A DNA stretch of 64,000 nucleotides from Bryobacterales bacterium (GTDB lineage Bacteria; Acidobacteriota; Terriglobia; Bryobacterales; Bryobacteraceae): NCBI GenBank assembly GCA_003164035.1, contig PLRS01000168.1, forward strand, positions 1-64,000, written 5' to 3'. The notes under the pieces were generated by a model that had not been told where the DNA came from, made no database searches, and saw nothing but the letters and a program-made list of their open reading frames with translations. Below are positions 1 through 64,000 of the stretch, piece by piece (position 1 is the first letter of the stretch; each line of letters opens with the position of its first letter). The translations under genes and the position numbers were made by a program.

Positions 1-393
1 AACGCGGCGCTGGATGCGGTGCTGGTAGTGGGAGTGGAGCTGGAGGTTCTTGCCCTCGGCGAGCCAGACGCGGGCTTGGGCGTGGGCGTCGTCGACCTGG
101 GGGGCGCCGGAGGTGCCGTGGGAGGGCTGGCCGACGCCGATGGCGTAGATGGAGCCTTCGATGGAGACGCCGCGGTTGAGGGTCCAGCGGTCGGCGGCGA
201 TGGCCTGGACGAGGTCGGTTTCCAGGCCGCCGACGGGGGCCAAGGACTCGTGGATGCCGGCGCAATGCTTGCGGTAGGCGATCTCGTCGTCGGGGGTCAG
301 GATATGGACTTGGCCGGTGAGGCCGTGGCGGTAGGCGTTGAGGGCGCGCGGGTCGCGGGGTTTGGAAGAGGCAGATGACGGTTCGTAGGCCAT
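1..393 (-). CDS. Hypothetical protein, C-terminus cut by window edge
   Basis: The frame read from ATG at 393 stays open to base 1 (131 codons), so the C-terminus lies outside the window. A good ribosome binding site (AGGAG) sits about 8 bases before the ATG. The N-terminus has an Ala/Ser/Pro stretch followed by ALNAYRHGLTGQ, and the body is hydrophilic with LETDLVQAIAADRW and NLQLHSHYQHRIQRRV. No signal peptide or membrane segment is visible. Short proteins opening with an N-x-x-RHGLTGQ phrase are, as far as I recall, common uncharacterised proteins in acidobacteria; function unknown. Strong codon-position GC bias on this strand supports it over the opposite-strand frame. Confidence 0.7.
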   Translation of the reverse strand, partial: MAYEPSSASSKPRDPRALNAYRHGLTGQVHILTPDDEIAYRKHCAGIHESLAPVGGLETDLVQAIAADRWTLNRGVSIEGSIYAIGVGQPSHGTSGAPQVDDAHAQARVWLAEGKNLQLHSHYQHRIQRRV

Positions 394-1055
394 GGTTTCG
401 AGCTCCTGAGGAATGTATGTCGAGCGAAGTCCGGCAGCGGCGAGGCGCGTGGCGTTCCCGTGGGGCATCACAGCGATGCGGGACGGGCGCCGGGAGGAGT
501 CCCGGCGTGGCAGACTGAGAGTCCGCTCCACGGAAGACTCCCCGACTATACTGTACGATGCGGGTGGGGGGTGGAAGAGAAGGCTAGGGCTGTAAGTGAT
601 TGCAGGGATTGGGAGAGATTTATTTGCAGGGGCTGTGAACGGTCCATGGCGGCTTCGCCACAACGGGGTATGAAAATCCCTCTCGCCTGCGGCTCAAGGG
701 TGGCCGCTGGGTTTATGAGGCCAAAGGCGATTTGCAGAAGTAGGCTGATATTTTCGTAGGACCGGGGAAAATTACGACCGGCATCGGGGAGCGGTTGCCC
801 GGAAGTACGTTGGCGAACTTATGAAGTGGCGAACTTGGGGCCCCGCAGGAAATAACCATGGCAATTCACGGGTTATTGAAAAGCCGGGTTCTCAGTCTGA
901 TCGAGGAAGCGCCGAGTTCTAGGCGCTGCAGGGGGAGCGCCTGGGCCACGTTTTCGCCGGCCAACCGATTTTTCCACAGATTCCAAAGGGCGTAGTACTT
1001 TCCTGCTCGAATGGGGGCACGACGGGGGCATCCCGAGCGAAGCCATTTTCTCCGC
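394..1055. other. Intergenic region without a supported gene
   Basis: About 660 bases between the divergent hypothetical gene and the TonB receptor. It holds one copy of a dispersed repeat (497-532). A short open stretch ending in a TAG at 740-742 (reading RLKGGRWVYEAKGDLQK) looks coding-like but has no start and may be a gene remnant. Nothing else was recognised. Confidence 0.5.
497..532. repeat. Dispersed repeat family C, copy 1
   Basis: The 36-base segment beginning GAGTCCCGGCGTGGCAGAC recurs with a few differences at 5558-5593. It contains the GTGGCAGAC...GTCCGCTCCAC inverted arms expected of a small hairpin. Seen directly in the sequence; biological role unknown. Confidence 0.6.
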
Positions 1056-1084
1056 TAAATATAGGATCCTAATATACTTATAAT
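1056..1084 (+). promoter_or_regulatory. Candidate promoter of the TonB receptor gene
   Basis: A perfect TATAAT at 1079-1084 lies in an AT-rich island 26 bases before the ATG at 1110. The hexamer 17 bases upstream (TAAATA, 1056-1061) is a weak -35. No clear Shine-Dalgarno precedes the ATG. Confidence 0.4.
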
Positions 1085-1109
1085 CTGTCATCGACAATAA
1101 ACCACGCCA

Positions 1110-4100
1110 ATGATATCTTCGGTTATGAACGTTTTCTCGCGTAGTGCCAGAGCTTTACGGGGCGGGCCGCACTGGGTTCTAGTGCCGGCCTTGTTAATTG
1201 GAGTTTCCAGCGTCGCGTTCGCCCAGCTTTCGGGTTCGGCGACCATCACCGGTGCGGTGACCGATCCAGTGGGAGCAGTGATCCCGGCGGCTACGGTGAC
1301 AGTTCGCAATACCGATACGGGGGTGGAGCGAAAGACCGAGACGACCGACGCGGGTTTTTATACCGCTGCGTTTCTCCAGCCTGGGCATTATGAAATCGAG
1401 GCCAGGAAAACCGGCTTCAGCAGCCTGCTGCACAAAGGCTTGAACCTGCAAGTGGGCCAGACCCTGACGGTCGATTTTGGGCTGACCGTGCAGACGACCC
1501 AAACCGAAATCACCGTTACCGGACAGGCGTCGCTGGTGGACGCCGAGAAGACCGAGCAGTCGCAGGTGATTTCGGAATCGGCGGTGAGCAACCTGCCCAT
1601 CGCCGGCCGGCGCTGGGATACTTTCGTGCTGTTGACGCCAAACGTCACCACGGACGGCACCAGCGGGCTGGTCTCCTACCGGGGCATTTCGGGCCTTTAT
1701 AATTCCAACACCGTGGACGGCGCCAACAACAACCAGGCGCTGTTTTCGGAGGCGCGGGGCCGCGCCAACAGCGGCGCGTACGTGTTCAGCATGGACTCCA
1801 TCATGGAATACCAGGTGAGTGCCAGCAACTACAGCGCCGAACTCGGGCAGGCGGCGGGCGGCGTGGTAAACGCGGTAACCAAGTCCGGCTCCAACGACAT
1901 CCATGGGGACCTGTTCTATTACCTGCGCTACCCCACCTGGAACGCACTCGATCCGTACCCCAAGTCGCAGGGCAATTACAGCCAGCCGATCCACCAGTGG
2001 CAGCAGTTCGGGACGAGCGTCGGGGGGCCGATCATTAAGGACAAGCTGTTCTACTTCGGAACCTACGACGGGTCGCGCAAAGTGAACCCGATCGCCTACA
2101 CCAGCAGCAGCTACAACTCCACTACGAAAGCGTTGCCGTGCCCGGCGCAGGCGACGATCACGCAGTGCGCCAGCGCCAATGCGTACCTGGATGGGCTGCT
2201 GGGGACATTTCCACGCGCCACCAATCAAGACGTGGGTTTCGGCAAGCTGGATGGCCAACTGACGCCGCGCAACCACGTGGCGGCATCGTTCGACTTTATG
2301 AACTACCGCGCACCCAACGCCTACCAGACCGCGCCTTCCTACAACAACAGCTCGATTCAGGCCAACGGCAGCTACGTGTTCCACGAGCGCATCTTCGTGG
2401 CAAATTGGGATTCCACGATCACACCCACGGCGGTAAACAACGTGCGTTTCCAGTGGGGCCGCGACCTGGAAGCGGCGGGGGCAAACGGCACCGCGCCCTA
2501 CGTCAGCCTGGCCAGCGTTTCGGCCTATGGCGAGAACTACGCGCTGCCGCGCACGGCGGAGCCCGACGAGCACCGCATCCAGATTTCGGACACGCTTTCG
2601 GTGAGCCGGGGACGGCACACGATCAAGACCGGATTCGATGTGAACATCATCCACGAAGTGATGATCAACCTGTACAATGGCACCGGCCAATACAGCTATA
2701 GCGGTTCGGCCACGGCGGCGTTCGACAACTGGGTGCTGGACATTTACGGGATCAACACCGGCGACGGGCTGACGGGCAAGCATTGGACCAGCTTCACGCA
2801 GGTCAACGATCCCGTCACCCACGTTGGCAAAGACGATTTTTGGGAGAAAGACGCCGCCGGATTCGTGGAGGATAGCTGGAAGGCAAATTCCCGCCTGACG
2901 TTGAACGCGGGTCTGCGCTACGACATCTTCGAGATTCCTCAGCCGCCCATGCCCAACACGCTGACGCCGCTGACTACCCTGTACACGTCCACCATCAATA
3001 TCCCCAAGGATCAATTCGCGCCCCGCGTAGGGCTGGCGTTTCAGGTGACGCCGAAAACCGTGCTGCGGACCGGCTACGGCATGTTCTACGGCAAGACGAG
3101 CAACTCCACCTATTACGCCACCCGCGTGGAAAACGGCGCGATCCAGCAGACCTTCAATTGCTCGGTCTCGACATGTCCGGCGCTGACGTTCCCCAACGTG
3201 ATTTTCAGCCCACCGGGACCGACGATGGTCGCTCCGTTCACCGGCGCGTTGACGCCGCAGGTGACACCGTTCACTCCTCCGTCGGCCACCCAGGTGGCGC
3301 GCGGCCAGTCGCCCAACTGGGTGGACCCTCTGGTTCACGAAGGCGATGTTACGGTGGAACAGCAGTTGCCGGGCGGCCTGAGCGCCTCGCTGGCGTATGT
3401 GGTGAGCCGAGGTCTGCATTTGCCGATCTTCTACGACGCCAACCTGGCTCCTTCGACCACCACCAAGAGCTACGACATCCTCAATTCCAGCAACCAGACG
3501 GCGCAGACGGTCACCTTCCCGTTTTATACCAACCGCATCGATACGAATACGGGAGAGGTTTTTATCGGCCAGAGCGACGTCAACTCCTGGTACAACTCGA
3601 TGGTCGTCAGCTTCCGCCGGCCGATGCGCCATGGGCTGGAATTCACCGCGAACTACACGCTCAGCAAGTCGTTCGACGGGGCCCAGGTTCCGGGCAGCTC
3701 GGGCACATTCAACGGCACCGATTATCCGATCGATCCGTATAACCGCAAACAGGAATACGCCCTATCCGATCTCGACCAGCGGCACCGCTTCGTGGGCACC
3801 GCGATGTGGATGCCGACGTTCGGCAAGAACATGAGCAAGCCGGCCCAGTTGGTAGTAAATGGATGGACCTTGTCGACCATTGTGACCATGTCGACCGGCC
3901 AGCCGGTGACGCCGTACGTCAGCGGGTACCCGTCCGCGCTCGATGGCGGCGTAACCGGCGGTGTGAGTTACGCGGGTGCGACCAGCGGACGTGCCGGGTG
4001 GCTGCCGCGCAACTCGTTTACGGCTCCAGGATTCCACGATGTGGACTTCCGGCTGGGGCGCCAATTTCCAATAGGGGAGCGGGTGAAGCTGACGCTTCTG

Positions 4101-4307
4101 GGCGAGGCTTTCAACTTGTTTAACCACACTAACGTTTCCAGTGTGAATACCACCGCGTTCAATTACACCGCCGCGGGTTCGGGGGTCTGCGCCGGCCACA
4201 CCAACGGGTGCTATGCTCCGAACGCGGCATTCATGGCCCCGACGGCTACCAGCAACCTGCTGTGGGGCCCGCGCCAGTTGCAGATTTCGGGACGGGTGAC
4301 GTTCTAA
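1110..4307 (+). CDS. TonB-dependent receptor, Oar-like, with carboxypeptidase-regulatory domain
   Basis: Outer-membrane receptor of 1065 residues. Residues 1-39 form a signal peptide ending SSVAFA-Q. Residues ~42-125 are a CarboxypepD_reg-like beta-sandwich (TGAVTDPVGAVIPAATVTV and a GHYEIEARKTGF end). A TonB plug follows (~130-260, with ITVTGQA and SNLPIAGRRWDTFVLLTPNV), then a long beta-barrel ending in an aromatic residue (ISGRVTF), as expected for BAM-dependent barrels. This architecture is typical of the expanded TonB receptor set of Solibacter-like acidobacteria; the substrate is usually an oligosaccharide or peptide but cannot be read here. An in-frame ATG at 1125 is an alternative start. 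It is monocistronic and converges on the TolB-like gene. Confidence 0.93.
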   Translation: MISSVMNVFSRSARALRGGPHWVLVPALLIGVSSVAFAQLSGSATITGAVTDPVGAVIPAATVTVRNTDTGVERKTETTDAGFYTAAFLQPGHYEIEARKTGFSSLLHKGLNLQVGQTLTVDFGLTVQTTQTEITVTGQASLVDAEKTEQSQVISESAVSNLPIAGRRWDTFVLLTPNVTTDGTSGLVSYRGISGLYNSNTVDGANNNQALFSEARGRANSGAYVFSMDSIMEYQVSASNYSAELGQAAGGVVNAVTKSGSNDIHGDLFYYLRYPTWNALDPYPKSQGNYSQPIHQWQQFGTSVGGPIIKDKLFYFGTYDGSRKVNPIAYTSSSYNSTTKALPCPAQATITQCASANAYLDGLLGTFPRATNQDVGFGKLDGQLTPRNHVAASFDFMNYRAPNAYQTAPSYNNSSIQANGSYVFHERIFVANWDSTITPTAVNNVRFQWGRDLEAAGANGTAPYVSLASVSAYGENYALPRTAEPDEHRIQISDTLSVSRGRHTIKTGFDVNIIHEVMINLYNGTGQYSYSGSATAAFDNWVLDIYGINTGDGLTGKHWTSFTQVNDPVTHVGKDDFWEKDAAGFVEDSWKANSRLTLNAGLRYDIFEIPQPPMPNTLTPLTTLYTSTINIPKDQFAPRVGLAFQVTPKTVLRTGYGMFYGKTSNSTYYATRVENGAIQQTFNCSVSTCPALTFPNVIFSPPGPTMVAPFTGALTPQVTPFTPPSATQVARGQSPNWVDPLVHEGDVTVEQQLPGGLSASLAYVVSRGLHLPIFYDANLAPSTTTKSYDILNSSNQTAQTVTFPFYTNRIDTNTGEVFIGQSDVNSWYNSMVVSFRRPMRHGLEFTANYTLSKSFDGAQVPGSSGTFNGTDYPIDPYNRKQEYALSDLDQRHRFVGTAMWMPTFGKNMSKPAQLVVNGWTLSTIVTMSTGQPVTPYVSGYPSALDGGVTGGVSYAGATSGRAGWLPRNSFTAPGFHDVDFRLGRQFPIGERVKLTLLGEAFNLFNHTNVSSVNTTAFNYTAAGSGVCAGHTNGCYAPNAAFMAPTATSNLLWGPRQLQISGRVTF

Positions 4308-4324
4308 CCCGCGCACGGTCCCGT

Positions 4325-4356
4325 GGGGCAGACGATCGGTTTTTGTCGTCTGCCCC
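4325..4356. terminator. Bidirectional hairpin terminator between convergent genes
   Basis: Arms GGGGCAGACGA (4325-4335) and TCGTCTGCCCC (4346-4356) pair perfectly around a 10-base T-rich loop. It lies 17 bases after the receptor stop and just before the stop of the convergent gene. The same motif recurs after the GH2 gene at 49308, so it may be a repeat-derived terminator. Confidence 0.65.
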
Positions 4357-4358
4357 GT

Positions 4359-5350
4359 TTACCCGCGAAGCCAGTCGAACATCCTTCCCCAGTGAATGTA
4401 TCCGTAGTATCCGAACCAGGTTTCGTCCACACCCAGGTCTCCCGGATCGGAATATAAGGGCCCGGCCACTTGCGCCGGGTCTTCTCCAGCGGCGCCCATC
4501 AGCCAGAGGGTCACCCGATCGGAAGCGTCCATGCGGCAAAACAGAATGTGTTTGCCGTCCGCCGACCACAGCGGCTTCTCGTCGCGGTAGCGCGAATCGG
4601 CGGTCAGCGTCGTGGGCGCATCCATGGTCGTCAGGTTCCGTAACCAGATGCGCCGCTTTGCCAAGAGTTGCCTGGCTTCGTCGCCTCCGCCCACACCGTA
4701 TCGTTCCGTGGGCCCGGGAGCGGCCGAGTAGGCGAAGCGCTCACCGTCCGGGGACCAGGACGGGCTGACGGCTGAAGTCTTGTCGTCCGTCAAATAGGAA
4801 GGCTTCCAGCGTTCGGGGTCGGTCACCGCGATTCGTTTGCCTTGCCAATCCTCGCGGCCATCGCCGGCGCCGATGGCGAGTTTATCCCCCTTCGGAGAGA
4901 ATGCGAGCACATCGTCGTGAATCAGCGTCGAGACGCCCAATTTGGTGATGACGCCACCGGCGGCGGGAATCGCCGACAATTCCAGCCCGTCGGAAATCGC
5001 CGAGCCGGAGAAATCGGGATCCCGCCAAAAGAGGATCCGGCCATCGCGAGTCCAGGCGCAGGGCAGTTGCCGGACCCAGGATTCGGATACCAGCACGGCG
5101 GGTTGCGCGTCCGGGTTCTCCCATTCCGCGCGGAAGAGGCGGCCGGTGCGCTCCGCGTCGTCCCCGTCGCCGATGCCTACCTCGTCGCCGTAAACCATCT
5201 CCCGGCCGTCCGGACTGAACACCACCGGAAACTGCGCGCCCTTGATTTCCCGAACTGCATTGCTCCAATTGTCCGCGGCAGTGGAGACCTTGACGGTAAG
5301 GAAGCCAGTGCCGCACTCGCGGCGCCAGCCAGAAAATCCCTCCGACGCAT
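4359..5350 (-). CDS. TolB/PD40-type beta-propeller protein, Tat signal out of frame
   Basis: The body (about 310 residues) holds WD40-like/PD40 blades with the phrases FSPDGREMVYGD, FSPKGDKLAIGAG, SWSPDGERFAYSAA and LWSADGKHILF, typical of TolB C-terminal propellers. The ATG at 5350 opens a perfect twin-arginine leader (MRRRDFLAGAASAALA), but that frame stops after roughly 55 codons, while the propeller is in another frame starting around 5310. A net one-base deletion between about 5270 and 5310 would join them. Without it, the only start in the body frame is a TTG at 5357 giving an unlikely N-terminus. Either a real frameshift that prevents export or a sequencing error. Role of the propeller unknown. 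Confidence 0.75.
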
Positions 5351-5420
5351 GCCTCAATTATGCCGCAAGGGAGCGGTTTCGTCGTAAACAGGGCTGCCAG
5401 TGGGCAGGTGCGCGAAGGGA

Positions 5421-5465
5421 AGAGCCGCCTGAAAGGCGGCTGCCAGGATTGGCTGCCCCACGGAG
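5421..5465. repeat. Dispersed repeat family B, copy 1
   Basis: Contains the hairpin GAGCCGCCTGAAAGGCGGCT followed by a GATTGGCTGCCCCACGGAG tail. The same pair of elements recurs at 56421-56469 and, more diverged, at 28871-28918. Confidence 0.7.
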
Positions 5466-5557
5466 CAGAATAGCCGCGCCACCAGAGGGCAGGTGCAGGC
5501 GAAAACGCCTGCTCACGAAAGCAGCCGAGTGCAGGGCAGGGTCGAAAAACGCGCCAC

Positions 5558-5593
5558 GAGTCCCGGCGTGGCAGACCGAGGGTCCACTCCACG
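5558..5593. repeat. Dispersed repeat family C, copy 2
   Basis: Near copy of 497-532: GAGTCCCGGCGTGGCAGAC is identical, with scattered differences after it. It ends about 14 bases before the oxidoreductase stop codon. Confidence 0.65.
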
Positions 5594-5606
5594 AAAAAAT
5601 AACCGT

Positions 5607-6767
5607 CTACACCTCCACCATCCGGCCGGCCTGCAGGATCGATTGCCGAGCGGCGTGGATGACACGGTCGTTGAAGGCGCTGTTGCGTGGGGTGGCGACG
5701 ATACCGGCGCGGTCGATTTCTTCCAGCGTGAGGCTGCCGTTCTCCAGGTCGGCCACGGTCGACACCATTTTTTCAATGGAGCGGAAGCCGTAGCCGACGG
5801 GGACCAGGCCGGGGCCCCCGAGATCGACGTATTGGAAATAGTCCGGACTTGGTTCAGTGTAGACGACCGGATTAGCGAAACAATATTGCAAGCCCCGATA
5901 CTGGTCGGAATGGGCCAGCCAGCCGCTGGCTTCTTTGCCCTGGCAATACAGGGTCAGGCCCTGAATGTTGGAGCCTGGCGCGGCGTCGGGAAAACCCAGC
6001 GCATTCTGAACGTTCAGGCAGGCGCCGTTGGTCCAGATCACGCGGGCGTCGGTCCAGAGATAGGCTTCGGCGCCGTTGGGGAAACGGTCGCGGATGCCGT
6101 AGACCGACACGGCGGCGGGTTCCAGGCCGGTAATAAAGTGCACCAGGTCCACATAATGGCAGCCGATGTAGGTGAAGGCATCGGAATGTCCGGCGGTCAT
6201 CCAGTTCTGGAAATTCGAGTTGCGGTAGTACCACTTTTCGAGCAGGCAGGCCGAACCCAGGCGGAACTCGCCGAAGCGGCCGTCGCGGTAGGCGCGGCGG
6301 GCCATCAGGCTGCGGTCGTCGAAGCGCTTGTGATAATCGATGCCGACGAAAAGGCCGCGCCGGTTGGCTTCGGCCGCGAGTTCCTCGCCCTGGGCAGGGT
6401 CCAGCACCAGCGGCTTCACCGACAGCACGTGCTGGCTTGCCGCCAGGGCGGCTTGAATCACCTGGTAATGCAACTGGTCCGGTACGGCCACGAAGACGAT
6501 TTGCCGGGGCGCGAGTTGCGCGATGCGCTGGCGGAAGAGTTCCGGTTGGCGAGCGGAGGAGGACGAATCCGGCTGCGGGCAAAACGATTGACCGGGGAAG
6601 GCGCGAGCCAGGGTCTCGGACGCAGCCAGAGCTTCGACGCTCCGATATTGGGTGGCGCAGATCTCGATGGCGCCGATGCGGCCGAGGCGCTGCAGTTGGT
6701 AGAGAGACGGCAGCACCTGGTCGTGGACGATCATGCCGGCGCCGACCACCAATACGCCGGGTGTCAT
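5607..6767 (-). CDS. Gfo/Idh/MocA family oxidoreductase
   Basis: A 386-residue NAD(P)-dependent oxidoreductase. The N-terminus VLVVGAGMIVHDQVLP is a Rossmann GxGxxx turn. The family active-site region is modified: SVKPLVLD occupies the position of the usual EKP. A GIDYHKRFDDRS segment matches the family's N-x-R-F/Y region, and CHYVDLVHFITG the H-x-x-D-x-x region near the catalytic His. Its ATG overlaps the stop of the upstream aminotransferase by four bases (ATGA), so the two are translationally coupled. Substrate is not deducible; amino-sugar or inositol-like compounds fit the partner. The Lys of the EKP motif is retained. Confidence 0.88.
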   Translation of the reverse strand: MTPGVLVVGAGMIVHDQVLPSLYQLQRLGRIGAIEICATQYRSVEALAASETLARAFPGQSFCPQPDSSSSARQPELFRQRIAQLAPRQIVFVAVPDQLHYQVIQAALAASQHVLSVKPLVLDPAQGEELAAEANRRGLFVGIDYHKRFDDRSLMARRAYRDGRFGEFRLGSACLLEKWYYRNSNFQNWMTAGHSDAFTYIGCHYVDLVHFITGLEPAAVSVYGIRDRFPNGAEAYLWTDARVIWTNGACLNVQNALGFPDAAPGSNIQGLTLYCQGKEASGWLAHSDQYRGLQYCFANPVVYTEPSPDYFQYVDLGGPGLVPVGYGFRSIEKMVSTVADLENGSLTLEEIDRAGIVATPRNSAFNDRVIHAARQSILQAGRMVEV

Positions 6768-8134
6768 TGGGCTTCCACGGCCTGCCCGATCGCCTCTTCG
6801 AGGACTCCGACGCTTTCTTCAATGGCGTCTTCGGGGATCACCAGCGGTGGGGCGATTTTCACCGTGGCCATGCCGAAGCCGACCGGCGCGAACATCAGTA
6901 CGCCCTGAGCGAAAGCTCGGCGTACGATTTCGAAGGCGAGTGTGGAATCGGGCTCGGTGGTATGGGGGCGAACGCAGGCCAGCCCGGCTACCAGCCCTTT
7001 GCCCGCAATGCAACCGATTTGCGGGAAGCGCGCAGCGATGGCGGCCAGCTTGCGGTGCAGCAATTCGCCGGTTTGGGCGGCGCGCTCCACCAGGTTCTCG
7101 TCCAGGATCAGGCTGAGGGCGGCCAGGGCGGCTGCGCAGCAGACCGGATTGCCGGCGTGGCTGGAGGTCATGCTGAGGGGAGGGTTCACGTCCAGCACGT
7201 CGGCGCGGCCGGCCACGGCGGAAAGCGGGAGGGAAGAGGAGATGCCCTTGCCGAACACCGCCAGGTCGGGCACGATGCCGTAGTGTTCAAATCCCCAGAG
7301 TTTGCCGGTGCGGCCGAAGCCGGCCTGGATTTCGTCGCACACGAGCAGCGCGCCGTGCCGCGCAGTCCATTCGCGTAGCGCGCGCATGTAGGGAACGGGG
7401 GCGAAGGCCGAACTACCGCCCTGGAAAGTTTCGAGCATCACACCGGCCACGTTGGCGGCATCCACGCCGCGCTGGGCGAGCGCCCGTTCGAAGGCGCTGA
7501 AATCCGTGTCGGTGACGCGGAAGCCATCGGGAAAAGGAACCTGCACGAAACCGGGGTCGAGGTTCACCACCCACTCTTTGGCCTGCGGAATGCCGCCGGC
7601 CTGCAGGGCGCCCAGGGTGCGGCCATGAAAAGCCTGGTCGAAGCTGACGATGACGTGTTTGGCCCGGCCGCCAGCGCGAACTCCCCAGATGCGGCACATT
7701 TTGATGGCGCACTCGATGGCCTCGCTGCCGGTGGTATACAAAAACACCTTGCGCAGCGGATCGGGCAGAATCGAAACCAGCCTGGCGGCGAGCTGGGCGC
7801 GCGGTTCGTTGGCGAAAGAAAAGGTGGTGAGCAGGTGCGCCGCAGCCTGGCGCGCGATGGCATCGGCAACCTCTTTGCGCCCGTGGCCGGCATTGGCGAT
7901 GAGCACGCCGGAGCTCCAATCGATCCAACGATTGCCCCACGCGTCCTCCACCTGGAACCCTTCGGCGCGGTGCCATACCACCGGCGGCTGCCCGGCCATG
8001 GAGCGCGGCTCGAACTGCCTGAGTTTCTCCAGCAGGACCAGGGATTCCGGCACCGGAAGATCGGTCACAATACGCCGGTAACGGGTGTCTACCGGGCGAC
8101 CGCATTTCGAAACGAAGGTTAAATCAGTGAGCAT
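6764..8134 (-). CDS. Class III PLP-dependent aminotransferase
   Basis: A 456-residue fold-type I aminotransferase of the acetylornithine/GABA aminotransferase class. It shows the glycine-rich phosphate loop TTGSEAIECAIKMCR, the metal-like class III signature LLVCDEIQAGFGRTGK with the PLP-ring Asp, and the Schiff-base Lys in VFGKGISSSLPLSAV. The N-terminal GRPVDTRYRRIVTDLPVPES is a recognisable class III opening, supporting the start at 8134. First gene of a two-gene unit with the oxidoreductase, divergent from the cytochrome gene across a gap of about 40 bases. It could transfer an amino group to the product of its partner; the substrate is inferred only. Confidence 0.9.
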   Translation of the reverse strand: MLTDLTFVSKCGRPVDTRYRRIVTDLPVPESLVLLEKLRQFEPRSMAGQPPVVWHRAEGFQVEDAWGNRWIDWSSGVLIANAGHGRKEVADAIARQAAAHLLTTFSFANEPRAQLAARLVSILPDPLRKVFLYTTGSEAIECAIKMCRIWGVRAGGRAKHVIVSFDQAFHGRTLGALQAGGIPQAKEWVVNLDPGFVQVPFPDGFRVTDTDFSAFERALAQRGVDAANVAGVMLETFQGGSSAFAPVPYMRALREWTARHGALLVCDEIQAGFGRTGKLWGFEHYGIVPDLAVFGKGISSSLPLSAVAGRADVLDVNPPLSMTSSHAGNPVCCAAALAALSLILDENLVERAAQTGELLHRKLAAIAARFPQIGCIAGKGLVAGLACVRPHTTEPDSTLAFEIVRRAFAQGVLMFAPVGFGMATVKIAPPLVIPEDAIEESVGVLEEAIGQAVEAQ

Positions 8135-8173
8135 CGGGTTTTGAACGGCCTACCGCTGCGTATCATTGTAAGT

Positions 8174-9151
8174 ATGTCAGTAGGGAGGTGGTCAAGCAAA
8201 GTGAGGCAGCCGATTCGCCTGCCCGCGGGCCTGCTGGCGACGCTTGGGTTCCTATGGTTGGTGTCAAGCGCCATGGCGCAGACCGCGCAGCCGGCCGCAA
8301 CGGGTTTTGTAGGCAGCAACGCTTGCAAGACGTGTCACGTGGACATTTGGACGCCTTTCTACAAGAACCCGCACTACCAGTCGCTGGCGGCGGGCGATCT
8401 GCCGCCGGCAAGAACCGGTTGCGAGAGCTGCCACGGTCCGGGGCAGGCGCACGTAGCGGCTCGCGGCGGGAAGGCCACCGTGGTCAACGCGTTTTCGCGA
8501 ATGCAGCCTAATCGGACCATGGAGGTCTGCCTCACCTGCCACGGCAAGGACTTTCAGAAGTCCAACATCCGCCGCTCCGGGCACACTCTGAACGGCGTCA
8601 CCTGCACGGATTGCCACTCCATCCATCATTCGCCAAGCGCGAAATTCCTGCTGGCGAAGACGCGCAGCGAAACTTGCTTCGCGTGCCATGCCACCGTTCG
8701 CGCGCAGTTCGAGATGCCCTCCAAACATCGCATCAACGAAGGCTTCATGGATTGCTGGGATTGTCACAACCCGCATGGGACGTTCGCTCCCACGTGGCGG
8801 ATGGGGTCGCGGCCGCACATGGTGGACCAGACCGCGGCCAACGACGAAGCCTGCCTGAAATGCCATGCCGACATGCGCGGCCCGTTCGTGTACGAGCACG
8901 CGCCCGCTGCCGTGGAGGGCTGCGAAACCTGCCACTATCCCCACGGATCGACCAACGGGCGCCTGTTGCGGCGGCCGGTGCTGCTGACCCTCTGCCTGGA
9001 ATGCCACAACGGCGGCGGCACGGGAACGCGCCTGGCAGGCGTGGATATTCAATCCGCGCAGCACAATCTGCTCGATCCCAAATATCAGCGCTGCACTACG
9101 TGCCACGTGCGCATTCACGGCTCCAATGCGGATGCGTTCTTTCTGAGGTGA
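8174..9151 (+). CDS. Secreted decaheme c-type cytochrome (DmsE/MtrA-like)
   Basis: Ten CxxCH haem-binding motifs can be counted (CKTCH, CESCH, CLTCH, CTDCH, CFACH, CWDCH, CLKCH, CETCH, CLECH, CTTCH) after a signal peptide ending in SSAMA-Q. Length (about 325 residues) and haem count match the periplasmic DmsE/MtrA family. It is followed 4 bases later by an MtrB/PioB-like barrel gene, the normal partner that houses such a cytochrome in the outer membrane. Start is uncertain: ATG at 8174 has no Shine-Dalgarno, while GTG at 8201 (MRQPIRLPAG...) follows GGGAGG at about 8182-8188 and gives a more compact signal peptide. A TTG at 8141 is also in frame. Confidence 0.92.
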   Translation: MSVGRWSSKVRQPIRLPAGLLATLGFLWLVSSAMAQTAQPAATGFVGSNACKTCHVDIWTPFYKNPHYQSLAAGDLPPARTGCESCHGPGQAHVAARGGKATVVNAFSRMQPNRTMEVCLTCHGKDFQKSNIRRSGHTLNGVTCTDCHSIHHSPSAKFLLAKTRSETCFACHATVRAQFEMPSKHRINEGFMDCWDCHNPHGTFAPTWRMGSRPHMVDQTAANDEACLKCHADMRGPFVYEHAPAAVEGCETCHYPHGSTNGRLLRRPVLLTLCLECHNGGGTGTRLAGVDIQSAQHNLLDPKYQRCTTCHVRIHGSNADAFFLR

Positions 9152-9155
9152 TGCG

Positions 9156-11252
9156 ATGAGGATCGTCATCGAACATCCTGACCAATGGCAGGGCGGACAA
9201 GAGCGGGACCAGGGGGACCCGCGCGGACCAGGGGGTCCGCCCCACCATTGGTGCGGAATCTTGGCCCTAATGCTCGTGGCGATGGCCGGCGCCGGCTTGC
9301 TGCAGGCGCAAACGGTGGGCTCTCCCCGCGGCGAGGACATAGGCGGATACAACATCACCGATTCGTTAGAGACCGGATATCGTTTCGCCTTGACCGGCGG
9401 CAACGACGGCCTGTATCGCAGCGACATCAACTACGGCAACGGCTTGCGCCTGCTGGGAAGCACGTTGACGATCGATTCGAAGGACGGGCATGGCCGATAC
9501 TTCGACGAAATGCTGCTGACCACGGCCGGCCTGGGCAACGACCCTTACGAAACGGTGACGCTGCGCGTGCGCAAGAACCGCCTCTACCGCTACGACATGA
9601 CCTGGAGGGAAAACCAGTATTTCAATCCGGGGGTGGTAATTTCGGGCGGCGGGCACCTGCTCAACACCACGCGTCTCATGCAGGATCACGATCTGACGTT
9701 GCTGCCGGACAACCGGCTGGTGCAGTTCGACGTGGGTTACAGCCGCAATACCCAGACCGGGCCCGGACTTACTACCGCGCAGGAGTTCGACACCCAGAGC
9801 GTCGCCTTCCCGGTTTTCACCGATGTGCGCCAGCAGTGGAACGAGTTCCGTTTGGGGACGACGCTGCACCTGGCCGGATTCACCATTCTGCTGCGCCGGA
9901 CCTGGGAGTTTTTCAAAGACGATTCGGTGATCAGCCTCACGGCCGCCGAAGCCTCCACCGAGGCTAACGATCCCTCCGTGCTGCAGACGTTTGCCCGCGG
10001 CCAGCCTTACCACGGGTCCAACCCTTCCTGGCTGGGCACGCTGTTCACCAATCGAAAACTGTGGGCGGTGAACGCGCGCCTAAGCTACGCCGGCGGGAAC
10101 GGCAACTTCGCCCTGAACGAGCTGGCAACGGGCCTCGACCGTTTCGGCGGGGCGGCCAACCGGGAGATTCTGGTGTCGGGCAACGCCCAACGGCCGGCGC
10201 TGGCGGGGGACTTCAACGTGAGTCTGTTCCCCACGGACAAGCTGTCACTCGTCAATCATACCGCGGTGAGTAACACGCGCATCGACGGCGATTCCTATTA
10301 CACCGAATACGATTACGGCACCGGCGGCCTCACTACCCTGAGCTTCAACTTCCTAGGCGTGCGAACCGTGAGTAATGCGACCGATCTGCATTACAACGCG
10401 AGCAAATGGCTGGGACTTTACGCGGGCTACACTTACTCGGACCGCCAGATTCGCGTCGAGGAAGCCGAGTCGGTTCCGAGTATACCCAATAGCTCGCTGA
10501 GCAATCTCTATCCGCAGGAGAGCACCTTGAGCGGCGTTTCGGCCGGTTTGCGCTTGCGGCCGGTCAAGGCCTGGACGGTGAACCTGGAAGGCGAAGCGGG
10601 ACACGCCAGCGGCGCCCTAACTCCCATCGCCGACCGTAACTATCGCACCCTGGGCGGCCGCACCCAGTACCGCACTAAGAAGCTGCAACTGGGAGCGACT
10701 TATCGGGAGGTCTATAACGAAAACGCGCCGCTCTCATTTACGACTTATAGCTCGCGCTCACGCCAGGCGAGTGGGTCGGCATCGTGGCTGGTGAACCGAT
10801 GGTTTTCCTTGGACACCAGTTACAGCAAACTGCACCTAGATACCGTCGGCGGCCTGGAGTTTTTCGCCGGCGCCACGTTTCCGCAGTTGCAGACAGGCTA
10901 CGATTCCATCTATATCAGCAACATCCACGCGGCCAATGCGGGCGGGCGATTCACCATCGGACGGCGGGCGGACCTGTTCGTGGGTTACACCATCACCAAG
11001 GATACTGGCGACGGCCGCGCCACGGCGGCGCCTTCGGGAGCTACCGGAGCGACGGCGCTGCTCGACTCGGTACAGACCTTCCCGCTGACTTACCAGTCAC
11101 CCATGGCGCGAGTATCGATCCGCATCACCCCGAAGCTGCGCTGGAATGCGGCCTGGCAGTATTACGGCTATAACGAACAGTTCCAGCTCTTCTCGTATTA
11201 CGAGAACTACCACGCGCACACCGGGTTCACAGGTTTACAGTGGTCGTTCTGA
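9156..11252 (+). CDS. MtrB/PioB-like outer-membrane beta-barrel, partner of the decaheme cytochrome
   Basis: A 698-residue protein dominated by alternating aromatic/polar beta-strands (DSLETGYRFALTGGNDGLYR, ETVTLRVRKNRLYRYDMTWR) and ending in the aromatic LQWSF, as for an outer-membrane barrel. It follows the cytochrome directly; GAGGTG of the cytochrome stop region serves as ribosome binding site for ATG 9156. The family (MtrB/PioB) forms a pore around a decaheme cytochrome to move electrons across the outer membrane. I see no N-terminal CxxC of the Shewanella type. Residues ~16-33 (QERDQGDPRGPGGPPHHW) are encoded by a dispersed repeat that has entered ahead of the hydrophobic core ILALMLVAMAGAGLLQAQ. 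Confidence 0.8.
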   Translation: MRIVIEHPDQWQGGQERDQGDPRGPGGPPHHWCGILALMLVAMAGAGLLQAQTVGSPRGEDIGGYNITDSLETGYRFALTGGNDGLYRSDINYGNGLRLLGSTLTIDSKDGHGRYFDEMLLTTAGLGNDPYETVTLRVRKNRLYRYDMTWRENQYFNPGVVISGGGHLLNTTRLMQDHDLTLLPDNRLVQFDVGYSRNTQTGPGLTTAQEFDTQSVAFPVFTDVRQQWNEFRLGTTLHLAGFTILLRRTWEFFKDDSVISLTAAEASTEANDPSVLQTFARGQPYHGSNPSWLGTLFTNRKLWAVNARLSYAGGNGNFALNELATGLDRFGGAANREILVSGNAQRPALAGDFNVSLFPTDKLSLVNHTAVSNTRIDGDSYYTEYDYGTGGLTTLSFNFLGVRTVSNATDLHYNASKWLGLYAGYTYSDRQIRVEEAESVPSIPNSSLSNLYPQESTLSGVSAGLRLRPVKAWTVNLEGEAGHASGALTPIADRNYRTLGGRTQYRTKKLQLGATYREVYNENAPLSFTTYSSRSRQASGSASWLVNRWFSLDTSYSKLHLDTVGGLEFFAGATFPQLQTGYDSIYISNIHAANAGGRFTIGRRADLFVGYTITKDTGDGRATAAPSGATGATALLDSVQTFPLTYQSPMARVSIRITPKLRWNAAWQYYGYNEQFQLFSYYENYHAHTGFTGLQWSF
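9201..9260. repeat. Dispersed repeat family D, copy 1, inside a coding N-terminus
   Basis: The segment opening GAGCGGGACCAGGGGGACCC and ending GTCCGCCCCACCA...GCGGAATC matches 50936-51007 closely. Here it lies in frame inside the signal region of the MtrB-like gene. Palindromic GC-rich arms (GGGGGACCCGCGCGGACC...GGTCCGCCCC). Confidence 0.75.
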
Positions 11253-11321
11253 GGCGGTGGCCCAAACCCAATCGAGATGCCGCGTAGGGCGTGCCCTAGG
11301 TGGACGTTGTTTCCGTGCGTG

Positions 11322-11348
11322 GCAACCGCTCCCTAACGGTCGCGGCTC
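11322..11348. repeat. Dispersed palindromic repeat family A, copy 1 (covers ilvD stop)
   Basis: GCAACCGCTCCCTAACGGTC followed by GCGGCTC. On the minus strand it reads AGC CGC GAC CGT TAG, the last four codons and stop of ilvD. Identical in sequence to the arms at 54391-54460. Confidence 0.8.
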
Positions 11349-13276
11349 TGAATCGCCACGCCCACTTCGGCCAAATGTTTTTTCAGCTCGGCGTTTTCGC
11401 GTTCCAACTGGGCCAGGCGGGCGGCGCCATCGAATGCGGGGCGCAGGATACGCACAGCGCCGCGGGAGGCGCTGCTGGTCAGCGATGCATAGGCCTGGAG
11501 CGCGGCGGAGACTTTGCGGTTTCGCGATTTGGGGCGATAGGCGTCGTCGCCTTTTGCGTCCATGGCCTTGCGGCGGGCGGCAAGCTGATCGTCGCCGATG
11601 GCAAGATGGAGGCGGCGGTTGGGGATATCAATCTCGATGGTGTCGCCTTCTTCCACCAGAGCAAGCACGCCGCCTTCGGCTGCTTCGGGAGAAACATGGC
11701 AGATGGAAAGGCCGGAGGTGCCGCCGGAAAAACGGCCGTCCGTAATCAGGGCGCACACCTTGCCCAAGCCCTTGGATTTCAGATAGCTGGTGGGATAAAG
11801 CATTTCCTGCATGCCGGGACCGCCCTTGGGGCCTTCGTAGCGGATCAGGACGACGTCGCCGGGAACCACTTTGTCGCGCAGGATCGCTTCCACCGCCTGG
11901 TCCTGGCTTTCCATAATGCGGGCGGGACCGGAGAACACCAGGTGGGCGGGATCGACGCCGGCAGTCTTGACGATGGAGCCGTCTTCGGCGATGTTGCCGT
12001 AGAGCACGGCCAGGCCGCCATCGGCGCTGAAGGCGTGTTCGCGGGAGCGGATGACGCCGTGGGCGCGGTCGCGGTCGAGGGCGTCGTAGCGGGCGCTCTG
12101 GCTGAATGGAACGGTGGTGCGGACGCCGGCGGGGGCGGCGCGATAGAAGCTTTCGACCTCGGGAGCGGGCTGGCGCATGATGTCGAAGCGGTCGATGGCA
12201 TCGCCCATGGTGGGCGAGTGAACCGTGTACGCTTCGCGATGGATCAGGCCGGCGCGGTCCAGTTCGCCGAGGATGGCAAAGATGCCGCCGGCGCGGTGGA
12301 CATCTTCCAGGTGGACGTCGGATTTGGATGGCGCCACCTTGCACAGGTTCGGCACGCGGCGCGAGAGCCGGTCGATATCGCGCATGTTAAACGGCACGCC
12401 GCCTTCCATGGCCGTGGCCAGAATGTGGAGCACGGTATTGGTGGAACCGCCCATGGCGATATCGAGCGTCATAGCGTTTTCAAAAGCCGAGAAATCCGCG
12501 ATGGCGCGTGGCAGCACGCTGGTGTCGTCTTCCTCGTAATAACGGCGCGCCAGGCCGACGATGCGGCGGCCGGCATCGAGGAACAGTTGCTTGCGGTCGG
12601 CGTGGGTGGCGATGATGGTGCCGTTGCCGGGTAGCGCCAGGCCCAACGCTTCGGTGAGGCAATTCATCGAATTGGCGGTGAACATGCCGGAGCACGAGCC
12701 GCAGGTGGGGCAGGCGGAGCGCTCCATGTCGGCGGTCTCGGCGTCGCTGACTTTGGGGTCCGCAGCCATGACCATGGCATCGATGAGGTCCACCGCGCGC
12801 ACCACGCCGTCCAGTTTCACCCTGCCGGCTTCCATGGGTCCGCCCGAAACAAAGATCGCCGGAATGTTCAGGCGCATGGCGGCCATCAGCATGCCGGGCG
12901 TGATCTTGTCGCAGTTGGAGATGCACACCAGGGCGTCGGCGCAGTGGGCGTTGGCCATGTACTCCACCGAATCGGCGATCAATTCGCGCGAGGGCAGGCT
13001 GTAGAGCATGCCGTCGTGCCCCATGGCGATGCCGTCGTCGACGGCAATGGTATTGAACTCCTTGGCCACGCCGCCGGCTTCGGCGATGGCGCCCGCCACC
13101 AGTTGGCCGAGGTCCTTCAAATGGACGTGGCCGGGCACGAATTGAGTGAAGGAATTGGCGATGGCGACGATCGGCTTATCGAAATCGCCATCCTGCATTC
13201 CGGTGGCGCGCCACAGACTGCGCGCTCCGGCCATATTGCGGCCGTGGGTGGTGGTTCGGGAGCGATATTCAGGCAT
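11333..13276 (-). CDS. ilvD: Dihydroxy-acid dehydratase
   Basis: Catalyses dehydration of dihydroxy-isovalerate/-methylvalerate in branched-chain amino-acid synthesis. Family hallmarks: [12 protein letters not shown] and [19 protein letters not shown] (cysteine ligands of the Fe-S cluster), [13 protein letters not shown], and [22 protein letters not shown]. At 647 residues it is about 30 longer than the E. coli-type enzyme, the extra being a C-terminal helix ([21 protein letters not shown], heptad-like) and a tail SRDR-stop encoded by a dispersed repeat. The ATG lies 24 bases beyond a duplicated copy of the ggt 3' end, suggesting that ggt and ilvD were adjacent before the DUF3800 unit arrived. 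Confidence 0.96.
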
Positions 13277-13300
13277 TTGGTATTAGTGTACAGGATGGAG

Positions 13301-13318
13301 CTACTGCCAGTAGGGCGC
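13301..13318. repeat. 18-bp direct repeat, left copy (duplicate of ggt 3' end)
   Basis: CTACTGCCAGTAGGGCGC, identical to 14385-14402 where it encodes the last five codons and stop of ggt (minus strand APYWQ-stop). It has a small internal palindrome, CTACT-GCC-AGTAG. Bases on either side differ between the two copies. Confidence 0.85.
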
Positions 13319-13363
13319 AGTGCCTGAAAGGTGGGTCGATCGGTTTTATGCGAACCTGCCGCG

Positions 13364-14143
13364 TCAGGCTCTAGAGCCAAGACCGAAGCGCCCCTGGTGG
13401 TTCCAGTTGTAGCAGGCTGGGCAGTCGCACGGACCCGTGGATGATGCAGGTCGGAAGTGCCGCAGTCCGTGCAGGGTGCCATCCCGCAGATTGAATCGGT
13501 GGATGAATTTATGGATCAGAGAAGGGTTGCGGCGTTCGTACAGCATGAACACCGAGTGAGCAACAAAATCGGCGACCTGTAGCAGACGCGTCTCTTTGAC
13601 GCTAGCGAAGTACGGAATGTCGCTGAGGTTCTTGATGACTCCCCACCGCGTACCGAGTTGGCGAAATTCATTGACCCAAACCTTGGCGCGCTTATCAAAT
13701 CGACCCTCCGCGAAAACGACTAGCCCACGCTGAGGGTCGTTTATTTCGTTCCGCTTGGTCAGAAACTTATCGAACCTGGTCAGAATTTGCTCCGTAGCGT
13801 GAAGCACCACGTCTTCACCGTAGAGCGCTGAACTTTTTTCGATCGCCGCTGCGAACAGTTGAACCCCGGGCTCGTTGGCGTTTGCGATTACATCCGCGAT
13901 GTCGTCAAGGATCTCCAGCCGTTTAACCTCCGGAATGTTCCGCCAGAAGCCCCTTCCCGTTCGAATTGGAGACGCGTGAAATTCTACGGGCGGCAGCCCG
14001 GGAAAATGCTTCGTTTGAACTGCTTCCAGGCTCTGGGACAGAAAGAACGTCACCCGTTCGAAAACGGCTGCTCCGGCCAAGACGAAGAACCTGTCCGCCG
14101 GGTCCGACTCATTGCCAGACTCATCCAAATAAAGGAAATACAT
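13364..14143 (-). CDS. DUF3800 domain protein
   Basis: A 259-residue protein opening MYFLYLDESGNES, the diagnostic DUF3800 N-terminus (Y-x-D-E-S-G) that places acidic residues on the first strand of an RNase H-like fold. Further acidic positions include VVFAEGRFDKR and LLQVADFVAHSVF, where the Q-x-A-D near the C-terminal third is also typical. The tail has a CDCPACYNW cysteine cluster, a possible metal site. DUF3800 proteins are frequent on mobile elements and near defence genes; the biochemical role is not established. Start ATG at 14143 is preceded by a weak GTGAG. Placed alone within the repeat-bounded insert. Confidence 0.85.
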   Translation of the reverse strand: MYFLYLDESGNESDPADRFFVLAGAAVFERVTFFLSQSLEAVQTKHFPGLPPVEFHASPIRTGRGFWRNIPEVKRLEILDDIADVIANANEPGVQLFAAAIEKSSALYGEDVVLHATEQILTRFDKFLTKRNEINDPQRGLVVFAEGRFDKRAKVWVNEFRQLGTRWGVIKNLSDIPYFASVKETRLLQVADFVAHSVFMLYERRNPSLIHKFIHRFNLRDGTLHGLRHFRPASSTGPCDCPACYNWNHQGRFGLGSRA

Positions 14144-14231
14144 TACTCACAGAAGAAACAAGAAGACAACTGGCCGCACCATTGAGGGCGCGACGGGTTC
14201 CACATAAGGGAACACTGCCAATTGTGACTAT

Positions 14232-14260
14232 ATACTATCCAGTTTGGATCTCGTTGTCAA
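14232..14260 (-). promoter_or_regulatory. Sigma70-type promoter inside the DUF3800 insert
   Basis: On the minus strand TTGACA (14255-14260) and TAGTAT (14232-14237) are separated by exactly 17 bases, giving a near-consensus promoter. Transcription would begin near 14225, leaving a leader of about 80 bases before the ATG at 14143. Confidence 0.65.
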
Positions 14261-14384
14261 TGAACAATTTAGATGTATGGCTACGAACGCCAAGGTTTCT
14301 GTTTTGGCCGGCTTCCCATCAAGTAGATAGCAGCGCTGCCGCCTGCCAACCATGGTGGCTCCTCGGCCCCCCGGTGCCACACAC

Positions 14385-14402
14385 CTACTGCCAGTAGGGC
14401 GC
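14385..14402. repeat. 18-bp direct repeat, right copy (ggt 3' end)
   Basis: Same 18 bases as 13301-13318. Here it is the native end of ggt, so this copy is likely the original target. Confidence 0.85.
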
Positions 14403-16067
14403 CGGCTCGGGCACGGCCGCGCCGTCCTTCCGGGGGGAACTGGCGCCGTAGTTCACGCCGGTTTTGGCGTCGTGCACCACTACCTGGCCGCCGCCCATGT
14501 TGCTCGAAAAATCGCCCATCACTTTGAACCGATGGCCGCGCGCGGCGAGGGCTTCGCGGACTTCTTTCGTCAGTCGGGCTTCGATCTGGACTTCGCAGCC
14601 GCCGAAATCGAGCTTGGTAAAGCGCGGAGCCTCCAGCGCCGCCTGGATGTTCATGCCGTGGTCCACCAGGTTGACGACGAATTGGGCGTGGGCCATGGAT
14701 TGGTTCAACCCGCCCATGATGCCGAAGCCGATGTGCGTATCACCCTTTTCCATGAAGGCCGGGATGATGGTGTGAAACGGGCGTTTGCGGGGCGCCAGAG
14801 CGTTGGGGTGATGCTCGTCCAGCGTAAACAGGCCGCCGCGATTGTGGAGGGCGAAACCGTAGTCGTCCACCACCACGCCGGAACCGAAATGCTGGTAGAG
14901 GCTCTGGATCAGGGAGACGATGTTGCCTTCGCGATCCACCGCGGCCAGGTAGATGGTATCGCCGGGCATGCTGCGCGGCTCGCCGGGCGGGGTCTGGCAG
15001 GATGCCTTTGCGGGATCGATGCGGGCGGCGCGTTCGCGGGCGTAATCCATGCTCACCATGCCGGCCACCGGCACGGGGCTGAAGTGCGGGTCGGCTACGT
15101 ATCGATGCAGGTCGGCGTAGGCCAGCTTCATGGCTTCGATCTGGAAATGCAATTCCTCGACGCCGCGCGACGGGTAGCTGGCCATCGGGTAGAGCGACAG
15201 GATGTTCAGCATTTCGAGCGCGGCCACGCCTTGGCCGTTGGGCGGCAGCTCGTAGACCTTCCAGCCGTGGTATTCGGTCGAAATCGGCTCGACCCACTCG
15301 GCGGAATATTCGGCCAAATCCTCGGCCGTCATCGTTCCGCCCAAGCGTTGGCTGGTTTTCAGAATTGCCTCGGCAAGCGCGCCGCGGTAAAACACCGACG
15401 GCCCTTCATTGGCTAGCAGGCGGTACGCGGCGGCCATTTCCGGATTGGCGAACATCTCACCCACCGACGGCGCCTCGCCGTTACGCAGAAAAACGCGTTT
15501 GGCATTGATATCGCCGCCCAGTTTCTTCTCTGACTCCTTCCACGCGCCGCCGATCATTTCCGTAACCGGGTAGCCGTGCTGGGCGAAATAAATGGCCGGC
15601 TGAAACAGGTCGCGCCAGGGCAGTTTGCCGAAGCGCTGGTGCAGCTTGGCCCAGCCATCCACGGCGCCGGGGACGGTGACCGAATCAATGCCTTCCTGGG
15701 GCATTTCGGTGGCGCCCTTGGCTTTGAGCGCGGCGATGGTGAGGCCTTTGGGCGCCCAGCCGCTCGCATTGATGGCGGAGAGCTTGCCGGTCTTGGCGTC
15801 CCAGTAGATGGCGAACAGGTCGCCGCCGATGCCGCAGCTTTCCGGTTCCACCACGCCGAGGGCGGCATTGGCGGCAATGGCGGCGTCCATGGCGGAGCCG
15901 CCGCGCGCCAGCACTTGCGCGCCCGCCTGCGACGCCAGCGTCTGGCTGGTGGCCACCATGCCGCGGTCGGAAATCACCATGGAACGCGCCGAGGAACGGT
16001 CCTGCGCGGGAAGGGAAGGGGCAATCGTCGCGAGCATCAGCATACTGGACCAGGCTCCCGTGTTCAT
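14385..16067 (-). CDS. ggt: Gamma-glutamyltranspeptidase family protein
   Basis: Ntn-hydrolase precursor of 560 residues that self-cleaves before a catalytic Thr and removes gamma-glutamyl groups from glutathione-like substrates in the periplasm. A short signal peptide (LMLATIAPSLPAQ) precedes the large-subunit motifs GGSAMDAAIAANAALGVVEP and CGIGGDLFAIYW. The autocleavage Thr is the T of PGDTIYLAAVD, followed by small-subunit GGLNQSMAHAQ and SSNMGGGQVVV. I chose ATG at 16067, which follows the DinB-like stop by 2 bases with GAGGTGAGG as ribosome site; the frame is open further upstream but that part only shadows the DinB gene. The 3' end has been duplicated next to ilvD. Confidence 0.93.
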   Translation of the reverse strand: MNTGAWSSMLMLATIAPSLPAQDRSSARSMVISDRGMVATSQTLASQAGAQVLARGGSAMDAAIAANAALGVVEPESCGIGGDLFAIYWDAKTGKLSAINASGWAPKGLTIAALKAKGATEMPQEGIDSVTVPGAVDGWAKLHQRFGKLPWRDLFQPAIYFAQHGYPVTEMIGGAWKESEKKLGGDINAKRVFLRNGEAPSVGEMFANPEMAAAYRLLANEGPSVFYRGALAEAILKTSQRLGGTMTAEDLAEYSAEWVEPISTEYHGWKVYELPPNGQGVAALEMLNILSLYPMASYPSRGVEELHFQIEAMKLAYADLHRYVADPHFSPVPVAGMVSMDYARERAARIDPAKASCQTPPGEPRSMPGDTIYLAAVDREGNIVSLIQSLYQHFGSGVVVDDYGFALHNRGGLFTLDEHHPNALAPRKRPFHTIIPAFMEKGDTHIGFGIMGGLNQSMAHAQFVVNLVDHGMNIQAALEAPRFTKLDFGGCEVQIEARLTKEVREALAARGHRFKVMGDFSSNMGGGQVVVHDAKTGVNYGASSPRKDGAAVPEPAPYWQ

Positions 16068-16069
16068 CC

Positions 16070-16618
16070 TCACCTCTGGCTGGCCTCGCCCGCGGCCACG
16101 CGCTGGTTGAATTCCTGGGAACGGTTGCGCGGCACGCTGAGCGACTGCCATTCCGCGCCGCGAAAATGTTTGGCCAGCAGCACGATCTGCCCGATGTGGG
16201 AACTGTAATGCGCAATCTGCCGGTTGATGGCCTGAAGCACCGAATGCGCCTCGCCGCGAATGGTCACGCCGCGGCCCAGATCCGCGTCGGTCAGAGGTTC
16301 GAGCGCCGCGAAAACGTGCTGCCAACCCTCTTCCCAAATCCGCAGCAACTCCTCGCGGGTGGCCGGCGGCGCGACGAACTCCCGGTCGCGGTTGCGGTCG
16401 GGCTTCTCCCCATCGCTCGAAAGAAAATCGGTCCAGCGGGAGCGCATATTGCCCACCATGTGTTTGACAATCGTCGCAATCGAATTGGCCTCCGCATCGA
16501 TGGCCAAAGTCAGTTCGTCGTCGCGCACCTGGGCCATGGCCTGCTCGGCCATCTTCTTGTAATGGCGAAACAAGGCCAGCGAGTCTTCGAGATAGGAGGT
16601 TGTGAATTCGAGTGGCAT
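16070..16618 (-). CDS. DinB-like DUF1572 protein
   Basis: A 182-residue four-helix-bundle protein of the DinB/YfiT superfamily. It opens with MPLEFTTSYLEDSLALFRHYKKMAEQAM and has the His positions expected for the metal site: ATIVKHMVGNM, and NRQIAHYSSHIGQIVLLAKH with H-x-x-x-H. DUF1572 proteins are putative metal-dependent thiol-type transferases without assigned substrates. It is upstream of ggt with a 2-base gap and probably cotranscribed; a glutathione- or bacillithiol-type link is plausible but inferred. Start at ATG 16618 after GATAGGAGG. Confidence 0.88.
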   Translation of the reverse strand: MPLEFTTSYLEDSLALFRHYKKMAEQAMAQVRDDELTLAIDAEANSIATIVKHMVGNMRSRWTDFLSSDGEKPDRNRDREFVAPPATREELLRIWEEGWQHVFAALEPLTDADLGRGVTIRGEAHSVLQAINRQIAHYSSHIGQIVLLAKHFRGAEWQSLSVPRNRSQEFNQRVAAGEASQR

Positions 16619-16762
16619 AGATAGAACCTTTGCGGCTTCCTTGCAGTATACCGGGTGGCACGAAATGGCGCTTACCGAAAGTGGTGAGCGCACAATAAAG
16701 AGAATGACGGCCTCGGAAGGAGTCGGCCGGCGTGCGATGGGACAATCGAGAAGGAGAAGCCC

Positions 16763-17020
16763 ATGACCATCGATGAACGGCTGGAGAAGCTCACGGGACG
16801 CCACGAAGCCCTGACCCAGACGGTAGAGCTGGTGAGCCGCGACATTCAAGCGCTGCTGGTAGCCTCCCGGCAAGACGGGGAGAATATACGCGCCCTGACC
16901 CGCATAGCGGAGATTCACGAGCGGCGATTGAGCGGCCTCGAAGAGGGGCAGCAGACCGTCGCACGGTGCGGCCATCGACCGGGCCTCGGGCCGATTCGCT
17001 TCTTATCAAGGGCAGCGTAG
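16763..17020 (+). CDS. Small coiled-coil hypothetical protein
   Basis: An 85-residue protein starting MTIDERLEKLTGRHEALTQT, helical and heptad-like through about residue 60 (ALTRIAEIHERRLSGLEEGQ). GAAGGAG lies 8 bases before the ATG. Similar short MTIDERLEKL proteins are recurrent in acidobacterial genomes and remain uncharacterised. The last ~20 residues (basic, GHRPGLGPIRF) look unrelated to the coiled coil and run into a repeat-rich spacer, so the native C-terminus may have been replaced. Confidence 0.65.
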   Translation: MTIDERLEKLTGRHEALTQTVELVSRDIQALLVASRQDGENIRALTRIAEIHERRLSGLEEGQQTVARCGHRPGLGPIRFLSRAA

Positions 17021-17034
17021 CAGCAGCCAAGGAC

Positions 17035-17112
17035 ACCGGCGACAAAGATCGCCGGCGCTACGAAAGGCAAGAACGTCGGCTCGAAAGCCGACGCCGCGGA
17101 CTGACAGTCCGC
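17035..17112. repeat. Hairpin cluster: repeat family E copy 1 plus two small palindromes
   Basis: ACCGGCGACAAAGATCGCCG plus GCGCTAC at 17035-17061 is the reverse complement of 35833-35858 with one extra base. It is followed by CGTCGGCTCGAAAGCCGACG and GCGGACTGACAGTCCGC hairpins ahead of the vapC stop. May act as a terminator for both convergent transcripts. Confidence 0.6.
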
Positions 17113-17115
17113 GTT

Positions 17116-17496
17116 TCACAGCTTCTGCGCTCCGGTGGTCTTTCCGAGCGCGCGATCGAACGTGCCGAGCGGCAAGTGTCCGGCCTTGCGCGCCAGGTGG
17201 AACATCAGGCAATCGGAAAAACCCAGAGCCGGCCGCGAACGGAACAGATCCAGCGCAGCCGCCACGGTGTCGGAATCCTGCAGTGTCAGATCCTTGTGGT
17301 TCAACAGCATCTCGAGCGCGGTGGCAAGCTGGGCGGGGCCGAACTCGTAGACGGTTCCGAGCACCCAGGTGGCTTCGGCCAGCGCGAGAACCGATACCCA
17401 GGCGCCCTTCTCGACGAATTGGTCGGCGGATTTGGCCTGAGGAAGATCGTCTCGCGTAATCAGCCGAACCAGAACATTGGTGTCAATCGCGCGCAT
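17116..17496 (-). CDS. vapC: PIN-domain ribonuclease toxin, VapC family
   Basis: A 126-residue PIN domain. The acidic catalytic set is visible: Asp5 in MRAIDTNVLVRLI, Glu in LALAEATWVL, Asp in LGFSDCLMFHLARKAG and Asp in LGTFDRALGK. VapC toxins cut specific RNAs and are neutralised by the adjacent antitoxin. Its ATG overlaps the antitoxin 3' end by 14 bases, the usual antitoxin-first arrangement. No missing catalytic residue seen. Confidence 0.92.
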   Translation of the reverse strand: MRAIDTNVLVRLITRDDLPQAKSADQFVEKGAWVSVLALAEATWVLGTVYEFGPAQLATALEMLLNHKDLTLQDSDTVAAALDLFRSRPALGFSDCLMFHLARKAGHLPLGTFDRALGKTTGAQKL

Positions 17497-17746
17497 GGCG
17501 GTTTCGGATGCGCCGCTGGATTCCCTGTCTCATGTCGTCGACTGTCCGAGGTCCCGGCGCCTGAGCGGGGAACAGCGCCCGATGGATGTCCTCGGACGAA
17601 AATCGCGCCGAACGCCGCACCACGATGTTAGGCCCATCCTCATCCCACTCCAGGACCGAACCGGGGCCGACGCCGAGCTTTCTTCGGACGCTGGCGGGGA
17701 CCGAAATCTGCCCCTGCGCCGTCAGCTTCGACTGAGCGATTGCCAT
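17483..17746 (-). CDS. vapB: AbrB/MazE-type antitoxin of the VapBC pair
   Basis: An 87-residue protein with an N-terminal swapped-hairpin SpoVT/AbrB DNA-binding domain (AQSKLTAQGQISVPASVRRKLGVGPGSVLEW, written here only in part as KLTAQGQISVPASVRRKLG). The C-terminal half, which includes SSEDIHRALF and MRQGIQRRIR, should wrap the toxin. It comes first in the operon and overlaps vapC. A palindromic ATTACC-AC-GGTAAT sits 10 bases before the start, a likely autoregulatory operator. Confidence 0.9.
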   Translation of the reverse strand: MAIAQSKLTAQGQISVPASVRRKLGVGPGSVLEWDEDGPNIVVRRSARFSSEDIHRALFPAQAPGPRTVDDMRQGIQRRIRNRHARD

Positions 17747-17755
17747 CGGTTCAAT

Positions 17756-17769
17756 ATTACCACGGTAAT
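17756..17769 (-). promoter_or_regulatory. Palindromic operator upstream of vapBC
   Basis: ATTACCACGGTAAT has perfect 6-base arms around AC and lies 10 bases from the antitoxin start, within an AT-rich stretch that could also hold the -10. Position and symmetry suit AbrB-type autorepression. Confidence 0.45.
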
Positions 17770-17804
17770 GTAAATACGCCGCGGCTTGGAACTGCCGCGT
17801 CCAG

Positions 17805-19049
17805 CTACCAGAAATATTGCTTCACGACTTTGGGCGAACTGGGCGTGCCGGAGATCACTTTCACGTGCAGGACGAGCTGCAGGTTCTTCTTTGGCCAATC
17901 CGTGGGAGCGCCGCGGAGGGCTTCGGCCATCAGGTCGGGATTGGTGACCAGATCGGCGGCGGCGTCGGTGCCGTATTGCGTGATGCCGGCGAGTTCCACC
18001 AACATGGTGTGAGTGTCGGGATGGAAGACGCGCGACACGATGGCGTAGTCTTCGGAAGTGCGGCGGTCGCGCGGGAGGGCGGGGAGCACCCACTCGGTGG
18101 GCTTACCATTGTCGGTGATGCCGGCCGGGCGGCGGTAGCCGTCGACGAAGAATCGCATCTGGCTGCTGATCTGTTTCCACTTGGTATAGGAGAACCCGAC
18201 CAGGATGGCCGGGCCGGCGCGGAGGTCGGCGAAGGAGACGTCGTTGCCCAGCTTGACGCGATAGGCGCGGTGCAGGCGGGTGAGCATGGCGGCGAGGCGG
18301 GAGGTGGCGATGAGGTCGCCGCCGCCGACGAACTGATCGGTGAGGAGGGTGAAATCCTGAATGCTTGACGGGGGGGAGATGGACGGGTCGATATCGACGC
18401 CGTAGACGGGCACGTAGGCGGCGCACAATTCGAGCGGCGACGATCCATTCAGAACGGGGGCCCAGAACTGATCGAGCGCGGTCAGCCTGGGGCGTGCCAA
18501 CAACCAGGCGAGGACGGCGGCGGCGATCAGAACCAGGACCGCCAGGGCGGCATGGCGGGGTCTGAGGACCCGATAGCGCGGTGCGGCCGGGGGCGGAACC
18601 GGGAGGGTGTCCGGCGCTGCGCCCTGGAGGCGCCCGGCGGGAGCGGGTGGGGGTGCATTTACCAGGTGGAACTCGGGAACGTAAGTGCCCGAAGGCAGCT
18701 CGATGCGCACCGGGTTATGAGATCCCAGATCGGAATAGTAGAGGCCCAGCCGTTTGCGAACCTCGCCGGCCTTTACGCGGACGGTGGCGTCGTCGCTGGG
18801 ATCGTAGCTGGTGGGCCGGCCGAAAACCTCGATGCCGATGGTGCGCTCCTTGAGCATGTCGCCATGGCCGAGGAGCGTGTTTTCGACGACGTAACGGAGG
18901 AAATCCTGGCTGCGCTTGCTGGAGCGAAACTCGTGACACGCCAGGACACGGCTCAACTCCTCGCGAACCTGTTCTTCGGTCACCGAAACGGACGGTGCCC
19001 CGCCCGCCGCCGGGACGGGGGAAACCCCCGGAAAATGTCCCTCAGGCAT
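17805..19049 (-). CDS. Membrane-anchored protein with acidobacterial regulator-like N-terminal domain
   Basis: About 414 residues. The N-terminal ~110 residues carry the phrases FLRYVVENTLLG, LKERTIGIEVFGR, YDPSDDATVRVKAGEVRKRL and IELPSGTYVPEF, a domain I recognise from many acidobacterial and alphaproteobacterial signalling proteins, possibly winged-helix-like. A Pro/Ala linker precedes one membrane helix (HAALAVLVLIAAAVLAWLLA), then an extracytoplasmic ~220-residue domain with no catalytic motif I can name. A ToxR-like transmembrane sensor is an inference. ATG 19049 was preferred over a GTG at 19067. It diverges from the SIS gene, so the gap of about 175 bases may hold control sites for both. 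Confidence 0.7.
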   Translation of the reverse strand: MPEGHFPGVSPVPAAGGAPSVSVTEEQVREELSRVLACHEFRSSKRSQDFLRYVVENTLLGHGDMLKERTIGIEVFGRPTSYDPSDDATVRVKAGEVRKRLGLYYSDLGSHNPVRIELPSGTYVPEFHLVNAPPPAPAGRLQGAAPDTLPVPPPAAPRYRVLRPRHAALAVLVLIAAAVLAWLLARPRLTALDQFWAPVLNGSSPLELCAAYVPVYGVDIDPSISPPSSIQDFTLLTDQFVGGGDLIATSRLAAMLTRLHRAYRVKLGNDVSFADLRAGPAILVGFSYTKWKQISSQMRFFVDGYRRPAGITDNGKPTEWVLPALPRDRRTSEDYAIVSRVFHPDTHTMLVELAGITQYGTDAAADLVTNPDLMAEALRGAPTDWPKKNLQLVLHVKVISGTPSSPKVVKQYFW

Positions 19050-19225
19050 GGACCCACTCACTCTCACGCGACTAATGGTCCAATTCTAGCAGTATCCGCC
19101 GCGGCGTGCTGGACGCGCTGAAAACAAAAGCGTTCGATGCCGGTAACGAACCGGCTGCAACAACCTCGCAACCGTTCGGTACTGGACAGAAATCCGCCGA
19201 TGGCTCAGATTCGGACTTGGGCACC

Positions 19226-20284
19226 ATGTCGAGAATGCTGGAAGAGACGCGGGAGCAGCCGCACGCGCTGGCAAAGACGCTGGAGGAGGGCGCGGCGGCG
19301 TTGCGCGACCTGCGCCGCCACCTGGAAACCAACCGGCCCCGGCTGGTGGTGCTGGTGGCGCGAGGCACTTCGGACAATGCCGCCCAGTTCGGCCGGTACC
19401 TGATCGAGATCACCACCCACATTCCCGTCTCGCTGGCGGCGCCCTCGGTGCTCACGTTGTACGCGAGCCCGGTGGATTTGCGGGAGGTGTTGGTGGTGGG
19501 GATTTCGCAATCGGGCGAATCCACCGATACCAACGCCGTGCTGGCGGACGCGCGCAGCCGCGGAGCGACCACCCTGGGGATTACCAACGTACCGGACAGT
19601 ACGATGGCGGAGATCTCGGCGTACACGGTGCTGGTGCGGGCCGGCAAGGAAGAGAGCGTGGCCGCGACCAAGACTTACACCTGCCAGCTTATGGCGCTCT
19701 ACCTGGTGGCGCATGTGTTGGGCGGCGAAGTTTCGTTTGACGCGCTGCGCCGGCTGCCGCAATGGGTCGAGGAAGTCCTCGAGGTGGAAGAACGCGTGGG
19801 CGAAATCGCCGAGCGTTACATGTTCATGACCAGGGCGGTGACGGTGGGCCGGGGCTTGAACTATGCCAACGCGCTCGAGTTCGGCTTGAAGCTGATGGAG
19901 ACGTGCTACGTGGTGACGGAGCGGTTCTCGTCGGCTGACCTGATGCACGGGCCGATCGCATTGGTGGAGCACGCGTTTCCGGTGTTCGCGTTCGCGCCTT
20001 CGGGGGTGACGTGGCAATCCATTTCGACGGTGCTGGATATGCTGGAGGAAGTGAAGGCCGAGACGCTGGTGATCACCGACGAGAGCAACAGCGAGGCATG
20101 CGCCAAGCCGGCGCGCCTGATCCGGCTTCCGAGCGCGCCGGGAAACTGGAGTGGTCCGCAGGATTTGTACACTCCCATTCCGTATGTCGTGCCGGCGCAA
20201 CTATTCGCCGCGCAACTGGCGGAGATCAAAGGATTGAACCCGGATCGGCCGCGCATGCTGCACAAGATCACGCGGACGATGTAG
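19226..20284 (+). CDS. Two-SIS-domain sugar isomerase/deaminase (GlmS-like without glutaminase)
   Basis: About 352 residues from ATG 19226 (MSRMLEETREQPHAL, the usual opening of this family; the frame is open back to a TTG at 19106). First SIS domain: VVLVARGTSDNAAQF and VVGISQSGESTDTNAV. Linker: KEESVAATKTYTCQL. Second SIS: VTVGRGLNYANALEFGLKLMET and SADLMHGPIALV. Because the N-terminal glutamine amidotransferase domain of GlmS is absent, it cannot make glucosamine-6-phosphate from glutamine; relatives act as glucosamine-6-phosphate deaminases (NagB-II) or AgaS-type amino-sugar deaminases. Located 75 bases upstream of mqnA with no functional link evident. Confidence 0.85.
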   Translation: MSRMLEETREQPHALAKTLEEGAAALRDLRRHLETNRPRLVVLVARGTSDNAAQFGRYLIEITTHIPVSLAAPSVLTLYASPVDLREVLVVGISQSGESTDTNAVLADARSRGATTLGITNVPDSTMAEISAYTVLVRAGKEESVAATKTYTCQLMALYLVAHVLGGEVSFDALRRLPQWVEEVLEVEERVGEIAERYMFMTRAVTVGRGLNYANALEFGLKLMETCYVVTERFSSADLMHGPIALVEHAFPVFAFAPSGVTWQSISTVLDMLEEVKAETLVITDESNSEACAKPARLIRLPSAPGNWSGPQDLYTPIPYVVPAQLFAAQLAEIKGLNPDRPRMLHKITRTM

Positions 20285-20359
20285 GCCGCGCGGGTCCGAT
20301 TCGCGGCGGCGATCGCGAAGCCGCGACCCCAATTCGCCCGTTACCGGGTACACTGTAGG

Positions 20360-21154
20360 TTGAATCTCACCACTTCGGGGCGGCTCAAGGTTTGCGCCGT
20401 CAGTTTCCTGAATACATCTCCACTGGTTTGGGGGATGCTTCATGGGCCCCAGCGGGGGCTCTTCGATCTGGAGTTTCGCATCCCGGCGGAGTGCGCCGAC
20501 GCCCTCGCTTCGGGCCGGGCCGACATCGGTATTGTGCCGTCTTTCGAGCTAAGCCGGCAGGATTTGCGCATCATTCCGGGCGCCGGCATCGCCGCTCATG
20601 GACCGGTACGCAGCATTTTGCTGGTTTCCAAGGTTCCGGCCGGCGAAATCCGGAGTTTGGCGGCGGATGCGAGCTCGCGAACGTCGGTGCAACTGGCTCG
20701 CGTCATTCTGAAACAGAAGTTCGGCGCCTCGCCGGCGATAGCGCCGCATCCTCCGCAACTGGAGGCGATGCTGGAACGGGCCGATGCGGCGCTCATTATC
20801 GGCGACCCGGCTTTGCACCTGGATCCCGCCACGCTGCCGTATCGCGTCTACGACCTGGGCGCCGAATGGACCGAACTGACCGGACTGCCGATGGTATTTG
20901 CGGTCTGGGCCGGCCGCGGCGCCGCCTCGGCCGAAGTCGCCGGCGCCTTCCTGGCTTCTTGCCGATACGGCCGCGAGCGAATCGAGGAGATCGTCCGCGA
21001 GGAAGCTCCGCGGCGCGGCTTTGCCCCGGATCTGGCGCGCGAATACCTGACTCGCCATATCGTTCACGAACTGGGCGAACCGGAATACCGGGGGCTGCGG
21101 CGGTTTCTCGAGCTGGCGGCAGGCGTGGAGTGCGCGGCGGGACTTAGGTTCTAG
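20360..21154 (+). CDS. mqnA: Chorismate dehydratase, futalosine menaquinone pathway
   Basis: A 264-residue periplasmic-binding-fold enzyme that converts chorismate to 3-enolpyruvylbenzoate, first step of the futalosine route to menaquinone. It has the family opening RLKVCAVSFLNTSPLVWGM, ADIGIVPSFELSR, and the conserved LIIGDPAL segment. Translation appears to start at TTG 20360, because the first in-frame ATG would remove the SFLNT ligand loop. Implies menaquinone use, which fits the cytochrome conduit at 8174-11252. No other mqn gene is present nearby. Confidence 0.9.
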   Translation: MNLTTSGRLKVCAVSFLNTSPLVWGMLHGPQRGLFDLEFRIPAECADALASGRADIGIVPSFELSRQDLRIIPGAGIAAHGPVRSILLVSKVPAGEIRSLAADASSRTSVQLARVILKQKFGASPAIAPHPPQLEAMLERADAALIIGDPALHLDPATLPYRVYDLGAEWTELTGLPMVFAVWAGRGAASAEVAGAFLASCRYGRERIEEIVREEAPRRGFAPDLAREYLTRHIVHELGEPEYRGLRRFLELAAGVECAAGLRF

Positions 21155-21156
21155 AC

Positions 21157-21275
21157 GGGTGTCTAGCCGATCTGGGGATTTCGCGGTTGAGGCGCGGCAA
21201 CCGCTCCCTTGCGGGTCGCGGCTCGGTTACGGATGCCGCGTGTTTGCAGTCACTTACCGAGCCGAGACCGTCAGG
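21157..21275. repeat. Dispersed palindromic repeat family A, copy 2 (long form)
   Basis: Core GCAACCGCTCCC...GGTCGCGGCTCGG at 21197-21226, with an opposing GAGCCGAGACCG arm further right. The ~115-base neighbourhood, including GATCTGGGGATTTCGCGG to the left and GGATGCCGCGTGTTT to the right, aligns to 61979-62095. Confidence 0.7.
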
Positions 21276-21377
21276 GCTAAGCACTCGCCCTGGACGTTTT
21301 CCACCTGCCTGAATTGCTGAAGACGTAACAAAGCGATATCCTGGACTGACGCCGCTGGCGGCGGCTGGAGGTGGGCC

Positions 21378-24300
21378 ATGAAAACACGCGCTGCGATCCT
21401 GGCGGCGGTGGTGTTAGGGACGATACCGGCCTTGGCTAGCACACTGGGCAGGGCTCTGCTGGGGAAATTGCCGCTTCGTTTCGAGCAAGCTCGCGGCCAG
21501 GACGGCCGAAACGGCGTTCGCTATGTGGCGCGCGCCGGCAGCTACCGGCTACGACTGGCGGCGGATGGCAACTGGTTGGAATGGCGGAATCCGGCCACCG
21601 GCCGGACTGCTTCGATCCACACGCGCATTGTTGGCGCCAATCCCGCCACCTACCTGGAAGCCGCCGGCGACTTGCCAGGTAAAGTGAATTACTTCGTCGG
21701 CGCGCGGACGGACTGGCGCACGGACGTGACCGGCTTCGCACGCATCCGCTATCGCGAAATCTATCCGCATATCGACCTTGTCTTCCACGGCGGGGAAGGG
21801 CGTTTGGAATACGACCTGGTAGCGGCGCCCGGTGCCGACATGGGCCAGATCCGCCTGGAAGTGGATGGCCAGGACGGTTTGCGGGTGGATCCTTCGGGAG
21901 ACCTGGTGATCTCGGCCGAAGGCGGCGACGTCCGCTGGAAACGTCCGGAAGTTTATCAGGAGTCGGCGTCGGGGCGGGTTCCCGTTGACGGCCGTTTTCT
22001 GGTGGTGGGGAAACGAACCGTCCGTTTTGCGGTGGGAGATTACGATCGCACCCGCACTCTGGTAATCGACCCCACGCTGGCGTATTCGACCTACCTGGGA
22101 GGAAGCTTCAACGACGTGGCGCGCGGCATCGCGGTGGATGCTTCCGGGAACGTCTACCTGGCGGGCAACACAACGTCCACGAACCTGCCCACGAACCTCT
22201 CTACCGTGCCCACGTTCCAGCCGAATTCCGGCGGTTCGGGGCCTGAGCTCTTTGGCGATGGCTTCGTGGCCAAGTTCAGCTCGGGGGGCGCGCTGGTGTA
22301 CCTGACCTACCTGGGCGGCAGCGGCGACGATGCCGCCAGCGCCATCGCGGTGGATTCGGCGGGCAACGCTTATGTTTGCGGCCTGACCACGTCAAGCAAC
22401 TTTCCGACCACCGCGAACGCTTACCAAACCCGGTACGGCGGCTCTGGCGGCGCCGCAGCGGGCTACAGCGGCGACGCGTTTGTCGCCAAACTCAACCCCA
22501 GCGGCAACACTTTGATCTATTCCACTTACCTGGGCGGCAGCGATAACGATGCCGCTGCCGCCATCGCCATCGATGCGTCCGGCAATGCCTATGTAGCGGG
22601 CGCCACCGCGTCTCGCAACTTTCCGGCCACGAATGGCGCATACCAGACCACCATGAAGGGCGCCGGCGGCGAGCCCGTCATGCCCCTCTACGATACGCCG
22701 GCATGGGACCCCGGAGATGCCTTCGTCGCCAAGCTCGATCCCACCGGCTCCAAGCTGCTGGAATGCACCATGCTGGGCGGAGGTTCCGACGATGCTGCGT
22801 TGGCGATCGCGCTCGACACGGCCGGCAACATCTATATCGGCGGCTTCACCATTTCCGCCAATTTTCCAGTCACCGCCGGCGCGTTCGACACCGTTTTCGG
22901 CGGCATCGATCCACAGAACTATTGGTTCAACATGGGCGACGGCTTCGTGGCCAAGTTCGATCCCACGCTGGCCAAGCTGCTGTACAGCACGTATTTCGGC
23001 GGCACGGGAGACGATTCGGTGTCGGCGATCGCCGTGGACTCGGCCGGCGAGGTTTATCTGACCGGCTCGACCAGCAGTGGTTCGAGCGAAACATTCCCAC
23101 TCAAAACGTCCGCCGGCGCTTTCCAGCCGAAATTTGGCGGTTACCTGGTGCTCCCACCGGATTTTAGTGTCGAGCAATTGTTCGGCGACGCTTACGTGGC
23201 CAAGCTGAATGCCGCCGGCTCGGCGCTCGTCTACCTGAGTTATCTGGGCGGAAGCAATAACGATGCGGGGACAGCCATCGCCATCGATAACGCGGGGAAC
23301 GCCTACGTCACCGGCTTCACCGATTCGCCCAACTTCCCGCTGGCGGGCGGCCCGACTCAATCCAAGTTCGGCGGCGATGGCGGCTCCGTGTCGATCCAGA
23401 GCGAGCTGTTCGGCGACGCTTTCCTGGCCGTGGTCAATCCCACCGCCACGGCGCTGGTATACAGCACGTTTCTGGGCGGCAGCGCCGACGATATCGGCAA
23501 CGGCGTTGCGCTCGATGGAAAGGGCAACGTTTATGTGGCCGGCAACACGGTGTCGACGAATTTTCCGGTAACCTCCAAGGCGTTTCAGCCGGCCTACGCC
23601 GGCGGCGGCCCGCTGTACGGCGGCATGGGCCGCGGCGACGCGTTCTACTCCGTGGTCGCCGGCGTGAACACGGGCGCGGCCGGCCCGGCCATTTCGGCCG
23701 TATCGAACGCCGAGGGTGGAAGCGCGACCATCGCGGCCAATACCTGGGTTTCGATTTTCGGCAACGGCCTGGCTCCCGACACGCGCCTTTGGCAAGGCAC
23801 GGACTTCGTCAATGGGCAGATGCCCACCGCGCTCGACGGCGCCAGCGTCACCATGAACGGTACGCCCGCCTACGTCTATTACATCAGCCCCACCCAGATC
23901 AACGTGCTGACACCGCCCAGCTTGACGGCCGGCCCGGTACAGGTAGTGGTGACCAATGGAACAACCGCTAGCTCTGCCTTTACGTCCACGGCGCAGGCGG
24001 TTTCGCCTTCGTTCTTCATTTTCGGCGGCGGCCCCTACGTGGCCGCGGTTCACGCCGCCGGCAGCTTTCCGTATATAGGACCCACCACCCTGTATCAGGG
24101 CCTAAGTTCGCCGGCGGCTCCGGGCGAAACCATCGAGCTCTACGCCAACGGTTTTGGCGCGATTACGCCCGCGGTAACCGCCGGATCGGCGTCGCAGGTG
24201 GGAAATCTGCCGACTCTTCCGGTGGTGACCATCGGCGGCGTCCAGGCCACGGTGGTTTTTGCCGGTTTGAGCGGCGCCCCCGGCGAGTTTCAGTTCAACG

Positions 24301-24398
24301 TGGTGATACCCGCTTCGCTCTCCGCCGGCGACGCCGCCATCTCGGCCAGCTACGACGGCGCCACCACGCAGAGCGGAACGCTGATTACGATTCAGTAG
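21378..24398 (+). CDS. Secreted SBBP-repeat beta-propeller protein with TIGR03437 C-terminal domain
   Basis: A 1006-residue exported protein. After a signal peptide (AAILAAVVLGTIPALAS) comes a ~200-residue N-terminal region (FEQARGQDGRNGVRYVARAG, FHGGEGRLEYDLVAAPGAD) shared by SBBP proteins. Then about eight SBBP blades follow with the repeating phrases YSTYLGGSNDDAA, AIAVDSAGNAYV, GFTxSxNFPxTxxA (residues ~230-765). The last ~240 residues form the Solibacter-type TIGR03437 domain (NTWVSIFGNGLAPDT, YVYYISPTQINVLTP, PGETIELYANGFG, GAPGEFQFNVVIP). Likely cell-surface; adhesive or matrix role is an inference. The ATG follows GGAGGTGGGCC. Confidence 0.9.
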   Translation: MKTRAAILAAVVLGTIPALASTLGRALLGKLPLRFEQARGQDGRNGVRYVARAGSYRLRLAADGNWLEWRNPATGRTASIHTRIVGANPATYLEAAGDLPGKVNYFVGARTDWRTDVTGFARIRYREIYPHIDLVFHGGEGRLEYDLVAAPGADMGQIRLEVDGQDGLRVDPSGDLVISAEGGDVRWKRPEVYQESASGRVPVDGRFLVVGKRTVRFAVGDYDRTRTLVIDPTLAYSTYLGGSFNDVARGIAVDASGNVYLAGNTTSTNLPTNLSTVPTFQPNSGGSGPELFGDGFVAKFSSGGALVYLTYLGGSGDDAASAIAVDSAGNAYVCGLTTSSNFPTTANAYQTRYGGSGGAAAGYSGDAFVAKLNPSGNTLIYSTYLGGSDNDAAAAIAIDASGNAYVAGATASRNFPATNGAYQTTMKGAGGEPVMPLYDTPAWDPGDAFVAKLDPTGSKLLECTMLGGGSDDAALAIALDTAGNIYIGGFTISANFPVTAGAFDTVFGGIDPQNYWFNMGDGFVAKFDPTLAKLLYSTYFGGTGDDSVSAIAVDSAGEVYLTGSTSSGSSETFPLKTSAGAFQPKFGGYLVLPPDFSVEQLFGDAYVAKLNAAGSALVYLSYLGGSNNDAGTAIAIDNAGNAYVTGFTDSPNFPLAGGPTQSKFGGDGGSVSIQSELFGDAFLAVVNPTATALVYSTFLGGSADDIGNGVALDGKGNVYVAGNTVSTNFPVTSKAFQPAYAGGGPLYGGMGRGDAFYSVVAGVNTGAAGPAISAVSNAEGGSATIAANTWVSIFGNGLAPDTRLWQGTDFVNGQMPTALDGASVTMNGTPAYVYYISPTQINVLTPPSLTAGPVQVVVTNGTTASSAFTSTAQAVSPSFFIFGGGPYVAAVHAAGSFPYIGPTTLYQGLSSPAAPGETIELYANGFGAITPAVTAGSASQVGNLPTLPVVTIGGVQATVVFAGLSGAPGEFQFNVVIPASLSAGDAAISASYDGATTQSGTLITIQ

Positions 24399-24406
24399 CG
24401 GCGCGT

Positions 24407-25969
24407 TCATCGAAACTGGACGAACCGGCCGGCGGCGTACACGTAAGCAGCCGAAACCCTGTCGATGCCCGGGGCCGCCAGCGACTGGCTGGCAGCGGCT
24501 CCGAGCGAAACCACGAACGCTACGTCGTGAGGCGGCCCGGGCATATCCTGCGACGCCGGAATGTTCGCCAACAAGGCGGCGGGGATGGTCAGTTGTCCGG
24601 CGCCGGCGCGGGCGGTACAAAGGCACGCGCCGATGGCGGTGGTCACCTTATCGGTGTTGGTGGCGACGAGCGCCACCAACTGCGCCTCAGCCGGGGCTTT
24701 CCAATGCACCCTCAGCCCCTGGCTGCGCACTACCACAGCGGACCGGTCGCGATCGATCCAGTCGAGAGGTACCGGCCCGGTTAAGCTCCAGGTAAATGGA
24801 CCGACATCCGTGCCTCCGGAGCCTCGCAACTGGAAGGCTCCGGGCTCCAGAAACAAGCGGGGCAATCTCGGGTTGACCGCCGGGCCCTCGCGGCCGATGC
24901 GCGTTTGGTAGAAGCCGGCGCCGGCGCGATAGAGCGGGTACGCTCCACCGGCCCCGGTCAGGGTGAGCTGCCCACCGGCGTTCAGTCCGTGCCCCGCGGC
25001 CAGCGCACCGGAGAGGGGATTGGTCAAGACCGTCTCGGATTGGAAGCTGCTGGTGTAAGCCGTGCAAGTTCCGGGCGGAGGCATCAACAGCAAGGGCAGG
25101 AGCAGCAGCTCCGGGTTGTCTTTGGCGCCCAGTGTCACCGTAACCTGGTCGGAAATGTCATCGGCGTTCTGGTGAAGGGCGCGCATGCGGATTCGGCTGA
25201 GAGTGACGGCGGCGATTCTGGGTTCGCGCAACACGGGAAATACGGCGGGGCAGGGGCCAGGCGCGGAGCTGACGGCGACGGTGACCACGTTGCTGGCGCG
25301 CAGGGGGCCTGCTTCCAAATAGATGGGGACAAAACAACCTGCCGGCGCGTCGGCGGGCAAGGTGACGGGAATCTCGAGCTCGCCGGGACGGGAGGAGGAA
25401 ATCGGCGAACCCGCGTGCGCGGCGCGATTCCCCACGACTACGGTGATGGGACGGGCGGCGCCCAGGCCGGTGGCGGACAGGACGATTTGCCGGCCGGGGC
25501 GGGCGGGATTCTCGAGCGTATTGGCGCGGCGGGCACCGGAGGCTTCCAGATTGTCGATGCGGCCAGGGCCCCAGCCTTGCCCGTTGCGGCTGAAGAGGCC
25601 GGGGTTGGACTCCACGATTTCGATGGGAAACGGCAGGCTGGGCTGGCCTCCGGCGGCGACCACCAGGCTGGCGGGACCGATGGGCGCGGCAGCGGGCACC
25701 AGCGCTTCGATGCGCTCCGGGGTAGTGGACAGGACGCGTACCGGCAGTACGGATTCGCCTTTGCGGATGACGACGGTGGCGTTCCCGGCCGTCCCGAAAC
25801 GGACGCCATGAATCTGAAACCGCGCGCCGCGCGCCAACGCACCGCCAGGTAGCCTGGGCGCGATCTGGCTGGCGGCGTTGACCACGCCATTCTGGCCAAT
25901 GCCTGGCTGCGCCGCCAGCGTGGGGAACGATATCAAGATGGCGAACCACGCGAAGACGGCGCGAGTCAT
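24407..25969 (-). CDS. Secreted TIGR03437/IPT-like hypothetical protein
   Basis: A 520-residue exported protein: signal peptide AVFAWFAILISFPTLAA-Q, then the phrase NGVVNAASQIAPRLPGGALARGARFQIHGVRFG characteristic of TIGR03437/IPT-type immunoglobulin-like domains (quoted here in part as VVNAASQIAPRLPGGALA). A second Ig-like module has RQIVLSATGLGAARPITVVV. The C-terminal ~250 residues are all-beta, with no enzyme motif recognised. Convergent with the SBBP gene with only 8 bases between stops. Probably another surface or matrix protein; it may bind the same structures. Confidence 0.78.
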   Translation of the reverse strand: MTRAVFAWFAILISFPTLAAQPGIGQNGVVNAASQIAPRLPGGALARGARFQIHGVRFGTAGNATVVIRKGESVLPVRVLSTTPERIEALVPAAAPIGPASLVVAAGGQPSLPFPIEIVESNPGLFSRNGQGWGPGRIDNLEASGARRANTLENPARPGRQIVLSATGLGAARPITVVVGNRAAHAGSPISSSRPGELEIPVTLPADAPAGCFVPIYLEAGPLRASNVVTVAVSSAPGPCPAVFPVLREPRIAAVTLSRIRMRALHQNADDISDQVTVTLGAKDNPELLLLPLLLMPPPGTCTAYTSSFQSETVLTNPLSGALAAGHGLNAGGQLTLTGAGGAYPLYRAGAGFYQTRIGREGPAVNPRLPRLFLEPGAFQLRGSGGTDVGPFTWSLTGPVPLDWIDRDRSAVVVRSQGLRVHWKAPAEAQLVALVATNTDKVTTAIGACLCTARAGAGQLTIPAALLANIPASQDMPGPPHDVAFVVSLGAAASQSLAAPGIDRVSAAYVYAAGRFVQFR

Positions 25970-26040
25970 CCTTACAGGCTACCGCCCGGCCAACCTGGCC
26001 GGAAACCTGCCAGAATGGTCGAGTGCTAAGCGCGTTGTCC

Positions 26041-26116
26041 GGGAAGTTGGTAACGTATTCGCGAGCAACCGCTCCCTCACGGTCGCGGCTCGGAAATACA
26101 GTGAGGGAGCGGTTGC
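26041..26116. repeat. Dispersed palindromic repeat family A, copy 3
   Basis: Perfect 16-base arms GCAACCGCTCCCTCAC (26065-26080) and GTGAGGGAGCGGTTGC (26101-26116). The left flank GGGAAGTTGGTAACGTATTC matches the flank of the copy at 62699-62752. It ends 17 bases before the permease start. Confidence 0.8.
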
Positions 26117-26133
26117 CGGACAGGCAACTGTAA

Positions 26134-28602
26134 TTGCAACGGCAAGGGGGTGGCTTCTGGCCGATTGCGGCGCGGCTGGCGTGGCGCGATTTGCGATCTT
26201 CGCCGGCGCGGGCGGTATTGCTGGCGGCCACGATGGCGATCGGCGTAGCCAGCGTGGGCGGGGTGCGCGGCGCGGATCGGGCGGCGCGCGAGGTGCTGTC
26301 GCGCGACCTGCGGATGTGGCTCGGCGGCGATTTGTGTCTCGACACGGGGGAGGCGATCGACGGCGGGCAGCTCGCCGCGCTCGACGGCTGGCGCGCCGAG
26401 GGCATGGACTGGACGCTGGTCACGTGGGTACTGTCGATGGCGTCGTCTTCCCAATCTCCCGACGCCGGTTCCCTGAGCGTTAAGGTAATCGATCCTGCCA
26501 AGTACCCGTTTTACGGTGCGCCGAGGCTGGCACCGCCGGTCACGCTGGCGCAGGCGCTGACGCCGGATTCGACCGTGATTTCCGAAGATGCGGCGCGGCG
26601 TTTCCAGGTGGGGGTGGGAGACTCCCTCCGTATCGGCGGCCAGGCCTTTCGGATCGCGGCGGTGATTCGGGCGGAGCCGGAGCGCTTCGGCAGCTTCTTC
26701 GACTTGGGCCCGCGGGCGATTGTGTCCGAGGCCGGCATCGAGCGCTTGGGCGCGGCTCGGGCCGCCGAGGCGCCGCTGCGCAGGATACTGGTGCGGCTGC
26801 CGCGCGGGGCCGATCTTCAGGCGGCGCGGCAGCGGCTGCAGGAAGTGGCGCCGGAAGGCGCGGTGGCCGATTATCGCGATAAGGCGGGGCCGGCCGTCTC
26901 GAAGACCGAACTGGTGCTTTCGTTCTGTTCGGTGGCGGCGTTTCTAGCCCTGGCCATGAGCGTGATGGGCGCGGCGGTGACGGTGCGGCAGGCACTGGAG
27001 CAGCGCATGGAGACGCTGGCCGTGATGCGCATGCTGGGGGCGCGCGCGTGGCAGATGGCGGCGTTCTTCGCTTTCGAGACCGCGTGGCTGGCGGCGGCCG
27101 GACTGGCGGCGGGAATTCCGCTGGGCTGGTGGATGCGGCGCTCCCTGATGTCTCTGGGCGGCAAGTACGTGCCGTTTCCGGACGCGGCGCTCGGCGGAGG
27201 CTGGGCGCTGGTTGAAATCGCCATCGCGGCGGCGGCGATGATCTTGCCCATGGTGATTCAACCGGCGGCCGCGATTCGGAAACTGCGTCCGCTGCGGGTG
27301 CTGCGGCACGATACCGAAACCGGCGGCGCGGCGCCGGCGGGCGTTCGAAAAGGTATTTTGGGGGCGGCACTGGGTGCCGGCGCGGCCTGGTTCGCCGTGG
27401 CGGTCCGGATGTTGCACTCGATGGCCACGGCCGCTCTGGTCGTGGGCGCGCTGGCGGTTGCCTCATGCGCCGCTGTCGGTCTGGTGGCGGCGGGCCTCGG
27501 TTGCCTGCGGCGGTTTGCCGGCCTGAGTGGGCGGCGCATGGTGACCATGGGGATCGACCGCCTGGGGAGTAGCAGGCGCGGCGGCGCGGCCATGATTGCA
27601 TCCCTGGCGATCGGCCTGATGCTGATCATCGGCACATATCAGGCGGCCGGAGCGGTGGCGCGCGCGGTTACCATGGCCTTGCCGTTCGGCGGCGCGAACC
27701 TGATGGTGGGCAACTTCGAGGACGAACATCGCGAGCAGGTGCGCGGGTTTCTTTCGGCCCAGCCCGGCGTGGAGGCGGTGCGGACGATCTCCATGGCCCG
27801 GCTGAGGCTGTCGGCCATCGATGGCAAACCGGGCGTGGAGCGGCTGTACTTTGTGGAGTGCGACCCAAGCGCCGGCAACGGCCGGCTGCCGGCCAGGGTG
27901 ACGGTGGCCGACGATCTGGGGTCGCGGCTGGGCCTCCGGGCGGGGTCGCGGCTGACTTTCCAGGCTCGGGATCGGAGCATTTCCGCCGTGGTGGTTGCCA
28001 TCTATCGGCCGCGGCCGGAGGAGCGCTTCTGGTACTCGTTCAAGTTGGATTCGGCGGGCCTGGAGCTGCCCAACCGCTACGACGAAGCGGTGGTCACGGT
28101 GCGTCCGGACAGGGTGGAAGCCGTGCGCGACGCGCTGGGAGCGCGCTTCCCTACGCTGGCGGCGATTACGGCCGGGGAGGTCGAGGCGGCCATCGGCACC
28201 GTATACGCCGATGGCGTAATGGTGATTCGCCTGGTGGCGGGCTACGCCATCGCCGGGGGACTATGCGTGCTGATTGCGATGGTGGCGGCATCGCGGGCGG
28301 GGCGTCTGCGGGAAATGGGGATTCTGGCGGCGCTGGGTGCGCGGCCGCGCACGATAGCGGGGATCTATACGGTGGAGTTTGCCGCCATCGGTCTGCTGGC
28401 CGCGGCGATTGGCGGCCTGCTGGCCTGCGGTTTTGGGGTGGTGGTGACAAGCGCGCTTTTTCGGCGCCTCGAAATCGCGCTGGAATGGAAAACAATCGCC
28501 GGCGCCGTACTGGCGACGCCGCTGGTTACGATCACCGCGGGATGGCTGCCGGCCTGGCGGCTGTTGCGGCGCAAACCGATGGAAGCGCTACGGCGAGAAT
28601 AA
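26134..28602 (+). CDS. FtsX-family ABC transporter permease (large, two-domain)
   Basis: An 822-residue membrane protein of the YbbP/MacB-permease type. A first membrane helix (AVLLAATMAIGVASVGGV), a MacB-type periplasmic core (~60-250), a cluster of helices (SFCSVAAFLALAMSVMGAAV and next), a middle membrane block, a second periplasmic core (~520-680) and a terminal FtsX block ending LLRRKPMEALRRE. The EQRMETLAVMRMLGARAWQM segment is the coupling helix that contacts an ATPase. No ATPase gene adjoins. Start is odd: the only in-frame start before the first helix is TTG 26134, immediately after a stop and 17 bases beyond a family A repeat, suggesting the native 5' end was altered. Confidence 0.85.
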   Translation: MQRQGGGFWPIAARLAWRDLRSSPARAVLLAATMAIGVASVGGVRGADRAAREVLSRDLRMWLGGDLCLDTGEAIDGGQLAALDGWRAEGMDWTLVTWVLSMASSSQSPDAGSLSVKVIDPAKYPFYGAPRLAPPVTLAQALTPDSTVISEDAARRFQVGVGDSLRIGGQAFRIAAVIRAEPERFGSFFDLGPRAIVSEAGIERLGAARAAEAPLRRILVRLPRGADLQAARQRLQEVAPEGAVADYRDKAGPAVSKTELVLSFCSVAAFLALAMSVMGAAVTVRQALEQRMETLAVMRMLGARAWQMAAFFAFETAWLAAAGLAAGIPLGWWMRRSLMSLGGKYVPFPDAALGGGWALVEIAIAAAAMILPMVIQPAAAIRKLRPLRVLRHDTETGGAAPAGVRKGILGAALGAGAAWFAVAVRMLHSMATAALVVGALAVASCAAVGLVAAGLGCLRRFAGLSGRRMVTMGIDRLGSSRRGGAAMIASLAIGLMLIIGTYQAAGAVARAVTMALPFGGANLMVGNFEDEHREQVRGFLSAQPGVEAVRTISMARLRLSAIDGKPGVERLYFVECDPSAGNGRLPARVTVADDLGSRLGLRAGSRLTFQARDRSISAVVVAIYRPRPEERFWYSFKLDSAGLELPNRYDEAVVTVRPDRVEAVRDALGARFPTLAAITAGEVEAAIGTVYADGVMVIRLVAGYAIAGGLCVLIAMVAASRAGRLREMGILAALGARPRTIAGIYTVEFAAIGLLAAAIGGLLACGFGVVVTSALFRRLEIALEWKTIAGAVLATPLVTITAGWLPAWRLLRRKPMEALRRE

Positions 28603-28608
28603 GAAAAA

Positions 28609-28650
28609 CGGGCAGGCTCGCCGGGATTGCCGGTGAGGCTGATCTGCCCG
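28609..28650 (+). terminator. Stem-loop after the permease gene
   Basis: Outer arms CGGGCAG (28609-28615) and CTGCCCG (28644-28650), with inner arms CTCGCCGG and CCGGTGAG, directly after the stop. There is an A-run before and a weak TAGTTTAG after it, so it may terminate in both directions. Confidence 0.5.
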
Positions 28651-29030
28651 CCTAGTTTAGTCAAAACAGGACGCGCGCTGATGCGGTCCTTTGAGTGAAA
28701 AACACGGGTGCGCGCGGAAAGTTGCGGGGCCGAGGAGCGGGTTCCTAATCCAATGCCGCACACTTTTCCGTTTAGGGCGACAATCTGCACAGATCGTGGG
28801 GCAGCCAATTCTGGCCGCAGCCGGATTTTTAGCCGGCTCTCGCCTGGCGGGAGGACCCGCTGCACCTCGAAAGAGCCGCCCAGAAAGGCGGCTGCGGGCA
28901 AAATTGCCCGCCCCACAACTTACGCAGGCGGGCGGCGGCCGGCACCTCTGCCAACACATCGAGGGGCTTCAGGGGTACTGGTACAGCTTTCGGCGACGCG
29001 GTACCAAAACCTGGCCGCAAACGAGTTAAT
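28651..29030. other. Repeat-rich intergenic region, no gene supported
   Basis: Nearly 400 bases holding GTGGGGCAGCCAATTCTGGC, AGCCGG...CCGGCT and the family B copy at 28871-28918. These look like several palindromic repeats laid side by side. No start/stop combination gives a credible protein. Confidence 0.5.
28871..28918. repeat. Dispersed repeat family B, copy 3 (diverged)
   Basis: AAGAGCCGCCCAGAAAGGCG matches the hairpin half of 5421 and 56421; the tail reads GCCCGCCCCACAAC instead of GGCTGCCCCACGGAG. Confidence 0.55.
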
Positions 29031-29071
29031 CGAATGCTATATTAATTCCGTTAAAACCGGTTTAGCATTCG
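29031..29071. promoter_or_regulatory. Inverted repeat in AT-rich region upstream of the acyltransferase-like gene
   Basis: CGAATGCTA (29031-29039) and TAGCATTCG (29063-29071) are perfect 9-base arms around a 23-base AT-rich centre. This may be a promoter framed by an operator, or a stem-loop. It lies 80 bases before ATG 29151. Confidence 0.4.
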
Positions 29072-29150
29072 AGCGGAGTTCTCACTGCTTTCCCACGGGG
29101 AAAATGTCTAAACCGTCCTTCTGGAATAGACGTCATTTTGGGGAGTCCGC

Positions 29151-30278
29151 ATGCCTCTGTCGTCCGCGGAGATCGAAGTTACCGCCGGCTTTCCAGTGAA
29201 GCCCTTAGCGCCGACGCGCGCTCACATCTTCAGGTCAGCGGCGGATCTGAATCGCCTGTCCGATCTCGTTCAACCTCTTCTGAGAGGCCGCGACACACTC
29301 GATCCACGATTCTATCTGGCATCCATTACGAGCGCCTGGATTCCGCGAGTGATTGTTATCTCCTCGGATGACTCCATCGTTGGTGTCGTTTGCGCGAAGG
29401 AACGGAAAATAGCCGGCATTCCGACCGGCATCATCCACATCGATACCACCCTCTCGAATATCCTGGCCGACGATTCGATGAGTGCCGAGCGCGTTTTCGA
29501 GAACGCGATACGCCGATTACTGGTTGCTCCGGGGGTGCGTGGTTTACGGCTATTCATTCCTCCCGGTGGGACCGAGCAGCGTGCGATTCAGGCAGTTGTT
29601 GAGTCCACGCCGCTTGACGAATGTTACCGGAAAGTCGATTACCATCTCCTTCTGCGCCTCCCACCGTCCTTTGATTTCTTTCTTCGGAAGTTGGGGGCCC
29701 ACACCCGGCGAAATTTTCGATATTACCGGCGGCGTTTTGAGGCGGCGGGCGGTCAGTACGTTGAAGAAATGACCTTAGCGGAATTCCGTGTGGCCGCGTT
29801 CCAGTTGCTCGCCAAAGATGTCGTCGGAGCCGACCTGGCGGGGTCGAATCGATCCCTGCGCATGTTGTCCGCGGTGAACCGTCCATTGCTTGCCGGATTG
29901 CGGCGCGATGGGAAATGGGTCGGCATTCTGGGCGGGTGGTACGAATCGAATCGCGCGACGGTGCACCTCCAAATGAACAACGACCGCGACTTTCCCCACG
30001 ATTCGTTGTGCACCGTATTGCGGTCGTATGTAATCGAGAGTTTAGTCGCGAAAAATATGAGGGGCCTTGTGTTTTGGGCAGGCGTCGGGCCCCCTTTGTC
30101 ACATCACGCAGAGCCCGTTCCGGCCATTCTTGCGTCCTTGGACAGACCGGGATTTTGTTGGCGGACGTGCCGGCGAGTCATTCGCCGAATCAACGCGCGA
30201 TTGCCGGTTCCGGTTCGTGATATTGCCGGTTGGATTGCGCCGCGCGCAAGCTGCGATTCCGGCTCCGATGTCTTTTGA
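29151..30278 (+). CDS. GNAT/FemAB-like (BioF2-type) acyltransferase-like protein
   Basis: A 375-residue soluble protein. The C-terminal half (RKLGAHTRRNFRYYRRRFEA, VVGADLAGSNRSLRMLSAVN, GGWYESNRATVHLQMNNDRD, then SLCTVLRSYVIESLVAKNMRGLVFW) resembles the second GNAT-like domain of BioF2/FemAB proteins, where the R-x-x-R-x-x-x-R helix is typical. The N-terminal half shows IVGVVCAKERKIAGIPTGI, compatible with a degenerate GNAT domain. Codon usage appears less GC-rich than the neighbourhood, suggesting transfer. It overlaps the following methyltransferase gene by 11 bases. Substrate unknown; polysaccharide or peptide modification is possible. Confidence 0.6.
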   Translation: MPLSSAEIEVTAGFPVKPLAPTRAHIFRSAADLNRLSDLVQPLLRGRDTLDPRFYLASITSAWIPRVIVISSDDSIVGVVCAKERKIAGIPTGIIHIDTTLSNILADDSMSAERVFENAIRRLLVAPGVRGLRLFIPPGGTEQRAIQAVVESTPLDECYRKVDYHLLLRLPPSFDFFLRKLGAHTRRNFRYYRRRFEAAGGQYVEEMTLAEFRVAAFQLLAKDVVGADLAGSNRSLRMLSAVNRPLLAGLRRDGKWVGILGGWYESNRATVHLQMNNDRDFPHDSLCTVLRSYVIESLVAKNMRGLVFWAGVGPPLSHHAEPVPAILASLDRPGFCWRTCRRVIRRINARLPVPVRDIAGWIAPRASCDSGSDVF

Positions 30279-30930
30279 TTCGATCAAGACGCGTCCGGGC
30301 CTACGACATCTCCGCGATTCCATTAGCCGGCTGGAAGGCTGGTGGTTCGATCTGACCCGTCGTGTTTCCACGGCTGGCGTTGCCCTGTTGGACGGACTCT
30401 CGCTCGCCGGCGATGCCAAACGCGGCTTCATGTACATGCCAGCCCGGCCTACTCCGGTGCGGTTAGCGTTGCGCGATCTGCCGATTAGAGAGTACGAGAA
30501 TTATACCTTTGTGGATTTGGGCTCCGGGAAGGGCCGGATGCTCTTTCTGGCCGCGGAATATCCCTTTCGCAGAATAGAAGGCGTCGAGTTCGCTCTCGAA
30601 CTTCATACGGAAGCCCAACGGAATATAGCTCGTTACCGCAATCGCCGTAGAAGATGTCCGCGAATTGAATCGGTGAACGTCGATGCCGCGGACTATGTTT
30701 TTCCCAGGGAGAATCTGGTGATCGCCCTGTTCAATCCGTTCGGGCCGGAGGTGATGGAAACGGTTTTACGGCGCGTGCAATCCTCGGTGGAGGAACACCC
30801 TCGCGATGTCCTCATGATGATGCTGTTTCCCGAACAGGCGGCGGTAGTGGATTCAACCGGCCATTGGCGGGTACTCAGGCGCACTCGTCGCTATCATATC
30901 TACCGTATTCTTAATAACGGCCTGGAATGA
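30268..30930 (+). CDS. Class I SAM-dependent methyltransferase
   Basis: A 220-residue protein. SAM-binding motif I is YTFVDLGSGKGRMLFLAAEY, with the motif II acidic residue in IEGVEFALELH. The fold then continues with the VIALFNPFGPEVMETVL segment that replaces the usual motif IV. A SAM methyltransferase therefore, of the family often listed only as class I. I chose ATG 30268 (MSFDSIKTRP), which overlaps the upstream stop; the open frame further upstream shadows the previous gene. Coupled translation suggests it modifies the same product as the acyltransferase-like protein. Confidence 0.8.
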   Translation: MSFDSIKTRPGLRHLRDSISRLEGWWFDLTRRVSTAGVALLDGLSLAGDAKRGFMYMPARPTPVRLALRDLPIREYENYTFVDLGSGKGRMLFLAAEYPFRRIEGVEFALELHTEAQRNIARYRNRRRRCPRIESVNVDAADYVFPRENLVIALFNPFGPEVMETVLRRVQSSVEEHPRDVLMMMLFPEQAAVVDSTGHWRVLRRTRRYHIYRILNNGLE

Positions 30931-31008
30931 TAACGCCGTTTCAGGCCCGCCCGGCCCGCCCCAGCGCAGCGATGGCCGGGCCGGCACGTGCTAAAATGGC
31001 CGGAGAAG

Positions 31009-31084
31009 GCCACAGTAGCTCAGTTGGTAGAGCGGCGGTTTCGTAAACCGCAGGTCTCCGGTTCAAGCCCGGACTGTGGCTCCA
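31009..31084 (+). tRNA. tRNA-Thr (anticodon CGT)
   Basis: Full cloverleaf: acceptor GCCACAG/CTGTGGC, D-arm GCTC...GAGC, anticodon stem GCGGT/ACCGC with loop TTCGTAA (anticodon CGT at 31042-31044), and T-arm TCCGG-TTCAAGC-CCGGA. Discriminator T and an encoded CCA follow. It reads ACG codons. A TAAAAT box at 30992-30997 precedes it. Confidence 0.97.
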
Positions 31085-31220
31085 TTCCTTCCCGCGTGCG
31101 ATTGCCTTTCGACCGGTGTGGCTGCCCGGCATCGGCTCGCCTGGAGTCCCGTTGACGGAGTCGCGCGCGCGGGGCTACAATCTGGTTGCACACGTTATCA
31201 TATTGAGTTTGGAGGTTTCG

Positions 31221-32318
31221 ATGGCATCAGCCGACACGCTCACTTCCTACAAGAGCCCCTTGTTCCAAATGACGCAGACCACCCCCACCTGCCTTTGGAA
31301 CGACTCCGCCGCCCTCGATGAATTGGCCTATTCCATCGAGCACGGCGCGGTCGGCGCCACCTGCAACCCCGTCATCGCTCTGTCCATCCTGAAAAGGCAG
31401 ATGCCTCTCTGGCGCGACCGCATCCAGACTCTGATTGGGGAGATGTCCACTGCCACCGAGGACCGGATCGGCTGGAAGATCGTGGAAGAGATGTCGGTTA
31501 AGGGCGCCGCCCTGCTGAAGCCCATCTTCGACGCCCAGGGAGGCCGTAACGGCCGGCTTTCCATTCAGACGGATCCGCGCTTCTACCGGTCGACGCGGGA
31601 CATCGTGGACCAGGCCGTCCATTTCAGTCAACTGGCTCCCAACATGATCGTCAAGATTCCGGCCACGCGGGCCGGCATCCCCGCCATGGAAGAGGCCACC
31701 TATCGCGGGATCAGCATCAACGCCACGGTTTCCTTCACCCTGCCGCAAGCCATCGCGGTAGCCGAAGCCGTGGAGCGCGGCCTCCAGCGCCGCGAGAAGG
31801 AAGGTCTGGACATCGCCTCCATGGGCCCCGTCTGCACCCTTATGGTAGGCCGGCTCGACGACTGGCTGAAGGTGCTGCTCGATAAGGACAACATCTGCAT
31901 CGACCCCGGCTATCTGGAGTGGGCTGGGGTGGCGGTGTTCAAGAAGGCCTACGGCATCTACCGGCAGCGCGGCTACCGGCTGCGCCTGCTCTCCGCCGCG
32001 TTCCGCAACCACATGCACTGGAGCGAGTTCATCGGCGGGGACGTGGTGATTTCCCCGCCCTACGCCTGGCAGCAGCGCTATAACGCCAGCGATGTCCAGG
32101 CAATTCCGCGCATGGATAAACCAGTCGATCCGGCGATCGTTCGGGAACTGACCGCCAAATTCCCGGACTTCGCCCGCGCCAATTCCGAGAACGGCATTTC
32201 GATCGAGGATTTCGATATGTACGGATGTACGCGGCGCACGTTGCGCCAGTTTCTGGCGGCCGGAGCCGACCTGAACGCCGTCATCCGAGACTTCATGATC
32301 CCCAACCCCGACAAATAG
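31221..32318 (+). CDS. Transaldolase family protein
   Basis: A 365-residue (beta/alpha)8 aldolase of the transaldolase family. CLWNDSAALDELAYSIEHGAVGATCNPV is the conserved N-terminal stretch (key part GAVGATCNPVI). The Schiff-base Lys is in NMIVKIPATRAGIPAMEEAT, and GISINATVSFTLPQAIAVAEAV follows. ATG 31221 is chosen because GGAGG lies 6 bases before it; the frame is open upstream but lacks a start with a binding site. It appears to be the first gene of an operon with two Gfo/Idh enzymes, a micro-protein and a sugar transporter (gap of 19 bases to the next). Likely handles a keto-sugar phosphate or a related intermediate. Confidence 0.9.
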   Translation: MASADTLTSYKSPLFQMTQTTPTCLWNDSAALDELAYSIEHGAVGATCNPVIALSILKRQMPLWRDRIQTLIGEMSTATEDRIGWKIVEEMSVKGAALLKPIFDAQGGRNGRLSIQTDPRFYRSTRDIVDQAVHFSQLAPNMIVKIPATRAGIPAMEEATYRGISINATVSFTLPQAIAVAEAVERGLQRREKEGLDIASMGPVCTLMVGRLDDWLKVLLDKDNICIDPGYLEWAGVAVFKKAYGIYRQRGYRLRLLSAAFRNHMHWSEFIGGDVVISPPYAWQQRYNASDVQAIPRMDKPVDPAIVRELTAKFPDFARANSENGISIEDFDMYGCTRRTLRQFLAAGADLNAVIRDFMIPNPDK

Positions 32319-32337
32319 CTAACCGCGAGCCACGAAC

Positions 32338-33387
32338 ATGAAATCCAAAAACCTTCGATTCGGCGTTCTGGGTGTCGGACGAATCGGCAAGATTCACATC
32401 GGCAACCTGGCCACGCGCATTCCCGGAGCCGAGCTGGTGGCTATATCCGATATCGCCGCGGCGGAACTCGAAACCGTTGCCACACGGTTCGGGATTGCCA
32501 GAACGTTTGCCGACTACCGCGATCTGCTGAACCTTCCCGAAGTGGATGCCGTAGTCATTTGCAGCCCGACCGACCAGCATTACCGAATGATTGTGGATGC
32601 GGCCGAGCGCGGCAAGCAGATCTTCTGCGAAAAGCCGATCGACCTGTCGCTCGAGAAGGTGCTGGCCGCGAATGAGGAAGTCTCCCGCCGCGGAGTCCGC
32701 ATGATGGTCGGCTTCAATCGCCGCTTCGACCCCAACTTCCTGAAAGTCCGGGAGACCATCGCTGGCGGCCAGGTGGGGCAGCCCCACATCCTACGCATCA
32801 CCAGCCGCGATCCAGGGCCGCCGCCCGAACATTACATCCGCGCCTCCGGCGGCATATTCCTCGACATGACCATCCACGACTTCGACATGGCGCGCTACCT
32901 GATGGCAAGCGAAGTTACGGAAGCCTATACCCGCGCCGCCGTATTGGTGGACCCCATGATCGGCAAAGCCGGCGACTGGGATACGGCAGTGGTCACTCTG
33001 ACCTTTGAAAACGGCGCGTTTGGCGTGATCGACAACAGCCGCAAGGCGGCTTATGGCTACGATCAGCGCGTGGAGATGTTCGGCTCGGGCGGGATGGTTA
33101 CCATCGCCAACAACACTCCCGACACGCACATCCTTTGCGATAGCGCGGGCATCCACACTGCGTTGCCCTTGAACTTCTTCCTCGAACGGTACGCCGAATC
33201 GTATTTGCGCGAGATGCGCGCGTTTGTGGATTCGGTAGTGGAGGGGAAGCCCGTTCCCGTCGGTGGAGAGGACGGACTCAAAGCCGCGGCGATTGCGCTG
33301 GCTGCCGGGAAATCCGCACGGGAAAACCGGCCGGTGAAGCTGGCCGAAATCTATCGAGAGGTGGCACACACATGTCCGGTGTCCTGA
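32338..33387 (+). CDS. Inositol 2-dehydrogenase-like Gfo/Idh/MocA oxidoreductase
   Basis: A 349-residue NAD-dependent dehydrogenase. GVLGVGRIGKIHIGNLATRI is the Rossmann motif and FCEKPIDLS the catalytic EKP. MMVGFNRRFDPNF and GGIFLDMTIHDFDMARYLM match the inositol dehydrogenase (IolG) pattern in which the D-x-x-x-H active-site pair binds the ring hydroxyls. Inositol or a related cyclitol/sugar is therefore a likely substrate, but the exact one is unproven. It overlaps the next gene by 16 bases. Confidence 0.9.
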   Translation: MKSKNLRFGVLGVGRIGKIHIGNLATRIPGAELVAISDIAAAELETVATRFGIARTFADYRDLLNLPEVDAVVICSPTDQHYRMIVDAAERGKQIFCEKPIDLSLEKVLAANEEVSRRGVRMMVGFNRRFDPNFLKVRETIAGGQVGQPHILRITSRDPGPPPEHYIRASGGIFLDMTIHDFDMARYLMASEVTEAYTRAAVLVDPMIGKAGDWDTAVVTLTFENGAFGVIDNSRKAAYGYDQRVEMFGSGGMVTIANNTPDTHILCDSAGIHTALPLNFFLERYAESYLREMRAFVDSVVEGKPVPVGGEDGLKAAAIALAAGKSARENRPVKLAEIYREVAHTCPVS

Positions 33388-34412
33388 ATGTGGGCCTGAT
33401 TGGATTGGGAAGGCTTGGCAGCGTCTATGCGCGCAACCTGGCGCACCGTGTCCCCAACGCGAGGCTGGTCGCGGTTGCCGACCGGAAAGCCGATTTGCGG
33501 GAACAGTTCGCCGCGGAACTGGGCGCGGTCAAGGTCTACGAAAGTCATCTGGACCTGCTCCAGGACAAAGACGTGGAAGCGGTGGTCATTATCACTTCCA
33601 CCAGCACGCATAAAGACGTAGTGATGGACGCCGCGGCTTGCGGCAAGGCCATCTTTTGCGAGAAGCCCATGTCTTTGTCGCTGGTGAGCGCCTACGAGAT
33701 GCTCCATGCGGTGGAAAAGGCCGGGGTGTTCTTTCACATGGCATTCCAGCGCCGGTACGATGCCGGTTACCTCGCCGCCAAGAAGAAAGTGGACGACGGC
33801 GTCATCGGGACTCCGGTGGTGATGACCTCGATTTCCCGCGACCCGTTCCGTCCCCCGCTGGAGTTTTGCGATCCGAAGGTGAGCGGCGGCCTGATTGCCG
33901 ATATGGGGGTTCACGATTTCGACCTGGGCCGCATGTTCATGGGCGAGGTCGCCACGGTCCACGCCATCGGCGGGGCGCTGGCCTATCCCGAAATGAAATC
34001 GGTGGGCGATATCGACAATGCCCTCATCGACATGGTGTTCGAGAACGGGACTTTGGGCTCGGTGCAATTGAGCCGCAACGCCGTGTTCGGCTACGATATC
34101 CGCACCGAAATCTGGGGCACGAAGGGCTCGCTGCAAATCGGCTATTTCCAGCACACCCCGATTCTGGTGATGACGCAAGAGGGCATCACGCACGACGTAG
34201 TGCCGCACTTCATGCAGCGCTTCGAGGGAGCGTATCTGACCCAGATCCAGGATTTCGTCAACCGGGTGACGGCCGGCGAGCCGCCATCGCTTACCGGCGC
34301 GGACGCCATCGCCGCCATGCGGATCAGCCTTGCGGCCACGCTGTCGTGCCACGAGCGGCGCCCCGTCCAGGTGAGCGAAGTGGATGTTCCCCTGCACACC
34401 ATCGCCGGTTAG
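33372..34412 (+). CDS. Second inositol-dehydrogenase-like Gfo/Idh/MocA oxidoreductase
   Basis: A 346-residue paralogue of the preceding enzyme. VGLIGLGRLGSVYARNLAHR is the nucleotide-binding turn and FCEKPMSLS the EKP motif. MAFQRRYDAGYLAAKKKVDD replaces the F-N-R-R-F-D phrase, and LIADMGVHDFDLGRMFMG supplies the active-site His/Asp. Tandem, partly diverged dehydrogenases in one operon usually act in successive oxidation/epimerisation steps (as in scyllo-/myo-inositol interconversion); that is the favoured reading here. Coupled to the upstream gene by overlap. Confidence 0.9.
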   Translation: MSGVLNVGLIGLGRLGSVYARNLAHRVPNARLVAVADRKADLREQFAAELGAVKVYESHLDLLQDKDVEAVVIITSTSTHKDVVMDAAACGKAIFCEKPMSLSLVSAYEMLHAVEKAGVFFHMAFQRRYDAGYLAAKKKVDDGVIGTPVVMTSISRDPFRPPLEFCDPKVSGGLIADMGVHDFDLGRMFMGEVATVHAIGGALAYPEMKSVGDIDNALIDMVFENGTLGSVQLSRNAVFGYDIRTEIWGTKGSLQIGYFQHTPILVMTQEGITHDVVPHFMQRFEGAYLTQIQDFVNRVTAGEPPSLTGADAIAAMRISLAATLSCHERRPVQVSEVDVPLHTIAG

Positions 34413-34442
34413 ATTACAATAGCGGGGAGTTCCAGGACGAAC

Positions 34443-34553
34443 ATGGCAAACCCGAAACAGTCCCTTACGCGGGCGATTTCGACCGACCCCCACTTGTGGT
34501 TGCCCATCGCAGTTCTTTTCATCGGCATCGGTGTGCTGGTGCTGGTGAAATGA
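34443..34553 (+). CDS. 36-residue single-pass membrane micro-protein
   Basis: A short gene between the second dehydrogenase and the transporter. The N-terminus is polar and basic (MANPKQSLTRAISTDPHLW), followed by one strongly hydrophobic helix (LPIAVLFIGIGVLVLVK, residues 20-36) that ends the protein. Its TGA overlaps the transporter ATG (ATGA), the arrangement of translational coupling; a modest GGGGAG/AGGAC lies before its own ATG. The tight fit in an operon and clean amphipathic layout make a real gene likely. A regulatory or assembly subunit of the transporter, or simply a coupling leader, would be consistent. No family recognised. Confidence 0.6.
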   Translation: MANPKQSLTRAISTDPHLWLPIAVLFIGIGVLVLVK

Positions 34554-35836
34554 GCGGGGTGGCAACGAAGGCCAGATTTTCGGGATATTCCCTGCACGCG
34601 CTGGGAGTGTTCTGCGGACTGGCGGCGGCAACGTGGCTGGCAGCCGCCGAGGCCCCGACCAAGCTGGTGACGGCCGGTTTTTCGCCCTTCCTGATCTCGC
34701 TTGGCATGGTGGCCGGCGTGTTCGTGGCCCGCTGGACCGTGCCGGTGGCCTTGAAGGGAACCGGCTATGTCCTGATGGACCTTCGCGAAAAGCCGCACCT
34801 GATCGTGTGGGCGGTGGTCGCGGGAATGTTGTGGGCGGTGGCCAATACCCTTACGGTTTTCGCCGTTCGCAACGTCGGGCTGTCGATCGCCTTCCCGCTG
34901 TGGAACATCAACAGCCTGGTGGGCTTGTTCTGGGGCTGGCTGCTGTTCAATGAGCTGCGCGGATCCGGCTGGGGACGGGTAGTGGGAGGCGCGGTGGCCA
35001 TTGTGGGCGGGGCTTGTCTGCTGGCCTATGCCACTTCCCAACAAACCGGCCACAGGCCGCCGGGCGGCGCCATGCTCGGGATCGTGGCCGCCCTCGCCGC
35101 CGGCCTGCTGCTGGGCACCATGTACATTCCCTACCGCAAGGCTTACATCAGCGGCATGAACCCGCTCTCGTTTGTCACCGTATTCACGTTCGGTGAATTA
35201 GGCACGGTTTCGGGCCTGGCCTTGGCCTTCGACGGAGGCGTGCATGGTGTGATGGCCGAGCTGGTCCGCGCGCGGCCGGTGCTGATCTGGCTTTTTCTGG
35301 GCGGGTTTTGCTGGGTGGTGGGAGACCTGTTTCAGAACTATGCCGCCAAGTACATTGGGATTGCCCGCGGAATTCCGCTGTCGAATACCAACCAGCTTTG
35401 GGGCCTGGCATGGGGCGTCCTGGTTTTCGGCGAGCTCGCCGGGCAAGGCGTCTGGGCTCACGTGCTGGTCTTCACCGGCTCGGTAATCATGATAGCGGGA
35501 GCCGGGGCGATTTGTTCGGCCGAGGCATCCGCATCCGAGCACGTGTCGTGGAAGGCGGCCGTGGCGCGGGAGTGTGCCCGTTACGGTCTCGACCCGGGGC
35601 GCGTCGCTTCGAGCCTGCTTGGCGAAGATCCCCTGTCCCGCGATAAACCGGTTCGCCACTGGTGGGAACTCCTCATCGCGGCCGGCGCGGTTGCCATCTT
35701 CGTGTGGCTGGCCGTCGGCGCCAAACATCAGCCGGTAGCCGTGAATTACGGCTGGGGGGCTGTGTTGGTGGGCACCACGCTGGTCGCCCTGGTGGCCTGC
35801 GGCCTGCTGTTGTGGAAGCGGACGCGATTCTCGTAG
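34550..35836 (+). CDS. GRP-type sugar transporter (DMT superfamily)
   Basis: A 428-residue membrane protein with about ten helices. Pairs of phrases typical of the glucose/ribose porter family (GRP/RhaT-like, DMT superfamily) are visible: FPLWNINSLVGLFWGWLLFNEL and GIPLSNTNQLWGLAWGVLVFGEL form an internal repeat, with TMYIPYRKAY in between. The final helix pair follows a cytosolic loop (~315-375). It imports a sugar or cyclitol by proton symport; the operon context suggests an inositol-like compound. ATG 34550 overlaps the micro-protein stop. The stop codon (35834-35836) lies within a family E repeat. Confidence 0.88.
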   Translation: MSGVATKARFSGYSLHALGVFCGLAAATWLAAAEAPTKLVTAGFSPFLISLGMVAGVFVARWTVPVALKGTGYVLMDLREKPHLIVWAVVAGMLWAVANTLTVFAVRNVGLSIAFPLWNINSLVGLFWGWLLFNELRGSGWGRVVGGAVAIVGGACLLAYATSQQTGHRPPGGAMLGIVAALAAGLLLGTMYIPYRKAYISGMNPLSFVTVFTFGELGTVSGLALAFDGGVHGVMAELVRARPVLIWLFLGGFCWVVGDLFQNYAAKYIGIARGIPLSNTNQLWGLAWGVLVFGELAGQGVWAHVLVFTGSVIMIAGAGAICSAEASASEHVSWKAAVARECARYGLDPGRVASSLLGEDPLSRDKPVRHWWELLIAAGAVAIFVWLAVGAKHQPVAVNYGWGAVLVGTTLVALVACGLLLWKRTRFS

Positions 35837-35858
35837 CGCCGGCGATCTTGTCGCCGGT
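35833..35858. repeat. Dispersed repeat family E, copy 2 (covers transporter stop)
   Basis: GTAGCGCCGGCGATCTTGTC followed by GCCGGT is the reverse complement of 17035-17061 apart from one base. GCCGGCGA/TCGCCGG arms form a hairpin. The TAG of the transporter is in it. Confidence 0.65.
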
Positions 35859-35890
35859 GAGCCGAACAACCTTTGGGATACACTGGCTGA

Positions 35891-36352
35891 GTGCGCCTGC
35901 GTTTACCGGACCCGGAGTATCTCAAACTGCTCGCGCCTTACGGCGAAGCGATTCAAAAGCTCGCACTGGCCACGCGTAAACTGATCCTTGAAGAGGCTCC
36001 GGAGGCCAGCGAGTTCGTCTACGAGGTGTACACCATCGCCGACCACTTCACCTTCACGGAGCGGCCGGGCGACGCGTTCGTCTTTACCACCACGCACGCC
36101 AATTGGGTGAACCTCGGCTTTAGCTTTGGCTCGCTGCTGCCCGATCCGGACGGCCTGCTGCGCGGTGAGGGCAAGTTGATTCGGCACGTCCGAATCGCGC
36201 AGGCGAGGGATCTGGACGCCCCCGGTGTTCGGGAGCTGGTAAGATGCGCCATCGCGCAAGCCGAGCGGCCGGAAGGCAAAGATGCAAAGCCTTGTACCGT
36301 TGTACGCACGGCTCAATCCGCCAGGAAGCGCGCAGCCGCGAACCGGCGATGA
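35891..36352 (+). CDS. DUF1801-type small protein
   Basis: A 153-residue soluble protein that starts at GTG 35891. The core EYLKLLAPYGEAIQKLALATRKLI and VYTIADHFTFTERPGDAFVFTTTHANWVNLGFSFG (key part THANWVNLGFSFG) resemble the DUF1801/YdhG fold. These are iron-chaperone-like small proteins of unknown chemistry. The tail (SARKRAAANRR) is basic. Monocistronic as far as visible, placed between the transporter operon and the glycosidase-like gene. Confidence 0.65.
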   Translation: MRLRLPDPEYLKLLAPYGEAIQKLALATRKLILEEAPEASEFVYEVYTIADHFTFTERPGDAFVFTTTHANWVNLGFSFGSLLPDPDGLLRGEGKLIRHVRIAQARDLDAPGVRELVRCAIAQAERPEGKDAKPCTVVRTAQSARKRAAANRR

Positions 36353-36383
36353 CAGGGCAGCCGCGACGTTAACATGTGAGGAT

Positions 36384-38549
36384 ATGGCACATTCGGAATT
36401 TCCGTTGCCTCCTACGTTTACGCGCCGCGTGTTTTTGTATTCCGCCGCATCGACCCTGCTGGCGGCTCCCGCCGAGCCGGGTCATGAGTTGCGGAACGAT
36501 GCGATGCGCTTGGAACTGCACGCCGGACCGGAGGGAGTGTACCTTGCGAGCCTCGCACTGAACCGCGACCCCGGCTGGCCGGGCCAGGGCTTCAGCGGCA
36601 ACCTGCTGCCGGGTAAGGCGGACACGACTCTGTTACGCAGCGGAACGGCCATTCTGGTGGAAGGGTCGGGCTGGCATGGCAGCCGCATGCCGGATCCATC
36701 CAAGGTTACAGCCGGACCCGGCTGGCTGCGCTTGGAAGGCATCGAACTCGGGCCCGCCGAACGGCCCATCGCGCGGGAAGAGTGGTCATTAGAACTCGGG
36801 GCGGCCGGTTTACGATGGCGAATTACACGAATGTTCCTCGAAGCCTGCCGTCTGACGGCGGACCGCTTTCCGGCACTGGTGTTTTCGACGCAGGCCGGGG
36901 GCGGCCGGTATTCGGAAATCCCGGGCTTCCTGGATACGGAAATGCGCCTGGATGGAATCAAGGGCTTCCCCGTGGAAGTGAGCGCGCAATGGTATGAGGT
37001 GGTCTCACCCCGCCGCGAAGAGAGCATTCACTTCGCGCCCTCGAATCTGAAGGCGAAGGTGCGGCTTACCTCCGGTTTCTTCAGCTATGCCAAGGCCGTG
37101 GCCGATGGGACCGCCTCCGCCGTCACGCTGGGCGCGGAGAGCGTGGACCGCACCGGGCCGGGTAAGGCGTACGAACCGGGCGCGGTGGAGAAACAGGAGT
37201 GGTCTTTCGCGCCCGACCCTATCGATGGCAGTGCGCTGGACGTGCAACTGCCGGATCGGTTCCTCAACACGCAGCTCATCAGTTTCGCCGGCGTCTACAA
37301 CCAGTGGATGGGCTGGATCTTCGGCAACAATCCCGCCAGCACGCCTTGCCTTCACGAGATGGGCTGGTTTCCCATGATTCACGGCATCCGGCGGGCCAAC
37401 CCCGAGTTGCAGCGGGCCGCCGAACGCGAACTGGATTTCTTCGCCCGGACGGGCGTGGACGAGAACGGCTATGTAATGCCGCGGTGGTGGATCCAGGGCT
37501 ACTACAAAGTACCGTGGGGCAACCTGCACGACCAGATTCCGCACTTCATCCTGGCGGTGTACTATCACGCAATCCATACCGGTAACCGGGAGTTTGTCGG
37601 CTCGCTCCTGCCGGTGACGCTACGTGTGGCGCGGTACATGAACTCACTGGATACGGACGGAGACGGCGTGGCGGAGGTGCCGGAGACGTCCGGCCTTCCC
37701 AACGGGAAGCGCGAATGTTCCAACTGGTACGACATCATCAAGTTCGGCCATAAGGACGCTTACATCAATATCCAATGTGTGGAAGCGTTGCAGGCTGTGG
37801 CGGAGTTGGCGGCATGGCTCGGCGACGCGGAACTGGCAACCGAATACAGAGGCCGCCACGCGCGGGCGGCCGACGCGCACAATCGCGTCTTCTGGAACGA
37901 AGCGGAATCCTTGTACAGCGATTGGATCGACGTGCGCGGCGACCGGCGGCACTACTTCTACACCGATCACAACCTGATGGCGGTGATTCAGGGCGTAGCG
38001 GGGCCGGAGCGCTCCGGGCGCATCCTGCGCAACCTGGACGAGCATTATGCGGGGCTATGCCGGGACTACCACGTGTCGCGGGACGCCATCTACGCCACGC
38101 CCTGCAATATGCGGCCGGTATCGCAACTCGGCGACATGGTGGATTTCGGCAAGCGCAGTAACCAGACGGTCTTCCCGAACTACGAAAACGGATGTTCGTT
38201 CTTCCACTCCACCGGCCTCGAAATCGCGGCGCGCGCCGCGGCGGGCGACAGCGATGGCGCCTACCAGGTCTTCGAGCGGAACATGCGCTCCGGCTATGCC
38301 GGCAATCGCCTGTGGGGCGCTGCCCTGAAATGGGACAGCGGCGCGCTGGTCAGCGAGCCGCTGTGCAGCTCATTATTGATCGCGTGGGGCTTCCTGCGCG
38401 GCTGTTTTGGCGCGTGGCCCGGGCTGGACGGGTTGCGAATCGCGGGCCGGCCGCCCGCCCGGATGGAAGGCGCCACCTACAAGTTCTGCCATCTGGGCGG
38501 GGATATTGCGCTCGAAGTGCGCAACGGCGTTACCCGCAGGACGCAGTGA
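36384..38549 (+). CDS. Exported (alpha/alpha)6-barrel glycosidase-like protein
   Basis: About 721 residues from ATG 36384 with a Tat-type leader (FTRRVFLYSAASTLLAAPA). The N-terminal ~280 residues are a beta-sandwich, and the rest (~300-700) an alpha-helical toroid with GWIFGNNPASTPCLHEMGWF, DENGYVMPRWWIQGYYKVPWGNLHD, SLDTDGDGVAEVPETSGLPN and a Trp/Tyr-rich YENGCSFFHSTGLEIAARAA region. This pattern suits GH clans of the GH-L/GH-G type (GH63/GH78/GH94-like). No exact family is claimed. Probable acid residues lie in the EVPET and NGCSFFHSTGLE segments. Substrate unknown. Confidence 0.6.
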   Translation: MAHSEFPLPPTFTRRVFLYSAASTLLAAPAEPGHELRNDAMRLELHAGPEGVYLASLALNRDPGWPGQGFSGNLLPGKADTTLLRSGTAILVEGSGWHGSRMPDPSKVTAGPGWLRLEGIELGPAERPIAREEWSLELGAAGLRWRITRMFLEACRLTADRFPALVFSTQAGGGRYSEIPGFLDTEMRLDGIKGFPVEVSAQWYEVVSPRREESIHFAPSNLKAKVRLTSGFFSYAKAVADGTASAVTLGAESVDRTGPGKAYEPGAVEKQEWSFAPDPIDGSALDVQLPDRFLNTQLISFAGVYNQWMGWIFGNNPASTPCLHEMGWFPMIHGIRRANPELQRAAERELDFFARTGVDENGYVMPRWWIQGYYKVPWGNLHDQIPHFILAVYYHAIHTGNREFVGSLLPVTLRVARYMNSLDTDGDGVAEVPETSGLPNGKRECSNWYDIIKFGHKDAYINIQCVEALQAVAELAAWLGDAELATEYRGRHARAADAHNRVFWNEAESLYSDWIDVRGDRRHYFYTDHNLMAVIQGVAGPERSGRILRNLDEHYAGLCRDYHVSRDAIYATPCNMRPVSQLGDMVDFGKRSNQTVFPNYENGCSFFHSTGLEIAARAAAGDSDGAYQVFERNMRSGYAGNRLWGAALKWDSGALVSEPLCSSLLIAWGFLRGCFGAWPGLDGLRIAGRPPARMEGATYKFCHLGGDIALEVRNGVTRRTQ

Positions 38550-38798
38550 ATACGGCGGAACGAGCGTGGACATCCGCGTAAGGTCTGCCTCGTGCATAGG
38601 GCCGGATGTCGTAAAACAGGCGCCTCTCCACCGCGGGTTATCATGGTAACGGTTTTGCTCCTCTCGACTTCATGACGTAGATCGACAGTGCGAGAGAAAT
38701 AGGCAATCAATCGGAAGGATCGGGATACCGCTTCCACCGCGCTTGCGGTTAGCCTTGAGATGAGGGAAATCATCACACCTCAAACAGGAGCACTACGT
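38550..38798. other. Spacer upstream of the truncated aldo/keto reductase gene
   Basis: About 250 bases with no credible gene. A CAGGAG (38785-38790) at its end is the ribosome binding site for ATG 38799. Confidence 0.5.
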
Positions 38799-39506
38799 AT
38801 GAATTCGCGCGCTTCCCGAAGGAACTTCCTCGTCGCGGGTCTGGGGTTACCGGCTGCCGCGCTTGCGACACCTCAGACGCCGCGGGCGCAGCCGAGCCGC
38901 CCGGCATCGGAGGCTCTCGCTTTTCGAACCCTGGGCAAGACCGGGCTGAAGGTAACTTCGGTCGGCTTCGGCTGCATGGTCACCTCCGACGCGAGTGTCA
39001 TCTCGCGGGCGGTCGATATGGGCATCAACTATTTCGACACGGCGCGCACCTACGGGGGCGGCAATAATGAGCGCATGGTCGGCAGCGCCCCGGCGTTGGC
39101 CTCGCTGAAATGGGTGCTGCGCAACCAACGCATGGGAACCACCATTCCCAGCATGACGGATTCCGATCAGTTGGAAGAGAATTTTCGGGCCATGTCGGAG
39201 CCGTTTGGGGCGCCGGACGCAAAGTTGCTTGCCGCGATCGATGAAAACATTCGCCCCCTGTACTGCCGCATGTGCTACCAATGCTCGGGACAGTGCCCGA
39301 AAGGCGCGGCGGTTCCGGAGACCATTCGCTATCTCTCCTACGCCGACTACTACGGCCAGTTCGCGCTCGGCCGAGAGCACTTCGCCTCTTTGCCGCCGGC
39401 GGCGCGCGCCGTTCGCTGCGGCGAATGCGAGTCGTGCTCCGTGGCATGCCCGAACGGCGTGCACGTCGCCGAGCGCATGATCCGCGCCCAGGAGCTGTTC
39501 GGGTGA
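38799..39506 (+). pseudogene. Aldo/keto reductase with C-terminal ferredoxin domain, large in-frame internal deletion
   Basis: A 235-residue frame with a Tat leader (RASRRNFLVAGLGLP), then the normal AKR N-terminus (LGKTGLKVTSVGFGC, INYFDTARTYGGGNNERMVGSA). It then jumps directly to the family's late segment (ALASLKWVLRNQRMGTTIPS) and the C-terminal ferredoxin-like domain with CRMCYQCSGQCPKG and CGECESCSVACPNGVHV. Family members of this type are about 400 residues; the ~170 residues carrying the catalytic Lys and His and most of the barrel are missing. The reading frame is preserved, so a shortened protein may still be made, but AKR activity is not expected. Confidence 0.82.
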
Positions 39507-39553
39507 CCGCCGGCGTTGTACGCTGAGACTCGAGAGGGAAAGGAAGAATACAA

Positions 39554-39895
39554 ATGAGCCAAGAGCCATCCGCTGTTCGCAAATTGATCGGCGACTTCGC
39601 GCCCAAGCTCGTCGAATTGACCGACAATGTCCTGTTCGACGATGTCTGGGAGCGGCCGAATCTATCCAAACGCGATCGCAGTCTGGTGACCGTGAGCGCC
39701 CTGGTCGCCATGAATCGTCCCGAGCAGTTGCGGTTTCACCTGGCAAAAGCGCTGGAAAACGGCGTGACCCGCGACGAAGCGATCGAGGCTATAACCCATC
39801 TGGCGTTTTATTCGGGTTGGCCCAATGCCATGACCGCCATCATGCTTGCGAAGGAGATCTTCTCTAAGTCGGACGTAGATACTCATACAAGATAG
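39554..39895 (+). CDS. Carboxymuconolactone decarboxylase (CMD) family protein
   Basis: A 113-residue AhpD/CMD-like all-helical protein: FDDVWERPNLSKRDRSLVTVSALVAMNRPEQL is the conserved region (core RDRSLVTVSALVAMNRPEQL), followed by LENGVTRDEAIEAITHLAFYSGWPNAM. The C-x-x-C redox pair of AhpD is absent, so it is of the decarboxylase-like class. GAAAGGAAG precedes the ATG. Member of a compact group with an AKR and a cupin gene (gaps of 24 and 25 bases), an arrangement I associate with proteobacterial genomes. Confidence 0.9.
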   Translation: MSQEPSAVRKLIGDFAPKLVELTDNVLFDDVWERPNLSKRDRSLVTVSALVAMNRPEQLRFHLAKALENGVTRDEAIEAITHLAFYSGWPNAMTAIMLAKEIFSKSDVDTHTR

Positions 39896-39907
39896 CTGAT
39901 CGCGTAG

Positions 39908-40927
<1,020 letters not shown>

Positions 40928-40952
40928 GCGGCCACGCGAAGGAGTTCAGGAG

Positions 40953-41348
40953 ATGGAGATCAAACGAAGCGGCTCACAGCCTTCCGGCAAAGGACCGGCG
41001 GACTACTTTACCGGCACGGTGCGAATCGATCCGCTGTTCAACCCGCCCGCCCCGGCGCGCGCTATCGGTGCCAGCGTCACCTTCGAGCCGGGAGCGCGGA
41101 CGGCATGGCATACCCACCCGCTGGGGCAACACCTGATCGTGACGGCCGGGTGCGGCTGGGCACAAGTTTGGGGCGGCCAAGTGGAGCAAATCCGGCCGGG
41201 TGACGTTGTCTGGTTCGCCCCGGGTGAGAAGCATTGGCACGGCGCCACGGCAACCACGGCGATGACCCATATCGCCATTCAGGAGCAGCTTGACGGCAAA
41301 ACCGCCGACTGGATGGAACCGGTCGGCGACGAGCAATACCCGGCCTGA
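40953..41348 (+). CDS. Cupin-domain protein
   Basis: A 131-residue single-domain cupin. Motif 1 is [21 protein letters not shown] (H-x-H and the following conserved Gly) and motif 2 is [16 protein letters not shown] (P-x3-H-x-H). His residues in both motifs should bind a metal. Similar proteins annotate as cupin or quercetin-like dioxygenase-like. Last gene of the CMD-AKR-cupin operon; AAGGAGTTCAGGAG precedes its ATG. The three-gene group may act on a quinone-like or aldehyde substrate, which is inference. Confidence 0.9.
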
Positions 41349-41491
41349 CTGGCCATCGGTTCCGCGAGCGCCTGTCCTGTTCCGATCGGATTACCGGCGT
41401 GAAGTTGACGGGAAACGCGCAGCCACATCCGCGGCCGGGAGATGGCGTGCTACACTCCGCTTTTGTTCAAACCGAGAGAACCTGGAAGCAC

Positions 41492-42223
41492 ATGCCAACG
41501 AACGTTTCTTTAATCCTGAAGTCCCTGGCCTTCGCGGCTCTGCTGGCACAGACGGCAGCGGCCCAGAAGGCGGTGACGCCGCCCCGCGGTCCTTTTACCT
41601 GCACCGAGCTGATTGGTCTTTACTCCAGCGGGGAATGGTGGGATGGAGGTTTTTACGATGGTCTCGGCGATCTCAAAACAAGATGGCAGGGGCGATTTTC
41701 CCACTACGGCTACACCTACGAATACGCCAAACCCGACAGTTATGTATGGAGCCCGACCAACGTCGGCGGGGTGAATAATGTCCGGCTGACCGTCCCTTGC
41801 GCCCAGAACGGGGACGCACCGGACAGGATTGTTTATCAGGCGTGGAGCTGGGAGTTGACCTCCGAAAAGGCCTGGGTAGATAGTCTGGAGGCCACGCTGG
41901 CGACCATTCGCGCCAAACGTCCCAGCGCAAAACGAATCGACATCATGACCATCATTCGTTGTCCGCAGAACGGGTGGTGCCATTCCGACAAGCCCCCGCT
42001 TGGTCCCAACACCGACCACGACGCCAAGAAGCAGGACTGTCATGTTCCCGAGTATGTGGACTCGGCTCTGGCAAAAGTGGCGGCCAACCATCCCGATCTG
42101 GTCTCGGTGACGCCTAAGTTCGAAGCCGTGAGTTGCGCGGCGCGGATCGACGGGATACACTTGCACGAACAGAACGGACCGGCCGCCGCCTTCATCGCGG
42201 CGTACTACAAGGCCCTGCCCTGA
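41492..42223 (+). CDS. Secreted SGNH-hydrolase-like protein
   Basis: About 243 residues from ATG 41492, with signal peptide ILKSLAFAALLAQTAAA-Q. FTCTELIGLYSSGEWWDGGF near the N-terminus and the closing DGIHLHEQNGPAAAFIAAYY (D-x-x-H) match the first and last blocks of SGNH/GDSL folds. However, the first block lacks a clear G-D-S and the nucleophile is unclear. Several cysteines (C in CTELIG, CAQNG, CPQNGWC, CHVPE, CAAR) suggest disulphides. Function is tentative. Confidence 0.5.
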   Translation: MPTNVSLILKSLAFAALLAQTAAAQKAVTPPRGPFTCTELIGLYSSGEWWDGGFYDGLGDLKTRWQGRFSHYGYTYEYAKPDSYVWSPTNVGGVNNVRLTVPCAQNGDAPDRIVYQAWSWELTSEKAWVDSLEATLATIRAKRPSAKRIDIMTIIRCPQNGWCHSDKPPLGPNTDHDAKKQDCHVPEYVDSALAKVAANHPDLVSVTPKFEAVSCAARIDGIHLHEQNGPAAAFIAAYYKALP

Positions 42224-42254
42224 CCGGGAGGTTTCCCGCCGGCGGAATCGAGGG

Positions 42255-42920
42255 CTAGTGTTTGGGGAGCGCCACGCTGACGGTCACTTGGGGAGAAGAG
42301 ACGAAACGTACGAACGGGTCGTCCACAAAAGCGTTGACGCGTTGAGTGACTGCGGATGCCCCGGTGGAAAGATCGACGGCGTCGGTGACCACATTCTGCA
42401 CGCGGGACACGTGGCTCTCCGGGCCGGTGATTTCGAGCGATGCCGGCTGGATCGTGACCGAGCCGGGATCGAGTCCGGCCGCCCTGGCGCCGCTGAAGCG
42501 GGCTTTGACGGGGACCAGCCGGGTGGAGCGCTTTTCGAAGCGAAAGCGGATTTCCGACGGGATGGATCGCAGCAGCTCGATGCCGCGCGGCAGATGTACG
42601 GCGCCATCCTCTATAGTGTAAGTGCGCTCGCCGGGAACGGCGTCGGACATGTCCAGGACGGCGGCCGGGCGCTGCGGTCCCTCCAGGTTGCGCAATTCGT
42701 TCGATGGGCCGCGGAGTTCCAGGGTGACCAGGGGCACCGGATCGGAACTGATATCGAGGTCGTCGGGGAGGTCGCTATAGACGACGCGCGCCGTGGCGAA
42801 GGTGGAATATTCGGGTTCGCTCGACACCAGAATCCAGATCACCACGGCCAGGGCCAGGGCGAGCAGTTTCCAGGCCAGGTTGTGAACAAGCACGCGGAAA
42901 ACGCGGACCAGGGGGGTCAC
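42255..42920 (-). CDS. cdaR: YbbR-domain protein, partner of the diadenylate cyclase (CdaR-like)
   Basis: A 221-residue protein with one N-terminal membrane helix (LAWKLLALALAVVIWILVSSEP) and YbbR repeats outside. VTLELRGPSNELRNLEG, VPVKARFSGARAAGLDPGSV and ITGPESHVSRVQNVVTDAVD show the family's L-x-x-x-G-P signatures. CdaR-type proteins bind and modulate CdaA. Its ATG overlaps the end of the cdaA gene (ATGA), so it is coupled. Slightly short compared with four-repeat CdaR of Firmicutes. Confidence 0.88.
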   Translation of the reverse strand: MTPLVRVFRVLVHNLAWKLLALALAVVIWILVSSEPEYSTFATARVVYSDLPDDLDISSDPVPLVTLELRGPSNELRNLEGPQRPAAVLDMSDAVPGERTYTIEDGAVHLPRGIELLRSIPSEIRFRFEKRSTRLVPVKARFSGARAAGLDPGSVTIQPASLEITGPESHVSRVQNVVTDAVDLSTGASAVTQRVNAFVDDPFVRFVSSPQVTVSVALPKH

Positions 42921-43783
42921 AGGCGGTCCACCCTTTCGCCGCGGGCGGCCTCGTCGCCGGAGGACAGCGGAATGTCGGCGGGGAACTCGCCGATCTCGAC
43001 GCTGGTGGGCCGCTGCACGCCGAAATGACGTTGGATGCGCTCCACCACTTCGGCCGGCGTCAGGCCGCGGGCCAACTCGCCGAAGGCGGCCACGGAGATG
43101 CGGCCGGTTTCTTCGGATACCACCACCGAGAGGCAGTCGGTTTCCTCGGTGATGCCGATGGCGGCGCGGTGCCGGGTGCCCAGTTTACCGGATAATCCGG
43201 GGTTGGTGGTGAGAGGCAGGAAGCAGGCGGCGGCGGCTACGCGGTCTTTCTGCACGATGACGGCGCCGTCATGGAGGGGTGGGCCGGGCTGAAAGATGGA
43301 CAGCAGCAGGTCGCGCGAAATGCGCGCGTCCAGGTGCACGCCGCTTTCGATGAAGGTACGCAGGCCGATGTCGCGTTCCAGCACGATCAGCGCGCCGATG
43401 CGCTGCTGCGCGAGCTGTTCCACCGCCATCATGATTTCGCCGGTCGATTCGGGATTGCGATATTCGCCGCCCAGTCCGAACCAGCGTTTGCGGCCAAGAC
43501 GGGCCAGGGTACGGCGAATCTCCGATTGAAACAGGACAATGATGGCAAGGCCGGTATAGGGGACGATGAAAGACAGTACCGAGCGCAAAGCTTCCAGCCC
43601 GCTCCAGGAAGCCCCGAGGTAAAGCAGCAGCATGATAATGATGCCGGCCAGAATGTGCCCGGCGCGCGTGCCGCGCACTACCATGAGCGCCTGGTAGACG
43701 ACAAAGGCCACCACCAGGACGTCAATGGCGCCGATCAGGTCCAGCCGCGGAAGCTCCGGCAACGCGTGTAACAGGTGGGGCAA
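42917..43783 (-). CDS. cdaA: Diadenylate cyclase (c-di-AMP synthase), CdaA family
   Basis: A 288-residue membrane enzyme that makes c-di-AMP from two ATP. About three N-terminal helices (IGAIDVLVVAFVVYQALMVV, GHILAGIIIMLLLYLGAS) precede a DAC domain with both signature motifs: LHDGAVIVQKDRV (DGA) and LGTRHRAAIGITEE (RHR). The ERDIGLRTFIESGV block is also typical. Translation seems to begin at TTG 43783. It is first of two in an operon with the YbbR gene. c-di-AMP usually governs osmotic and cell-wall homeostasis. Confidence 0.93.
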   Translation of the reverse strand: MPHLLHALPELPRLDLIGAIDVLVVAFVVYQALMVVRGTRAGHILAGIIIMLLLYLGASWSGLEALRSVLSFIVPYTGLAIIVLFQSEIRRTLARLGRKRWFGLGGEYRNPESTGEIMMAVEQLAQQRIGALIVLERDIGLRTFIESGVHLDARISRDLLLSIFQPGPPLHDGAVIVQKDRVAAAACFLPLTTNPGLSGKLGTRHRAAIGITEETDCLSVVVSEETGRISVAAFGELARGLTPAEVVERIQRHFGVQRPTSVEIGEFPADIPLSSGDEAARGERVDRL

Positions 43784-43936
43784 ATACCATTCTATCGAAG
43801 ACGGTGTTGGGCCACATCCGGTTTTCCCGCGGGAAAGCCAAAATCCGGCTGGTACCAGGGCGAATTGAATTGGCGCCGCCGGACGCCGGGAGTAACATAG
43901 TATAGAAATTTACTCAACCACGGTTGAAGCGATTCG

Positions 43937-46009
43937 ATGAAGACAGTGGATCAAACCGATTTCGCGAGCTGGCATGTGCCGCAATGTCCGTTCGTCATTG
44001 AATACTCGCGCCGCGTGTTGGCGGAAATCGAGCGCGTGGTTTGCGACGCTTTCTCCTCCGCCCCGCGAGGGGGAGTGGAATCGGCCGGGTTGCTATTTGG
44101 AACGCACCTGGACGGCGTGGTGCGGATTACGGCCTTCCGGCCGATAGAGTGCGAGCACCTGCACGGGCCGGGCTTCCTGGTTTCCGACAAGGATCTGGCA
44201 AATCTGGAGGCGCTGATGGAGAGGTCGCGCCGCGATCCAGTGCTGAATGGTTCGGCGCTGGTGGGTTGGTTTCACTCGCACACGCGAAGCGGGATCTTCC
44301 TCAGCGATAGGGACCTGGAGTTGCACCGCCGCTATTTTCCGCAGAAGTGGCAGGTGGCGCTGGTCTTGCGTCCGTCCTTCCACGCGGGCGTCAGGGCGGG
44401 TTTCTTTTTTCAGGAAGAGGACGGGACCATCCGCGGCCAGGAATGTTACCGGGAGTTCGACCTGGTGGAGGCCGAACTGGCCGATGTCCGGGATCCCGAC
44501 CCCATAACGCCTGGTCTCGAAACCTATTATCAGGATGCGGGGCTGGCGGTTTCGCCAAGAACGGCTCGCATGCCGCACGCGGCGCGGACGGTGAACCTGG
44601 CGGCGCCCCGAAGCTTGTCCGAGCCTCCCCCGATAGTTTCGGTGGGACGCAGCGTGCAACTGGTGGAGGCGGGGGCATCCAAAAGGAAGGGCCATTACTG
44701 GCCGTGGGTGGTGGCTGGGCTGGCCTTGGGAATTGGCGGCGCGTCCTGGTACCAATCCGCGACACCGCGTCCGGCCTCGCCGATAAGAACCGCGCCGCTG
44801 CACCTGCGTGCGATCGATCAAGCGGGACTGCTGCGCATCGAATGGGACCGAAGGACGCTGGCCGCGAAGGAGCTACTGGGCGGGAGCCTGCAAATCCAGG
44901 ACGGGGGGACCAGGACGACGCTGCCGCTGGACCGGGCGGCGATCAGGGTGGGAAGCCTTCAGGTCGTCCGCCACTCCCGAGTGGTCCGGGTCGCCATGGT
45001 GATAAGGGTACTGGGCGCCGGTCCGATCGGGGAGGTGACGGAGTTCCGCGGTCCAATGCCGCCAGTGGAGGATGTGGCCGCGGCCGTTCCGCGAGCGCCG
45101 GAAGTGGATAGGGCGCCACGGCCCGAGAGCGCCGCGGGGAAAGCCGTAGCCGATACGGCGGCGAAGCGGCCGGCGGAAGGGCCTTCCGGCAAGCCGGCCG
45201 AACGGCCTTCCGACAAGCCGGCCGAACGGCCTTCCGACAAGCCGGCCGAACGGCCTTCCGACAAGAAAGATGAGCGCACCAGGGAAGCCCGCGGCACCGA
45301 TTCCGCCAGGCGCGAGATGATTCAGTCGCCGGTTCCGCCGCCCCGGCACGAGAACCTGTCCGAGCCGGTTTCCAAGGAGGCAACCCCCGCCGCCGCATCG
45401 AACCCGGCACCGCCGCGACAGCAGATCGCCGAAGCCGCGAGGCCGCCCGCTCCGGCGGCGAGTTCGCCCGCCCGTCCGCCGAGTGTGACGTCCACTACAC
45501 CGGCGGTCAGCCAGCCGGCGGCGAATACGGCGTCCGTACCGCATCCGAGCGCGCCGGCGCCGCAGCCATCCGTCTCCGCGACGGCGGCTAGTCCGGCGTC
45601 AGCGCCGCCGCCCGCACCAAAGGCCGCGGTGGCCGCAGTGCTGCCGCCAAAACCCAGCGTGCCGCCGCTATCGGGGCACTGGGTGCATGGAGCGGATGCG
45701 CCGACCGGCTCGCCGTTCCCCCCGGAATCGCTCCTGCTGACTCTGAACGAGTCGGCGGGCCAGATCCGCGGCTCGTTTTCCGGCAGCTACAAGGTTCCTA
45801 AGAATCGCAAGCTGAACGGCAAGGTGGATTTTCAATTCGCCGGTCCCGCCGGCACCGGTTCAGCTCGCTTGCCGTTCACCTCGACCGATGGATCGACGGG
45901 CGAAGTGGAAATCATCCGCGTGGCGGGCCATATCGACACCCTCGAAGTCGTCTGGCATTCCAGCCGCGATCGAGTTACTTTCGACGACGTCTTCCAACGC
46001 GTGCCGTAG
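43937..46009 (+). CDS. Membrane protein with N-terminal JAMM (MPN+) metallopeptidase domain
   Basis: A 690-residue protein. Residues ~40-150 are a JAB1/MPN domain with an intact JAMM motif: Glu in RGGVESAGLLFG, then GWFHSHTRSGIFLSDRD (H-S-H, seven residues, S-x-x-D). A single membrane helix at ~255-275 (WPWVVAGLALGIGGASWY) follows. After it is a small domain, then a ~220-residue Pro/Ala/Lys-rich linker with 8-residue tandem units (PSDKPAER) and a C-terminal ~110-residue beta-rich domain (SGHWVHGADAPTGS, VPKNRKLNGKVDFQFAGPAG). No ubiquitin-like, E1 or E2 genes are adjacent, so the substrate is unknown. The first domain would be cytosolic. Confidence 0.8.
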   Translation: MKTVDQTDFASWHVPQCPFVIEYSRRVLAEIERVVCDAFSSAPRGGVESAGLLFGTHLDGVVRITAFRPIECEHLHGPGFLVSDKDLANLEALMERSRRDPVLNGSALVGWFHSHTRSGIFLSDRDLELHRRYFPQKWQVALVLRPSFHAGVRAGFFFQEEDGTIRGQECYREFDLVEAELADVRDPDPITPGLETYYQDAGLAVSPRTARMPHAARTVNLAAPRSLSEPPPIVSVGRSVQLVEAGASKRKGHYWPWVVAGLALGIGGASWYQSATPRPASPIRTAPLHLRAIDQAGLLRIEWDRRTLAAKELLGGSLQIQDGGTRTTLPLDRAAIRVGSLQVVRHSRVVRVAMVIRVLGAGPIGEVTEFRGPMPPVEDVAAAVPRAPEVDRAPRPESAAGKAVADTAAKRPAEGPSGKPAERPSDKPAERPSDKPAERPSDKKDERTREARGTDSARREMIQSPVPPPRHENLSEPVSKEATPAAASNPAPPRQQIAEAARPPAPAASSPARPPSVTSTTPAVSQPAANTASVPHPSAPAPQPSVSATAASPASAPPPAPKAAVAAVLPPKPSVPPLSGHWVHGADAPTGSPFPPESLLLTLNESAGQIRGSFSGSYKVPKNRKLNGKVDFQFAGPAGTGSARLPFTSTDGSTGEVEIIRVAGHIDTLEVVWHSSRDRVTFDDVFQRVP
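45181..45265 (+). repeat. 24-bp tandem repeat within the JAMM-protein linker
   Basis: Three and a half units of GCCTTCCGACAAGCCGGCCG plus AACG, encoding P-S-D-K-P-A-E-R. The first unit differs by one base (GGC for GAC). The unit length is a multiple of three, so slippage keeps the frame. Confidence 0.9.
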
Positions 46010-46353
46010 CGTTCGCTCCGCGGCCACGAGGGTGCGGTGAATTCAATCCGCCGGTCTATTTCATATGGCAATCAATCAGGCGGAATCCGGGCGGCGCATG
46101 CGTACCGTTATTTGAATACCCCACCGTCGCCGACACGTGATTTTGGTGGTAAGTTAGCGACCGCCGCGGTTCCCAAGAGCATGCCGAGCCACAGCCCTTC
46201 TGCTTGTAATCATGGAGCTTAATAACGCGAGTCGACACGATTGACACGGACCTGCGCCGAAGCTGGTTGGACGCCGGTAAAAGTCAAAGGGAAATCCGAT
46301 TTTTTGCATTCGGAGGCCGAAGCATACCGGGGGAAAACCTAATAAGAAATTCG
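46010..46353. other. Intergenic region without a supported gene
   Basis: About 340 bases between the JAMM gene and the promoter at 46354. It is AT-richer than its surroundings near the right end. No convincing frame, RNA fold or repeat was found. Confidence 0.5.
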
Positions 46354-46382
46354 TTGACAACCCAGGAATTCAAATATACCCT
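46354..46382 (+). promoter_or_regulatory. Candidate sigma70 promoter of the receiver-domain gene
   Basis: TTGACA at 46354-46359, with TACCCT (46377-46382) 17 bases on, or TATACC (46375-46380) 15 bases on. Start of transcription is predicted close to 46389, just at the inverted repeat below. Confidence 0.5.
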
Positions 46383-46388
46383 TGGTAC

Positions 46389-46427
46389 ATTCAGCACCCA
46401 ATATCGTTTTTAAATTGGGTGCCGAAT
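46389..46427 (+). promoter_or_regulatory. Stem-loop at the predicted 5' end of the receiver-domain mRNA
   Basis: ATTCAGCACCCAAT (46389-46402) pairs with ATTGGGTGCCGAAT (46414-46427) with one mismatch, around an 11-base loop. No U-run follows, so it is not a plain terminator; an mRNA stabiliser or an operator is possible. The ATG is at 46533, leaving a long leader. Confidence 0.5.
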
Positions 46428-46532
46428 ATTGCGCTCCGGTGGCAAGGGGCTGAGACCAGTCCGTTGGACCGAAACAATTGGCGTCTGGAAACGCGTGTCG
46501 TCCCACGACACAGCGACAAGGGGTACTTGACC

Positions 46533-47033
46533 ATGGGAGAGCATCGCGGAACCGAACGGACTTCGACCACAATCGTGCCGCGTACCAACGGAGGATTGAC
46601 GGTCCTGTCTCTCAGCCCGCTCGATGAGGACCATTTGCGCTTACAGGCTATCGTCAGTCATTCCACCTGGACGCTGCTGACAGCCCGCGATTTAGAGTCA
46701 GCGGTAACGATGCTGCAACACCACGAGGTTGCCGTGATCGTTTGCGAGCGGGACCTATCGCAAGGGACGTGGATCGACGTGCTGGACCATATTGACACGC
46801 TGCCGAACGCCCCATCGCTGATCGTGACCTCCGGGCTTGCGGACGACCACCTTTGGGCCGAGGTTTTGAACCTGGGCGCATGGGGCGTGCTGGCAAAGCC
46901 GTTTGACCGGAAAGAAGTGATTCGGAGCGTGAAATCCGGATGGCAGCATTGGCACGATCGAACTCACGTGCGGGCGAAGGCCATGGCCGCGGCGACGGCC
47001 GATGAGGTTCGTGCGCTGGCCGCGGCCGGATAA
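46533..47033 (+). CDS. Receiver-domain (CheY-like) protein
   Basis: 166 residues from ATG 46533, with AAGGGG 9 bases before it. The receiver domain is recognisable: LTVLSLSPLDEDHLRLQAIV (the usual first acidic pair is altered), the phospho-acceptor Asp in VIVCERDLSQGTW, the Thr/Ser in SLIVTSGLADDH and the Lys in GVLAKPFDRKEV. There is no output domain; a short helical tail (RAKAMAAATADEVRALAAAG) follows. Stand-alone receivers of this C-E-R-D-L type are frequent in acidobacteria. No sensor kinase is nearby. A 14-base inverted repeat sits at the predicted start of its mRNA. Confidence 0.82.
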   Translation: MGEHRGTERTSTTIVPRTNGGLTVLSLSPLDEDHLRLQAIVSHSTWTLLTARDLESAVTMLQHHEVAVIVCERDLSQGTWIDVLDHIDTLPNAPSLIVTSGLADDHLWAEVLNLGAWGVLAKPFDRKEVIRSVKSGWQHWHDRTHVRAKAMAAATADEVRALAAAG

Positions 47034-47114
47034 TCCGCGCCGGACCTCCGGCCTCGGGTTTTTCCGCTTTCCGCCCAAATCCGCGATAGATTCGGAATAG
47101 GAGCCTGAATTTAC

Positions 47115-49289
47115 TTGCGGATCTTTTTTTCGTTTTTGATCGTCTTTGCCGCCCCGCTGTGGGCCGCGCAACGGACCACCTTGTCGCTGGACGGGCAGTG
47201 GGACATCGCCGATTCCATCGACGGCGAACGAGCGCCTGCCTCCTATACCCATAAGGCCCCGGTCCCGGGCCTGGCGCATTCGGCCATGCCCGGCTTCAAG
47301 GACGTGGACGAATTCGAGAGCCGTCAATTAATTCAAAATCGTGTGGATCGCGGCTTGGCTCCCCGCTCCGCGCTGGTTACGAATGCCGGTGTCTCGCGGC
47401 AGGAGCGGAACTGGTTCTGGTACCGGCGGCGGTTCGATGTAGCCGCCGTTCGCGGTGTGGCGAACTTGCGGATCGCCAAAGCGCAATTCGGCGCGGTGGT
47501 GTGGGTGAACGGGAAGAAGGCGGGCGAGCATCTTCCTTGCTTCACGGCGGCGATATTCGATGTCTCGTACAAACTGCGGCAGGGTGAGAACGAGATCGTG
47601 GTGCGGGTGGGCGCGCATCCGGGCGTGCTGCCAGCGTCGGTTTCGGCGGGGACGGATTTCGAGAAGAACCGCTGGACGCCGGGCATTTATGACAGCGTCT
47701 CGCTGGAACTCAGCGACAATCCCGCCATCGAAACCATACAGGTGGCGCCGAGCCGCGACCTGAAGTCGATTACGGTCCAGACCAGGCTGCGCAATCATTC
47801 GGCGCAGGCGGTAGCGTTCGCGCTCGCGCAGACGGTCCATGAATGGAAGTCGAACGCGGTGGCGGCGCGCGCCCCGGCGATGAGGATCCGCTTGGCGGCT
47901 GGCGAGGAGCGGACCGTTACGCAGCGGATTCCGATACCCGCCGCCAAGCTGTGGACGCCGGAGCAGCCGAATCTATACGTGCTCGAAACGGGCACCGGCG
48001 GGGACACGGCCAGCACCCGGTTCGGCATGCGCGAGTTCCATTTCGAAACGGCGACGAAGCGCGCTTATCTCAATGGCCGCCCGTATTTCCTGCGCGGCTC
48101 CAATATCACGCTGCACCGGTTTTTCGAAGATCCGAAATCGGGCGTGCTGCCGTGGGATCAGAAATGGGTGCGCAAGCTGCTGGTGGAGATTCCGAAACAG
48201 ATGCACTGGAATGCGTTCCGCTTCTGCATCGGTCCGGTGCCCGACAAATGGCTGGAGATCGCCGACGAGGCGGGGCTGCTGATCCAGAACGAATACTTCG
48301 TGTGGACGGGAAGGGGCTGGCACGGCGCGGAGAACCAGGTGCGCTTCGACGCCGCCGAGATGATCGGCGAATACGGCGAATGGATGCGCGACAACTGGAA
48401 TCACCCGAGCGTGGCCATCTGGGACGCCGACAACGAGACCTTCGACCCGATGTTCGGCGAGAAGATTATTCCGGCGGTGCGCGGGCTGGACCTTTCGAAC
48501 CGGCCCTGGGAAAACAGCTATAACCCGCCGGCCGGCGCGGACGATCCGGTGGAAGATCATCCCTACGAGTTTTACGACATGTCGAAGCCGGATGGTCCCG
48601 AGTTCAGCATGACCACGTTCGAAAAGCCCAATGGCAAGGCTCCGGGAGCGCCGAGCGGCCACGCGCTGATTCTGAACGAGTACGGATGGCTGTGGCTGAA
48701 CCGCGACGGTTCGCCCACCGAACTGACCAAGGATCTGTATCCGCGGCTGTTGCCGGCGAACGCCACCGCCGAGGACCGGTTGGCGCTGAACGCTTATCTT
48801 CTGGCCGGCATCACGGAGTTCTGGCGAGCTTACCGGCAATACGCCGCGGTGCTGCATTTTGTGTACCTGATGAGCAGCGATCCGCTAGGCTACACGGCCG
48901 ATCACTTCCGCGACGTGGAGAAACTGGAGCTGGAGCCGCACTTCCGCGACTACATGTCCCAGGCCTTCGCGCCGCTGGGAGTGTACCTGAGCTTCTGGCA
49001 GGCGAAGCTGGCGGCGGGCAAGCACACCTTCCAGGTGATGCTGGTAAATGACGAATACGACCCGGCGGCAGGAAACGTGACGGTATCGCTCCAGTCCGCC
49101 AGCGGCGGCGAAGTGGCGCGCGCGCAGGCGCCGTTCGAAGTGGGCGCGCTGGGGCAAACCACTCTCTACATCGATCTGGAGGTGCCGAACACGCCGGGCG
49201 ACTTTTTGCTCGAGGCCAAAGCCGACGCGGGAAAAGGCCAGCCCACGCTGAGCCGGAGGCGAGTTGCAATCGCGGCGGCGGAGAAGTAA
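47115..49289 (+). CDS. Glycoside hydrolase family 2-type enzyme, exported
   Basis: A 724-residue protein with a short signal peptide (RIFFSFLIVFAAPLWAA-Q) after a TTG start at 47115. Order: sugar-binding jelly-roll (RNWFWYRRRFDVAAV, FGAVVWVNGKKAGEHLPCFT), immunoglobulin-like domain, then the TIM barrel with RAYLNGRPYFLRGSNITLHR. The acid/base is likely Glu in SVAIWDADNETFDP (the family's N-E), and a nucleophile candidate is Glu in ILNEYGWLWLNR. Family 2 includes beta-galactosidases, mannosidases and glucuronidases; the exact substrate is not deducible. It lies next to an MFS porter and a uronate-like locus on the opposite strand. Confidence 0.88.
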   Translation: MRIFFSFLIVFAAPLWAAQRTTLSLDGQWDIADSIDGERAPASYTHKAPVPGLAHSAMPGFKDVDEFESRQLIQNRVDRGLAPRSALVTNAGVSRQERNWFWYRRRFDVAAVRGVANLRIAKAQFGAVVWVNGKKAGEHLPCFTAAIFDVSYKLRQGENEIVVRVGAHPGVLPASVSAGTDFEKNRWTPGIYDSVSLELSDNPAIETIQVAPSRDLKSITVQTRLRNHSAQAVAFALAQTVHEWKSNAVAARAPAMRIRLAAGEERTVTQRIPIPAAKLWTPEQPNLYVLETGTGGDTASTRFGMREFHFETATKRAYLNGRPYFLRGSNITLHRFFEDPKSGVLPWDQKWVRKLLVEIPKQMHWNAFRFCIGPVPDKWLEIADEAGLLIQNEYFVWTGRGWHGAENQVRFDAAEMIGEYGEWMRDNWNHPSVAIWDADNETFDPMFGEKIIPAVRGLDLSNRPWENSYNPPAGADDPVEDHPYEFYDMSKPDGPEFSMTTFEKPNGKAPGAPSGHALILNEYGWLWLNRDGSPTELTKDLYPRLLPANATAEDRLALNAYLLAGITEFWRAYRQYAAVLHFVYLMSSDPLGYTADHFRDVEKLELEPHFRDYMSQAFAPLGVYLSFWQAKLAAGKHTFQVMLVNDEYDPAAGNVTVSLQSASGGEVARAQAPFEVGALGQTTLYIDLEVPNTPGDFLLEAKADAGKGQPTLSRRRVAIAAAEK

Positions 49290-49307
49290 GTGAGGAACAG
49301 GCAAAAT

Positions 49308-49399
49308 GGTGGGACAGACGATCGCTTTCTGTCGTCTGTCGGCCTGCTGTGGCGTGGGGAGGGGCTGACAGACCACGAATGACGATGGTCTGTCCCACC
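49308..49399. terminator. Compound hairpins between GH2 and the MFS gene
   Basis: GACAGACGA/TCGTCTGTC (49313-49321 and 49332-49340) repeats the terminator motif seen at 4325. Outer arms GGTGGGACAGAC (49308-49319) and GTCTGTCCCACC (49388-49399) are a perfect 12-base inverted repeat. It likely stops both convergent transcripts. Confidence 0.6.
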
Positions 49400-49406
49400 C
49401 GCGACA

Positions 49407-50777
49407 TTATTTCCCCCAGAATTCCTGAATCTGTTCGAGAGTGCGGCCTTTGGTTTCCGGAGTAAACCGCCAGACGAACAGAAAAGTGACGACACACACG
49501 GCGGCATAACAGGCGAACGCGCCGGCGGCGCCGAGGTGCTGCACCAGAGTGAGGAACGATAGCGTGACCGCGAGGCACGCGGCCCAAAGACAGAGAGTGG
49601 CGGCCGACATCGCCCTGCCACGGACGGCGGTGGGAAACAGTTCGGAGATATAAACCCAGACACCCGGGCCGAGACCTATGGCAAAGAAGGCCACATAGCA
49701 GAGGACGAGTGTCAGGATCAGGGTTGCCGGCACGGGCGTCATGCGGAAAGCGAAGGCCAGGGCGCCCAGCGAAATGGCCATGCCGGCGGAGCCGACCAGC
49801 AGCAGCGGCTTGCGCCCGATCCGGTCGATGAACATGACGGCGAACATCGTGCAGAGGAAGTTCATGGCGCCGATGGTGACATTGGCTCCGATTGCCGAGG
49901 AAGCGCTTCCCTGTCCGCCGTGCTCCCGAAACAGGATGGCGCCGTAATAGATCACGGTGTTGATACCGGTGATCTGCTGGAAGATCGCCAGTAGGATGGC
50001 AATGGCAAGCGGGCGGCGGAGGCGCGGCTCCAGCAATTCGCGGAGAGAGCCCGTCTCGGTGGAGAGACTCTCGGAAATCGAAGCGGCTTCGCTGGCGGCG
50101 GCAACGTCCCCGTTGACGCGGCGGAGAGTGACCATGGCCTCCGGGAGGCGGCACTGCTTCACCAGCCAGCGCGGGCTCTCCGGGATGAACAGCAGGGAGA
50201 CGAACAGGATCCCGGACGGAATTCCCGCGCTCGCGAACATCCATCGCCAGCTTGACGGGCCAAGTCCGGACAGAAGCCAACTTACAAAGTAAGATAACAG
50301 TATCCCGGTGACGATGGCCATCTGATTCAAAGTGACAAGCCGGCCGCGAATCGCCGCCGGCGAGACCTCCGCAATGTACAGCGGGGCCAGCACGGAGGCA
50401 ACTCCGATGGCCGTTCCGGCGATGAAGCGGGCAACCGTGAATTCCAGCAGAGTGCGGGGTAGCGCGGTGCCTAAAGACGAGACGCAAAACAGCACGGACG
50501 CGACCAGCATCAGGCGCTTCCGGCCGTAACGGTCGCTCAGGGTTCCGGCAGCGGCCGCACCCGCAAGACAGCCGACCAGCAGGCTGCTGGCGGCAATTTC
50601 AGTCTGAAAGTCCGAAAGCCGGAACTGGTCGCGTAAGAACATCAGCGCGCCGTTGATGATGGCCGTATCGTAGCCGAAAAGCAGGCCGGAGATGGCGGCC
50701 ACGGCGGCAATGCCGACCACGTATACCCGGTCGGCAGGCGCGCCGCCATCCACACTTACGGTTCTTGTATTAGTCAT
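49407..50777 (-). CDS. MFS sugar porter (sugar:H+ symporter)
   Basis: A 456-residue, 12-helix transporter of the sugar porter family. Signatures: LLFGYDTAIINGAL, GTLSDRYGRKRLML, R-x-x-x-G in ARFIAGTAIGVASVLAPLYIAE, FIPESPRWL, FQQITGINTVIYYG, and VYISELFPTAVRGRAM with FTPETKGRTLEQI at the end. These match the E. coli XylE/AraE type closely. It belongs to the minus-strand sugar locus downstream of GH105, likely importing monosaccharides released outside the cytoplasm. A family D repeat separates it from GH105. Confidence 0.93.
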   Translation of the reverse strand: MTNTRTVSVDGGAPADRVYVVGIAAVAAISGLLFGYDTAIINGALMFLRDQFRLSDFQTEIAASSLLVGCLAGAAAAGTLSDRYGRKRLMLVASVLFCVSSLGTALPRTLLEFTVARFIAGTAIGVASVLAPLYIAEVSPAAIRGRLVTLNQMAIVTGILLSYFVSWLLSGLGPSSWRWMFASAGIPSGILFVSLLFIPESPRWLVKQCRLPEAMVTLRRVNGDVAAASEAASISESLSTETGSLRELLEPRLRRPLAIAILLAIFQQITGINTVIYYGAILFREHGGQGSASSAIGANVTIGAMNFLCTMFAVMFIDRIGRKPLLLVGSAGMAISLGALAFAFRMTPVPATLILTLVLCYVAFFAIGLGPGVWVYISELFPTAVRGRAMSAATLCLWAACLAVTLSFLTLVQHLGAAGAFACYAAVCVVTFLFVWRFTPETKGRTLEQIQEFWGK

Positions 50778-50856
50778 CGAGATTCATTTCCGGGTCACTT
50801 ATATAACAGGTCGAGGAAGTAACTAGTGTTCGCGCTATCGAACGCCGGCACAGATA

Positions 50857-51007
50857 GTGGGGCGGACCTCCGGGTCCGCAGCCGGCCCCCTGGCCGGCTT
50901 GCCGGCTGCGGCAAGTGCTCGATGGTTCGAAGGAAGAGCGGGTCCAGGGGGACCCGCGCGGACCTGGGGGTTCGCCCAGGGGTCCGCCCCACCACTTGAG
51001 CGGAATC
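50857..51007. repeat. Dispersed repeat family D, copy 2 (compound)
   Basis: 50936-51007 matches 9201-9260 with a 12-base extra segment near GTTCGCCCAG. Left of it, 50857-50914 adds GGGCGGACCTCCGGGTCCGC and a GCCGG...CCGGC pair. Several hairpins are possible. It lies between the MFS gene and GH105. Confidence 0.7.
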
Positions 51008-51055
51008 CCGCATTTGTGAAAACTAGGCGGCATTGCGCAGGCGCGTGCGCCACGG

Positions 51056-52087
51056 TTAGTTGGCTCGCCGGGCGCGGGCACCCGCGGCTTCCATCATGAG
51101 GAAGAAGGCCTGGCCTTCGGCGGCTACTCCGGCATGGTCGAAGGTGGGGGCGCCACAAACCCCCTGCACGAAGCCGTATTGGTCCACCTTGGCGCGCGCG
51201 GCGGCGCGCATGCGGTCCGCGGCTGGGACGTAGCTGGCTGGCAACCAGCCGCCAGGCACACCGGTATAGATAGTGAACGCCAGTATCTGCGCCAGGTTGG
51301 TTTCGACAAAACTGTCGGGCTGATCCAGGATGTTGGGGAAAAGCCCGTCGGCGCGCTGGTGAGCCAGGCACCCATCGAGCAGTTCCCGCAGAAACGCGGA
51401 GAGCCGCTCGCGATCTTCCCGCCGGGCGACAGGCAGAGCCGCAATCACGCGGGTGATTCCGGCGGCCGCCCAGCCGTTCCCGACTCCCCAGAACGCCTTA
51501 TCGCGAAACTGGCGGCGGCCATCGTCCCAGATATGAGAGAGAAGCTTGCTTTCGGGACTCCAGAGCCGCTTGCGCAGGCCCTCGATTTGCTGAAGGGCAT
51601 CGTCATAATAACCGGTCACCGCCAGGAACGGAGGGGTGGTGTAGAAACTGTCGGACCACATCTCGGGAGCGTTGAAGACGTGGTAGCAGGTTCCATCGGC
51701 GGCGCGGGGGGCTTTCTTCAGGACAAAATCGAGTAAGCCTTGCGCGGCCTGCCGCATCGCGGGGTCGCCCGTCAACTCAGCGGCGCGCCAGTAGGCCGTT
51801 CCGCCCATGGCGGGATCGGTGGCGCCGCCGCCGATGGCCGCCAGCCGCCCGGCTGCGTCCTTTTCGACAATCGCGCCTTTGGCCATCTGGATCACGCGCT
51901 CGCGGTCGCCCATATCGAGAAACGCCTGGGCCAGGATTCCCTGCTCCCAGGAATGGCGCTGCATGGCCAGAGCGGCCGCGGCCACTTTCTCGGACACCCC
52001 ATCTTTGCTGGCGGGGGCCGTGTCGGCCGGGCTCGGCCTCGCCGCTGCCAGGGCGGCACCGCCATATAGAAAACTGCGCCGGTTCAT
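51056..52087 (-). CDS. GH105/GH88-like unsaturated uronyl hydrolase, Tat-exported
   Basis: About 343 residues from ATG 52087, which follows AGGAAGGAG; a short in-frame extension upstream lacks such a site. A Tat leader (NRRSFLYGGAALAAARP) is followed by an (alpha/alpha)6 barrel: HSWEQGILAQAFLDMGDRER, MWSDSFYTTPPFLAVTGYY, FWGVGNGWAAAGITRVI. The W-S-D-S and G-V-G-N-G-W-A phrases are those of GH105/GH88 enzymes, where the Asp starts hydration of unsaturated rhamnogalacturonan or glucuronan ends. Substrate thus probably an unsaturated uronyl oligosaccharide made by a lyase. A 17-base gap separates it from the upstream propeller gene. Confidence 0.82.
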   Translation of the reverse strand: MNRRSFLYGGAALAAARPSPADTAPASKDGVSEKVAAAALAMQRHSWEQGILAQAFLDMGDRERVIQMAKGAIVEKDAAGRLAAIGGGATDPAMGGTAYWRAAELTGDPAMRQAAQGLLDFVLKKAPRAADGTCYHVFNAPEMWSDSFYTTPPFLAVTGYYDDALQQIEGLRKRLWSPESKLLSHIWDDGRRQFRDKAFWGVGNGWAAAGITRVIAALPVARREDRERLSAFLRELLDGCLAHQRADGLFPNILDQPDSFVETNLAQILAFTIYTGVPGGWLPASYVPAADRMRAAARAKVDQYGFVQGVCGAPTFDHAGVAAEGQAFFLMMEAAGARARRAN

Positions 52088-52104
52088 CGTTGCCGGCTCC
52101 TTCC

Positions 52105-52992
52105 TCAATGCAAAATCGTGCCGGCGATCGCGTCGCCGTCCACGTCCAAGAGCTGGACACTCGAGATCGTCTTCATGGTCTCGGGATCGGCAAAGGTCCA
52201 GACCACGCGCTTGTCGCGCATTACCTCGATCAGTTGAGGGGCCTTGCCGAACTGGCCGTGCCCGAGCCAGTTGCTCATCACCGTGTTGCCATTGGGCAGC
52301 CGCTGCAGTCCGGCCATGAATTTCAAGCCGACGCCTGGCAAGTCGCCGTCACGGACTTCCCAGACGGTCCGCCCCTCCGGAGTGACTTCGAACACCCGCG
52401 CCGGGGCGCCGTCGCGGTCGGCGCTCGCGATCAGCGTGTTGCCGTTGGGGAGGCGTACCACGCTGTGCGGGCCGCCGGGCGCTGCCACCTGCCACACCAC
52501 TTTGCCGTCGGGATCGTACTCGCGCACCACCTGGAGCCCGTAATGAGCCACCAGGTAATTGCCATTGGCGAGTCGCCGCGCATTGCGCATATAGGCCGAG
52601 CCGCCGTCCTGGCCTTCCGGCAACAGCCGCACCTGGTGAACGATGCGGCCGGCGGGATTCACCTCCAGAAGACGGCCGGCATTGCACTCGCCGACGAAGG
52701 TATTGCCATTGGGAAGGCGCTGGCAGGCGTAGATCTCGCTGGCGGATTCGTAAGAGAACAGCACCGTCCGCTCGCGCGTCACTTCTTTGACGCCGTGCCC
52801 GGTATTGAATAGCAGGTTGCCGTTGGGAAGCACCCAGATGTCGTTGGCAAACGGAGCGTCGTAACTCCATTCCACTTTCCCGGCGTCGTTCACGACGAAG
52901 ACCTTACCCTGGGTGTAGTCGGTGCAGGCGAACCGATGCCCCGGCGCGGCCACTGCGGCGCTCAAAACCAGCAACGCACACCACAGCCTCAC
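52105..52992 (-). CDS. Exported beta-propeller protein (arylsulfotransferase/PQQ-like repeats)
   Basis: A 295-residue protein with a GTG start and GAAGGAG before it. Signal peptide ALLVLSAAVAAPG, then repeated blades carrying RLPNGNT: ILPNGNLLFNTGHGV (seen as VLPNGNLLFNTG), CQRLPNGNTFVGECNAG, ARRLANGNYLVAHYG, VVRLPNGNTLIASADRDG and LQRLPNGNTVMSNWLG. This resembles arylsulfotransferase/PQQ-like propellers, but the catalytic His of the sulfotransferase is not identifiable. Context in the uronate locus suggests a sugar- or lectin-like role. Confidence 0.68.
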   Translation of the reverse strand: MRLWCALLVLSAAVAAPGHRFACTDYTQGKVFVVNDAGKVEWSYDAPFANDIWVLPNGNLLFNTGHGVKEVTRERTVLFSYESASEIYACQRLPNGNTFVGECNAGRLLEVNPAGRIVHQVRLLPEGQDGGSAYMRNARRLANGNYLVAHYGLQVVREYDPDGKVVWQVAAPGGPHSVVRLPNGNTLIASADRDGAPARVFEVTPEGRTVWEVRDGDLPGVGLKFMAGLQRLPNGNTVMSNWLGHGQFGKAPQLIEVMRDKRVVWTFADPETMKTISSVQLLDVDGDAIAGTILH

Positions 52993-53077
52993 AAAAGAAC
53001 TCCTTCACGATAGCCGCCGGTCATTGTCGCACCTCAGCCGGATTTTAGCAGGGTGCGGCACGCCCAGCGCCAGCGGA

Positions 53078-54349
53078 TTACTTCTGTCCGCCGCCGGTGC
53101 GCTTCTCCCAGCCATTCTCGAATAGCCGGAGGAAGTTATTCTGACCGTACGGATATTTGGCCATTGCCTTTTCGTCGAAGGTGACGCCGATTCCAGGAGC
53201 GTCGGACGGCGCCAGATACCCCGCCTTCACCTGGGGGACGCCCTGCATAATCTCATGCACCCAAGGTTCCAGGAAGTCGTCGAAACACTCCTGAATGAGG
53301 AAGTTCGGAATGCTACAGTTAATGTGGGCGTTGATGGCGGTATTGTAAGGGCTCTGAGCCTGGTGAAGAGCGACGAAAGCCTCCGCCGCTTCGGCCAGGG
53401 CAGCGGCTTTACGCGCTCCGCCAATGCCTCCGATACCCAGTGTCTCCGGCTGCACAATATCCACCGCGCGCCCCGCCAGTAACTCCAGAAACTGGCTAAG
53501 ACGGTTGAATCGTTCCCCGGTGGCTACCGGAACCTTGATCGACCGGGCTACCTGAAGGGTAGCTTCAATGTCGGTAGACATCACGGGAGTCTCGAGCCAC
53601 ATCGGCCTGTACTCCTCGAGTTGCTGAGCCACGCGGATGGCGGTGGAGACGCTGAAGCGGTCGTGGGCTTCAATGCACACATCCACGTCTTCGCCCACGG
53701 CTTTTCGGACGGCGGCCACGATGGCGATCGATTTCTTCTCCTCGCCGGCATCGAAGAACCGGTAAGTGCTTCCAAATGGATCGAACTTCAGCGCCGTGTA
53801 GCCCATGGATTTGACGCGGGAAGCTTCTTCCGCGAAGGCGGCCGGCTCTCTCGACCCTTTGTACCAGCCGTTGGCGTAGACGCGGAGAGATGGGTTCTGC
53901 TTGCCGCCCAGCAATTTCCAGAGCGGCGCGTTCAGACTCTTGGCCAGAATATCCCAACACGCAATAGTAATGCCGTTCATAGCAACGTTGTTGCCCAGGA
54001 ACAGGCCTTTGTACATCTTCTGCCATAGTCTCTCCGGATGGATCGGGTCTTCGCCGATGGCGAACCGCTCCAACTCATGAACCTGAGCCTCGAGAGGCTT
54101 GGTCTCGAGACCGCCGGTTGCCTCTCCCCATCCCACCAGACCGGCGTCGGTGTCGACCTTGACAAAGACCCAGTTCTTCCATGGGTTTCCCACCACGAAA
54201 GTCTTGATCTGGGTAATTTTCATGCGGCCTTCGGATTCGGCGGCGCGGGCAAGCGGCAGCACTCCGTTTACCGCCAATGCCCCCGCGACGCTTTGCATGA
54301 TGCCGCGCCGTGTAAAGCCGTTCGACTTACCTTTGAGATCGGATTGCAT
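53078..54349 (-). CDS. Enolase-superfamily sugar-acid dehydratase with Tat-like leader
   Basis: A 423-residue member of the mandelate racemase/muconate lactonizing group. After a leader (FTRRGIMQSVAGALAV) comes the capping domain, then the barrel with TALKFDPFGSTYRFF, the acid-His segment DVDVCIEAHDRFSV, the metal ligands in MWLETPVMS and VATGERFNRL, and VALHQAQSPYNTAINA near the end. The residue set resembles galactonate/gluconate dehydratases, removing water from an aldonic acid to give a 2-keto-3-deoxy acid. The next enzyme (DapA-like lyase, just upstream in the operon) would then split it. Having an export leader is unusual because such enzymes are normally cytosolic. Confidence 0.87.
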   Translation of the reverse strand: MQSDLKGKSNGFTRRGIMQSVAGALAVNGVLPLARAAESEGRMKITQIKTFVVGNPWKNWVFVKVDTDAGLVGWGEATGGLETKPLEAQVHELERFAIGEDPIHPERLWQKMYKGLFLGNNVAMNGITIACWDILAKSLNAPLWKLLGGKQNPSLRVYANGWYKGSREPAAFAEEASRVKSMGYTALKFDPFGSTYRFFDAGEEKKSIAIVAAVRKAVGEDVDVCIEAHDRFSVSTAIRVAQQLEEYRPMWLETPVMSTDIEATLQVARSIKVPVATGERFNRLSQFLELLAGRAVDIVQPETLGIGGIGGARKAAALAEAAEAFVALHQAQSPYNTAINAHINCSIPNFLIQECFDDFLEPWVHEIMQGVPQVKAGYLAPSDAPGIGVTFDEKAMAKYPYGQNNFLRLFENGWEKRTGGGQK

Positions 54350-54390
54350 GGTATTTCAGTCGCCTCGGTTTTAAGTCAACGTAACTCGGC

Positions 54391-54460
54391 GCAACCGCTC
54401 CCTAACGGTCGCGGCTCGGAAATGCGCGAGCCCGAGCCGCGACCGTTAGGGAGCGGTTGC
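54391..54460. repeat. Dispersed palindromic repeat family A, copy 4 (perfect 29-bp arms)
   Basis: GCAACCGCTCCCTAACGGTC plus GCGGCTCGG (54391-54419) is exactly complementary to 54432-54460. It lies between the DapA-like stop (54474) and the dehydratase start (54349), so a transcript of both would carry a very strong hairpin. Confidence 0.85.
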
Positions 54461-54473
54461 GTGCGAACATTTA

Positions 54474-55481
54474 CTAAGCCTTGAGATACGGCTTCATGGC
54501 TTCGAAGTTCCAGTCGATCTCGGCCATCTCGTCGGGCTTAAGCCGCACTTCGGTTCTTTGGCCGTTGTGGTCGCGGCCCACGGTGGTCTTGAAGACGCCG
54601 CGCTTCTTCATCATGTACTGCGGCACGCCGGCGAACTGACGCATCTGGTTGAGCATGAGCAGCAGGCTCGAAAAGGCCGTGCGCGCCTTCTCTTTTTGTC
54701 CGGACTGGTACAGATCCCAGACAGCCACATAGACGTCGGTGAACTGAGCCTCGGGCATGTCGCCGTCGCCGCCAAAACGCATTTCGTAGGTGAGGCTGTA
54801 GCCATTGGCGCCGCTGAATACGGATGTAACGGCAGGCTTGGCGTGAATCAGGGTCTTCATGCGGTCGATGACCGGATTGACTTCTTCCTTTATGTAACCG
54901 AGGTTTGGAAACTCCCTGGCCAGACCGATCAGGAATTCGACCGACGGATCGATTCCCTGAGTCCCACCCGAAGTCTGAATGAATACCGGGCGCTTAGTCA
55001 ACTTACCCAATGCTCGATAGTAGGTACGGTAATCCTCTATCGACTTCGCCTCCATGGGGGGCATGGCGATGAGGCCATCCGGCTCCAGTTCTTCGGCTTT
55101 GCGAGCGAACTCGAGCATATGCTCGGTATCGGTCGATTGAACCCCGAGCAGCAGAGCGGGCTTACGCCCCTTGGCGGCTTTGGCGAGGACTTCCATGCCA
55201 TGCATGCGCTCTTCTTTGTTGACGCCGCCGGGGTAGCCGCTGGCATGTTGCGGCCACGCCATGCCGTGGGCGCCGCACTTTTCGAAGAAGTCCACCTGGT
55301 GGGCCAGGTCCTCGAAATCCACGCCGCCGGCGGCGGTGTAGGGAGTTGCCAGGATCGGGAAAATGCCGCGCATCGGCTTGGTTGTGGCGGCGGCCGACGG
55401 TGGCGCGAAGGCAATCGCCGCTCCCGCCGCCGCGCCAAGTCCCGCGAGGACTTGTCTTCTGCTATAACTTGTTGTCATCAC
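54474..55481 (-). CDS. DapA/DHDPS-family aldolase/lyase with Tat-like leader
   Basis: A 335-residue class I (beta/alpha)8 aldolase. A Tat leader (SYSRRQVLAGLGAAAGAAIA) precedes MRGIFPILATPYTAAGGVDFEDL, the standard N-terminal strand. The Schiff-base Lys is in NLGYIKEEVNPVI, and GIDPSVEFLIGLAREFPNLG carries the helical part. The family includes KDG/KDGal aldolases and N-acetylneuraminate lyase, and this one pairs with the sugar-acid dehydratase downstream, so a 2-keto-3-deoxy sugar acid is the probable substrate. The export leader is unusual for the family. GAGGAG before the ATG. Confidence 0.87.
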   Translation of the reverse strand: MMTTSYSRRQVLAGLGAAAGAAIAFAPPSAAATTKPMRGIFPILATPYTAAGGVDFEDLAHQVDFFEKCGAHGMAWPQHASGYPGGVNKEERMHGMEVLAKAAKGRKPALLLGVQSTDTEHMLEFARKAEELEPDGLIAMPPMEAKSIEDYRTYYRALGKLTKRPVFIQTSGGTQGIDPSVEFLIGLAREFPNLGYIKEEVNPVIDRMKTLIHAKPAVTSVFSGANGYSLTYEMRFGGDGDMPEAQFTDVYVAVWDLYQSGQKEKARTAFSSLLLMLNQMRQFAGVPQYMMKKRGVFKTTVGRDHNGQRTEVRLKPDEMAEIDWNFEAMKPYLKA

Positions 55482-55544
55482 GATTCTCCTCTAACTTAGC
55501 CTCGGGCGCCCGCCCGGAACACCTGTCCGCGAGCAACGCAGTGG

Positions 55545-55736
55545 ATGTCTTCCGGGTTTCTTAGCGACCCGGAGCCAAAGGCAGCCGAGCGTTTCGTCGA
55601 ATTCTTCAGCGTGAACATTCGCGACTGGCGGCGCATGGCGGGCCGCCGTGCTTTCGACGCCGGCACGGAAACGCTACAGGTTGGCACAGCTTCCCGCCAC
55701 CGGCAATACGGATTATCCCACAATGGCGGGCGCTGA
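55545..55736 (+). pseudogene. Possible remnant of a tyrosine recombinase N-terminus
   Basis: A short frame beginning MSSGFLSDPEPKAAERFVEFF and continuing SVNIR. The phrase K-A-A-E-R-F-x-E-F-F-x-x-x-I-R matches the N-terminal SAM-like domain of phage-type integrases, where N-T-R-x-A-Y normally follows. Here that block and the whole catalytic domain are missing, so the fragment would not be functional. The short match makes this tentative; it may be a chance open frame. Confidence 0.3.
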
Positions 55737-55839
55737 TTGCGCAACCAATAGCAGAGGACGCGAACGCGAAAATCACGAGCTTTGTGACTGATCGAAGCAG
55801 CGATAGGAGCGATCGCAGGAACTAACGATTCAACCGCCG

Positions 55840-55868
55840 GCGACCGCTCCCTGACGGTCGCGGCCCGG
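55840..55868. repeat. Dispersed palindromic repeat family A, copy 5
   Basis: GCGACCGCTCCCTGACGGTC followed by GCGGCCCGG, a single arm of the family without the opposing one. It ends 14 bases before the stop of the SnoaL-like gene. Confidence 0.6.
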
Positions 55869-55882
55869 ACCGGGGCATGTGC

Positions 55883-56338
55883 TTACTTTGGCGCGGCTGG
55901 AGCGGGAGCGGCGGGCAGCATATTGCGGATAGCGGCGATGCGCCATCCTTCCGGCGTCCGCACGCAGACGAGGCTGGTCCACATGTGCCGGGCCTGGCCA
56001 CCGGCGAGGCCGCTGATTTCGTAGCGGCCGTCGGCGATGGCGGTATCGGGGGATAGAAAACGCACCGATTCGACAGTGATGGTGCGGCGTCCGCCGGTGC
56101 TTTCGGAACTGGCGAGGGTGCCGGTAACGACGGCGGGGCGGCCCTTGCGCCATTCGCCGGAGGAGACGAGCTGATCGGCTTCCGGAGTGAAGAGGGCCTC
56201 GATGGCTTGGGCGTCGCGGCGCTCGCGGGCATCCACGTAGCGGGCGACGAGCGCACGGACGCCGGCTTCATCGGCGGGCTTTTGAGTTTGACAGAGGACC
56301 GGGAGGGCGGCGAGGAAGAGAATCGCGATTCTGCGCAT
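55883..56338 (-). CDS. Secreted SnoaL-like/DUF4440 family protein
   Basis: About 151 residues from ATG 56338. Signal peptide ([16 protein letters not shown]) and a SnoaL-like fold: [37 protein letters not shown] is the N-terminal helix pair (key part [20 protein letters not shown]), then [17 protein letters not shown] and [10 protein letters not shown] strands. These small cone-shaped proteins are either steroid-isomerase-like enzymes or binding proteins, and no active-site residues can be assigned. A Pro/Ala tail ends the protein. Alone between repeats. Confidence 0.75.
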
Positions 56339-56420
56339 ATTACTGGACCTGTGGGGATAGTGTCTCAAATCCGGCGGAGAAATGCAGGCGATAGGGGCCT
56401 TGCGGGCCGGAGCGACACCA

Positions 56421-56469
56421 AAGAGCCGCCTGAAAGGCGGCTGCAGCCACGATTGGCTGCCCCACGGAG
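56421..56469. repeat. Dispersed repeat family B, copy 2
   Basis: AAGAGCCGCCTGAAAGGCGG and a GATTGGCTGCCCCACGGAG tail, nearly identical to 5421-5465. It touches the end of the TolC gene (stop 56473). Confidence 0.7.
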
Positions 56470-56472
56470 TTG

Positions 56473-58008
56473 TCAGGGTAAGGGAACTGTTTGGGGTTTC
56501 AGCAGGGTGGGGAGGCGATCGACGGCCTGGCCCAGGGCGCGGGCCAGGCTCAGTTTAGCCAAATTGTGGGCGAAGACGCTGTCGATCAGGTCCAATTGCG
56601 CGCTGGCGACGGTTTGTTGCGCCTGCACGACCTCGACGGTATTGATGATGCCGGCTTCCATGCGCGCGCGGGTCATCTCCAGGGTTTGCTGGGCGACCTG
56701 CAAATTCTTGCGCGCGACCTCGACCTGGCCGGCGGCGGCTTCCAGATCGAGGTATGCCTGCCGGACTTCGCCTTCGACCTGCCCGCGGATGTCGTCCAGC
56801 TCGGCCCGGCGTTGCGCCAGCACGGCTTCGGCCTGGGCGATGTCGCCCGCCGTTCGCCCGCCCTGCCACAGGGGAATGCTGAGGGTGCCGACCGCGCTGA
56901 AAGCTCCGTGGGATTGGGCCGGGTTGGTGCCGATGGCCTCGTAATAACCGCTCACCGCGACCGAAGGCAGCCGCTCGGCGCGCGCCGCGGACAGCGCCTT
57001 GGCGGCGGCATCCACCTGCGATTGGGCGGCCTTGATATCGGCCCGCTGTTGTTCGGCCTGGGCCACGGCCTGGTCGACATTCTGGACCGGCGCCGGGCTG
57101 AAGGGAAAGCTATCGGTGAGCCGATAGGCGTCGCTGGGAGCAAGGCCGGTGAGGCGCGCCAGGTTGATCTTTTGTTTGGCGAGATCGTTGCGCAGGGTAA
57201 TGATCTGCTGTTGTTGGGTGAGGGTCCGCACCTGGTTTTGATCGACGTTGAGCTGCGCCAGCACTCCGTGGCCGTGTTGCTCGGTGGATTGATGCAGGAC
57301 GGCATTGGCGGTATCGAGTTGGGCTTGAGCGGCATCCACACGGGCTTGGGCTGCCAGCGCTTGTAGATACGCGCCGCCCACGGCGAGGGTGACGAGGTCG
57401 TGCGCATCCTCCAGGCTGAACTCGCTGGCGCGGGCGGTGGCTTTGGCGGAGCGGTAGTTGTTCAGCGTGGTCAGGTTCGCCACGGTCTGGCTCAGGGTGG
57501 CTTGCAAAGTGAAGTAGTTGAACGGGCCGGTGACGGTGGGAATGCGGAAGCCGGCGAGGGGCACGCTGATGCGCAGGCCGAAGGCGGCGAGATCGGTCTG
57601 CGCCACCGTTTCGCTGAGACCGGCGGCAACGTTCGGCAGCAACGCGCTGCGCGCCACCGTCACCTGGGCGCGGTTCTGGCGCACGCTTTGCGCCAGCCCG
57701 ACGGCGCCCAGGTTGTAAGCCAGGCCGCGCCGGAGCGCCTCGGCGAGCGACAGGTTGCCGGAAAAAGGCATGGCGGTGGTGCTGCGCGCGCTGCCGCTGT
57801 AGGGTCCGGAGACCTGCACGCTGGGATTCAGGGTGTTGACGCTGGTGGTGGTCCCCGCCACGGGCTGTTCGACCGCGCCGGCCGAGCCCCCCTGGTTGTT
57901 GCGGCCCGAGGCGGGCAGAGCCACCGCGCCGCCGGAGGAAGACTGCGCCAAGGCGCCGCCGGCGCCTACCAGGACGGTCAAAAACACAACGCTCCCGAAT
58001 CGTTTCAT
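56473..58008 (-). CDS. TolC-family outer-membrane efflux protein
   Basis: About 511 residues from ATG 58008, preceded by GAGGG; a start at 58023, overlapping the MarR stop as ATGA, is also possible. Signal peptide [18 protein letters not shown], then two OEP repeats: [21 protein letters not shown], and a second half with [38 protein letters not shown] and [20 protein letters not shown]. These form the helical channel through the periplasm. It is the last gene of the efflux operon, opening the outer-membrane exit for the ABC/HlyD pump. Confidence 0.92.
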
Positions 58009-58019
58009 GGCATCCCTCG

Positions 58020-58487
58020 TCATTTCGTAATCATTGCCAATTTGCGCATGGCGGCCACCAGCCGCCGCTGCTCGGCCGCGGAAAGCACCGCCATGTGGCG
58101 CGCCTCGGCGCGTCGGGCGCGCGGCAGGGCGCGGCCGAACAAGCGGTCGCCGGCCTCGGTGCGCTGCACCCATTGCACGCGGCGGTCGCGCGGGTTGCGT
58201 TGGCGACGCAGCCAGCCGCGCCTCTCCAGGCCGTCGAGCACCGCCACCAACGAGCTGGGGTCGAGGCCGGTCACCTCGGCAATCTCATGCTGCGAAACGT
58301 TGCCCAAGCCGGCGATCGCCAGCAGGTAGAACTCGCGCGAGCGCAGCTCGAGCGGCGCCAGGGCGCGATCCAGACGCCGGCGCGCCTCCAGCCAAATCCT
58401 CCAGTTGTAAAACCACAATCCAGCCTCGTCCGGCTTGCCGGCGGCCGTCAGCTTCGCCGCGGTCGTCTTAGAGGCAGCGCGCGGCAT
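58020..58487 (-). CDS. MarR-family transcriptional regulator
   Basis: A 155-residue winged-helix protein. ALAPLELRSREFYLLAIAGL leads in to the HTH at NVSQHEIAEVTGLDPSSLVAVLDGLERRGWLRR (recognition part VTGLDPSSLVAVLDGLERRG), and the wing is RNPRDRRVQWVQRTEAGDRL with the conserved D-x-R. It sits inside the efflux operon, two bases from the permease and in front of tolC, so it likely senses a drug-like ligand and represses the operon promoter near 61860. Start ATG 58487. Confidence 0.93.
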   Translation of the reverse strand: MPRAASKTTAAKLTAAGKPDEAGLWFYNWRIWLEARRRLDRALAPLELRSREFYLLAIAGLGNVSQHEIAEVTGLDPSSLVAVLDGLERRGWLRRQRNPRDRRVQWVQRTEAGDRLFGRALPRARRAEARHMAVLSAAEQRRLVAAMRKLAMITK

Positions 58488-58489
58488 AG

Positions 58490-59602
58490 TTACAAGGTCC
58501 GCCGGAACAGCAAGGTGGCGCCCGACAGGACTACCACCGAGGTCAACACCAGCGCGAAAATATCGTTGGTGACCGCGGCTATGCCGACGTCCTTGAGCAG
58601 CAGCGTGCGGAAGCCGTGGACGGCGTAGGTGAACGGGTCGCAGTCGGATATCACCCGCAGCCAACGGGGGAATCCGGCGACGGGATAGAAGGCGCCGCTG
58701 GGAAAATACAGCAGCGTATTCAGCACGCCGAAAATGGCGCGCGGCACCAGCGGGTCGCTGATGCGCGCCATGATGAAGAACATCAAGCCGATCAGCGCGA
58801 CGGAAGTGAGCCCGACCATGAGGGTCAGCTCCAGCAGGCGCACCGGCTCAAAAAAGTTGGGGACCCGCGCCACCACGGACCCCAGCACCAGGACGGTCTC
58901 TCCCGCCATCATCGCCTTAATCACGCCGGACAGGTTGAAGCCGAGGATGAGCTCCCATTTGGTGATGGGGGTCACCATGTAGCCTTCGTGCAGGCCGCGC
59001 GACTTGTCGTCGATGAACAGCAGGCCGCCGCCGATCATGGCGGTCATGAAGATGGCCAGCGCCACCGAACCGGGCAGCAGATACTTGATGTAGTCGACGT
59101 AGGGATAGACCTCGACCAGGTTGAGCGCAGCCTGCGCCGGTTCGCGCGGCGGCACCTGGGGCGCGTTGATGGAGGCCACCAGACTGGACATCTGGTCGCC
59201 CACCGCGCCCGCCACCGTGCGATCGGTGTTGTCGGTAATCAGCGCCAGGTGCGGCTGGTGCCGTTCCAGCAGATCGCGGGAATAATGCTGGGGAATGATC
59301 AGGACTCCGCTCAGTACGCCCTTTCGCAGGTCCCGGACGGCGGCGCTTTCGTCGTCGTAATCGGTGGGAAGGAAGGTGCGGGCGTTGGCTCCCACGGCGC
59401 GGACCCGCTCCAGCACGTCCACCGATTGCGGTCCCCGATCGAGGTTGACCACGCCCAGGATGACGTTCTTGATATTGCCGCCGAAGGCATTGCCGAGGAT
59501 GATCAACTGCATCAGCGGCATCACCAGGGAGGCGAAGATCAACGCCGGGCTGCGGCGGAACTTGCGCATGTCGCGCTCGACCAGGGCCAATGCCCGCTTC
59601 AT
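58490..59602 (-). CDS. ABC-2 type transporter permease
   Basis: A 370-residue permease with one N-terminal helix (ALIFASLVMPLMQLIILGNA), a large periplasmic loop (residues ~45-170) and a five-helix C-terminal block (SVALAIFMTAMIGGGLLFID, FFIMARISDPLVPRAIFGVL, AVTNDIFALVLTSVVVLSGA). RGLHEGYMVTPITKWELILG is the ABC-2 coupling region. This matches the YhhJ/YbhS type of drug efflux permease. It overlaps the ATPase gene by 4 bases, and acts with the HlyD-like adaptor and TolC channel encoded around it. Confidence 0.92.
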   Translation of the reverse strand: MKRALALVERDMRKFRRSPALIFASLVMPLMQLIILGNAFGGNIKNVILGVVNLDRGPQSVDVLERVRAVGANARTFLPTDYDDESAAVRDLRKGVLSGVLIIPQHYSRDLLERHQPHLALITDNTDRTVAGAVGDQMSSLVASINAPQVPPREPAQAALNLVEVYPYVDYIKYLLPGSVALAIFMTAMIGGGLLFIDDKSRGLHEGYMVTPITKWELILGFNLSGVIKAMMAGETVLVLGSVVARVPNFFEPVRLLELTLMVGLTSVALIGLMFFIMARISDPLVPRAIFGVLNTLLYFPSGAFYPVAGFPRWLRVISDCDPFTYAVHGFRTLLLKDVGIAAVTNDIFALVLTSVVVLSGATLLFRRTL

Positions 59603-60618
59603 CGCGGACCTCCTTTCTTTTCTCCGCCCGCCGGAGCGGCGGCTTCGGCCATCTCCGTCAGCCCGTGGCCGGTGTAATACAGGAATACGTCGTCCAGGCT
59701 TGTCGACTGCACCGACAAGGCTTTCAGCTCCAGCTTGAGTTGGCGCGCCAGCTCGATCAGCTCCTGGGCCGAAGCCGGGCCGCGGTCGCTCGAGATGCGA
59801 TAGGTGGCCGAGCCCAGCGCGCGCACCGACTTGACCGCGGGCAACGATTCCAGGTCGGAGGCGCCGTGGGGCAGATCGGGCTCGAACTGCAGCTCGATGC
59901 GGCTGGCGCCGGGGACCGAGCCTTTCAGCGCCACCGGCGTGTCCAGCGCCACGATGCGGCCGCTGTCGACGATCGCCACCCGGTCGCAGAGGCGGTCGGC
60001 CTCGTCCATGTAATGGGTGGTAAGAAACAAGGTGCGGCCCTGTTGGGCGCGCAGATGGGCGATCATCTCCCACACCGAAATGCGGGAAGCCGGGTCGAGG
60101 CCGGTGGTGGGCTCGTCCAGGAACAGGATTTGCGGGTCGTGTACCAGGCCGCGGGCGATCTCGAGACGGCGCCGCATGCCTCCCGAGAGGGTAGAAGCCA
60201 GGGCATTGGCGCGGTCGCCGAGGCCGACGGCTTCGAGCAACTCGGCCGTGCGCTCGCGCCGGCGCGCCCCGGTGATGCCATACAAGCGGGCGTGAATACC
60301 CAGATTCTCGGCGCAGGTGAGCTCGGGGTCGCTGGTCATGTTCTGGGGAATGACGCCGATCGAGGCGCGCACCGCGTTGGGGTCGCGGATGATATCGTAA
60401 CCGGCCACGACCGCCGTTCCGCCGGTGGGCGGCACCAGCGTCGTCAACATGCGGATGAGCGTACTCTTGCCGGCGCCGTTGGGACCGAGCAGGCCGAAGA
60501 TCTCGCCGCCGGGCACGGTAAAGCTGACGTCATCGACGGCCAACAATTTGCCGAAGCGCTTGCTGATGCCCTCGACCTGGATGGCGAACCCGTTTGGGAA
60601 TTGGCTTGGTGCGGGCAT
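59599..60618 (-). CDS. ABC transporter ATP-binding protein (DrrA/YbhF-like)
   Basis: A 339-residue ATPase: Walker A GLLGPNGAGKSTL, signature LSGGMRRRLEIARGL, Walker B ILFLDEPTTGLDP, switch His in TLFLTTHYMDEADRL. The C-terminal ~90 residues are the helper domain seen in DrrA-like exporters. It powers the permease encoded next, whose start overlaps its stop (ATGA). Start at ATG 60618, 5 bases after the HlyD-like stop. Confidence 0.95.
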   Translation of the reverse strand: MPAPSQFPNGFAIQVEGISKRFGKLLAVDDVSFTVPGGEIFGLLGPNGAGKSTLIRMLTTLVPPTGGTAVVAGYDIIRDPNAVRASIGVIPQNMTSDPELTCAENLGIHARLYGITGARRRERTAELLEAVGLGDRANALASTLSGGMRRRLEIARGLVHDPQILFLDEPTTGLDPASRISVWEMIAHLRAQQGRTLFLTTHYMDEADRLCDRVAIVDSGRIVALDTPVALKGSVPGASRIELQFEPDLPHGASDLESLPAVKSVRALGSATYRISSDRGPASAQELIELARQLKLELKALSVQSTSLDDVFLYYTGHGLTEMAEAAAPAGGEKKGGPR

Positions 60619-60623
60619 GCGGG

Positions 60624-61823
60624 CTAGTCCTTCACGCTCGAGACCGGCGGAGGCGGCAGGACCGGCACCGGCAGCATGACCCAGGCGGTCATACCCAGCG
60701 GGAGCTTGCCCTCGGGATTGGAGACGCGCACGCGTATGGCGACGGTCTTGATGTCGCGCTTGGTGCGGCTGACGTCGCGCTGGGTGGCAAAATCGGCTTC
60801 CACGGCTTTGTAGATCACCGGGCCCGAGGTTTCGGCGCCGGAGGGCAGGCGCACCCGCAAGGTCTGTCCCATGGCAATGAGATCGGCGTAGGTTTCCTCG
60901 ACGTCGGCATCGACCCAGGTCGAGCTCAAGTCGAAGAGGGTGACGATCGGGCTGCCCGGGCTCACGACTTCGCCCTGGCGCGCGGCGCGCAGGGTCACGA
61001 TGCCGCTGGCGGGGGCGAAAATGCGGGTCTGGCCGAAGCGGGCGGCAGCCGCGGCGGCATTGGCTACGGCCTGCGCCTCGGCCGCGCGGAGGGCGTCGGT
61101 CTGCCGCTGTTGGACGGGGACTTGCCGTTCCTCCTGGCGGGCGTCGGCCAGGGCGGCCTGCGTGGCCGCCTCGGAGCGGGCGATCGCCTCGACCGCGGAT
61201 TGGGCCGCCGCCACGGCGCGCCGGATCGCCTCGGCCCCGGCTTCGGCGGCCTGTTGGTTGGCCTTGGCGGAGTCGAGATCGGTTTGAGCCGTAACCAGGT
61301 CCTGGGGAGGGTTGATGTCCTTTTCGACCAGCGGCCGGATGCGATTGAAGTTGTCCTGGGCCTTGGCCACCGCGGCCTGGGTTTGCGCCATTTGCGCCTG
61401 CGCCTGCCGCAGTTGGGCTTGGGTTTGCGCCACCTGCGCCTGGGCCTGCTGCCATTGCGCCTGGGTTTGCGCCACCTGCGCCTCCGCCTGGCGGACTTTG
61501 GTGGGCAGGGTATTTTGCAGCAGTTCGGTCTGAGCCACCGACTGTTGCGCGCTGGCGCGGGCTTGGGCGATGGCATCCCCGGCGGCGCCCTGGTCGGCGC
61601 GCAGCTCGTCCTGGTCGAGCACGGCAATCAGATCGCCGGCCTTGACCCATTGCCCATCGTCCACGGCCAGGCTCACGATGCGGCCGGTGATCTTGCTGCC
61701 CACCACGACTTCGTTGCCATCCACGGTGCCGGTCAACACAAGCGTTTGCGGACGCGGGCGCTCGAGCCACCAGATCGCCGCCGCGGCGGCCACAATCAGC
61801 GACAGAAGGATCGCTCGTTTCAT
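60624..61823 (-). CDS. HlyD-family membrane-fusion (periplasmic adaptor) protein
   Basis: A 399-residue adaptor. One N-terminal helix (AILLSLIVAAAAAIWWLE) is followed by a lipoyl half (GTVDGNEVVVGSKITGRIVS), an unusually repetitive Gln/Ala coiled-coil hairpin with several Q-V-A-Q-T-Q-A-Q units, and the second lipoyl and barrel parts (IFAPASGIVTLRAARQGEVV, VIYKAVEADFATQRDVSRTK). It links the ABC pump to the TolC channel. First gene of the operon; ATG 61823 has GAGG 8 bases ahead. Confidence 0.93.
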   Translation of the reverse strand: MKRAILLSLIVAAAAAIWWLERPRPQTLVLTGTVDGNEVVVGSKITGRIVSLAVDDGQWVKAGDLIAVLDQDELRADQGAAGDAIAQARASAQQSVAQTELLQNTLPTKVRQAEAQVAQTQAQWQQAQAQVAQTQAQLRQAQAQMAQTQAAVAKAQDNFNRIRPLVEKDINPPQDLVTAQTDLDSAKANQQAAEAGAEAIRRAVAAAQSAVEAIARSEAATQAALADARQEERQVPVQQRQTDALRAAEAQAVANAAAAAARFGQTRIFAPASGIVTLRAARQGEVVSPGSPIVTLFDLSSTWVDADVEETYADLIAMGQTLRVRLPSGAETSGPVIYKAVEADFATQRDVSRTKRDIKTVAIRVRVSNPEGKLPLGMTAWVMLPVPVLPPPPVSSVKD

Positions 61824-61856
61824 GCGGAAGACCTCATTCGGTGAAAGGGAAAATAT

Positions 61857-61884
61857 ATTGTAAACCAAATCATTGTGAAATCAA
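61857..61884 (-). promoter_or_regulatory. Promoter of the efflux operon
   Basis: On the minus strand TTGATT (61879-61884) and TACAAT (61857-61862) with a 16-base spacer. The region is AT-rich with TGATTT repeats, a likely MarR target. The ATG is 34 bases downstream of the -10. Confidence 0.5.
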
Positions 61885-61978
61885 ACTAAACTCCGGAGCC
61901 GCTGGACCGCGTGTGTCGCACCCACCTCTTGTAGACGGATTGGAGGCGCGAATATTGTGAACCTCGCCAAAGCGCGGT

Positions 61979-62245
61979 GACGGGGTGCTTAACCGACCTG
62001 GGGATTTCGCAATTCAGGCGCGGCAACCGCTCCCTGGCGGTCGCGGCTCGGTAACGGGTGCCGCGTGTTTTCCGTCGCTTACCGAGCCGCGACCGCCGGA
62101 AGCTGTGAAAAAATCACAAATCGCAGGCGGAACCGCCTGCGCCACCAAAGCAGGTGCTTTGTTTTCAATGGTGGGGCAGGCGGTTCCGCCTGCCCAGCGC
62201 GTTTCGGAGAGTTTTTTCACACCTTCCCGGGGAGCGGTTGCCGGG
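61979..62245. repeat. Dispersed palindromic repeat family A, copy 6, interrupted
   Basis: Left arm GCAACCGCTCCCTGGCGGTC plus GCGGCTCGG begins at 62023. The right arm starts ACCGAGCCGCGACCGCC at 62081 but its end, GGGAGCGGTTGCC, appears only at about 62230-62242, so 126 bases have been inserted. The flanks match copy 2 at 21157. Confidence 0.75.
62100..62225. mobile_element. MITE-like 126-bp element nested in repeat family A
   Basis: Ends are AAGCTGTGAAAAAA (62100-62113) and TTTTTTCACACCTT (62212-62225), inverted with one mismatch. Between them are two GC-rich palindromes, CAGGCGGAACCGCCTG and GGCAGGCGGTTCCGCCTGCC. No coding capacity. The interrupted family A arm proves order of events; CCGG occurs on both sides and may be a target duplication. 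Confidence 0.55.
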
Positions 62246-62410
62246 AAAGTATTAGGCCGGCTATCCTTCGATATGAATCGGCCAGCCTACGGGCTCGACG
62301 CCGCGTGCTTGCCGTTAGAGTAGAAATCGCGCCGCCTTCAGCCGATAAGGAACAGTGGGAAGCACAGAGGCGACCGCCGGTCACGACGGTTCCCATTCGA
62401 GGAACAAGTC

Positions 62411-62665
62411 ATGGAACTATCGAGCCAAGAGTCGATTCAGGCATTGATCCGAACGCATGGATTAACGAACTGCGTCCGGGGACGGGGCAGGCAGGACGCC
62501 GCCCGGCCCGCCAACCGAAGCCGAAGGATGGTTTGCAGGTGCGGCCAATGCCGCCAGTGTCAGGAGAACGCGCGCTGGGAACGAATCTTCGCGAAGAAGT
62601 TCGCCGATCCCGATTACTACGCCAGCCGCCTGGTCCACTACACCTCGCCATTGACTTCTCTGTAA
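62411..62665 (+). CDS. Small CxCGxC protein (zinc-ribbon-like), unknown function
   Basis: An 84-residue basic protein. MELSSQESIQALIRTHGLTN opens it; the C-terminal part has CRCGQCRQCQENARWERIFA, a four-cysteine knuckle (C-x-C-x-x-C-x-x-C), then KKFADPDYYASRLVHYTSPL. I recall short acidobacterial proteins ending in the same N-A-R-W-E-R-I-F...K-F-A-D-P-x-Y-Y phrase. Zn or Fe binding is probable. A CGAGGAAC site precedes it. The first cysteines are not preceded by other motifs. Confidence 0.6.
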   Translation: MELSSQESIQALIRTHGLTNCVRGRGRQDAARPANRSRRMVCRCGQCRQCQENARWERIFAKKFADPDYYASRLVHYTSPLTSL

Positions 62666-62698
62666 TCGCGCGGGAAGAACCGCCTGAGTACACCGCTT

Positions 62699-62752
62699 GG
62701 GAAGTTCGGCAACGTATTCGAGGGCGACCGCTCTGTCGGTCGCGGCTCGGAA
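62699..62752. repeat. Dispersed palindromic repeat family A, copy 7
   Basis: GGGAAGTTCGGCAACGTATT and the core GCGACCGCTCTGTCGGTCGC plus GGCTCGG (62724-62750). The flank parallels copy 3 at 26041. Confidence 0.65.
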
Positions 62753-62780
62753 ATGCGCGGCAGGCCGGAGGCTCCGGCCG

Positions 62781-64000
62781 CTACCCGCCGTACACGCGGA
62801 AGGCGTCGGCGGCGGAAGGCTGCCGGGCGATGCGGATGGAGTGGCGCCCCGGCCGCGGCCATCGCGCGCGGAACACGGTCACTCCGCGCAGTTTCGGGAA
62901 ATTGTCGACAGCCAGGCTGACGGTTTCGGCCAGCTTGCCGTCCACGTAGACCGCGACGCTGCCCGCTCCTTTGTCCTTGTCGGTGATATAGTCGACGCCG
63001 GTTCCGCTAAAAGCGTAGTCGGCCGAAGTGGCGGGAACCACCTTGGATGGGGGCTGCGGAACGGTTTTCAGGATCAGCGGAATCGCCCACGCTTTGTAAA
63101 GTCCGGACGGCTGGTCTTCGAACGGGCAACCGGCCGTAAACAGAGTCATCTTCACGTCGGGTCCTTCCCGCCGCTGGAACTTCGCGCACAGGCTTGGCCC
63201 GTACATGTGTCCGGTGGCCAGGAACCGGTCGCTGAACCCGTTGATTGCCGTCCAGGGGCCCCAGGGGTGCGGCGCCTGGTAGAACTCGTAGCGCATTTCG
63301 TTCGGCTCAAACCACTTAATCATTTTCTCGGTGTTGTACCAGACCACCAGCAGGTAGAGCCCCAGCGCCGGGATGTAACACGGCCCGGTCTGGCCGCAGC
63401 GTCTCGGCAGGCTCAAGATCGGCGCGGCTTCCCGGATGCGGGGCGACCAGCGGCCGGGTCCGGCGAAATACGTCCAGTCGGCCGCGCGCATCTCCGGCAG
63501 CTTCGCCCGCGGCACCCGCCCGGCAATGTACTGGTCGCCGTCGTTCCAAAAACCGTTGTTCGAGATGGCGTAGACGTAAAGCCGGGCGTCGTCCTGAGCC
63601 ACGTCGCCGCCGTTTTTCCCGTAATGGACGAAGAAGGGGGAACCGAACGCCGGTCCAGGCCACATCGGGTCGCTATAGTTTTCGGCGGCGCCGCGAGTCC
63701 ACGTCACACCTCGGTCGGTGGATTTGATCAGGCTGGAATTGAATGCCGTCTGCCGCAGCCAGGAATCGCCGCTGTCCTTGCCGTACACGTTGCGCGACAC
63801 AAACGCGTAGAACACCGAGTCGATCGACTCCTGGCCGCAGGCTTTCCAGGTGGCGCCGTCACGCTCCTTCTTGCCCACCTCGCCATAGGCATCCATGGGA
63901 TTGACGAGCGAGCCGGCGAGCTGGAGAGGGTCGGGCCCGCTCAGCCGGTCGAAACCGAGGTTTCGGGACTGTTTGCCGAATCCCCGGCCGTCGCAGTGAA
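62781..64000 (-). CDS. DUF4185-like protein, N-terminus cut by window edge
   Basis: The frame is open to the window end, so at least 406 residues are present and the start lies beyond. The body is a five-bladed-propeller type sequence with SIDSVFYAFVSRNVYGKDSG, SSLIKSTDRGVTWTRGAAEN, PCYIPALGLYLLVVWYN and WFEPNEMRYEFYQAPHPWGPW, which resembles DUF4185/neuraminidase-like glycosidase folds. The C-terminal ~80 residues form a separate beta-domain (YVDGKLAETVSLAVDNFPK). It may bind or cleave glycans; catalytic residues not assigned. A family A repeat lies just past the stop. Confidence 0.7.
   Translation of the reverse strand, partial: HCDGRGFGKQSRNLGFDRLSGPDPLQLAGSLVNPMDAYGEVGKKERDGATWKACGQESIDSVFYAFVSRNVYGKDSGDSWLRQTAFNSSLIKSTDRGVTWTRGAAENYSDPMWPGPAFGSPFFVHYGKNGGDVAQDDARLYVYAISNNGFWNDGDQYIAGRVPRAKLPEMRAADWTYFAGPGRWSPRIREAAPILSLPRRCGQTGPCYIPALGLYLLVVWYNTEKMIKWFEPNEMRYEFYQAPHPWGPWTAINGFSDRFLATGHMYGPSLCAKFQRREGPDVKMTLFTAGCPFEDQPSGLYKAWAIPLILKTVPQPPSKVVPATSADYAFSGTGVDYITDKDKGAGSVAVYVDGKLAETVSLAVDNFPKLRGVTVFRARWPRPGRHSIRIARQPSAADAFRVYGG

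Follow-up and report, generated by a model that had tools for sequence, protein, structure and literature searches.

A solo DUF3800 gene with its own promoter and a predicted leader RNA, flanked by an exact 18-bp direct repeat between ggt and ilvD in a Bryobacterales genome

Introduction

DUF3800 genes preceded by structured leader RNAs are widespread and are linked to rare CRISPR systems. Their proteins have been described as nucleases of the RNase H fold with links to noncoding RNAs, and they have been found with CRISPR V-A2 and VI-F loci (PMC10910872; PMC12669027); in the literature we found no experimentally tested function for DUF3800 genes that have structured leaders. Small self-contained units, often toxin-antitoxin genes, are also known from the Xer (dif/cer) modules of plasmids, which are moved by borrowed recombinases (PMC12907356). 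Here we analyze a DUF3800 gene that lies between ggt and ilvD in a 64,000-nucleotide stretch of a Bryobacterales genome, the whole of which we call the window. The unit consists of a promoter, an RNA, and a gene, and it is a divergent new member of the DUF3800/leader-RNA group.

Results

The window lies on contig C140 of a draft genome (G000) of 169 contigs with an estimated contamination of 4.3%. DUF3800, ggt, and ilvD are all on the minus strand, and the features of the locus are as follows.

11333 to 13276, minus strand: ilvD, dihydroxy-acid dehydratase (Pfam PF00920 and PF24877), downstream neighbor of the insert
13301 to 13318, plus strand: distal copy of the 18-bp direct repeat, exact, 24 bp before the ilvD start
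13319 to 14384, minus strand: insert of 1,066 bp, GC 0.547, delimited by both repeat copies
13364 to 14143, minus strand: intact DUF3800 gene, 259 aa, ATG start and TGA stop (PF12686), with the invariant residues kept and an RNase H-type fold in the predicted model
14167 to 14224, minus strand: predicted leader RNA, three-way junction, 58 nt, DUF3800-VI-like, from folding and a 17-leader alignment
14232 to 14260, minus strand: promoter TTGACA-N17-TAGTAT, from sequence, with its predicted transcript start at the leader RNA 5' end
14385 to 14402, plus strand: proximal copy of the 18-bp direct repeat, equal to the final five ggt codons plus stop and containing CTACTG-C-CAGTAG
14385 to 16067, minus strand: ggt, gamma-glutamyltranspeptidase (PF01019, 520.7 bits), upstream neighbor of the insert

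The initial annotation of this DNA had described a one-gene unit inserted at the 3' end of ggt with an exact 18-bp duplication. The 18-mer, CTACTGCCAGTAGGGCGC, does occur at 13301-13318 and 14385-14402 in two exact copies on the same strand, the match being maximal at 18 bp, and the second copy is indeed the end of ggt with its TAG stop codon. It is not a frequent genome-wide motif; the 8.0-Mb genome holds exactly two copies, even when 2 mismatches are allowed. As a control for chance, the upstream flank of one DUF3800 locus was compared with the downstream flank of another in 600 mismatched pairs; the longest common word was 14 bp, and the 18-bp repeat is therefore beyond chance. An assembly artefact or chance repeat might be suspected in a draft genome with this number of contigs and this estimated contamination, but 18 bp is shorter than the usual assembly words, the control maximum lies below it, and a second genome has a similar unit with a repeat (see below); we consider such an origin hardly credible.

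Several further points of the initial annotation held up. The near-consensus promoter (TTGACA, 17 bases, TAGTAT) is present at 14260-14232 on the minus strand, and the gene between the repeats is DUF3800, with a PF12686 match of 58.8 bits against a gathering cut-off of 21. The composition is unlike that of the neighbors both in GC (0.646 in ggt and 0.647 in ilvD) and in GC3 (0.64 in the insert versus 0.82 in ggt and 0.81 in ilvD), and deletion of the insert and one 18-mer leaves 24 bases (13277-13300) from the ggt stop to the ilvD ATG. The statement that only a DUF3800 gene with its promoter lies between the repeats needs amendment: the insert holds one promoter and DUF3800 is its sole recognized gene, but the folded leader RNA had been overlooked. 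The insert has no inverted ends, with no common inverted word longer than 6 bp in its 80-bp ends. Supported by the unique repeat and the deviating composition, recent insertion of a one-gene unit between ggt and ilvD with target duplication is very probable, the duplication at this site being read from the repeat itself. The insert is most likely a laterally acquired, foreign unit of promoter, small folded RNA, and predicted nuclease gene.

Elsewhere in the neighborhood, a MazE-type antitoxin and PIN-domain toxin pair (VapBC-like) lies at 17119-17746, about 1 kb upstream of ggt. The bases at 13277-13300 perhaps include a -10-like box (TACACT), and many relatives (L108-L134) have such a box about 10 to 20 bases before the ilvD start, which hints at leaderless ilvD transcripts.

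A DUF3800 homologue occurs sporadically in the family, in 19 of 237 genomes. The two closest, 85% and 79% identical, have neighbors different from those of the window unit: the former lies behind fabI and the latter beside a radical-SAM gene and IS-like sequence. Among the family genomes ggt (in 41) and ilvD (in 29) were never adjacent, and no empty ggt-ilvD site was found. The 85% homologue lies between fabI and sucA, and no empty site was found there either, as its genus-mates carry other genes after fabI. A tRNA-Ser gene upstream of the unit in genome G007 was considered and rejected, since the tRNA 3' end has no matching copy beyond the gene. Some acidobacterial genera keep DUF3800 at one fixed place across species and without repeats, as in vertical inheritance.

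A sister insertion was found in a genome of the same family, G167, in which an exact 192-bp direct repeat (L060, 1132-1323 and 2284-2475) flanks a solo RNA and DUF3800 unit in a membrane gene. The repeat is a piece of the 3' part of the membrane gene; in 4/4 genus-mates of G167 this gene is uninterrupted and the 192-bp piece is single copy. The G167 insert, 960 bp long, likewise has a promoter, RNA, and DUF3800 with no other recognizable gene, and it is oriented like its host gene; its DUF3800 protein is 33% identical to that of the window. It ends 12 bp after the DUF3800 stop, versus 45 bp in the window. The two inserts have no common end sequence and neither has inverted ends, and the 18-bp and 192-bp repeats have no sequence in common. 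This independent insertion, with its exact repeat and the empty sites in genus-mates, strengthens the reading of the window unit as an insertion with target duplication, as had been proposed. The 192 bp of G167 would also suit homologous (Campbell-type) integration, with the gene end already present on a circular or captured fragment. RecA, however, does not recombine efficiently over as little as 18 bp, and the donor would have had to carry the end of ggt; we regard this route as very unlikely.

Repeats of this kind are uncommon at DUF3800 genes. Among 49 DUF3800 loci with usable flanks, a scar-like repeat was found at two, the window and G167, and no convincing imperfect flanking repeats were found at other units. 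Two candidates were rejected: a 21-bp repeat at L159, which is a dispersed ACACAGAT motif, and a 14-bp repeat at L063, which is of the same length as the control maximum. At L159 (genome G672), dispersed ACACAGATAAACACAGATG repeats surround a DUF3800 gene whose folded leader is of another kind.

Movement of the unit can be read more directly on plasmids. The ColE1-type enterobacterial plasmids L100 (5,128 bp) and L107 (4,097 bp) of E. coli form an occupied/empty pair differing by one RNA and DUF3800 unit, and the breakpoints fall within Xer-type sites, GGTGCACGCAA-CAGATG-TTATGGTAAAT and a relative, which we take to be cer/psi-like. In E. coli the unit occurs in 12 of 5,426 genomes and is plasmid borne in all 12. 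Two Pseudomonas phages carry DUF3800 in the lysogeny region, beside the repressor. The units behave as passenger genes and use whatever recombination is at hand; this follows from the three situations in which they occur (bounded by Xer sites on plasmids, fixed in some genera, and in a phage lysogeny region) and from the presence of scars at so few of the loci.

These data bear on whether the window unit entered by site-specific integration in trans. In that case it would be a recombinase-less, CIME-like passenger, and a tyrosine recombinase encoded elsewhere in the genome would have taken the 18-bp end of ggt for its core. The repeat stops exactly at the ggt stop with the gene restored, the 18-mer includes a 6-bp inverted repeat with a 1-bp spacer (true of 1.4% of local 18-mers), the genome has 16 integrase-type matches, and the plasmid modules are bounded by Xer sites. 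Both scars, moreover, lie at or near a gene 3' end with the unit in the same orientation, a pattern of site-specific integration that counts against the explanation we prefer (see Discussion). However, none of the 16 matches is on the window's contig and the genome has no further copy of the 18-mer; no Xer site was found at the window unit, and the dif half-site TTATGTTAAAT was not found in the window within 2 mismatches. The length and unrelated sequence of the G167 repeat speak against one common core, as does the lack of a comparable repeat at the other 47 of 49 loci. We therefore judge integration in trans unlikely. The same evidence tells against the cassette suggested in the initial annotation, which would integrate at gene 3' ends by means of a short core: the two repeats differ in length and sequence, inverted or conserved ends are lacking, scar-like repeats are rare, and where movement is precisely readable the ends fall in Xer sites.

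The window leader is predicted to fold into a three-way junction (-26.4 kcal/mol, z -3.9; 0/200 shuffles equally stable) consisting of an outer helix, CAATTGGC/GCCAGTTG, and two hairpins, and its 5' end is the transcription start expected from the -10 box. An alignment of 17 DUF3800 leaders, the window's among them, shows a common architecture with compensatory changes in 13 of 19 predicted pairs. The leader of an archaeal homologue scores 51.5 bits against Rfam DUF3800-VI (RF02915), above the cut-off. The window leader itself gave no Rfam match up to an E value of 10, did not reach the RF02915 gathering cut-off, and was missed by a covariance model built from 15 other leaders; as this model does detect leaders in most other units tested, the window leader is a divergent variant. 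The case for an RNA in the window is thus made from common architecture, compensatory changes, and folding energy rather than from a covariance-model match; the predicted architecture is the same as that of DUF3800-VI, in a sequence too divergent for Rfam detection. In some chromosomal units as well as in phage and plasmid ones (L087, L089, L094, and L095), a separate terminator-like hairpin or U-run lies between leader RNA and start codon; a short transcript of the RNA may therefore exist as well. Positions 57015-57081 of the window match the DUF3800 leader model weakly (15 bits, E 0.07), probably by chance.

For the protein, no solved structure matched by sequence and no NCBIfam match was obtained. 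The AlphaFold2 model (pLDDT 84.9) has type 2 ribonucleases H (RNase HII/H2) as its nearest solved folds (Z 10.8, rmsd 2.7 Å, 153 residues), and recombinases are absent among the listed fold matches. D7, E54, D111, and D192, which are invariant or nearly so among DUF3800 homologues, are kept. The window protein matched none of the PADLOC anti-phage defense models; its homologues match PDC-M04A weakly (15.7 to 19.4 bits). DUF3800 thus models as an RNase HII-like nuclease, a fold that leaves the substrate unrevealed, and that it is a nuclease partnered with RNA seems to us slightly better than an even bet.

The initial annotation had left DUF3800 as either cargo or the nuclease/recombinase that moves the unit. 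It is quite probable that DUF3800 is carried as cargo and does not itself integrate the unit; a role as recombinase at gene ends is not supported. A stronger version of the latter would make RNA and DUF3800 a minimal one-gene, RNA-assisted insertion system, in which a target nicked by the nuclease would receive the unit of about 1 kb, with target duplications of variable length. Two independent one-gene inserts with no other recognizable gene, each with a folded RNA upstream, are in keeping with this, and transposases and RuvC are among the proteins with RNase H folds. Most units, however, lack scars, fixed and vertically inherited loci exist, conserved ends are absent, plasmid copies have Xer sites at their ends, and the closest solved fold is RNase HII; we give such a system only a very slim chance.

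Discussion

Most probably the window unit is not a self-moving element but passenger DNA that bears a scar. On balance, though with appreciable doubt, we favor a laterally acquired, moron-like RNA and nuclease cargo unit whose placement relied on borrowed or illegitimate recombination, with a scar of variable length as the result. A self-contained unit (own promoter, structured leader RNA, and DUF3800 nuclease gene) would have entered between ggt and ilvD, and the direct repeats would stem from joining or filling in at a staggered break or at paired nicks around the incoming DNA; they would then be scars of illegitimate or repair-type insertion and not a fixed recombinase site. Repair of staggered ends could give repeats of any length, and we put an insertion of this staggered-break type at a little under even chances. 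A search for Ku was positive in G000 and negative in G167; it is therefore unlikely that Ku-dependent end joining is the common route. The cargo nuclease, RNase HII-like, may work with its own leader RNA or be restrained by it, and the pair might act as a defense or toxin-antitoxin-like unit.

From the window and G167 insertions, together with the occupied/empty plasmid pair, the smallest functional unit emerges as promoter, RNA, and gene, which makes RNA binding, toxicity, or defense directly testable. The pair of sharply delimited insertions is the most useful product of this analysis, and single-gene insertions with duplications of 18 and 192 bp at their edges offer a view of lone genes entering chromosomes without a transposon.

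Among the known systems close to the unit are the Rfam DUF3800-VI (RF02915) genes, with which it shares a three-way-junction RNA directly upstream of an RNase H-fold DUF3800 gene; it differs in that its leader is undetected by Rfam and in its exact flanking repeat. The G167 unit is alike in its solo promoter, RNA, and DUF3800 gene, its exact direct repeat, and its host-gene orientation, and differs in the length of the repeat and its place within a membrane gene's 3' part, in its distant protein, and in its ends. With regard to type III toxin-antitoxin (ToxIN-like) systems, in which an RNA neutralizes the nuclease, the putative RNA of the window lies upstream of the predicted nuclease gene. 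An insertion sequence or transposon would have terminal inverted repeats and a duplication of fixed length, whereas the window insert lacks the former and the duplication differs in length between the two cases; unlike a tyrosine-integrase element, the insert has no integrase, DUF3800 being its only recognized gene, and there is no PF00589 match on contig C140. The DUF3800 units of ColE1-type plasmids resemble Xer modules, with XerC/XerD core sites at the ends of the E. coli plasmid homologue, whereas the window unit has no dif-like site. Phage morons are single genes with their own promoter placed between host genes; the window unit shares this plan, and DUF3800 in two Pseudomonas phages adds to the likeness, but the window unit stands between two chromosomal metabolic genes. 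Finally, transposed non-transposon genes at new places flanked by direct repeats have been described in Arabidopsis (PMC2869330), an analogy only, from a plant genome, for a single gene set down between direct repeats in a bacterial chromosome.
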